From: a virus
Length of the DNA stretch: 25,022 nucleotides
IMG/VR virus record: IMGVR_UViG_3300009161_000215
Coordinates: 1-25,022 of that record
Strand: one strand, 5' to 3'
In this document: positions 1 to 25,022 of the stretch, in pieces
Layout of the letters: each line of letters begins with the position of its first letter
How positions within the stretch are numbered: the first letter of the stretch is position 1
Notes under the pieces: model-generated
Databases searched by the model: none
Seen by the model: only the letters and a program-made list of their open reading frames with translations
Told to the model about the DNA's origin: nothing
Made by a program: the position numbers and the translations under genes

Positions 1-933
1 CCATTTCCATTGTTCCATCTTTTTGTAAATATTCCATTGGTCTATGTTGCCAAATAAGTGTTGTGCTTCTGCAATACTATGACCTTGGACTATGTCAGGG
101 TAACAAGTGTATACCCAAGGGTTGCAAATCTTAGACAAAATTGTGCTGAATACAAGATGGTCTCCCATGCCAGAGTTCAGAACTACAATAGTGTAATCTT
201 TATACATCATAAAGTTCTTAAAGATTTGCTCATCATGCTCATACATCTCTTGCTTTGTTTCTGACCTAATACCACCTTCAGGATTCTTCATATGCCAAGT
301 GGTTGCATTAGGCACAGCATGAATGTCATAACCTTTTTGATGTAAGCCATAGGTGAACAAAGTTTCTTCCCTATGAGCCACTCTAGACAGTCCTAGATTG
401 TAATCATAGACCCCTGCACGATAAAGAAAAGAACAATGCAGATGCTCGACTTTTTTTGAGTTCTTAATCTTTTCCCATTGGATATTAGGTTCAAGATTAA
501 TATGGTCAATCTTTCCTGTAGTCAATGAAGTATCAAACTTTGATGGTGGAGTAAGGATTGAGCCACCTACAGCACCAGTATTTATATTGTAGGTAGTATG
601 AAAGTATAGATTCTCTAGAACATTAGGTTCAGGAATAGCATCATCATCCACTCGCCAAACCCAATCAAAGCCCATTGTATTTGCTCTTTGATGGATATAG
701 TGCTGACCTTTTTTCTCAGCATATAACCATTCCCAAGGTATCTTTTTACTGTCTAGCATCCGAAAGAAATACGAATAAATCATCTCATTCCGCATATCTT
801 TAGGTTCATCATTGTCATCAAAGATAATTAACTTATCAGGCAATTTTGTTTGATTAATAATGGCACTCAAAACTAAAGGCAGAGTTGTAAAGTATCTACC
901 TCTAGTTGCTACAGAACAAAGAACCCTACCCAC
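1..933 (-). CDS. Glycosyltransferase family 2 protein, C-terminus beyond the window
   Basis: Read on the minus strand from a GTG at 933 (eight bases inside the methyltransferase gene), the frame stays open for all 311 codons to the window edge. The first domain is GT-A type: RVLCSVATRGRYFTTLPL, then IIFDDND at 36-42, a DxD-like metal site in RVDDDAIPEPN (D96-D98), and a distal HREETLFTYGLHQKGY (187-202) as in family 2 enzymes. From about 247 a second domain may start: YTIVVLNSGMGDHLVFSTIL resembles the first loop of GT9 heptosyltransferase-like folds. The protein would transfer sugars from nucleotide donors. Alternative starts GTG 945 or TTG 948 are possible. The end is missing. Confidence 0.82.
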   Translation of the reverse strand, partial: MGRVLCSVATRGRYFTTLPLVLSAIINQTKLPDKLIIFDDNDEPKDMRNEMIYSYFFRMLDSKKIPWEWLYAEKKGQHYIHQRANTMGFDWVWRVDDDAIPEPNVLENLYFHTTYNINTGAVGGSILTPPSKFDTSLTTGKIDHINLEPNIQWEKIKNSKKVEHLHCSFLYRAGVYDYNLGLSRVAHREETLFTYGLHQKGYDIHAVPNATTWHMKNPEGGIRSETKQEMYEHDEQIFKNFMMYKDYTIVVLNSGMGDHLVFSTILSKICNPWVYTCYPDIVQGHSIAEAQHLFGNIDQWNIYKKMEQWKW

Positions 934-1507
934 GATTCCAAGCACCAATCATTAGATTGCATCTATTGGTCTGATTTATTTCTTGTGGGCTATCAAAAAT
1001 ATGTCCTGCTTCATTAATATACTGCCACTTAAAGCCATCAAAATGCGATTCATTAAGCCTGTGCAGTTTATGATGCTCACCCCAAAAGCCTACTGGTTCT
1101 TCATGTGGCACAGTAATTAATAGTCTCTTACAATGTAGTTTAAGCATCTCGACTATTTGTAAGCCATTGCTTAAATGCTCAATGACTTCAAAGGCTACTA
1201 TAGTGTCATAGTTCCACAGTTGTATTTTGTTAATGTCACCATGCAAAAAAGTGCAATAGTTAGCCCAGTTCTGTTGTTTAGCAACTTGTATGATGGATTG
1301 GTCATAGTCGAGTCCTGTATAGACAATATCGTCATCAAAGAACTGCCGACCATAACCAGTAGAGCATCCTAATTCAAAAATGTCATTACCCAATAGGTTT
1401 TTACTTGCCCATTGGTATCTAGTTGCTTCTCTAGGATAGACTACATCACCTTTAAGAAATACTGCTCTCTCAAAGTTGTTACTTAGGTGATACCGAAACT
1501 CATCCAT
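926..1507 (-). CDS. Class I SAM-dependent methyltransferase
   Basis: A 193-aa methyltransferase of Rossmann fold. Motif I is DIFELGCSTGYGRQF (residues 42-56), with the SAM-binding GxSxG-like loop; the acidic end of strand two is YTGLDYDQS (D67). AFEVIEHLSNG (105-115) is the EVxEH motif of small-molecule, sugar and lipid methyltransferases. There is no target-recognition domain and no DPPY/NPPY motif, so DNA methylation is unlikely. The C-terminal part contains HEEPVGFWGEHHKLHRL. It sits between the fibre genes and a glycosyltransferase, so a role in sugar modification is plausible but not shown. The start is the ATG at 1507, one base after the small upstream ORF. Confidence 0.85.
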   Translation of the reverse strand: MDEFRYHLSNNFERAVFLKGDVVYPREATRYQWASKNLLGNDIFELGCSTGYGRQFFDDDIVYTGLDYDQSIIQVAKQQNWANYCTFLHGDINKIQLWNYDTIVAFEVIEHLSNGLQIVEMLKLHCKRLLITVPHEEPVGFWGEHHKLHRLNESHFDGFKWQYINEAGHIFDSPQEINQTNRCNLMIGAWNRG

Positions 1508-1508
1508 T

Positions 1509-1655
1509 TTATTGGACAGTTTCAGTTGGCACTTGGGGAGTAGCCTGTTCCTTTATTTTGTTAAGTAATACCCATGCACCAGTCTTAGTTGGTAACTCGC
1601 CTAATGTTTGTAGTAAGGCATTAACTTCTTCAATAGTTAGTTCTAGTTTTATCAT
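1509..1655 (-). CDS. Small 48-aa phage protein
   Basis: An ORF of 48 codons plus a stop, starting MIKLELTIEEVNALLQTLGE and ending VPTETVQ. The ATG has a strong AGAGGA ribosome-binding site seven bases upstream (AGAGGAATATATG). The pattern 'M-I-K-L-E-L-[TDS]-I-x-E-V-N-x-[LI]-L-x-[AT]-L-G-E-L-P' occurs in small proteins near fibre genes of many phages; the function is not known. It ends one base before the methyltransferase ATG, so the two may be coupled. Confidence 0.7.
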   Translation of the reverse strand: MIKLELTIEEVNALLQTLGELPTKTGAWVLLNKIKEQATPQVPTETVQ

Positions 1656-1683
1656 ATATTCCTCTTATGTTATTTAAAAAATT

Positions 1684-1980
1684 CTACCACGGAATTCCAG
1701 TTGCTGAAACAGGATTTTTAAGTAATTCTATTTGCTGTGCAAGAGATGCTTCTGTTGCATCTTTGTCTACTCCACTAGCCCAAATCCAATCTAATACCTC
1801 AGCCATTGTTACATTAGCATAAGGCACGCTAGGTGTACCATCTGCCCATGAGCAGGTTGAGTATGTAGATGTTTGATACTCGCCATCAACAGCATTACAT
1901 TGCCAATGTGCAGTAGTTATAAAGCCATTTGCAGTCTCATAGTTTGTTTGTGATACATTCCAGTTATATACGATTGCCAT
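1684..1980 (-). CDS. 98-aa conserved phage protein (MAIVYNW family)
   Basis: The protein starts MAIVYNWNVSQTNYETANGF and has HWQCNAVDGEYQTSTYSTCS, a central PSVPYANVTMAEVLDWIW and the ending NPVSATGIPW. This layout (opening MAIVYNW, a 'H W . . . . . DG' core, a 'PY...T...V..W' motif and a C-terminal PW) matches a widespread small family found beside fibre genes in many tailed phages (I believe it is the one called DUF7936). The function is unknown. The start overlaps the fibre stop (TAATG), so it is translated with the fibre. It may help attach or fold the fibre, but that is only inference. Confidence 0.75.
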   Translation of the reverse strand: MAIVYNWNVSQTNYETANGFITTAHWQCNAVDGEYQTSTYSTCSWADGTPSVPYANVTMAEVLDWIWASGVDKDATEASLAQQIELLKNPVSATGIPW

Positions 1981-4900
1981 TATTTATTCTCCAATGCTGT
2001 TAGTCGGGTTGTTAATGATTCTATTAATGCACTCATTTCTTGTATGGCTTTTACATACAAAACACACATATTTTGATATTTCAAACTATCAGGAACTTGT
2101 TGCCCATTAATCTCTTTATAAATAACAAAATCTTTTAAACCGAGTGCATCAATTTCTTCAGCAATAAATCCCGCATTTATTGGTTCATCTGCTAAATCTA
2201 CACCCTCATTAATATATTTAAAACTAACAGGTCTAAGTTTATTTATTATTTCTAAACCTTTAGTATAGTTTTCTACATTTGTTTTGTAACGCAACGATGA
2301 TGTATTAGCGTACATTACTCCATTAGCGTTGTACCAAGACAAAACAGCAAATACACCATTAGGGGGAGTACCAAAAGATAAATAACCACTTGTAGTAAGA
2401 GCAAACTGATTAACTGACCCGTTTGTTCCAAAATTAAGAGCATAAGAACCACTTGTTGTAATGCCAGCACCAGAAGTTGCAAGTGAAACATTACCGCTTG
2501 AGTCTATACGCATCCGTTCTGTTGGTGCTGTATCAGTTGTTACACTTCTTGTAGCAAAATATAAATCTGCATATCCTCCTGATGTGGCACTAGTTACTAT
2601 ACTTCCAATAGCACATTGAACATTTGTTGAACCATTGCCACCAAATCCAACTTCATTAACATAGCCAAGATTTCCTGAATTTGCGGCTAAACAAATTAAA
2701 GATTGTCCGATTGCAGTTTTTTGGTCTCCTGCACCACTTCCAACTTGTAATCTTCTTGTGGCAGTTGTAGTTCCTATACCTACATTACCACTAGTGTCAA
2801 TCATTAAATCATGTGCTGACCCAATAGTTGTTCCACCAGTAGCACTTGTTCTTCCAATGCCAAACTCACCACCCACAAGCATATTGTTTGAAATCACCCA
2901 ATTTTTATTAGATATAGAACCAGCCAAAACAATATAATTTCCGTTATTGTTTACATTATTTCCAAAAGTTGCGACCTTTCCAGAATTTTGGTAAACTTGC
3001 AAAACTGCATCAGGACTAGGAGTACCTATACCTAATTTTCCATCAACCTGTAATGTCATTAATCCTGTTGTTGCTGTAGCAAAAGTAAGAGTTCCACTTC
3101 CACTTCCACCTGAAGTAAACAAAGAAAAGCCATCACCTTGATGTCCAAGAACTAACTCAGATGCACTACCTGAATTATTAGTACCAATAAATAAAGTTGA
3201 TGGTCTACTATTTACAGCAGTAGGACTTTGATTGTTTATTGATACTATTCCATCACTAGTAATACGCATCCGTTCTGAATTACCAACATTAAAAGCAACT
3301 GGGACAAAACCACCTGTTGTTCTGTAACTTGCATTAAATGTAAACTTGCTACCATCATATCCAATACCTAAAAGAGTAGTGTTTGCATTTGCTTCTATTT
3401 GTATCCCTGAGAATGCACCTGAATCGTTTAACTGTTTAACAGAAACAATACCACGAGATACTCCTCCTGTTGTTGGGACAGTCGTAGTTCCTACAAGTAA
3501 CGAACCACTAGAGTCTATACGCATACCTTCAGAATCATTGCCATAAGTAAATACAACTTCACCAGCACCACCATTAACAGTTCCTCTACTACCAATTCTC
3601 ATGCCAAAATTTGCCCATTGCATTACTTGACCAAAACCATAATAATTTTTAGCAACAAAACTTGCATTAAAATCCCCACCTGATGTACCTGTGCTTTGAA
3701 TAAGAACCATGCCTGTATCAGCACTTCCACCATATCCATTATTACCTTGCGCACTTAGAACATGAACTTGTGCAATAGCACTACTAGTACCTACTAATAA
3801 ATTACCAGCACTAGTAATTCTAACTTTTTCTCCATCGTTATACTCAAAAGTAAAAGCCTCGGTTGAGCCTTCCATTGTCAAATCCCACCAATTACCAGCA
3901 CCTGCGTTTTGGCGAAAGCGACTAATCAAATCTTTGGCTGCGTTTGCATTAGTAAGTTGAATAAGCGTGTTTGATGTGCTTGAAGCGGATAAATTTAATG
4001 GTGAATTACTTGGGGATAAAATACTTAATACATTTGTATCCCAAGTCAAATTAGCACTATCTGTTAATAATCCACTAGCACCTGCAAATGTTACTCGACC
4101 ACTTGTTAATGCACTATTCTTAATAGAACTTGTAGTTAGAAATGAGCCATCCCATGTTAGACCTGATGAACCACCTAATACTCCACTATTATTAAATTGA
4201 ACTTGTGTATTGCTTCCACCGATAGTAGGAGTAGTTCCTGAGTAACCTGAATAGCCCGATATGCCTGAGAACCCTGAGTAGCCTGATACACCACTTCCAC
4301 TATAGCCCGATATGCCCGAATAGCCTGAGAAGCCTGATGCACCATCTATTCCTGAGTAACCACTATAGCCTGAAATCCCTGAGAAACCTGATGCACCATT
4401 TATGCCTGAGATGCCTGAGTAGCCTGAGTAGCCTGAGTATCCTGATGTGCCATCCTGTCCTGAGATACCTGAGTACCCTGAGTAACCCGATGTTCCTGAA
4501 TAACCCGATGCACCATTTTCTCCTGAAATTCCACTTGCACCTGAGTAGCCTGATATACCTGACCATCCTGAAATTCCACTAGCACCTGATATTCCCGACC
4601 ATCCTGAAATTCCTGAAAACCCCGAATACCCTGAGTAGCCAGATGTTCCACTTACCCCTGCTGTAATGGCTAAAAATAAAGGATGATTGTCTGCAAAATC
4701 AGTTGTGCCTGTGCCACCTGAAGATATAAGACTAACTGGTACTGTCCAATAACTATTACTTGTATTTGGATTTATGTTTGTAGGTGTACCAGTTATTAAC
4801 CATGACTGATAATTACCTGATACATTTTGGTCTTGAATAGTAAACTTTTGTGTAGGTTGTAACAATGCTAAAAATATATCAATATCGTCACCATTGTTGG

Positions 4901-5999
4901 TCATGTGATTAATATTTATTTGTGTAGCATTACTTTGTGTTGCAGTATTCCAAAGTAAAAATCCAGTTGCAGGTTGTCCACTTGTTTGGACTGCTTCTGC
5001 ATAATATAAAAATAAACTAGATGATTGTCCTATAGCACCCGAATATCCGCTATAGCCTGAAATTCCTGAGAAACCACTCCACCCACTAATTCCTGAGAAG
5101 CCTGATGTGCCAACAGCACCGCTATAGCCTGAGTAACCCGAAGTTCCTGAAAAGCCTGATGCACCATTTTGCCCATTAATTCCTGAAAATCCACTATACC
5201 CACTAATTCCTGAGAAACCTGATTGACCAACAGCACCTGAGTAGCCACTAAATCCTGAGAAACCCGATGAACCATTTTGACCTGAGATTCCTGAATAACC
5301 ACTATAACCACTAATTCCCGAATAGCCTGAGTAACCTGATTCACCACTCCATCCTGAAACACCTGAACCACTATATCCTGATATGCCCGAATATCCGCTA
5401 TATCCTGAGATGCCACTATCTCCACTAAATCCACTTATGCCACTATTGCCACTAAATCCTGATATACCTGAATAGCCCGATTCACCAGACCAACCACTAT
5501 AACCAGAGATTCCACTATCACCACTATATCCTGATACACCACTTCCTGAGTAGCCTGATATACCTGAAAAGCCTGAGTAACCCGATTCCCCTGAGAATCC
5601 TGAGTAACCTGAAAACCCTGATAAACCTTGTGGTCCAACTATCTGACCTGCATCAAACCAAGCAGAGCCATCCCATATCCATAAATCGCCATCAGCAGTT
5701 ACTATGTATGCATCATTAACTTGATTGCCTGTTGGTGGCAAATCTTGAACTGTAGCCACTTCACCTTTGACATTAATACTTGTGCCTTGCTGACCGCTAT
5801 AGCCCGAATAACCGCTTATCCCTGAACCTGAATAGCCACTATAGCCAGAATAGCCAGAGTACCCAGAGTACCCTGAAATCCCTGATATACCCTGTGGTCC
5901 AATTAATCCTCTATCAATATTAATTTTTTGTGTAGGTGTTGGAGTTACTGCAATCTTTACATTGTTCTGGTCAATGACTGTTACATTCATATTGCCCAT
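1980..5999 (-). CDS. Collagen-like tail fibre with S74 self-cleaving chaperone
   Basis: A 1339-aa fibre. Three blocks of Gly-X-Ser triplets (X mostly Tyr, Phe, Ile or Trp) lie at about 31-75, 122-322 and 449-589, separated by compact domains at 76-121 (with GDLWIWDGSAWFDAG) and 323-448. Residues 590-1230 form a beta-rich shaft with repeated ERMRIDSSG-like and GIGT-like modules, common in phage fibres. The C-terminus is an S74 intramolecular chaperone: SSLRYKTNV places S1234 and K1239 at the expected five-residue spacing, so autocleavage before S1234 would release about 106 aa after trimer folding. The ribosome-binding site GGAAGG lies eight bases upstream. It should be the main receptor-binding or side fibre; which surface sugar or protein it binds is not shown. 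Confidence 0.92.
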   Translation of the reverse strand: MGNMNVTVIDQNNVKIAVTPTPTQKINIDRGLIGPQGISGISGYSGYSGYSGYSGYSGSGISGYSGYSGQQGTSINVKGEVATVQDLPPTGNQVNDAYIVTADGDLWIWDGSAWFDAGQIVGPQGLSGFSGYSGFSGESGYSGFSGISGYSGSGVSGYSGDSGISGYSGWSGESGYSGISGFSGNSGISGFSGDSGISGYSGYSGISGYSGSGVSGWSGESGYSGYSGISGYSGYSGISGQNGSSGFSGFSGYSGAVGQSGFSGISGYSGFSGINGQNGASGFSGTSGYSGYSGAVGTSGFSGISGWSGFSGISGYSGYSGAIGQSSSLFLYYAEAVQTSGQPATGFLLWNTATQSNATQININHMTNNGDDIDIFLALLQPTQKFTIQDQNVSGNYQSWLITGTPTNINPNTSNSYWTVPVSLISSGGTGTTDFADNHPLFLAITAGVSGTSGYSGYSGFSGISGWSGISGASGISGWSGISGYSGASGISGENGASGYSGTSGYSGYSGISGQDGTSGYSGYSGYSGISGINGASGFSGISGYSGYSGIDGASGFSGYSGISGYSGSGVSGYSGFSGISGYSGYSGTTPTIGGSNTQVQFNNSGVLGGSSGLTWDGSFLTTSSIKNSALTSGRVTFAGASGLLTDSANLTWDTNVLSILSPSNSPLNLSASSTSNTLIQLTNANAAKDLISRFRQNAGAGNWWDLTMEGSTEAFTFEYNDGEKVRITSAGNLLVGTSSAIAQVHVLSAQGNNGYGGSADTGMVLIQSTGTSGGDFNASFVAKNYYGFGQVMQWANFGMRIGSRGTVNGGAGEVVFTYGNDSEGMRIDSSGSLLVGTTTVPTTGGVSRGIVSVKQLNDSGAFSGIQIEANANTTLLGIGYDGSKFTFNASYRTTGGFVPVAFNVGNSERMRITSDGIVSINNQSPTAVNSRPSTLFIGTNNSGSASELVLGHQGDGFSLFTSGGSGSGTLTFATATTGLMTLQVDGKLGIGTPSPDAVLQVYQNSGKVATFGNNVNNNGNYIVLAGSISNKNWVISNNMLVGGEFGIGRTSATGGTTIGSAHDLMIDTSGNVGIGTTTATRRLQVGSGAGDQKTAIGQSLICLAANSGNLGYVNEVGFGGNGSTNVQCAIGSIVTSATSGGYADLYFATRSVTTDTAPTERMRIDSSGNVSLATSGAGITTSGSYALNFGTNGSVNQFALTTSGYLSFGTPPNGVFAVLSWYNANGVMYANTSSLRYKTNVENYTKGLEIINKLRPVSFKYINEGVDLADEPINAGFIAEEIDALGLKDFVIYKEINGQQVPDSLKYQNMCVLYVKAIQEMSALIESLTTRLTALENK
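4233..4655 (-). repeat. Collagen-like repeat block 3 of the fibre
   Basis: Residues 449-589. The units include GWSGISG, GASG and GENG, with one GSGVSG step near the end. The block leads into the TPTIGGSNTQVQFNNSG segment, which begins the beta-shaft. Confidence 0.85.
5034..5636 (-). repeat. Collagen-like repeat block 2 of the fibre
   Basis: This is the longest triplet block (residues 122-322). It starts GPQGLSGFSGYSGFSG and has about 65 Gly-X-Y units, with X often aromatic, occasional GES, GDS or GNS units, two GSGVSG register steps, and GAVG or GQNG units. Confidence 0.85.
5775..5909 (-). repeat. Collagen-like repeat block 1 of the fibre
   Basis: This stretch encodes GLIGPQGISGISGYSGYSG and continues as Gly-Tyr-Ser triplets (residues 31-75). 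A GSG step (one residue short of a triplet) interrupts the register near residues 60-63. Confidence 0.85.
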
Positions 6000-6001
6000 G
6001 A

Positions 6002-6493
6002 TTAACCTTCCACCACAATGCCATCACTACGGACAAGAAATAAGAGAAAGATAATGTAATCATTTTGTGGAGTTAAACCAACAGCAGGAAAACTAATCTT
6101 TATCCTGCCTGAGAATCCAACACAATCTACAGCATTAATATTTAATTCAGGGTCATCATTCATTACATCCCAAGTATCATTACCAATTACCAAAGTAAAG
6201 AAACCTTCAGCATCATCTCTGTTTGTAATTGTTAATTCTATTGGTGTAGGTGGTGGGTCATAATTGGCTATATCAAAAGTAAGCCCATTGCGAGTATCTA
6301 AAATATTAGACATTGCCCTGCGAATTATGTGTGCATCTATTACTGCACCAGTAAGGTCTATTGGAGTTGTGTTATTACTTGCAGTTATTGTTAAGTTCCA
6401 GTAGGTACTTTGTTCCCATACTAACTCACCTGCAATAATAGGATTATCAAATCCACTTACCTGAGTAAGACTGTTCTTGTTAAAAATAGCCAT
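6002..6493 (-). CDS. Hypothetical fibre-module protein, 163 aa
   Basis: I do not recognise a named family with certainty. The predicted protein is beta-rich: WEQSTYWNLTITASNN, TPIDLTGAVIDAHIIRRAMS, then IELTITNRDDAEGFFTLVIG and a C-terminal NDYIIFLLFLVRSDGIVVEG. The 'G..W.L.ITA......PIDLTGA.V...IR' pattern resembles small proteins that sit next to collagen-like fibres in environmental phages and baseplate upper-like proteins, where they may join fibre to tail. It is separated from the collar gene by a hairpin leader and followed by the giant fibre gene, whose ribosome-binding site (GGAAGG) lies in its last codons. An adaptor or chaperone role for the fibre is inference. Confidence 0.65.
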   Translation of the reverse strand: MAIFNKNSLTQVSGFDNPIIAGELVWEQSTYWNLTITASNNTTPIDLTGAVIDAHIIRRAMSNILDTRNGLTFDIANYDPPPTPIELTITNRDDAEGFFTLVIGNDTWDVMNDDPELNINAVDCVGFSGRIKISFPAVGLTPQNDYIIFLLFLVRSDGIVVEG

Positions 6494-6517
6494 GATTGCT
6501 CTTTCGCTTAGTTAATA

Positions 6518-6537
6518 GGCTTATACCCTTACAAGCC
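6518..6537 (-). other. Stem-loop in the leader of the 163-aa gene
   Basis: On the minus strand GGCTTGTA-AGGG-TATAAGCC forms an 8-bp stem (one G-T pair) with a four-base loop. It lies 24 bases upstream of the ATG at 6493 and about ten bases before the AAAGAG ribosome-binding sequence. There is no T-run after it, so it is not a standard terminator; it could stabilise the mRNA of the fibre unit. Confidence 0.45.
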
Positions 6538-6559
6538 CACGAATCATGTATTGTTTTTT

Positions 6560-6565
6560 ATTATA
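6560..6565 (-). promoter_or_regulatory. Possible promoter -10 box before the fibre unit
   Basis: The minus strand reads TTGATAATATAATAAAAAAC just after the collar stop. It contains a consensus TATAAT (plus 6560-6565). No good TTGACA is present 16-18 bases upstream, so the promoter is weak or needs a phage factor. Such boxes are common by chance in AT-rich DNA; I list it because it lies in one of the few real gaps and ahead of a hairpin leader. Confidence 0.25.
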
Positions 6566-6568
6566 TTA

Positions 6569-7192
6569 TCAAGACTTCATTATAAAGGCAAGTGCATAGT
6601 ATGGTGGAAGATTTTGATTTATTCCACTTTCACCTTCTGAACCAGTAACTCCTGAATAATTATGATTATGGTCTGAATCATTTTCGCTAGTTTGTGCATT
6701 TCCATAAGTATTAGAATACAAACCACCACTACCAAACCCTGAATTTGGTCCAGCATTACCATAAATAAATTCTCCACCACTATACGGATTATGCCTATGG
6801 TTTCCACTTTGTAACCCTGTTGTTCCACTATAAGCATGAGCATGAGCAACAAGAACAGTATCAGCACGACCACCAGTTGAACCAACTCCATAAGTAGAAC
6901 CTGCACCCAATATCATTCTTGTTCTTAAATCAGGAGTTCCACTAGAGCCATCACAAAGTAACCATCCACTAGGAATAGATGCAATAGAACCTGACCACAT
7001 AATAATTCCACCACTAGGTACAGCATAAACTGCTTGGGCTACATCAAGATTAGTTCTTGCCGCACTTGCTGTAGTAGCACCAGTTCCACCATTTAAAATT
7101 GGCACAGCATTAACTAAACCATCTGAAGCATCAAGTAGCCCTGCTGAAGTTAAGTTATTGGCTAACTGACTAAGATTAAAAGATTGGGTCAT
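6569..7192 (-). CDS. Tail collar / short fibre protein
   Basis: A 207-aa fibre protein with a phage tail-collar domain. Residues 31-50 hold the shaft motif PILNGGTGATTASAARTNLD, common in tail fibres. Then GGIIMWSGSIASIPSGWLLC (61-80) and PDLRTRMILGAG (87-98) define the collar domain, and the end LPPYYALAFIMKS is the usual trimer-forming C-terminus. Three HxH pairs occur: H117/H119, H132/H134 and H175/H177. In related fibres such pairs bind metal ions along the trimer axis. It starts inside the tip gene stop and is followed by a 75-base leader for the next unit. Confidence 0.88.
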   Translation of the reverse strand: MTQSFNLSQLANNLTSAGLLDASDGLVNAVPILNGGTGATTASAARTNLDVAQAVYAVPSGGIIMWSGSIASIPSGWLLCDGSSGTPDLRTRMILGAGSTYGVGSTGGRADTVLVAHAHAYSGTTGLQSGNHRHNPYSGGEFIYGNAGPNSGFGSGGLYSNTYGNAQTSENDSDHNHNYSGVTGSEGESGINQNLPPYYALAFIMKS

Positions 7193-10100
7193 TATGCACT
7201 TCCTATTCTTGCAAAAGTTTGTTGATTTAATAAAGTAAAACTATTAGAAAATGGAGTATTCAAAATATAATTTACATTTGATGCTGTGTAATCAAAACTT
7301 ACACCTTTAATTAATAAAACTCCATTTGCATAAACTTCCATTGCTAATGGATTTGATGAAAATATATAAGTAGTATTTCCTGCAACAGAATAAGCAACTG
7401 TATTAGTAATATTAGAACATGGTACTCCAAGATTGTTAGCCGAAAACTGAATAATATCGACTGTTCCTGTAACTGCTGATGGAAAACCATCTAATAAATT
7501 ATCTGCTAAATTGTAATCAATTTCATTAAATTGTGAACCATTTACATAGATTTGCTCAAAGCCACTATTCATTAAAAAAGTAGTTGGTGTATAAGATGTT
7601 GTAGCAGAAAAGTTTACAGTCCACCTGCTAAATGGTGGATACTCAGCATCTTCTGCTCTAAATCTAAATATTGGTAATCCTGCTGTTGCACCACTTAAAG
7701 TATCTGAAAAACTAATTACTTTAGTAGTGTAATTAATCCCACTAACTGTAAAAGTTGTTACAACTCCAGTATCAGTAAAGGACAGTTCATCACCAACATT
7801 AATTAATTGAAATGGCAATTCAGCATAAGTAACTGTATTAGAAGTTGCTGATGCAATAGTTATTTCTAATGGTTCATAAAAATCTAATTTAGAAACTGCC
7901 CTCATGTTTAATGTAGTTATTATTTCTCCAACAGATGCACCAATACCAAGAACAATAGTTGTAGATGTTTCTGTGTAATCTGCTGTGTTTAATAAAACTC
8001 CATTCTTAAATACTAAAATTTGACCTACTATATGAGTAACACTAAAAGTAGTCTGACTTGCTGTTGCAGTAAAATTAGTTTCGGTAAAAAAGAAATCATC
8101 TTCTTCAGTAAACCCAACTACTCGACCAAACACATCAATTACTAATGTGGCAGGAACTACCGATTTTGAATAAACACCATTACCAAAATTAAGAAATTTT
8201 TGCAAGGCTACTCGCATAGTTCCATTAGTATTATTAGTAACACTTAAAATTCCATCACTTGTATTAACACTAGAAGTTCCTACCTTAGTAACCTGACCAC
8301 TTCTAGAATCAAGGTCAATAGCATTTGTTCCATCTTCTAAACCATTCCATATTGTTTGGTCATATACAGAACCTTCACTTGGAACAAACGCACCACCAAT
8401 TCCTAAATAAACAGCATTGTCTACGGCAAAACTACAAATTCTATTTCCTCTAGTAGAAAATAAAACATAATTAGCAGTACCAAAAGGTTCTGGAGTTGCT
8501 TCATACCATTGGTAATCTGAAGCCACCATACTAGGTGTAGCAGAAGTATTATTTAATAATCCATAGTAAGATTTATTTCTAGGGTTTAATGAAAATCCAC
8601 CACCATTAATATTGTCTGCATACACCACATTAATATATCTATTTGTGTATTGGAATGTTTGTGGTCTCCAATTAAATAAAGCAGATGCAGAACTAAAATT
8701 AGATGTTGCTAAACTATTTACCATTCTTACAAAGAAATACCAATTACCTGCTGATATACCTGTAAGGGTAACTGGTGGCATTGCAATATTAATTGAATAA
8801 GGATTACCTGCTGTCTGAACTACAGTTGTTCCTGCAAATATTCTTTGTTCTGTAGTAGGACTAGAAAATGCTGAATACCATATTTCTGCATATTGTGTAA
8901 TACCTGCACTACTAGTTGTTGCATTTACTTGAAATGATGGAATTGTTGCAAATACTAATACATTAGAAATAGTTGGAGCAGGTATAGTTCCAAAAGTTGT
9001 TGGGCTTCCTATACCTGTATTTGGTGATGGAGTAAATTGAGTAATATTTGTATCATCATAAACAGTAGGATTAAACTCGCTGACATTTAAATTCGTAGTT
9101 ATCTTACCATCATCTGTAAATGTTTGTGTTACTTTCATGCATCTAAATAACTTGTTTACCCATCCATAATTTACATTTGTAACTGTTACTATATCTCCTG
9201 CATCTAATTGCAGACCTGTAAAATTAATTGCAAAACTTAATTGCATATCTTCTCTAGCAGACTTTAAAAATCTAGTTGCTAAATATTGAGCAGTTACAGA
9301 ATTGTTAGTTAAAGGTAAAGATATGGACTGTTGATTAACTGGTTCATTAGGATATAAAAGTTCAGGGTCTATTTCTGCAAGGTCATAGATAGATGATGCA
9401 AAAGCATCTTGAGCAGTATTATCAGGAAACTTTACTTCTGCTACATTAAATGAATTGGCTATGTCCATAATATTAGTTGTAATGCCTGAAATAATATTAG
9501 AATCATTTAATGCCATTGCTACTGTATAACTAGGACTTTGAACAATAACTCCCCAAGTGCCTAACATTTCTGAATATTTAATTAAACAATCACAACAAGA
9601 TGCCATGTCTTGTAGATTCTGCATAATAGTTCTTGAAGTTACAACTACTCCATTAAACTTAAATCTTGGCTGAGTTGTTGAGCCACCAGTATAAGGAGTA
9701 TAAGTAAAGTTTTCATTGGAATATGCAGTTAAAGCATTTAAAGAAGTAGTATCAATTTGGTATGCAGGTATAGCACCGCCATATCGAGTATTTAAAAGAT
9801 AGTCATAAATAACTGCACCAGTATTGGTTAAGTTATTAGTTATTTGAAATTTAGTTTGTTGTATACCTGTTAGACTTGCATCAGAATTATATGTAATATG
9901 CACAATAGCAAATACTGTATTTGTCATTGTTTTACTAGCATCCCATTGATAAACTAAATAAGGATTTGACATTACATCTACTGCTGAAAATGGAGAGTTT
10001 GTAGGGCTATAAGAACCATTGCTATATAAATAAAATTCTAATAATCCATTTACACTTGTATCAACTAAACCTGTAGACTGGTCTAGTAAAGATGCTACTG

Positions 10101-10536
10101 TGTATCCATTGGCTTGAAATTGAACTAACTTACCACCAAAATATATATTTCCAAATGTAAATGTGCTTGTAGTTTGCCCTGCTTCTGTTCCTGTTACTTC
10201 TGATAATGCCATTACATAATATAAATTTTGATTGTCATTACTAATAGATAAATCAATAATTGTTCCACCAACATAAGCCGAACCATAAACAACTGCTAAT
10301 TTATTATCTGTTGCAGGTGGTACTTGTTGCCTATTCCCAAGGTTAGGACTTTGCCCTGCTCCTGCTCCTTCTCCTGAACTATTAAAAGATGGTTGATTAG
10401 GTGAAAACAATGCCTTAGAAATAACAGATGCAATAATCATATTAAGAGCAAAACCAAGAGCATAGTAACCAATACCCATTGCAGTTATTGTTGCGGCACT
10501 TGCTCCTATTACATATGCTACCCCTACGATTGCCAT
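7192..10536 (-). CDS. Tail tip / host specificity protein (lambda gpJ-like)
   Basis: An 1114-aa central tip protein that closes the tube and usually decides receptor binding. The first 45 residues are very hydrophobic (VIGASAATITAMGIGYYALG) and are followed by a flexible Gly/Ser region and PATDNKLAVVYGSAYVGGTI, the start of the conserved tip core. The middle holds the gpJ-like hub, including DIANSFNVAEVKFPDNTAQD and a fibronectin-like stretch near 540-630. The C-terminal third has three repeats built around a 'NGxxL/F...DYT' turn (FKNGVLLNTADYTETS near 845; YVNGSQFNEIDYN near 990; YANGVLLIKGVSFDYT near 1075), which look like small adhesive beta modules. Its stop overlaps the collar gene start (TAATG). 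Confidence 0.85.
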   Translation of the reverse strand: MAIVGVAYVIGASAATITAMGIGYYALGFALNMIIASVISKALFSPNQPSFNSSGEGAGAGQSPNLGNRQQVPPATDNKLAVVYGSAYVGGTIIDLSISNDNQNLYYVMALSEVTGTEAGQTTSTFTFGNIYFGGKLVQFQANGYTVASLLDQSTGLVDTSVNGLLEFYLYSNGSYSPTNSPFSAVDVMSNPYLVYQWDASKTMTNTVFAIVHITYNSDASLTGIQQTKFQITNNLTNTGAVIYDYLLNTRYGGAIPAYQIDTTSLNALTAYSNENFTYTPYTGGSTTQPRFKFNGVVVTSRTIMQNLQDMASCCDCLIKYSEMLGTWGVIVQSPSYTVAMALNDSNIISGITTNIMDIANSFNVAEVKFPDNTAQDAFASSIYDLAEIDPELLYPNEPVNQQSISLPLTNNSVTAQYLATRFLKSAREDMQLSFAINFTGLQLDAGDIVTVTNVNYGWVNKLFRCMKVTQTFTDDGKITTNLNVSEFNPTVYDDTNITQFTPSPNTGIGSPTTFGTIPAPTISNVLVFATIPSFQVNATTSSAGITQYAEIWYSAFSSPTTEQRIFAGTTVVQTAGNPYSINIAMPPVTLTGISAGNWYFFVRMVNSLATSNFSSASALFNWRPQTFQYTNRYINVVYADNINGGGFSLNPRNKSYYGLLNNTSATPSMVASDYQWYEATPEPFGTANYVLFSTRGNRICSFAVDNAVYLGIGGAFVPSEGSVYDQTIWNGLEDGTNAIDLDSRSGQVTKVGTSSVNTSDGILSVTNNTNGTMRVALQKFLNFGNGVYSKSVVPATLVIDVFGRVVGFTEEDDFFFTETNFTATASQTTFSVTHIVGQILVFKNGVLLNTADYTETSTTIVLGIGASVGEIITTLNMRAVSKLDFYEPLEITIASATSNTVTYAELPFQLINVGDELSFTDTGVVTTFTVSGINYTTKVISFSDTLSGATAGLPIFRFRAEDAEYPPFSRWTVNFSATTSYTPTTFLMNSGFEQIYVNGSQFNEIDYNLADNLLDGFPSAVTGTVDIIQFSANNLGVPCSNITNTVAYSVAGNTTYIFSSNPLAMEVYANGVLLIKGVSFDYTASNVNYILNTPFSNSFTLLNQQTFARIGSA

Positions 10537-10537
10537 A

Positions 10538-10990
10538 TTAATCCTTTAACATTTTAGTGTAGACTTTTTCTGTAAAAGAATAACCCATGTATTCAAACAA
10601 AGAAGTATTATCTGAATGAATTTTTGTACCATATTTAATCATATTTACATTTAATGATTTTAAATATTGTTCTGCAAATTTAAACATTTTGATTGCTGTT
10701 CTGCCTTTTCTATACTCAGGTTTTAAATAATAAATATCTTCAGTAGCCAATACACAATCAATATAATGTAAATGTTTGCAAATAAAAAATACTATATACC
10801 CAATTATTTTTCCTTCATCTTTACACAATACAACTTTTAACATATCTTTTTCATGGATAGCAAAGTACATTGCATAGTCAGGCTTTAATTCATAATCTTT
10901 TAATAAAGATATTTCTTCATAATGGTCTTGGAACAATCTTTGTATTTCATTAAAACATTCTTTTGCATTTCCTATTTCATATGTAATCAT
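10538..10990 (-). CDS. GNAT-like N-acetyltransferase in the tail-tip operon
   Basis: A 150-aa protein with the GNAT architecture: an N-terminal helix (AKECFNEIQRLFQDHYEE), strands with IIGYIVFFICKHLH, then a strand-loop-helix EDIYYLKPEYRKGRTAIKMF that matches the acetyl-CoA pyrophosphate-binding motif (R/Q-x-x-G-x-A), and the C-terminal YGTKIHSDNTSLFEYMGYSF where the final helix and 'MGY' turn usually lie. It would transfer an acetyl group to an amine; the substrate is unknown. In lambda the slot between the minor tail proteins and gpJ holds gpK and gpI, and none of those is present here. The gene overlaps the upstream gene (ATGA) and precedes the tip gene by one base, so it is expressed with the tail tip. 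Confidence 0.8.
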   Translation of the reverse strand: MITYEIGNAKECFNEIQRLFQDHYEEISLLKDYELKPDYAMYFAIHEKDMLKVVLCKDEGKIIGYIVFFICKHLHYIDCVLATEDIYYLKPEYRKGRTAIKMFKFAEQYLKSLNVNMIKYGTKIHSDNTSLFEYMGYSFTEKVYTKMLKD

Positions 10991-11580
10991 GTAGTTTTGC
11001 CAAATAAATAATTGATAGTAGTTACAAAAGAAACTCTATTCATACTTGTATCTGAAGGATTATAAAATGTCCAAGAGTTATTATTTGTAAATCTACCTGC
11101 TGTTCTGTTTTGTAAAATTAATTGTATTGATGATGCTGATACTGTAATAGCACCCATAAAACTTCTTGATTCTTCATTCCATTGCTCTGATATTGCAAAA
11201 CTATTTACATACCCATTAAAAAATTGATAAAGACCACCTGAACCACCAGTAGTAATTAATGCACCATTAGTATCAAAGAACCCATGCCACATTTCTAATT
11301 GTGAGCCTTTAATATTTTGCCCTAATACTAAACCTAGCATAGTCTGGTCAATGCCAACTAGGGTAATTGTGGTTTCATTTGCAGTTGATTTAATATCTTT
11401 TACTGCATCACCAACTTTTACTAATTGTCCTAATGCTTGAAAAGGTTGTGCATCTACAGCACCAATAGTTAATGATGATGCTGTTGTAGCAAATCTATAA
11501 GTTCCATCTGGAGTAGTTAATCTAACAAAATCAGCAATCCGAATATTGTTAGTATTATCAACTGGAGTTATTACATTCAT
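10987..11580 (-). CDS. Minor tail protein (tail-tip, DUF2163-like region)
   Basis: A 197-aa protein of mostly strands. It begins with NIRIADFVRLTTPDGTYRFA, a pattern of 'R..D...LT..DGT.YRF' seen in small hub proteins annotated DUF2163 and similar in phages and gene-transfer agents. The middle (VGDAVKDIKSTANETTITLV) is followed by a hydrophobic segment IDQTMLGLVLGQNIKGSQLE and WHGFFDTNGALI, and the end includes WTFYNPSDTSMNRVSFV. It overlaps both neighbours by four bases (ATGA at each end), so production is coupled to the preceding tail gene and to the acetyltransferase-like gene that follows. The exact place in the tip is not shown. Confidence 0.55.
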   Translation of the reverse strand: MNVITPVDNTNNIRIADFVRLTTPDGTYRFATTASSLTIGAVDAQPFQALGQLVKVGDAVKDIKSTANETTITLVGIDQTMLGLVLGQNIKGSQLEMWHGFFDTNGALITTGGSGGLYQFFNGYVNSFAISEQWNEESRSFMGAITVSASSIQLILQNRTAGRFTNNNSWTFYNPSDTSMNRVSFVTTINYLFGKTT

Positions 11581-12257
11581 AGCACAGATTCAAATGCAGT
11601 AAAGCCACCAGACCATTGAATATAAGAATCATTGGCATAAGACATTAAAGTATATGTAGGATATGCCCTAAGAATTACTTGAAAGGTTGTTCCTGTATAT
11701 GTGCTACCACCCATGCTAACAGTAGTTCCAAACTCACCTATAACAGCATTTACTACACCTGTTAAAGTTGTTATTAAATTCCTATGCACAGGTATGTTTA
11801 CAGTTGAACCTGCTCCCCTAAGTACATCTGCTGTTGCTATATAAGGATATAAACCTACCTGACAGAAATCTCCTGCTTTGACTATGTAAGCACCTGCATC
11901 AATAGAAGGTAAACTTCCTAATACTAATGTTTTGTTTGCAGAACTAGTTTGCCATTGACAAGCAGATATTTGTCCTGAACTCATACTTCCTTGATAAGCA
12001 ATATAGTTAGCCCATCCAGTTGTGCCAAAGTTTAGATATTGTTGCAATGCCATATCAGGTATTCGTAAACTATTAAGCAATGCTCTATTCTGACTATACA
12101 AAAGATAGTTCATTGGCTTCATGTCAAATGAAAATGGCACTACAGTAATAATTTCACTTGTAGATATTCTTTGATTGCGACTAAGCATTTGACCAATAAA
12201 CCTGTGGTCATTAATTCCAACTGTTTCGCTAATTGCTAGTATTTGATTTAGACTCAT
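11577..12257 (-). CDS. Minor tail protein, distal-tail-like
   Basis: A 226-aa protein directly after the tape measure, where distal tail or lambda gpM-like proteins sit. Features include an N-terminal segment RNQRISTSEIITVVPFSFDM, a loop with LRIPDMALQQYLNF, and a beta region with IVKAGDFCQVGLYPYIATAD then GAGSTVNIPVHRN. The 'AGDF.Q.G..PY..T.DV' stretch recurs in tail-tip proteins of many lambda-like prophages, where it forms part of a beta barrel. No catalytic motif is seen. It ends in an ATGA overlap with the next gene. Family naming is tentative. Confidence 0.6.
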   Translation of the reverse strand: MSLNQILAISETVGINDHRFIGQMLSRNQRISTSEIITVVPFSFDMKPMNYLLYSQNRALLNSLRIPDMALQQYLNFGTTGWANYIAYQGSMSSGQISACQWQTSSANKTLVLGSLPSIDAGAYIVKAGDFCQVGLYPYIATADVLRGAGSTVNIPVHRNLITTLTGVVNAVIGEFGTTVSMGGSTYTGTTFQVILRAYPTYTLMSYANDSYIQWSGGFTAFESVL

Positions 12258-12259
12258 AG

Positions 12260-14242
12260 TTACCTTGAAGTAGGCATTGACCTTGATGCTGACTGATTAA
12301 CTGCCCAAATAGTTTGTTTGTTTTGAGATAAAAACTGTGTAGCCGACTGAGTATCAATAGCAGACATACTGGCTATGTAAGGACCATTGTAGTTTACTGT
12401 TTGACCACCACCCATATCAGATAATTTATTATTAGGAACAATACTTCCTGACCGATTAGGGATAAACATTTCTGGACCATTCTCACCGACTAGATAAGAT
12501 GTATTGCCAGATACAGAACCACCACCTGCTCTTGGTCTATTTAAGAATCCACCACCTGCACTACCACCACCATATTCATCTGTAGTGCCACCCATTCCTG
12601 CACTACCACCACCATATCCTGCGGCTGAAATTGCAGTACCTGCAAAACCCATAAAAGATTTAAATAATGTCATTGCTTGTAATTTTAATTCTATTTTTAA
12701 TAACTCTTTTATAATACTTGTAGCAAAATTACCCATTGATAATTTGCCTGTCTCTACAAAATTATCAATAGCATTATTCATAGTAGTAGTCATTGAAGTA
12801 AACATATCTGCACCTTTTTTGGCGGCATTATTTGAATCTTCAACATATTGATTAAATGCTTTATTCCATCCAAACATAAAAGTATTTTGTGCTTCTAATT
12901 GTGCTGTAATTTGTTTTCTAGTTAAATTTTCAAATTCTATACCTAATTCTTTTACTTTTTGTTTTTGAGCATCCATTGCATCTACTACTTTTTGGTCTAC
13001 ACCATGTGCTAATGCTTCTTCTTTTTTGTTTTGTATTTCAGTTAATTTTTTACTTGTCTCATCAGTAACTTTGGCTACTGCTTCAGCAATTTGTCTTTCT
13101 TTTTCAGACATAAAATTCATACGACCTTGGGCTTCTAATATCCCATATTGAAAATCTAATTGTCTTTTGTATTCAATAGATAACTGTTCTGCCATTGCTA
13201 AACCTTCAGCAATCTTTTTGGCTTTATTAACTTCTTCTTTATCTACATAAGGAGTTACTGGTCTACCTACAGTTTTCTTTTCTTCAGGTTTGATAGCATA
13301 GACTTCAGGATAATAAATTCTATTGGCAAACTCTTGGGCTTTACCTAATTCAATATTGGCAAAGTTCTCTAAGTTCATCCATCTTTCTTTTGGATTAAAC
13401 CCTTTACCTTTTTCAAAATCATAAAAGAGTTGATTAATTTCTCCTAGTGCCTGACCAATAATTTTAATGTAAGCAACAAATCCTGCAACTCCTGCTACTA
13501 ATGCTTTAAATCCTTCTCCAGTAAATTTAAAGAAAGATTCCATTGCACCACCAGTTTTATTCAACTCATCATATACTGCATTTAATGTAGGAATAAAAGC
13601 ATTGGTAAACATGACAGTTGTTTTAATTGCTTTGGCATCTAACTTATCATGCAAATCACCTGCTGTTTTAACTGCTTCTGCATATTTAGCAAATTGCTCT
13701 CTGGCTTCTGCTGTGCCTTCAGATAGTCCAACAAAATCTACACCTTTAGCCGCTTTTCCAAAGATTGACATAGCAACAGCATTTCTACTAATTGCATCAT
13801 CCATTCTACCCAAACTCATTACTGTCTGGTCAAACAATGCTGTCATATCTTTGTTTGCTAGGTCTTTAAGAGATACCCCAATTCTTGCAAAAGTTTCTTG
13901 AGCATCTTTTCCACCCTGTGCCGCATCATCTATTTTTGCTGTAAAACTAGATAATAATTTTCCTGCATTTTCAGCAGAGCCACCATTCTGGGCTAATCCT
14001 TCTGACAATGCCATCACAGTTTTAATGGCTACTTCATTTGCTTGGGCTACATCTGCAATCTGGTCTCCGTATTGCAAGGCTTTAGCAGACATTGCAGTAA
14101 AGGCTACTGCTACTCCTGCACTTGCATATTTAACTTTAGATACAACATCATCAAATCCACGACCAATTTTCTTTAGCCCAGATTCAAACTCAGCAGAATC
14201 CATCCCAAAGATTACTCCTAATCGTGCGACATTCTGTGCCAT
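12260..14242 (-). CDS. Tail tape measure protein
   Basis: A 660-aa protein that sets tail length and is threaded through the tube. The N-terminus has the usual tape-measure opening: LGVIFGMDSAEFESGLKKIG, then Ala-rich helices and AKALQYGDQIADVAQANEVA. A hydrophobic stretch lies around 240-265 (FKALVAGVAGFVAYIKIIGQ). A coiled, charged region runs from about 330 to 450. The C-terminus resembles lambda gpH: IDNFVETGKLSMGNFATSII, a Gly-rich linker and SYLVGENGPEMFIPNRSG. By the usual rule of about 0.15 nm per residue, the tail should be near 100 nm, short to medium for a siphovirus. I see no lysozyme or peptidase domain. Confidence 0.93.
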   Translation of the reverse strand: MAQNVARLGVIFGMDSAEFESGLKKIGRGFDDVVSKVKYASAGVAVAFTAMSAKALQYGDQIADVAQANEVAIKTVMALSEGLAQNGGSAENAGKLLSSFTAKIDDAAQGGKDAQETFARIGVSLKDLANKDMTALFDQTVMSLGRMDDAISRNAVAMSIFGKAAKGVDFVGLSEGTAEAREQFAKYAEAVKTAGDLHDKLDAKAIKTTVMFTNAFIPTLNAVYDELNKTGGAMESFFKFTGEGFKALVAGVAGFVAYIKIIGQALGEINQLFYDFEKGKGFNPKERWMNLENFANIELGKAQEFANRIYYPEVYAIKPEEKKTVGRPVTPYVDKEEVNKAKKIAEGLAMAEQLSIEYKRQLDFQYGILEAQGRMNFMSEKERQIAEAVAKVTDETSKKLTEIQNKKEEALAHGVDQKVVDAMDAQKQKVKELGIEFENLTRKQITAQLEAQNTFMFGWNKAFNQYVEDSNNAAKKGADMFTSMTTTMNNAIDNFVETGKLSMGNFATSIIKELLKIELKLQAMTLFKSFMGFAGTAISAAGYGGGSAGMGGTTDEYGGGSAGGGFLNRPRAGGGSVSGNTSYLVGENGPEMFIPNRSGSIVPNNKLSDMGGGQTVNYNGPYIASMSAIDTQSATQFLSQNKQTIWAVNQSASRSMPTSR

Positions 14243-14578
14243 CTACTTTGCTTTCTTATTAGGATTCATCATTGCAAAGGCTAATAAACTTTTATTAACC
14301 TGCTCCTTTTTCTGTTCATCTGTTAATGGTGGATATAAGTATTCATAAACCTGTGGAATTATATTCTCTAGTTTAAATGGTGGCTTACCACTTGGCAAGA
14401 CCTTATTAAATTGACCTGCTGTTAAAACTCCTAATACTTGTATGATGCCTAAATTACCTATTAGTCCATCATTAAACATAATACAAATATCAGCAAAGGT
14501 TTGTTCATCTACTAAATCAGGGTCTGTTCCATGAGCAGTCAAATATGCTTTAACTTGCCTTCGGACAGACCTTAGGAC
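14243..14578 (-). CDS. Tail assembly chaperone T extension (gpGT-like, made by -1 frameshift)
   Basis: This frame has no good start of its own: the only candidate is a TTG at 14542, with no convincing ribosome-binding site. It is open back to the slippery heptamer at 14578-14584, so it is best read as the C-terminal extension of the chaperone. The extension starts VLRSVRRQVKAYLTAHGTDP and contains a helical segment DEQTFADICIMFNDGLIGNL and YEYLYPPLTDEQKKEQVNKS. In lambda the T part binds the tube protein. The stop is directly adjacent to the tape-measure ATG at 14242. Confidence 0.82.
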   Translation of the reverse strand, partial: VLRSVRRQVKAYLTAHGTDPDLVDEQTFADICIMFNDGLIGNLGIIQVLGVLTAGQFNKVLPSGKPPFKLENIIPQVYEYLYPPLTDEQKKEQVNKSLLAFAMMNPNKKAK

Positions 14579-15063
14579 TTTCCCCTGTTCCCCTTATAAG
14601 ATGGGCTTACAGCATTACTAATTGCTTCTATCATTTCCATTTGAACAGGGAATGGCATAAACTCATCTATGTCTGCATATGTAATAGTATCCATATCAAA
14701 CTCACCATCTTCAGGTACTATGAGTTTAAACATCTCAGTTATTCTTTTTTCTAGGATAACTTTGTTGTTTGCCGATTCTTTTAATGACCTGCCTTCAATT
14801 TCAATATCATCTGTTTTATAGACAATATCTGGATTATCTTTATTTTCTTTTTTCTTTTCCAAATAAGACTTAGCCATATCATCATAGTATTTCTGCACTA
14901 AATCTTTATCTATGTCGTTCATTCTTTTTTGCATAGTGTCATACTCTACTGTCAAAGGTACTTTGACTTTAAATGTATGAGAGCCTATATCAAAAGTTCT
15001 AATTCTTAATTCATCTTTTTTATCTGAAAAGTTCTTGCCTAATGCAGTTGCAAACTTGCTCAT
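14572..15063 (-). CDS. Tail assembly chaperone, short form (gpG-like)
   Basis: A 163-aa acidic protein upstream of the tape measure. It begins MSKFATALGKNFSDKKD, has a strand pair RTFDIGSHTFKVKVPL and a long charged helical region (KDLVQKYYDDMAKSYLEKKK), and ends GNRGKS. In lambda, gpG and its frameshifted form gpGT hold the tape measure and recruit tube subunits. The same logic is visible here: the last codons carry the heptamer GGGAAAG in the X XXY YYZ phase, and the minus-one frame runs open from there into the next ORF. The role comes from order plus that signal, since chaperone sequences are poorly conserved. Confidence 0.8.
   Translation of the reverse strand: MSKFATALGKNFSDKKDELRIRTFDIGSHTFKVKVPLTVEYDTMQKRMNDIDKDLVQKYYDDMAKSYLEKKKENKDNPDIVYKTDDIEIEGRSLKESANNKVILEKRITEMFKLIVPEDGEFDMDTITYADIDEFMPFPVQMEMIEAISNAVSPSYKGNRGKS
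14578..14584 (-). promoter_or_regulatory. Programmed -1 ribosomal frameshift slippery site GGGAAAG
   Basis: The zero-frame codons AGG GGA AAG TCC TAA end the short chaperone. The heptamer G GGA AAG is in exact slippery phase and is the same heptamer used by phage lambda for gpG/gpGT. After a -1 slip, reading continues GTC CTA AGG TCT without a stop into the downstream frame. The predicted fusion is 162 zero-frame residues, then 12 bridging residues, then the 99 residues of the downstream ORF: 273 aa in total. Confidence 0.88.
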
Positions 15064-15066
15064 GTT

Positions 15067-15588
15067 TTATCCTTTTTTGGGTTGTTTTGCTTTGTATTTT
15101 AATATTGCAGTTCTTAATGACATAGTTAATGAATCTAATAATTGTGTAGATGATGTTTCTAAAGCAGGTCTTAAATAAGGTTTAGCCGCCATTTTTGCTG
15201 TGCCAAATTCATTGGCTATACCTCTGGCATCACTTGGAATACCTTTTTGTTTATTGCCAGTTCTAACATTTTTAAAAGTTTTTTTGGCTAATTGCTTTCC
15301 AGACCCAGTTGTTACTGTACCAATTACTGTATCTGTAGGACTAACATATACCGACCTTTTATCTTTCGTTGTAGGTTTTCTGGCTTCTATTCTTAATGAT
15401 GCTCTTAAACCACCAGTATCTACACTTACTAAACTTTTTGCTTTTTCTAATACAGGTTTCATGGCTACTCGCATAGCACTAGATAAAATTTTCTTTTGGT
15501 CTTTTACACCAAAATCATCTTGCATTTCTCTAACAACTTGAGTAAATTCCTCTTGCCCATAAAATGCAATACGGATTTTATCGCCCAT
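15067..15588 (-). CDS. HK97 gp10-like tail component
   Basis: A 173-aa basic protein. The family pattern is clear: an N-terminal helix ILSSAMRVAMKPVLEKAKSL, then VDTGGLRASLRIEARK (the 'P..TG.L..S' motif), a beta region with VYVSPTDTVIGTVT, and the C-terminal ANEFGTAKMAAKPYLRPALE, which matches the 'E.GT....A.PFLRPA' motif that defines gp10-like proteins. These proteins act in head-tail joining or tail completion. Unusually, here it comes after the tail tube-like gene rather than before the terminator, which either reflects a rearranged neck order or means one of the two neighbouring names is wrong. Confidence 0.85.
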   Translation of the reverse strand: MGDKIRIAFYGQEEFTQVVREMQDDFGVKDQKKILSSAMRVAMKPVLEKAKSLVSVDTGGLRASLRIEARKPTTKDKRSVYVSPTDTVIGTVTTGSGKQLAKKTFKNVRTGNKQKGIPSDARGIANEFGTAKMAAKPYLRPALETSSTQLLDSLTMSLRTAILKYKAKQPKKG

Positions 15589-15813
15589 CTAATCACCTTT
15601 AATAATCTTTTGAAATATCAGGTTATTTAATCGCAATACATAATCTACGATTTCATCTGGGGTCATTTTGTCTGCATGGTTTATTGCCATTGCATAAGCA
15701 GTATTTATCCCTGCAATCTTTTGCTCTTGAAACCCAAACCAGTTCTTATGTCCAGAATTGGCTTGGGTTATTATAAAGTTTAATAGGTCTGTACTGTTTT
15801 GTATTGTTGTCAT
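15589..15813 (-). CDS. Hypothetical 74-aa protein
   Basis: I do not recognise a family. The product is 74 aa, mainly helical by composition (STDLLNFIITQANSGHKN, NTAYAMAINHADKMTPDEIV, YVLRLNNLIFQKIIKGD) and without signal peptide or membrane segment. It sits between the tail tube-like gene (5 bases upstream) and the gp10-like gene, with which it is adjacent. Its place inside a tightly packed tail operon suggests a small tail-assembly role, but nothing in the sequence shows which. Confidence 0.7.
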   Translation of the reverse strand: MTTIQNSTDLLNFIITQANSGHKNWFGFQEQKIAGINTAYAMAINHADKMTPDEIVDYVLRLNNLIFQKIIKGD

Positions 15814-15818
15814 ATTGT

Positions 15819-16343
15819 TTAAGGTGTATTAGACCAACCATAAAAATCAGAACCAATAGGATGAATAGTAAATGTAAATTTACCTTCAGCACTTGGACTC
15901 ATATCCCATTGCATACCGCCTACCATTGCATTAAAAGCATAGGCTACAGTATTAGTTCCATCATAGATTGCTACTACAAAAGTTCTAACAATAGAACCAT
16001 TGTAACCATCATCACGAATTAATAATTGTGCTGTATCAGCAGGATTCCAAGGACATACAACAGTCATTGATGTTGGCTGATTTTGTGTTGTAATCTTTGC
16101 ACCAGTTCTTTGACCTGCAATAGAGTATGCCGCCATTGCATCGTCAGCACCAAAAGAAGGTACTGCTTCTACAGGAACTTGAATACCTGTTGTACCACTA
16201 CCACCTGCTGATGCTCCAATAATTGAAGCAACTTGAGATGTCCATGTAGAAAGTTGCCCTACAGTTAATGGAGTTGGAGTTGCATCATCTTGCATCCAAA
16301 GGGTTGCAGTATATCCTGCTAAGACTTTATCAATTAGTGCCAT
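15819..16343 (-). CDS. Probable major tail tube protein
   Basis: A 174-aa protein, rich in Thr, Ser, Gly and Ala, with predicted strands throughout (TSMTVVCPWNP, IVRTFVVAIYDGTNTVAYAF, EGKFTFTIHPIGSDFYGW). The pattern near the end, a request for a second strand pair followed by 'G.F.FTI.P.G..Y.W', is common in tube proteins of lambda-like siphophages. It has a strong AAGGA ribosome-binding site eight bases before its ATG, consistent with a highly expressed subunit, and is preceded by a 38-base spacer. It lies before the tail chaperone and tape-measure genes, as tube proteins do. Subunits would stack as hexamers around the tape measure. Confidence 0.7.
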   Translation of the reverse strand: MALIDKVLAGYTATLWMQDDATPTPLTVGQLSTWTSQVASIIGASAGGSGTTGIQVPVEAVPSFGADDAMAAYSIAGQRTGAKITTQNQPTSMTVVCPWNPADTAQLLIRDDGYNGSIVRTFVVAIYDGTNTVAYAFNAMVGGMQWDMSPSAEGKFTFTIHPIGSDFYGWSNTP

Positions 16344-16381
16344 TTTAAAATTCCTTAATCAAAGAGTTAATAAATATTATC

Positions 16382-16804
16382 TTATGTTGATATATATAAT
16401 GTGCAATCCAAAATAATCTGATTCATACCTACAGTATCATCAAATGTATTATATAACCAGACCACATCTGCTTTGGCTATTATAAATCCACTTGTATCAG
16501 GATTACCAAACATTCCAGAATATCCATGTAATGATTGTAATATAGTGTTGCTAATATTAAAAGCATCTACCATAGATTGAGCAAATATACTAGTCTGAAA
16601 TACTGGAGTATCAATACCTTTATTACTTTGTGTTTGTCCTGTATATACAGGTTGATGCACATTTCTTAATTGCCATGTCAAAAATTCTGGTTCTACTGCA
16701 AAGTTTCTATTAAAGTTTGCATAAACAGGTACAGGGTCTACAATATCTGATAACTGATAACTAATCGCTTCAGCATATACATAGGGGTTTTGTTGTGTAC
16801 TCAT
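16382..16804 (-). CDS. Probable tail terminator / tail completion protein
   Basis: A 140-aa protein at the place where tail terminators (lambda gpU-like, DUF3168-like) sit: after the closure protein and before the tail tube gene. The central part VFQTSIFAQSMVDAFNISNT followed by ILQSLHGYSG resembles the helix of that fold, which carries a long run of small residues and ends in a 'L.GYSG'-like turn. The protein ends in alternating strands (IILDCTLYIST). These proteins cap the tail tube once its length is set and join it to the head. The start overlaps the previous stop in ATGA. The identification is from order and weak similarity. Confidence 0.55.
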   Translation of the reverse strand: MSTQQNPYVYAEAISYQLSDIVDPVPVYANFNRNFAVEPEFLTWQLRNVHQPVYTGQTQSNKGIDTPVFQTSIFAQSMVDAFNISNTILQSLHGYSGMFGNPDTSGFIIAKADVVWLYNTFDDTVGMNQIILDCTLYIST

Positions 16805-17145
16805 ACTGGAACTACTGGGTCATTTCGATAGCATGAGAATATAACTTTCATCCTATCATTGGTTTCTTGGACATTCTCAATTCGCCAGTTAAAGCCTTTA
16901 TAGGTGACTGAATATAAGTTCTGATTTTCAAATATCTGCTTTGTATTGCCTGTGTAGTTTAAAACCAACTCTAATACATCTGAATAAATCCTAGTTGTGC
17001 CTGTAATAGTAAGGCTATTTCTAGGAGTTCTTACTAATGCTCTAGTAGTAAACCACTTTGTACTAGTTGTGGTTTGTTCCCCAACAGAGTTCTTACCATT
17101 AGTTACATTGTTAATGTCAATATTTTCATATCTGGTAATTGACAT
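16801..17145 (-). CDS. Head closure / head-tail joining protein
   Basis: A 114-aa, mostly beta protein containing TKWFTTRALVRTPRNSLTIT, YSDVLELVLNYTG and a C-terminal YKGFNWRIENVQETNDRMKVIFSC. The ending, a 'G..WRI..V' strand followed by a strand ending in a cysteine and charged residues, matches the small beta-barrel head-tail joining proteins (HK97 gp7/SPP1 gp16 class). It directly follows the connector (adjacent stop/start) and overlaps the next gene by four bases (ATGA). The name rests on size, order and this pattern rather than on a unique motif. Confidence 0.65.
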   Translation of the reverse strand: MSITRYENIDINNVTNGKNSVGEQTTTSTKWFTTRALVRTPRNSLTITGTTRIYSDVLELVLNYTGNTKQIFENQNLYSVTYKGFNWRIENVQETNDRMKVIFSCYRNDPVVPV

Positions 17146-17811
17146 TTACATCACCAAAGGTTTATATGGTCTTAATAATTGTGATACTCCAAAAGGAATA
17201 TTAGTTAATCTTCCATCTAAAGTATCGCTTCGATTGTTATATAAATGAGTTAATAATAATAATCCTGCCTGTTTAATTACAGGATAAGTTCCAATAGGAT
17301 TAGAATTTAATGAATAAATAACTACAACAGGGTTAGTCATAAAAGCATTAATATCATTTGGCAATGAATTAATAACTATTTTATTTCCTGTTGGGTCATA
17401 AAAATATTCTGTACTTGCAATAGTAGTTAATACTGGTGGAGTATCCATGTTGTAATACTTTACATAATCAATGGTTACTCCAGTTGAATTATTTGTGTCC
17501 TGAGATATTTCTGGCAAATCCAAGGATGTTTGCATCCCCATAGAATTGTTTGTAGCCTGATAGTAGGCTTTATATTGCACAGGTAATATTGACATACCAA
17601 GGTAATCTTCTATAGCCATCCTAGTGGCTAATTCAAGGCTTTTTAAATAAGTATCTTGTGATTCATCTTCAATTAAATTTAACTGTTGAGTTATTTCATC
17701 CAAAGTAAGCCAAGCAGTATAAATATCTCTATCTATCTGCTCGACCTTCTGGTAACTCCAAGGGTTCTGTGGAGAACCTAAAGCATTAGTTGTTGATAAA
17801 TTTGAAGGCAT
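17146..17811 (-). CDS. Head-tail connector (gp6 / phiE125 gp8-like)
   Basis: A 221-aa adaptor expected to form a ring below the portal. The N-terminal region LTLDEITQQLNLIEDESQD followed by a helix with LELATRMAIEDYLGMSI is the usual start of the gp6-like/phiE125 gp8 connector family: a helical bundle in which short helices carry 'I...L.DYLG'. The middle and C-terminal parts include beta-rich stretches and a helix ending QLLRPYKPLVM. It starts inside the MCP2 stop codon (TAATG), so its translation is probably coupled to MCP2. Its position directly after the capsid genes and before the closure protein fits the neck role. Confidence 0.8.
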   Translation of the reverse strand: MPSNLSTTNALGSPQNPWSYQKVEQIDRDIYTAWLTLDEITQQLNLIEDESQDTYLKSLELATRMAIEDYLGMSILPVQYKAYYQATNNSMGMQTSLDLPEISQDTNNSTGVTIDYVKYYNMDTPPVLTTIASTEYFYDPTGNKIVINSLPNDINAFMTNPVVVIYSLNSNPIGTYPVIKQAGLLLLTHLYNNRSDTLDGRLTNIPFGVSQLLRPYKPLVM

Positions 17812-19058
17812 TAACTAGCCGCCATTGTCAAACAAACTCCTGCAAAAACATCACGAATTGTAGAACATACTCTTTTCTCAGCAAACAGGGTTACAAAACC
17901 TACGCTTGTTTGTTCAAACATCTGTAATTTCATTACTTCATTATCAGCAATAGAAATAAATCTTTCCCAATCTGCTAAATAAATAGGTGTTGTAGATGCT
18001 CCAATTTCAGGCATATATGGATTAGCAATAACTTCATGTCCAAACATATTACCTACAGCAGAACCTTCTGAACTACCAACTTCCACAAATACTGGCATAC
18101 CATTTTGAGAAGTAAGTTCACGAACTGCTTTAATTGTTGTAGGATGCATCATCCAACAAGTTGTATCATAGTTCCAATATTGTGCAGGTAAGGCTGATGC
18201 CAAGGCTACTAAATTATTATAGGTAATTGCACTAGCACTTCCACTATCTACTTTTAAAACAGTATGTATTCCATTACTTATTGCTATGCCACTACTTCCA
18301 AAACTAGCGGCACTTGCACTTTTAGAATAACTGTTAATTCCTCTTAATCCCAATGTGCCACCATAGTAACCAGTTAAAGAACCTGACTGGTCATTATTAA
18401 GCATCATAGATAAGGCTTCTTGTTGAGCAAATTCTTTTGCAATATCTTCTACAATAGCCTGTTCAATAGCATTAACATCATCCATAAATGCTGTACGAAT
18501 TGGCACACTTGCCTGAATTGCTCTCATAGGTAATTGCCAGATAGCAGTATTTAAACCTGTAACAGCATTATTGTTGTTAATAGGATAATATCCCCAAGGA
18601 TTACCCAAAGCAGTAATTGTTGTAGATGATGCCGTAGTATCACCCACAACATTATATGTCCCTGTTGCACCTGTACCAGTTCCTAATGAGGATATATAAG
18701 TTCCTGCCGTAACTCCTGTACCTGAAAGTATTTGACCAACTCTTAGCACTCCACTTGCTACTGCTGTTACTGTCATTACTGATGCAGTTATAGATGCAGT
18801 TACTACAGCACCATTTTGAATGTTTGTAATGTTTCCTGTTTTGGCTACAAACTGCACATCTGAATCAGCAGTTGTAAATTGTCTTGCATATTTACGAATA
18901 GGATTACCCATTCGCAATGAAGCAAAGGCATCATCATAATATATACGACCACCAATTCCTGAACCAGAGCCTGTTAAGGCTGATGCTTCTTTTAAATTTA
19001 TTTCTGCTTTGCCATCTTTAATGGCTGACTGTATTGCTTCAAGAATTAGATTTGCCAT
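17811..19058 (-). CDS. Second HK97-fold capsid protein (MCP2) with inserted domain
   Basis: A 415-aa paralogue of MCP1. Shared landmarks run in the same order: [20 protein letters not shown] matches GGRTGYDPVFVALRQTNPLR of MCP1; IWQL, then [10 protein letters not shown] against FPVRTATLDD; NNDQ against QNDDQ; LPAQYW against LPTQYW; and the C-terminal [16 protein letters not shown] against YEQTQVGFITFYGEKR. It lacks the long N-terminal coil (only about 30 residues before the shell domain). It also has an extra segment at 84-152, rich in Gly, Thr and Val, exactly where MCP1 has its short E-loop turn. It follows a terminator-like hairpin, has a weak ribosome-binding site, and its stop overlaps the next start (TAATG). 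It could form pentamers, replace some MCP1 subunits, or display the extra domain on the surface. The capsid fold call is firm; the role is inference. Confidence 0.88.
18603..18809 (-). other. Inserted Gly/Thr-rich beta domain in MCP2 (E-loop position)
   Basis: Residues 84-152 of MCP2, including [20 protein letters not shown] and [12 protein letters not shown], separate two segments that are adjacent in MCP1 (QKVGN and AAWGYAI, against AKTGN and PWGYYPI). The pattern [20 protein letters not shown]...GTGTGxxGTYxV resembles a small beta module that I know from many phage structural and fibre proteins. It probably folds independently. Confidence 0.7.
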
Positions 19059-19077
19059 ATATTTATTCCAAATAAGT

Positions 19078-19104
19078 TAAAAAAAGAAGGGGAGATTTCT
19101 CCCC
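19078..19104 (-). terminator. Intrinsic terminator-like hairpin between the two capsid genes
   Basis: On the minus strand, just after the MCP1 stop, the sequence forms a GGGGAG / CTCCCC stem with an AAAT loop (plus strand stem 19089-19094 and 19099-19104) followed by TTCTTTTTTT. This is a good rho-independent terminator shape. Because it lies inside a co-directional structural operon it probably acts partially, letting MCP1 transcripts exceed those of MCP2 and the tail genes, or it protects the 3' end of MCP1 mRNA. It works only in the minus direction: no T-run follows the stem on the other strand. Confidence 0.75.
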
Positions 19105-19111
19105 CACCTCT

Positions 19112-20455
19112 TTAGTCGTTTGCAGTATGTGTACTTCTGTAAGCAACAATAGCATTAGCATCATGGATACTGGATGCAACACGCTTTTCGCCATAGAAAG
19201 TTATAAAACCGACTTGGGTCTGTTCGTACCTTCTTAGAATCATATTCAATCTATCAATGATTACATGACCACGATTGAAATCACCAAAGTACATTGGATA
19301 CAAATCTGCTTTATCTACACCTGCATAGTTTGGAGTATCACAGAACTGATTAACTGTTACATCAAATCCTAGTAATTGTCCAACAATACCATCTGGTCTA
19401 GCCAAACCATCAACATAAATTGGTCTGCCATTATCATCAACCAAACCACGAATTGCCTGTAGTTGGATTGGGTTAATTAACCATGATGTGCTTGGTGTCC
19501 AGTATTGAGTAGGCAAACTATAAATAAGATTGATTACATCAGCATAAGTAATGTTATTTGCAGAAGTAGATGTACCATTTGTAGTTAATTGGTCATATGT
19601 AGCAATCTTAGATAAACCATTTGATGTGGCTACACCAGTTGAGCCATAAACTACTGGATGAACTGTTCCACCTGCAAATGCACCTACATAACCATACTGA
19701 TTTAAACCACGCAAACCATTAGTACCACCAGTTGCATCATATGGAGCAGAATCAGTTTGGTCATCGTTTTGAACCATTGAACGACCTTCTGATTGACTAA
19801 ACTCAGCCAACATATCAGAAACAATGTTTGACTCTAAACCATCAATGTCATCTAAAGTTGCTGTACGAACAGGGAAAGCACAGTTCAAATCTTTAAGGAT
19901 TAACTGCCAAATCAAAGTGTCTTGAGTTGTAGCACCACCATTGTTTTGAATTGCATATCCCCAAGCCGCACCTGCATTTCCAACTTTTTGTCTTAGTTGG
20001 TAAGCAGAACCATCAGTAGATACTGAACGACTTACACCACGCAAAGGATTGGTTTGACGCAAAGCAACAAACACAGGGTCATAGCCTGTACGACCACCCA
20101 CATTGTAACCAGAACCATATCCTTGTGGATTACCTAGCAAAGATGATTCCTGCATAAATGCATCATACTGGTCTACAGATTCAAACATCTTAATTTCTTT
20201 TTCTGTACGACTATTCGATTTATAGAAATCACGAACTTGCTCTTTAACAGAACGATTAACTTCTTCAGTTAAACTTTTATAAGTTTTGATTTGTGCAGGT
20301 GCTTGAACAGAAGCAACTTTGGCTTCTAATGCTTCAAACTTCTCAGACATCTCAGTTAATACTTCTAACTTTGTGTTGATTTCTGCTTTAATTTCTTCAA
20401 TCTTGGCTACTTGTTGGGCTTCGATTGTATCTAGTTTTTCGATAACTTCTTTCAT
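19112..20455 (-). CDS. Major capsid protein 1 (HK97 fold, with N-terminal scaffolding coil)
   Basis: HK97-fold capsid protein, 447 aa. Residues 1-55 are heptad-rich and charged (EKLDTIEAQQVAKIEEIKAE), followed by a charged linker to about 105; together these match the delta (scaffolding) domain removed by the prohead protease in HK97 relatives. The mature shell part begins near SLLGNPQGYGSGYNVGGRTG. An E-loop-like hairpin lies at about 150-180 (QLRQKVGNAGAAWGYAIQNN), the spine-helix region near DDIDGLESNIVSDMLAEF, and the conserved C-terminus is RRYEQTQVGFITFYGEKR. It has a strong AGGAG site and is followed by a terminator-like hairpin, as expected for the most abundant virion protein. The next gene encodes a paralogue. 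Confidence 0.93.
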   Translation of the reverse strand: MKEVIEKLDTIEAQQVAKIEEIKAEINTKLEVLTEMSEKFEALEAKVASVQAPAQIKTYKSLTEEVNRSVKEQVRDFYKSNSRTEKEIKMFESVDQYDAFMQESSLLGNPQGYGSGYNVGGRTGYDPVFVALRQTNPLRGVSRSVSTDGSAYQLRQKVGNAGAAWGYAIQNNGGATTQDTLIWQLILKDLNCAFPVRTATLDDIDGLESNIVSDMLAEFSQSEGRSMVQNDDQTDSAPYDATGGTNGLRGLNQYGYVGAFAGGTVHPVVYGSTGVATSNGLSKIATYDQLTTNGTSTSANNITYADVINLIYSLPTQYWTPSTSWLINPIQLQAIRGLVDDNGRPIYVDGLARPDGIVGQLLGFDVTVNQFCDTPNYAGVDKADLYPMYFGDFNRGHVIIDRLNMILRRYEQTQVGFITFYGEKRVASSIHDANAIVAYRSTHTAND

Positions 20456-20461
20456 CTTGAA

Positions 20462-20466
20462 CTCCT
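20462..20466 (-). promoter_or_regulatory. Strong Shine-Dalgarno site for MCP1
   Basis: The minus strand reads AAATAGGAGTTCAAGATG. A full AGGAG lies six bases before the MCP1 ATG at 20455 and overlaps the protease stop codon TAG. This is the clearest ribosome-binding site among the head genes and contrasts with the weak GGA, nine bases from the start, that precedes MCP2. Confidence 0.75.
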
Positions 20467-21262
20467 ATTTATTAATGCGATTAGATAATGCCTTTAATAA
20501 TTCTCTTTCCTCTAGGGCTTTTAAAATATTATTGGCTTCTGGTTCTACGGCATCATTATCACAATGCTCCGTTTTTTTCTTAATCAATTCTGAAGATACA
20601 TCACGCATCTCTAAAACTTTTTTAAGAATAGAAGATGCCGTAGTTGCATCTTTTTTGGAAAGCCCTGCATCACGCAAAGTTCTCTCAATTAGTCTAGGAT
20701 TGGCATTGCCATCCTTATCAAAATATTCTAATCTTTGGATTTCAGCATTTGGGTTATTCGGGTACATAACAACTGAAACTTCTCTAAGACCACCTTTAGT
20801 AATTTGGAAATAGCCTTCATCTTCATCATCCCCTATTGGATTGCCTTGCTCATCCACCATTCTGGCTTCATCAGCATATGCTCCTACAGATACTCCACCA
20901 AACATATTAGGTGCTTCTTTTAATACAGAATACAAATCAGAACCACCAACAGTATTCATGTAAATTTTACCTTTGGCAGACATACCATCATCTTCCATAA
21001 TAAATTCATCCCATTGTCCTACTGGCATACCCATATCGTTATGGTTTAAAAACATTGGTAATGGTTTACCTGCATTGGCAAACTCATCTGCCCATTGTGC
21101 AAAACCTTCAGGTTTATAAAAGAACTTTCTGCCATCTGCTCCTTCTCTAGGTCCAAATGTAGTCACTTTGGCTTCAATCATCCCAGATGGGTTTTCACCT
21201 TCATCTGCCATTTTTCCTAGTGATAATTTTGCTTCACAGATTAGATTTAGGTTTTGTTTCAT
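20465..21262 (-). CDS. Prohead maturation protease (HK97 gp4-like)
   Basis: A serine protease that acts inside the procapsid, cleaving the scaffolding segment of the capsid protein and itself. At 265 aa it is slightly longer than HK97 gp4. The expected catalytic residues are visible: H74 in FLNHND, S125 in GGVSVGAYA, and a likely third residue E161 in GGLREVSVVMYPNNPNA, a stretch typical of this family. The charged, helical C-terminal third (about 185-265) resembles the part usually removed during maturation. The start ATG at 21262 has GGGG eight to nine bases upstream. It sits directly before the capsid gene that carries a delta-like N-terminal coil, its probable substrate. Confidence 0.9.
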   Translation of the reverse strand: MKQNLNLICEAKLSLGKMADEGENPSGMIEAKVTTFGPREGADGRKFFYKPEGFAQWADEFANAGKPLPMFLNHNDMGMPVGQWDEFIMEDDGMSAKGKIYMNTVGGSDLYSVLKEAPNMFGGVSVGAYADEARMVDEQGNPIGDDEDEGYFQITKGGLREVSVVMYPNNPNAEIQRLEYFDKDGNANPRLIERTLRDAGLSKKDATTASSILKKVLEMRDVSSELIKKKTEHCDNDAVEPEANNILKALEERELLKALSNRINK

Positions 21263-21401
21263 TTATAACCCCATAGTTAATCGCTTGATTGTTATCTTGT
21301 ATTATAGGGGTATCTTGTTCTTTTAAAGGTAGTTTAACACTAACCTTTTTGATTTGGTTAAATAATACATCATTTATTCTTTTTAATAAACTATTTTCCA
21401 A
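21234..21401 (-). CDS. Possible 55-aa protein between portal and protease
   Basis: The 128-base gap between portal and protease is the largest in the window. It is spanned by a frame that starts with TTG at 21401, overlaps the last bases of the portal gene, and ends with TGA at 21234, inside the protease gene. The predicted product is 55 aa, beginning MENSLLKRINDVLFNQIKKV, which could be an amphipathic helix, with a polar tail. No ATG exists in this frame and I see only a weak purine stretch (GGAAAA) upstream. I do not recognise a family. It may be a translationally coupled small head protein or only a chance open frame in AT-rich DNA. Confidence 0.35.
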   Translation of the reverse strand: MENSLLKRINDVLFNQIKKVSVKLPLKEQDTPIIQDNNQAINYGVINETKPKSNL

Positions 21402-22788
21402 TATTCATTTTCCGAGTTTGATTACCGCCACCGCCACCAGTATCTTGTGGGCTTTGTCCACCTATTGCTAATGAATCTTTTAACTTACCACCTAACTCAT
21501 CTCCCCCATCTATTTTAGGTATATTTAAATATTCTCTGGCTTCATTAGGGGTCATAATCCCTGCATTAATACCTGCTACTACAAAATTCATTTGGTCTAG
21601 TGCCGCACCTTTTAAGAAATCTTTAGTATCAAATCGTATGCAAAGATTAGGATAGCCTTTTAATAAACTCATGTTAAGTTTCTGTTCCAAATTTATAATA
21701 GTAGGATACATAGTCGTTTTATAAAACTCATCTAATAATGTCTGAGTATTATTGAACTTACCATCAGATATTCCTAGCATTTGTGGTGGTACACCAAACA
21801 AAGCACAGATTCGCTTCATGGTCTGGTCTTTTAATGCTCTTGCATCTGCATCCTGAAGGTTTAAAACTGGCACAGTCTCATAGGTCATACCTTGGTCTAA
21901 TAACATTCCCTGACCTGCTTTGCTCAAATCTGAAGGCTTACTATTAGTCATATTCGCCCATGCTTCCTTGAGCCTTCCTGCTACTTCTTTATACTTAGCA
22001 TCTGGGATTACCTGTTCTGTTCTAAATAGTCCAGATGGTTTTGCACCATTCTGCATAATAAAGTTAGCATATAGGTCAATGTCTTGGTCTAGGGCTACTA
22101 GTTCTGTGGCTAAGATACCTTTGTTAAAACCTGCCGCACCTTGCCAGTTCTGGTCCATTAAATGAATAACTTGATAAGGTTCTAAAGGTTCATTCTCATT
22201 AAATCCCATGCTCGATGTTGATAACCTATAAGAAGGGTATCTTAATGGAGTTAGTTGAGAAGTAATTAAGGTACTGTCTAGGTTATAGGCTTCGATAGGA
22301 GTAAGACTAGGATTAGTCTGGTCTTTTCTCCAGAGCAATGTATATGTTTCACCAGTTAAATCTAACCATTGGGATAACTGATAGAAAAATTCATACTGGC
22401 TTTGGAAACTGTTGGGATTTTGCAAAAGGCTTAATACTTGCCTTGCTTTATTCTTATCTCGCAATCCTGCTTTATCAGATTTCAATGCATCTACAAAAGT
22501 GCCATCTTCTGTTTTGTACATAATGCTAACAGAGCATTGTGCCAAACTTCTGGCTTTAATTGCAACGCAACTCATAACAGTAGAGTTCCTAGATAGGACA
22601 GATACATTAACTGTTCTACCTGCTTCTGTTGTACTTGCTGTAGTTACATAAAGTAATTGATTGTTGCCAACAAAAGAACCTTTATTGCCCTGTAAAGCAA
22701 TTTGATTACCTAGTTGTTGCTGACCAAATAGGGTATTGGATTCATTTTTTATTGGTTTTTTTCTACTGAAAATGTCTAGTATTCCCAT
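21391..22788 (-). CDS. Portal protein (HK97 family)
   Basis: Twelve copies of the portal form the ring at the unique vertex through which DNA enters and where the neck docks. The 465-aa length fits HK97-type portals. Diagnostic segments are an N-terminal MGILDIFSRKK, the clip/stem region NSTVMSCVAIKARSLAQC, the RICALFGVPPQMLGI motif, and the typical C-terminal AGIMTPNEAREYLNIP followed by a GGDEL turn. The tail end is low-complexity with a run of glycines. The start ATG at 22788 has an AGGGG ribosome-binding site about seven bases upstream. It follows terL by 31 bases, the standard terL-portal-protease order. Confidence 0.95.
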   Translation of the reverse strand: MGILDIFSRKKPIKNESNTLFGQQQLGNQIALQGNKGSFVGNNQLLYVTTASTTEAGRTVNVSVLSRNSTVMSCVAIKARSLAQCSVSIMYKTEDGTFVDALKSDKAGLRDKNKARQVLSLLQNPNSFQSQYEFFYQLSQWLDLTGETYTLLWRKDQTNPSLTPIEAYNLDSTLITSQLTPLRYPSYRLSTSSMGFNENEPLEPYQVIHLMDQNWQGAAGFNKGILATELVALDQDIDLYANFIMQNGAKPSGLFRTEQVIPDAKYKEVAGRLKEAWANMTNSKPSDLSKAGQGMLLDQGMTYETVPVLNLQDADARALKDQTMKRICALFGVPPQMLGISDGKFNNTQTLLDEFYKTTMYPTIINLEQKLNMSLLKGYPNLCIRFDTKDFLKGAALDQMNFVVAGINAGIMTPNEAREYLNIPKIDGGDELGGKLKDSLAIGGQSPQDTGGGGGNQTRKMNIGK

Positions 22789-22798
22789 GTTTTTCCCC

Positions 22799-22832
22799 TA
22801 GAAGTTAATTAATTTTACACTAAAAACTTCTA
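22799..22832 (-). repeat. 8-bp inverted repeat at terL end / portal leader
   Basis: The arms are TAGAAGTT and AACTTCTA (plus strand 22799-22806 and 22825-22832), a perfect 8-bp match with an 18-base AT-rich spacer. One arm lies in the final terL codons and the other touches the AGGGG ribosome-binding sequence of the portal gene (about 22795-22799). There is no T-run after it on the minus strand, so it is not a classical terminator. It could modulate portal translation or be chance in AT-rich DNA. Confidence 0.35.
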
Positions 22833-24484
22833 AATCCAAAACTATTTGAGATACTAGGATTATCTAAACTGCAATGCATCGCTATTATCATAGCAATAAT
22901 TCCATCAACTTTTGCTGACTTATCTGCTTCATTCTTTCTGATTTTAATGTTGCCATTTACATCCTCATAGCACTCACAGTTTCCTAATTGCCATCCAACA
23001 AACGGATTACCATCATGTTTAATTTGTTGATTAAGGATTAACTTTTCTACATATTTACTAGGATTATTTAGGACTGCCATACCCTGACCTACTTTTTTAA
23101 CAGGCAATCCACCATCATATAACCTACTGACCAGACTTGCCGCATTATAGGCATCATAGCCAACTTCCTTAATATTAGGAAATTTCTCCCATTGTTTAAA
23201 TATATATTGAGATATTTCCCTATCATCCATTACATTACCTTCAGTTAATTTTAAAATGCCAGAGTTAATAGCATTTCTAAATATATCCTGATAATGTTTT
23301 GGAATTAAATCAAAACCTGCTTCTGGTAGGAAGAATTGGAACTCTGCTTCATAATCATCTTCACCAAATCGCTTTAATATGCAGACTGCATTTAAATCCC
23401 TAGTAGCCGCCAAATCAAATCCAACATAGACAGATTCAGGTTCTCTACCTTTTTCTAAGATACAGGATTTATCCCACGCTTCCCTGTCAATCCAAGCACT
23501 ATTAGAACTGACAAAGATGTTTAGAGTTTTGCAAAGAAACTCATTTAATGTTGCAGGTTTAGACTTAGCCTGTTCTGCTCTTTCTGCAATAGCATCCTCA
23601 AATACAGATATGCCATGCATAGGGTTAGCCTTTGCCCAGACTATAGGATTTCGCCAATCATCTTGTGGGTCTAGTCCATACAGTAGCCCAAACCATTTCG
23701 GGTTATCTGTGGCTTCACCAGTTAGCATATTCTCAAACATACTCAAATCCTCATAGAACTTGGTATCCTTTGAGAAACTTGCTGTAGTTATATAAATACG
23801 CAAAGGATTTTTTCTGGCTACCATTCCAGAATGTAATACTTCTATTGAGTTCCTATCCAATATCTGTGCCGCTTCATCCACAATACAGCAAGAAGGATTC
23901 TTGCCATCCCCAGTTTTCTTAGTATCTCTCGACAAAGCCTTAAACATACTTTGAGTATCTCCGACTTTACCAATGTGATATTTGCTTACATTAAATAGAC
24001 TAGATAACTCCTGTGGCATAGATTCTATAAATCCTTTACTGGCATCAAATACAATAGTTGCCTGTTCCCGATTAGTAGCCAAAGTAAATACTTCACTACC
24101 TGCTTCACCACAAAGTAACTCATACAATGCAATGATTGCTGTCAATGTAGATTTACCTGCTTTCCTAGGAATGTAAAGAATCACATCCGTTACCATCCTT
24201 TTGGATTGGTCTTTCTTATGTCTGAATCCATAAATGGCACATAAGAAAAATATCTGGAAAGGTTCTAATACTACTGCCTGTCCTGCCTGTGGTCCTTTGG
24301 TATGTTTAAGTGCAGATGCAAAGTTTAGGATATGTTGGGGAACTCGATAATCAAACTCCCATTCCCATTCTTTATTTTCAAGTTGATTGATAAATCTTTG
24401 GCAGGTTAGGGTTACATTCCTACATACATTTATTTCACCCTTGCATACTTCTTGTGCATAGATAATCCCATCTTCCCATTTCAT
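22820..24484 (-). CDS. terL: Terminase large subunit (Terminase_1, HK97 type)
   Basis: The packaging motor ATPase and nuclease, 554 aa, a normal full length. The N-terminal ATPase domain shows a Walker A-type loop IPRKAGKST at residues 105-113, a Walker B CCIVDEAA at 199-206 and a coupling motif ITTAS at 232-236. The C-terminal RNase H-like nuclease domain shows the acidic residues expected for metal binding: D357 in GFDLAATRD, D443 in GYDAYNA, and D527 in KVDGIIAM. It starts inside the terS stop (ATGA). The last codons and the following 30 bases form an inverted repeat that includes the ribosome-binding region of the portal gene. Proteins of this family usually go with cos or headful packaging of HK97-like heads; I cannot tell which from this sequence. 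Confidence 0.97.
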   Translation of the reverse strand: MKWEDGIIYAQEVCKGEINVCRNVTLTCQRFINQLENKEWEWEFDYRVPQHILNFASALKHTKGPQAGQAVVLEPFQIFFLCAIYGFRHKKDQSKRMVTDVILYIPRKAGKSTLTAIIALYELLCGEAGSEVFTLATNREQATIVFDASKGFIESMPQELSSLFNVSKYHIGKVGDTQSMFKALSRDTKKTGDGKNPSCCIVDEAAQILDRNSIEVLHSGMVARKNPLRIYITTASFSKDTKFYEDLSMFENMLTGEATDNPKWFGLLYGLDPQDDWRNPIVWAKANPMHGISVFEDAIAERAEQAKSKPATLNEFLCKTLNIFVSSNSAWIDREAWDKSCILEKGREPESVYVGFDLAATRDLNAVCILKRFGEDDYEAEFQFFLPEAGFDLIPKHYQDIFRNAINSGILKLTEGNVMDDREISQYIFKQWEKFPNIKEVGYDAYNAASLVSRLYDGGLPVKKVGQGMAVLNNPSKYVEKLILNQQIKHDGNPFVGWQLGNCECYEDVNGNIKIRKNEADKSAKVDGIIAMIIAMHCSLDNPSISNSFGFRSF

Positions 24485-24951
24485 TGAGCAAATGGACCTT
24501 TAAGAAACTTGGCTACTGGACTATTATCTTCTGTCTTATTTGATGCCAATCTGCTCCTAGGAGTTAAGCCCATTTCATTCATTAACTGTAAAGCCAACTT
24601 CAAGGCATTGTTCTTAATGCTAATCAATGGGTTTGGTGCTAGTGTCTTTCCATTGTTTGTCTCTACCACCAGATTATTAATATCTAACTGCCTATAACTT
24701 TGGATGTAAATATCTAACTGGTCTGCCAACATAGCCAAAGTAGATTTATCTTGGTCACTTCCTATGCCATAGACTTCAAATAAAAATTCCGCAGTCTCTT
24801 TAATAAAAGTTTTCTTATCCCAGAGTTCAGGGTTGTCCACCCAATTAGCAACAGGGATTCTTTGTTTGATGGTGTCTGGCAAAACTGCCAAGTTTGGCAC
24901 TTCGCTTTTAGTTCCATCAATTAAATGCAATTCAAAAGGTTTTTTACTCAT
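24481..24951 (-). CDS. terS: Terminase small subunit, P27 family
   Basis: The small terminase subunit recognises phage DNA and loads it onto the large subunit for packaging. The C-terminal half has the P27-family pattern: a helical region with YGIGSDQDK, then NPLISIKNNALKLALQLM and the ending MGLTPRSRLASN. I chose the ATG at 24951 (MSKKPFELHLIDG, 156 aa). The frame stays open upstream to a GTG at 25002, which would add 17 residues, but that extension is read from a G-rich tract and does not look like a P27 N-terminus. Its stop overlaps the TerL start in an ATGA, so the two subunits are probably translationally coupled. In P27/Terminase_1 phages the cos or packaging site usually lies just upstream, which here would be at or beyond the right edge. 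Confidence 0.85.
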   Translation of the reverse strand: MSKKPFELHLIDGTKSEVPNLAVLPDTIKQRIPVANWVDNPELWDKKTFIKETAEFLFEVYGIGSDQDKSTLAMLADQLDIYIQSYRQLDINNLVVETNNGKTLAPNPLISIKNNALKLALQLMNEMGLTPRSRLASNKTEDNSPVAKFLKGPFAQ

Positions 24952-25022
24952 AGAGTTATGATACCTTATTTTTAGGAAAGGCAATACCCCCCTTTTTCCC
25001 ACCCCTTTTTTGGTTAATTGCC

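Follow-up and report, generated by a model that had tools for sequence, protein, structure and literature searches.

The window, a stretch of 25,022 bases that makes up a whole IMG/VR record, carries its late genes on the minus strand. They follow the order small terminase, large terminase, portal, S78 protease, MCP1, MCP2, gp6-like adaptor and tail genes. The portal protein (21391..22788, minus strand; PF04860, E 4.3e-56) and the prohead protease of the S78 family (20465..21262, minus strand; PF04586, E 7.4e-7) are followed by two capsid genes. The first encodes MCP1, the major HK97-fold capsid protein with an N-terminal delta (scaffold) region (19112..20455, minus strand; 447 aa; PF05065, E 7.6e-34). 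The second encodes MCP2, another HK97-fold capsid protein, which is without the delta region and is the proposed vertex protein (17811..19058, minus strand; 415 aa; PF05065, E 8.6e-23). Both are assigned to major head protein in PHROG. The gene for the gp6-like head-tail adaptor (17146..17811, minus strand; PF05135, E 2.6e-5; PHROG Ad1) lies directly after MCP2. The original prediction had placed two adjacent HK97-fold capsid genes here, and both are found at these coordinates as intact open reading frames.

The tail part of the window, on the same strand, contains several genes of separate interest. A gene for a GNAT-type acetyltransferase (PF00583; 10538-10990) lies within the tail gene cluster. 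The tail fibre (1980-5999; 1339 aa) has long GYSGYSG/GISG collagen-like repeats (PF01391, 8 stretches) and an S74 chaperone domain at its C-terminus. Directly after the fibre gene comes a gene for a small DUF7936 (PF25590) protein (1684-1980), and a small methyltransferase gene (926-1507) is found after the tail-fibre genes.

Paralogy and architecture of the two capsid proteins

MCP1 and MCP2 had been regarded as paralogues because they have the same chain of motifs, and this has been confirmed by three comparisons. In BLASTP, the proteins are 37% identical over 279 aa (E 2e-55), and a further stretch of 47 aa is 45% identical. The profiles of the two families align over 317 columns (E 1.2e-84), which together with the BLASTP identity rules out a chance resemblance of motifs. 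In addition, 51 columns, with E-loop and core residues among them, are conserved within each family and have the same residue in MCP1 and MCP2. The PF05065 scores of the two proteins (81.5 and 117.8 bits) are above the curated cut-off of 24.2, so both are members of this family.

Structure prediction of both proteins, which had been suggested as a check, gave a weaker model for MCP1 than for MCP2. The AF2 model of MCP2 (pLDDT 74.8) has the capsid protein of RcGTA as its best match, with Z 23.6 and an rmsd of 5.5 over 272 residues, and MCP2 can be described as having an RcGTA-type capsid fold. The model of MCP1 is poor (pLDDT 55.6; Z 11.9 over 151 residues), and its HK97 fold gains support from the match of MCP1 to the RcGTA capsid by sequence (E 1.2e-11).

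The main difference between the two proteins is found at the N-terminus. Residues 1-103 of MCP1 (20147..20455, minus strand) form a predicted helical delta or scaffold region, with helices modelled at residues 2-48, 62-79 and 94-105, all at low pLDDT. The alignment with the MCP2 profile begins at MCP1 column 102, so that the roughly 100 helical residues have no counterpart in MCP2, in line with the N-terminal coil predicted for MCP1 only. The core of MCP1 starts at residues 102-122 (20090..20152, minus strand) with a 15-residue consensus derived from 45-46 MCP1 sequences, which is a putative protease-processing segment. MCP2 is more than a bare core, and begins with a short stub of about 22 aa (residues 1-23; 18990..19058, minus strand), the start of which is conserved in relatives. 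This stub is followed by 13 residues that equal the MCP1 family consensus at the core start, within a 16-residue stretch (residues 23-38; 18945..18992, minus strand) that is identified as the same segment by profile alignment and consensus.

MCP2 has also gained parts of its own. An extra beta module is present in its E-loop (residues 77-152; 18603..18830, minus strand), where 76 residues lie between the flanking motifs. This module of about 70 aa is typical of the window's subclade, while most other MCP2 proteins have 5-10 residues between these motifs. It occurs in 12 of the 44 MCP2 representatives that could be scored, which the MCP2 tree explains by two to three changes, according to how these are counted. 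The module resembles portions of phage tail-fibre families in PHROG. A tblastn search for it in cultured phages gave no match, perhaps as a result of the low-complexity filter, since PHROGs does match the module. Closely related MCP1 proteins are paired with MCP2 proteins that either have the module (L014) or are without it (L090); between these two loci, dN is 0.054 in MCP1 and 0.231 in MCP2. An N-terminal module is found on MCP2 in 3 of 46 representatives, in the form of a phrog_2859 domain (L050:5689-6012, L055:5686-6012 and L064:5686-6012). Elsewhere, phrog_2859 is located near the start of annotated major capsid proteins (S-CBS1, CRP-811) and within the capsid maturation protease of DSL-LC01.

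Modules such as these could be displayed, which would suit a surface or decoration protein. In seven more distant phages with a single MCP, D14E and VW-6S among them, the capsid gene is followed by a small gene and not by a second capsid gene, and MCP2 could then occupy the slot of this small gene. However, MCP2 retains the entire HK97 fold and the residues conserved in the core, rather than being a reduced binding domain, and it keeps the MCP1-like pro-segment. A decoration role is therefore considered distinctly improbable.

Conservation of the pair among relatives

Two scans of IMG/VR resulted in about 150 loci, with relatives taken as the closest 80 per query. A total of 71 loci were selected by MCP1 alone, of which six end too soon to count; the remaining 65 have at least 400 nt beyond MCP1, and MCP2 is present in all 65. 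The same pair, in the same order, is found in the cultured freshwater Methylophilaceae phage P19250A (genes 0005 and 0006), where the second capsid gene is annotated as 'hypothetical protein' and encodes an MCP2 of 352 aa without the E-loop module. Related genomes, which had been proposed as a place to look, thus contain the pair throughout the testable loci as well as in a cultured phage. In the cultured-phage collection, 81 records match MCP1, at 82 places in all. A second place is known only for P19250A, and this is the only record there with its MCP2.

Methylophilales phage Venkman (L153, MT375522) has been described as similar to and syntenic with P19250A (PMC8163748). Its head module is annotated as portal, scaffold and MCP and differs from the module with the pair; no match of Venkman to either MCP1 or MCP2 was found. 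Tandem PF05065 genes were also sought in 274 and 398 bacterial genomes; no second intact neighbour turned up, but this survey also missed the known second copy in G003 and is no evidence of rarity. In G568 (C90:252646-255598), two short C-terminal capsid fragments lie one after the other behind a full PF05065 gene.

A tree of 46 pairs separates every MCP1 from every MCP2 protein, in two groups with full support, which points to one old split that predates the group and was followed by joint inheritance. A recent duplication in this contig is ruled out, as the split is common to all relatives. The median pairwise dN/dS is 0.10 for MCP1 and 0.13 for MCP2 (115 comparisons), indicating that MCP2 is maintained by selection. 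Mean column identity is 51% for MCP2 versus 69% for MCP1. Split reading frames were observed for MCP2 in L006 (1682-2932) and for MCP1 in L072 (312-1672), and are probably assembly errors or frameshifts.

The lower conservation of MCP2 and its split frame in L006 could be read as signs of a redundant, decaying duplicate without a function in the virion, an outcome against which the original prediction had to be weighed. The MCP1 of L072 is split just like the MCP2 of L006, so these breaks may be assembly errors. With the low dN/dS and the pair conserved in every testable locus, the decaying duplicate is rejected, and we consider it very improbable indeed.

Conservation in the head operon also bears on the idea that MCP2 modifies the size or shape of the head, with its incorporation selecting one capsid geometry. 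There is precedent for this in SaPIbov5, where Ccm, which is homologous to the capsid protein but has a shorter delta domain, makes up the pentamers and the hexamers consist of CP (PMC8569155); MCP2 is without the delta region. However, MCP2 is part of the phage's head operon in every testable relative, and there is no second genome for it to serve. MCP2 as a size modifier is for this reason quite unlikely. MCP2 could, however, set size by forming vertices, in which case this reading merges with the vertex reading.

Signals of unequal expression

A terminator-like hairpin with a T-run is located between MCP1 and MCP2 (19083..19110, minus strand). Of 87 pairs, 83 have a GC-rich hairpin followed by T in this intergenic stretch, compared with 0.8% of mononucleotide shuffles. 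Over 477 kb from 46 loci, 44 of the 62 strong hairpin sites on the sense strand fall in the gap between MCP1 and MCP2. Compensatory changes, in which both sides have changed and pairing is kept, were observed for four of the five consensus pairs. The hairpin of the window itself has a z of only -1.45 versus dinucleotide shuffles, and the weight of this evidence consequently rests on the family. Single-MCP phages, too, tend to carry a hairpin behind the capsid gene, which passes the same score in two of seven. The hairpin may therefore be older than the arrangement with MCP2, as a feature of this position that MCP2 came to lie behind. Late antitermination could also abolish termination at the putative terminator. 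Promoter-like sites in the region were not above chance.

Translation signals differ between the genes in the same direction. The AGGAG ribosome-binding site of MCP1 (20462..20466, minus strand) has a duplex energy of -6.8, versus -3.3 for MCP2, and the Shine-Dalgarno match is stronger on MCP1 than on MCP2 in 43 of 46 pairs. Within two-fold codon families, C-ending codons make up a share of 0.42 in MCP1, 0.28 in MCP2 and 0.285 in other late genes, with MCP1 above MCP2 in 45 of 46 pairs. The hairpin, the ribosome site and the high-expression codon signature in MCP1 suggest that MCP1 would be the abundant product and MCP2 the minor one.

Bacteriophage T4 was used as a control with a known answer. 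Its genes are in the order portal, protease, scaffold, 23 and 24, a strong terminator-like hairpin is located behind gene 23, and the share of C-ending codons is 0.547 in gene 23 and 0.314 in gene 24.

The hairpin, ribosome-site and codon signals bear on quantity and not on the position in the shell, and a minor amount of MCP2 also fits roles other than the vertex. MCP2 could be a minor subunit within hexamers of MCP1, either scattered randomly or confined to particular sites, for instance beside the portal, and could tune curvature or stability. The same fold and the 51 common conserved positions mean that MCP2 could enter the MCP1 lattice, and such co-assembly fits its minor-expression signals. 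Known capsid paralogues such as T4 gp24 and Ccm, however, form separate pentamers, and we know of no tailed phage that mixes paralogues inside one hexamer. Co-assembly within hexamers is thus considered unlikely.

Proposed division of labour and comparison with known systems

MCP2 very likely functions as a minor subunit of the shell, in one position or another. For the division of labour, the favoured reading is that MCP1 builds the hexamers and MCP2 the pentameric vertices, which we regard as fairly probable. The vertex role is the most likely one because the pair repeats the anatomy of T4 and SaPIbov5, with a presumably abundant protein that has a delta region next to a presumably minor paralogue that does not. 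The idea of a mixed capsid in the original prediction has held up together with the paralogy, and among the roles that it offered for MCP2, the vertex is favoured by indirect evidence, namely the minor-expression signals, the T4-like gene order with terminator and the short pro-segment.

In the proposed mechanism, MCP1 would be made in large amounts, bring its own N-terminal delta scaffold and form hexamers. MCP2, located behind the terminator-like hairpin, with a weaker ribosome site and no scaffold, would be made in smaller amounts and form pentameric vertices like gp24. The S78 protease probably cleaves both proteins at a common ten-residue segment, and this trimming would remove the long delta from MCP1 and the short stub from MCP2. 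From sequence, we infer that MCP2 is present in virions and at the pentamers. If a genome of 37-39 kb means a T=7 head, as we presume, about 360 copies of MCP1 and 55 copies of MCP2 would be expected.

Several points count against the vertex reading. In HK97-type phages with genomes as small as these, hexamers and pentamers normally consist of the same protein. The MCP1 and MCP2 families have different fixed residues in just two columns, which leaves no clear or usable pentamer signature, and hairpins are also present in single-MCP phages. A wider scenario, to which we give somewhat less than even chances, is that this clade evolved a dedicated vertex protein independently of T4, through tandem duplication of a scaffold-fused capsid gene. 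An attenuating terminator would set the supply of hexamer and pentamer proteins, and the vertex protein would be an exchangeable platform on which new modules are acquired in the E-loop and at the N-terminus, with the hexamer protein nearly constant.

Judged from their genes, a large group of small-genome freshwater phages encodes two differing putative shell proteins side by side. T4 is the textbook phage with a separate vertex protein, so the type of arrangement is known, and the small-genome version with the scaffold on one paralogue appears to be undescribed. No description of a second capsid paralogue in siphophages, or of a scaffold fused to one of two, was found in a literature search that covered few subscription journals. 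If the vertex reading is true, a division between vertex and hexamer proteins has evolved on more than one occasion and does not depend on a large prolate head, and a scaffold on one of two shell proteins would be a compact system in which to study how curvature and the choice between hexamer and pentamer are determined. The cultured phage P19250A makes the role of MCP2 directly testable.

The closest solved capsids, by sequence and fold, are those of RcGTA (Rcc01687; 6tb9, 6tsu) and HK97 (gp5). Unlike the two-gene phage described here, these shells use a single capsid protein for hexamers and pentamers. The structural matches also include the two-component family 2B encapsulin shell of Streptomyces lydicus (9bje, 9bix), which is built from two HK97-fold proteins; it is a cellular compartment and no phage head, and its likeness to the MCP pair is structural. 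SaPIbov5 Ccm is related to the phi12 capsid protein as MCP2 is to MCP1, in being a homologue with a reduced delta region. Ccm is, however, satellite-encoded and redirects the capsid of its helper, whereas the gene for MCP2 belongs to the head operon of the phage itself, where it comes immediately after MCP1, and MCP2 is not of this redirecting type.

In T4, the hexamers consist of gp23 and 11 pentamers of gp24, 65 N-terminal residues are lost from gp23 and 10 from gp24, and gp24 is thought to be derived from gp23 via duplication (PMC9958956). As with gp24, MCP2 is a paralogue of the major capsid protein and is encoded adjacent to it. The two systems have in common tandem HK97-fold paralogues after portal and protease, a terminator-like hairpin between them, a contrast in codon use, and a hexamer protein with a long pro-segment next to a vertex protein with a short one, as predicted from sequence for the pair described here. 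They differ in that the scaffold is a separate gene in T4 and is fused to MCP1 here. MCP2 does not belong to the gp23/gp24 sequence family, as a Pfam scan with E up to 0.1 gave PF05065 only. The pair thus represents a siphophage-type head module from a small genome and from a sequence family other than that of T4, in which the vertex position of MCP2 is proposed by analogy with gp24.

What the first reader, a model, noticed from the sequence alone, without database searches (positions are those of the whole stretch)
18603..18809. A 69-residue beta module inserted at the E-loop position of MCP2
MCP1 reads ...QKVGN-AGAAWGYAI; MCP2 reads ...AKTGN-[about 69 residues]-PWGYYPI. The insert contains [18 protein letters not shown] and [12 protein letters not shown], a pattern I know from many phage structural proteins and fibres. 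If the E-loop call is right, it would place an extra domain on the capsid surface or at inter-capsomer contacts, making a built-in decoration or adhesion domain.
Basis: partly seen in the sequence, partly recalled or inferred. Interest (0 to 1): 0.7.

Follow-up and report, generated by a model that had tools for sequence, protein, structure and literature searches.

The report
Plug-in beta module in phage capsid
One of two related capsid proteins in an uncultured phage carries a small, separately folding domain in the loop that links capsid subunits, and the same domain turns up inside many unrelated virus-particle proteins, so phages seem to pass it around as a plug-in part whose job is still unproven.

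Summary
MCP2 (19058..17811, minus strand) is an HK97-fold capsid protein. Residues 84-152 (window 18603-18809) have no counterpart in its neighbour MCP1. Relatives lacking the insert show the empty site: 77 of 103 non-redundant MCP2-type ORFs lack it, 26 carry it at the same place, and 0 of 101 MCP1 ORFs carry it. AlphaFold2 folds the insert as a compact six-strand domain, both inside MCP2 and alone (mean pLDDT 90.7). It sits between the strands before the spine helix, which is the E-loop. The module reaches no Pfam or NCBIfam cut-off and has no significant PDB sequence match. It recurs, often in tandem, in tail sheaths, terminators, adaptors, nozzle-type, cement and decoration proteins, a tail tube and fibres. 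Carriers are not one clade on the MCP2 flank tree, and one pair shows local mosaicism. My reading: an exchangeable virion display module tethered in the E-loop. Surface exposure and an adhesion or reinforcing role are inferred. E-loop insertion domains are already known (T4, crAss001, Family 2B encapsulins), so this is a new variant of a known kind.

The parts
18603..18809 (-). Inserted module, MCP2 residues 84-152 (69 aa), six predicted beta strands
   Evidence: absent in 77 of 103 MCP2-type ORFs; AF2 strands 84-91, 94-102, 110-113, 121-125, 133-138, 142-151; folds alone at mean pLDDT 90.7
18810..18830 (-). Linker residues 77-83 (ITNIQNG) before the module; present as ITNVQQG in the nearest insert-free clade, so it is older E-loop sequence
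   Evidence: alignment; low pLDDT block 71-80 = 62
17811..19058 (-). MCP2, 415 aa, HK97-fold capsid protein that carries the insert
   Evidence: Phage_capsid 8.6e-23; major_cap_HK97 1.2e-24; GTA capsid 6tsu_A5 Z 25.9, rmsd 2.6, 254 aligned
18840..18857 (-). E-loop outgoing strand, residues 68-73
   Evidence: DSSP on the AF2 model
18495..18548 (-). E-loop return strands, residues 171-188
   Evidence: DSSP on the AF2 model
18399..18467 (-). Spine helix, residues 198-220; the preceding P186 equivalent aligns to HK97 gp5 residue 191
19112..20455 (-). MCP1, 447 aa, paralogous HK97-fold capsid protein without the insert, with a longer N-terminal region
   Evidence: Phage_capsid 7.6e-34; 0 of 101 non-redundant MCP1 ORFs carry the module; lies directly upstream of MCP2 in 130 of 132 loci with enough sequence
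20465..21262 (-). Head maturation protease (context)
   Evidence: Peptidase_S78 7.4e-07; phrog_80 9.5e-13
17146..17811 (-). Head-tail adaptor directly after MCP2 (context)
   Evidence: phrog_40 2.6e-11

Best explanation
MCP2 is the second of two HK97-fold capsid proteins of a P19250A-like phage. Its E-loop hairpin is interrupted by an autonomous small beta domain tethered by flexible linkers. Shown: the insert, its separability, its E-loop position in the predicted fold, its recurrence in many other virion protein families, and its patchy, partly mosaic history within MCP2. Inferred: phages move the module between exposed loops of virion proteins by recombination. In MCP2 it projects from the assembled capsid as a built-in, many-copy decoration. 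Its most likely contribution is weak, generic attachment to the cell surface or environment (as proposed for phage Ig-like domains), with local reinforcement of inter-subunit contacts as a secondary possibility.
For: Clean presence/absence at one site: 26 of 103 MCP2-type ORFs with, 77 without, 0 of 101 MCP1. Confident fold in place (insert blocks pLDDT 83-92) and alone (90.7; pTM 0.79) with matching strands. E-loop: the insert lies between strands 68-73 and 171-188, right before spine helix 198-220; HK97-fold matches 6tsu_A5 Z 25.9 and 1ohg_A Z 18.2; hhalign puts MCP2 P186 at HK97 191, so the insert ends roughly at HK97 157, upstream of K169 (K169 as an E-loop residue from PMC5701804 passages). 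Same module in other virion proteins: of 222 module-bearing ORFs in 177 loci, 188 fall in 14 families, among them sheath 11, tail terminator 10, SU10-type adaptor 47, gp10/stabilise-type 35, cement 16, decoration 4, MCP2 22, with 1-3 copies (names). Exchange: one clade of insert-bearing MCP2 is rejected on the flank tree (AU p 3.1e-4; without L101 8.5e-45), with at least three changes of state. Window against L007 differs at 28 of 156 nt in codons 101-152 but 43 of 1089 elsewhere (Fisher 2.5e-9).
Against: No experiment or solved structure covers the module; the PDB fold matches are weak (best Foldseek E 0.014, best Z 7.2). The pose on the shell is unknown because the linkers are low confidence, and AF2 was run on a monomer, so outside or inside cannot be told. 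The evidence for more than one arrival rests on two rows (L101, L027), and L027's insert is closest to other MCP2 inserts (72.6% against 62.7-63.8% for other protein families), so within-family recombination rather than fresh capture is possible. The insert's pN/pS is not consistently lower than the core's (higher in 36 of 78 pairs), which does not demand a strong specific function. That MCP2 is in virions is not shown. Adhesion is argued by analogy only.
Confidence: 0.55

Rival explanations
1. Capsid reinforcement: the module acts mainly as a fused cement protein that clamps neighbouring capsomers at three-fold or inter-capsomer contacts, like the crAss001 or T4 E-loop I-domains.
For: E-loop position. 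The best Foldseek PDB match is a 124-residue chain of the Arthrobacter phage Bridgette capsid entry 8eci (E 0.014, prob 1.00, TMq 0.62, 24% identity; Z 6.7). Bridgette has dimeric capsid cement proteins (PMC13033339 passage); that chain 1 is that protein is my inference. The crAss001 E-loop beta-barrel adds to capsid wall thickness and stability (PMC10172136 passages).
Against: 77 of 103 relatives do without it. The same module sits in sheath, terminator, adaptor and nozzle-type proteins, where capsomer clamping cannot be its job. The Bridgette match is weak and its sequence was not compared.
Confidence: 0.22
2. Tolerated passenger: the module is a recombination-prone, well-folding sequence that inserts into permissive loops of virion proteins with no selected role at this site.
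For: Patchy presence, at least three state changes and local mosaicism; the same sequence type in very different proteins and in tandem; almost no charged residues.
Against: Kept under purifying selection (median pN/pS 0.257) and retained through a diverse clade of 22 tree rows, five of them on a long branch with the window.
Confidence: 0.18
3. The insert is not in the E-loop but in the P- or A-domain.
For: The N-terminal part of MCP2 is poorly predicted (residues 16-37 pLDDT under 50), and the local hhalign to HK97 covers only residues from just before the spine helix on.
Against: A strand, then the insert, then two strands and the spine helix; HK97-fold alignments span model 42-414; P186 maps to HK97 191.
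Confidence: 0.05

Closest known systems
crAss001 major capsid protein E-loop I-domain (PMC10172136, passages)
   Same: beta-barrel domain inserted in the E-loop of an HK97-fold capsid protein
   Different: residues 79-180 and widespread in crassviruses; ours is 69 residues, present in a minority of the relatives collected, and its module is found in many other virion proteins; no fold match between the two was listed
T4 capsid protein insertion domain on the E-loop (PMC5701804 and PMC10172136, passages)
   Same: extra domain on the E-loop; T4 also has two HK97-fold shell proteins (PMC12407261, passages)
   Different: described as one helix and six strands; gp23 and gp24 share 17% identity while MCP1 and MCP2 share 37% over 279 aligned columns
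Family 2B encapsulins with a CBD in the E-loop (PMC12407261, passages)
   Same: E-loop domain insertion, with two shell proteins in some operons
   Different: the CBD is a cyclic-nucleotide-binding fold and both shell proteins carry it; here only MCP2 does
Phage Ig-like domains added to tail sheath and other virion proteins (PMC9230969, passages)
   Same: small beta domain shared among unrelated virion proteins, proposed to aid adhesion or stability
   Different: no Pfam hit for the insert at E up to 1; weak fold matches are to EF-Tu-type and ATPase beta barrels
PHROG 21413 (unknown) and PHROG 38233 (tail fiber protein)
   Same: profiles contain a segment that matches the module
   Different: these are whole-protein clusters (595 and 896 positions), not a description of the module

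Membership tests
HK97-fold major capsid protein | sequence match to Phage_capsid / major_cap_HK97 above the curated cut-off | tested here: met
   81.5 bits against 24.2; 87.2 against 27.5
HK97-fold major capsid protein | predicted fold matches solved HK97-fold capsids | tested here: met
   6tsu_A5 Z 25.9, rmsd 2.6, 254 aligned; 1ohg_A Z 18.2, rmsd 3.5, 249 aligned
HK97-fold major capsid protein | gene lies after portal and maturation protease | tested here: met
   protease 20465-21262 and MCP1 precede it; P19250A has the same order with an annotated portal
E-loop insertion-domain capsid proteins (T4, crAss001, Family 2B encapsulin type) | compact domain interrupting the E-loop hairpin | tested here: met
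   predicted structure and homology mapping
E-loop insertion-domain capsid proteins (T4, crAss001, Family 2B encapsulin type) | domain exposed on the capsid surface and making inter-subunit assemblies | not testable with these tools
   needs a capsid map; the monomer model has low-confidence linkers
E-loop insertion-domain capsid proteins (T4, crAss001, Family 2B encapsulin type) | same fold as the crAss001, P22 or T4 I-domain | tested here: inconclusive
   only fold searches of the module were run
Phage Ig-like domains (I-set, FN3, BIG2) | match to an Ig-type Pfam family | tested here: not met
   no Pfam family for the insert at E up to 1
Phage Ig-like domains (I-set, FN3, BIG2) | Ig beta-sandwich fold | tested here: inconclusive
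   weak matches only, mostly EF-Tu-type barrels at Z 5.3-7.2
Bridgette-type capsid cement protein | same fold and sequence family | tested here: inconclusive
   Foldseek E 0.014, TMq 0.62; Z 6.7, 23% identity; sequence not compared
Module of PHROG 21413 / 38233 | profile match of the isolated insert | tested here: met
   7.3e-13 and 9.4e-11

The most novel reading that the evidence does not exclude
P19250A-like phages build a two-component HK97 shell in which only MCP2 capsomers display an exchangeable E-loop domain. The domain belongs to a so far uncurated family of plug-in modules that phages shuffle among almost every exposed virion part (capsid, cement, decoration, adaptor, nozzle, terminator, tube, sheath, baseplate, fibre), so that one module type can coat different parts of a virion.
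Probability: 0.35. Interest if true: 0.76.

Novelty: new variant of a known kind. Interest (0 to 1): 0.6.

Why it matters
The E-loop insertion domains read about here are features of whole capsid lineages. Here insert-bearing and insert-free proteins exist side by side in one family, with an exact empty site. That makes it directly testable what such a domain does: compare or delete it. The same module in many virion protein families, matching no curated family model, suggests an overlooked general part of phage particles. The pairing with a second, insert-free HK97 protein raises the question of how two shell proteins divide the work; a 2025 paper names T4 as the single virus known to do this (PMC12407261, passages).

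Tried and rejected
tblastn of the insert (E up to 1e-5) and of a three-module stretch of L222 (E up to 0.01) in the 50,697-record phage collection found nothing. Because BLAST masks low-complexity sequence, this does not show absence from isolates. PDB sequence searches with the insert and with the 36-row module profile gave nothing significant (best E 0.44 and 0.22). I rejected chance resemblance, a frameshift or assembly artefact and a second copy elsewhere in the window (one hit among 164 ORFs of 40 aa or more, MCP2 itself).

The crAss001 and P22 I-domain folds did not appear among the listed fold matches of the module, which proves nothing. A motif-string search of the paper library returned 0 papers; sequence strings are rarely printed, so I do not claim the module is undescribed. 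A global hhalign to HK97 was useless and only the local alignment was used. The accession of phage Bridgette was not known to me, so its cement protein could not be fetched and compared.

Limits: 26 of 103 is not a population frequency, because the loci came from searches with MCP2 and MCP1 that kept the best 80 of 122 and of at least 586 relatives, and the 103 include a window-derived copy (L002) and P19250A (L004). The tree used 88 MCP2 rows (24 with insert, the window among them) after thinning near-copies, plus 6 of 101 MCP1 rows; it is the quick method, with SH-aLRT 90 for the clade that holds L101. The carriers tested as one clade were chosen by the trait. The pN/pS test used 13 of the carriers. 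Host-family counts cover loci from three searches, two of which kept only the best 80; they include loci of the same or near-identical contigs and leave 34 of 222 ORFs unassigned. Names of the families come from one or a few representatives each. Two of the 14 family groups (L211 and L215 types) and L222 have no PHROG name beyond the module itself.

Full report
Observation. The window is a 25,022-base virus record with an ordinary caudovirus head and tail gene set on the minus strand: terminase, portal, protease, MCP1, MCP2, adaptor and tail genes (terminase and portal read from the ORF list and from the gene order of P19250A). MCP1 (447 aa) and MCP2 (415 aa) are both HK97-family capsid proteins and align to each other at 37% over 279 columns and 45% over 47 columns, with nothing aligned for MCP2 residues 77-151. 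P19250A, a Methylophilaceae phage, has the same pair, and its MCP2 equivalent lacks the insert.

Empty site. I collected relatives from IMG/VR with MCP2 and with MCP1 as queries, extracted ORFs and made them non-redundant. Of 103 MCP2-type ORFs of 300 aa or more, 26 carry the insert, all at the same place, and 77 lack it; 0 of 101 MCP1-type ORFs carry it. MCP1 lies directly upstream of MCP2 in 130 of 132 loci with enough sequence (loci overlap and include near-copies).

Structure. AlphaFold2 on MCP2 with 72 aligned sequences gave mean pLDDT 76.8; the insert blocks from residue 81 to 150 score 83-92 and hold six strands, while blocks 71-80, 151-160 and 161-170 score 62, 57 and 47. The module predicted alone with 36 diverse copies gave mean pLDDT 90.7 and pTM 0.79 with the same strands. 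The whole model matches HK97-fold capsids: GTA 6tsu_A5 Z 25.9 (rmsd 2.6, 254 aligned), HK97 1ohg_A Z 18.2 (rmsd 3.5, 249 aligned). The order is strand 68-73, insert, strands 171-176 and 179-188, then spine helix 198-220. A profile of insert-free MCP2 aligned to HK97 gp5 places the residue equivalent to MCP2 P186 at HK97 191 (E 2e-4), so by counting back the insert ends near HK97 157, on the E-loop and upstream of the cross-linking K169 (K169 in the E-loop: PMC5701804 passages). The counting back is an inference, since the alignment itself starts at 191.

What the module is. The isolated insert reaches no Pfam or NCBIfam family cut-off and has no significant PDB sequence match, but matches segments of PHROG 21413 and 38233. 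Fold matches of the module in the PDB are weak: best Foldseek 8eci_1, a 124-residue chain of the Bridgette entry (E 0.014, prob 1.00), then ATPase and EF-Tu-type barrels; best VIA Z 7.2, none at 8 or more. In predicted viral structures it matches 15 proteins at E 0.001 or less, the first a 414-aa HK97 major capsid protein, others fibre, P22 gp10-like and collagen-type proteins.

Where else it occurs. Module searches in IMG/VR and GTDB contigs gave 222 module-bearing ORFs in 177 loci; 188 fall into 14 families by their flanks. Representatives are tail sheath (phrog_205, DUF3383), Phage_tail_terminator_9, SU10-type adaptor, Phage_stabilise/gp10-type, Phage_cement/XM1 gp53, head decoration phrog_49, Phage_tube_2, baseplate wedge phrog_438, and others without a name. 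Copies range from one to three. Adjacent genes of one phage can both carry it: 9 loci appear in both the sheath list (11) and the terminator list (10). The SU10 nozzle protein has Ig-like nozzle domains (PMC9509320 passages), which may be a parallel for the gp10-type carriers; I did not test that.

History in MCP2. On a tree of 94 rows without the insert columns, insert presence needs at least three changes: a main clade of 22 rows, L101 inside another clade (SH-aLRT 90), and L027 inside an otherwise insert-free group (99*). Holding all 24 carriers together is rejected (AU p 3.1e-4), also without L101 (8.5e-45). L027's insert is closest to MCP2 inserts of L098/L016/L014 (72.6%), against 62.7-63.8% for its best matches in other families, so it may have come from another MCP2. 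The window and L007 are 91-98% identical in the other segments but 81-83% in codons 101-152: 28 of 156 against 43 of 1089 differences, Fisher 2.5e-9, and 0 of 10,000 shuffles reach the observed peak. L005, L085 and L008 show no such excess. Selection on the insert resembles that on the core.

Interpretation. Known E-loop domains include crAss001 (PMC10172136 passages), T4 (PMC5701804 passages) and Family 2B encapsulins (PMC12407261 passages). Architecturally this works like an E-loop insertion domain. Its distinguishing points are that the module family is shared across virion proteins and that presence varies among close relatives. Because the module sits on so many different virion parts, I favour a generic display or weak-adhesion role over a capsid-specific clamp; Ig-like additions to tail sheaths have been given the same two candidate roles (PMC9230969 passages). 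None of these roles was tested here. PMC12407261 states that T4 is the single virus using two HK97-fold proteins for separate roles; whether MCP1 and MCP2 do so is open.

Paper record: passages only were read for PMC12407261, PMC5701804, PMC13033339, PMC9230969, PMC8163748, PMC8024684, PMC10172136, PMC9710869, PMC10276861, PMC9509320 and PMC11445458; all other titles were seen in search listings only.

Noticed in passing
window 17811-20455: Two tandem HK97-fold capsid genes; only MCP1 has a long N-terminal region before the capsid match (Pfam match starts at residue 127). The pair is conserved in 130 of 132 testable loci, which suggests a two-component shell.
   Followed up: partly
L209, L236, L237, L282, L293, L295, L311, L326, L332: Neighbouring tail sheath and tail terminator genes both carry the module, the sheath with one or two copies at a similar position.
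   Followed up: partly
L221, L244-L248 and others: SU10-type adaptor and P22 gp10-type proteins on the same contigs both carry the module, the latter usually in two copies.
   Followed up: partly
Indivirus ILV1 proteins A0A1V0SCQ2 and A0A1V0SDM6: The fold search matched the module in collagen-repeat proteins of a giant virus (53% and 43% identity), so it may have crossed beyond phages.
   Followed up: no
window 1980-5999: A 1339-aa fibre with many collagen-type repeats and a C-terminal Peptidase_S74 chaperone match.
   Followed up: no
window 10538-10990 and 926-1507: By eye, an acetyltransferase-like ORF inside the tail genes and a methyltransferase-like ORF beyond the fibre; not searched.
   Followed up: no
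L007 2200-3444: MCP2 nearly identical to the window's outside codons 101-152, with a locally divergent module, a sign of recombination inside the insert.
   Followed up: yes
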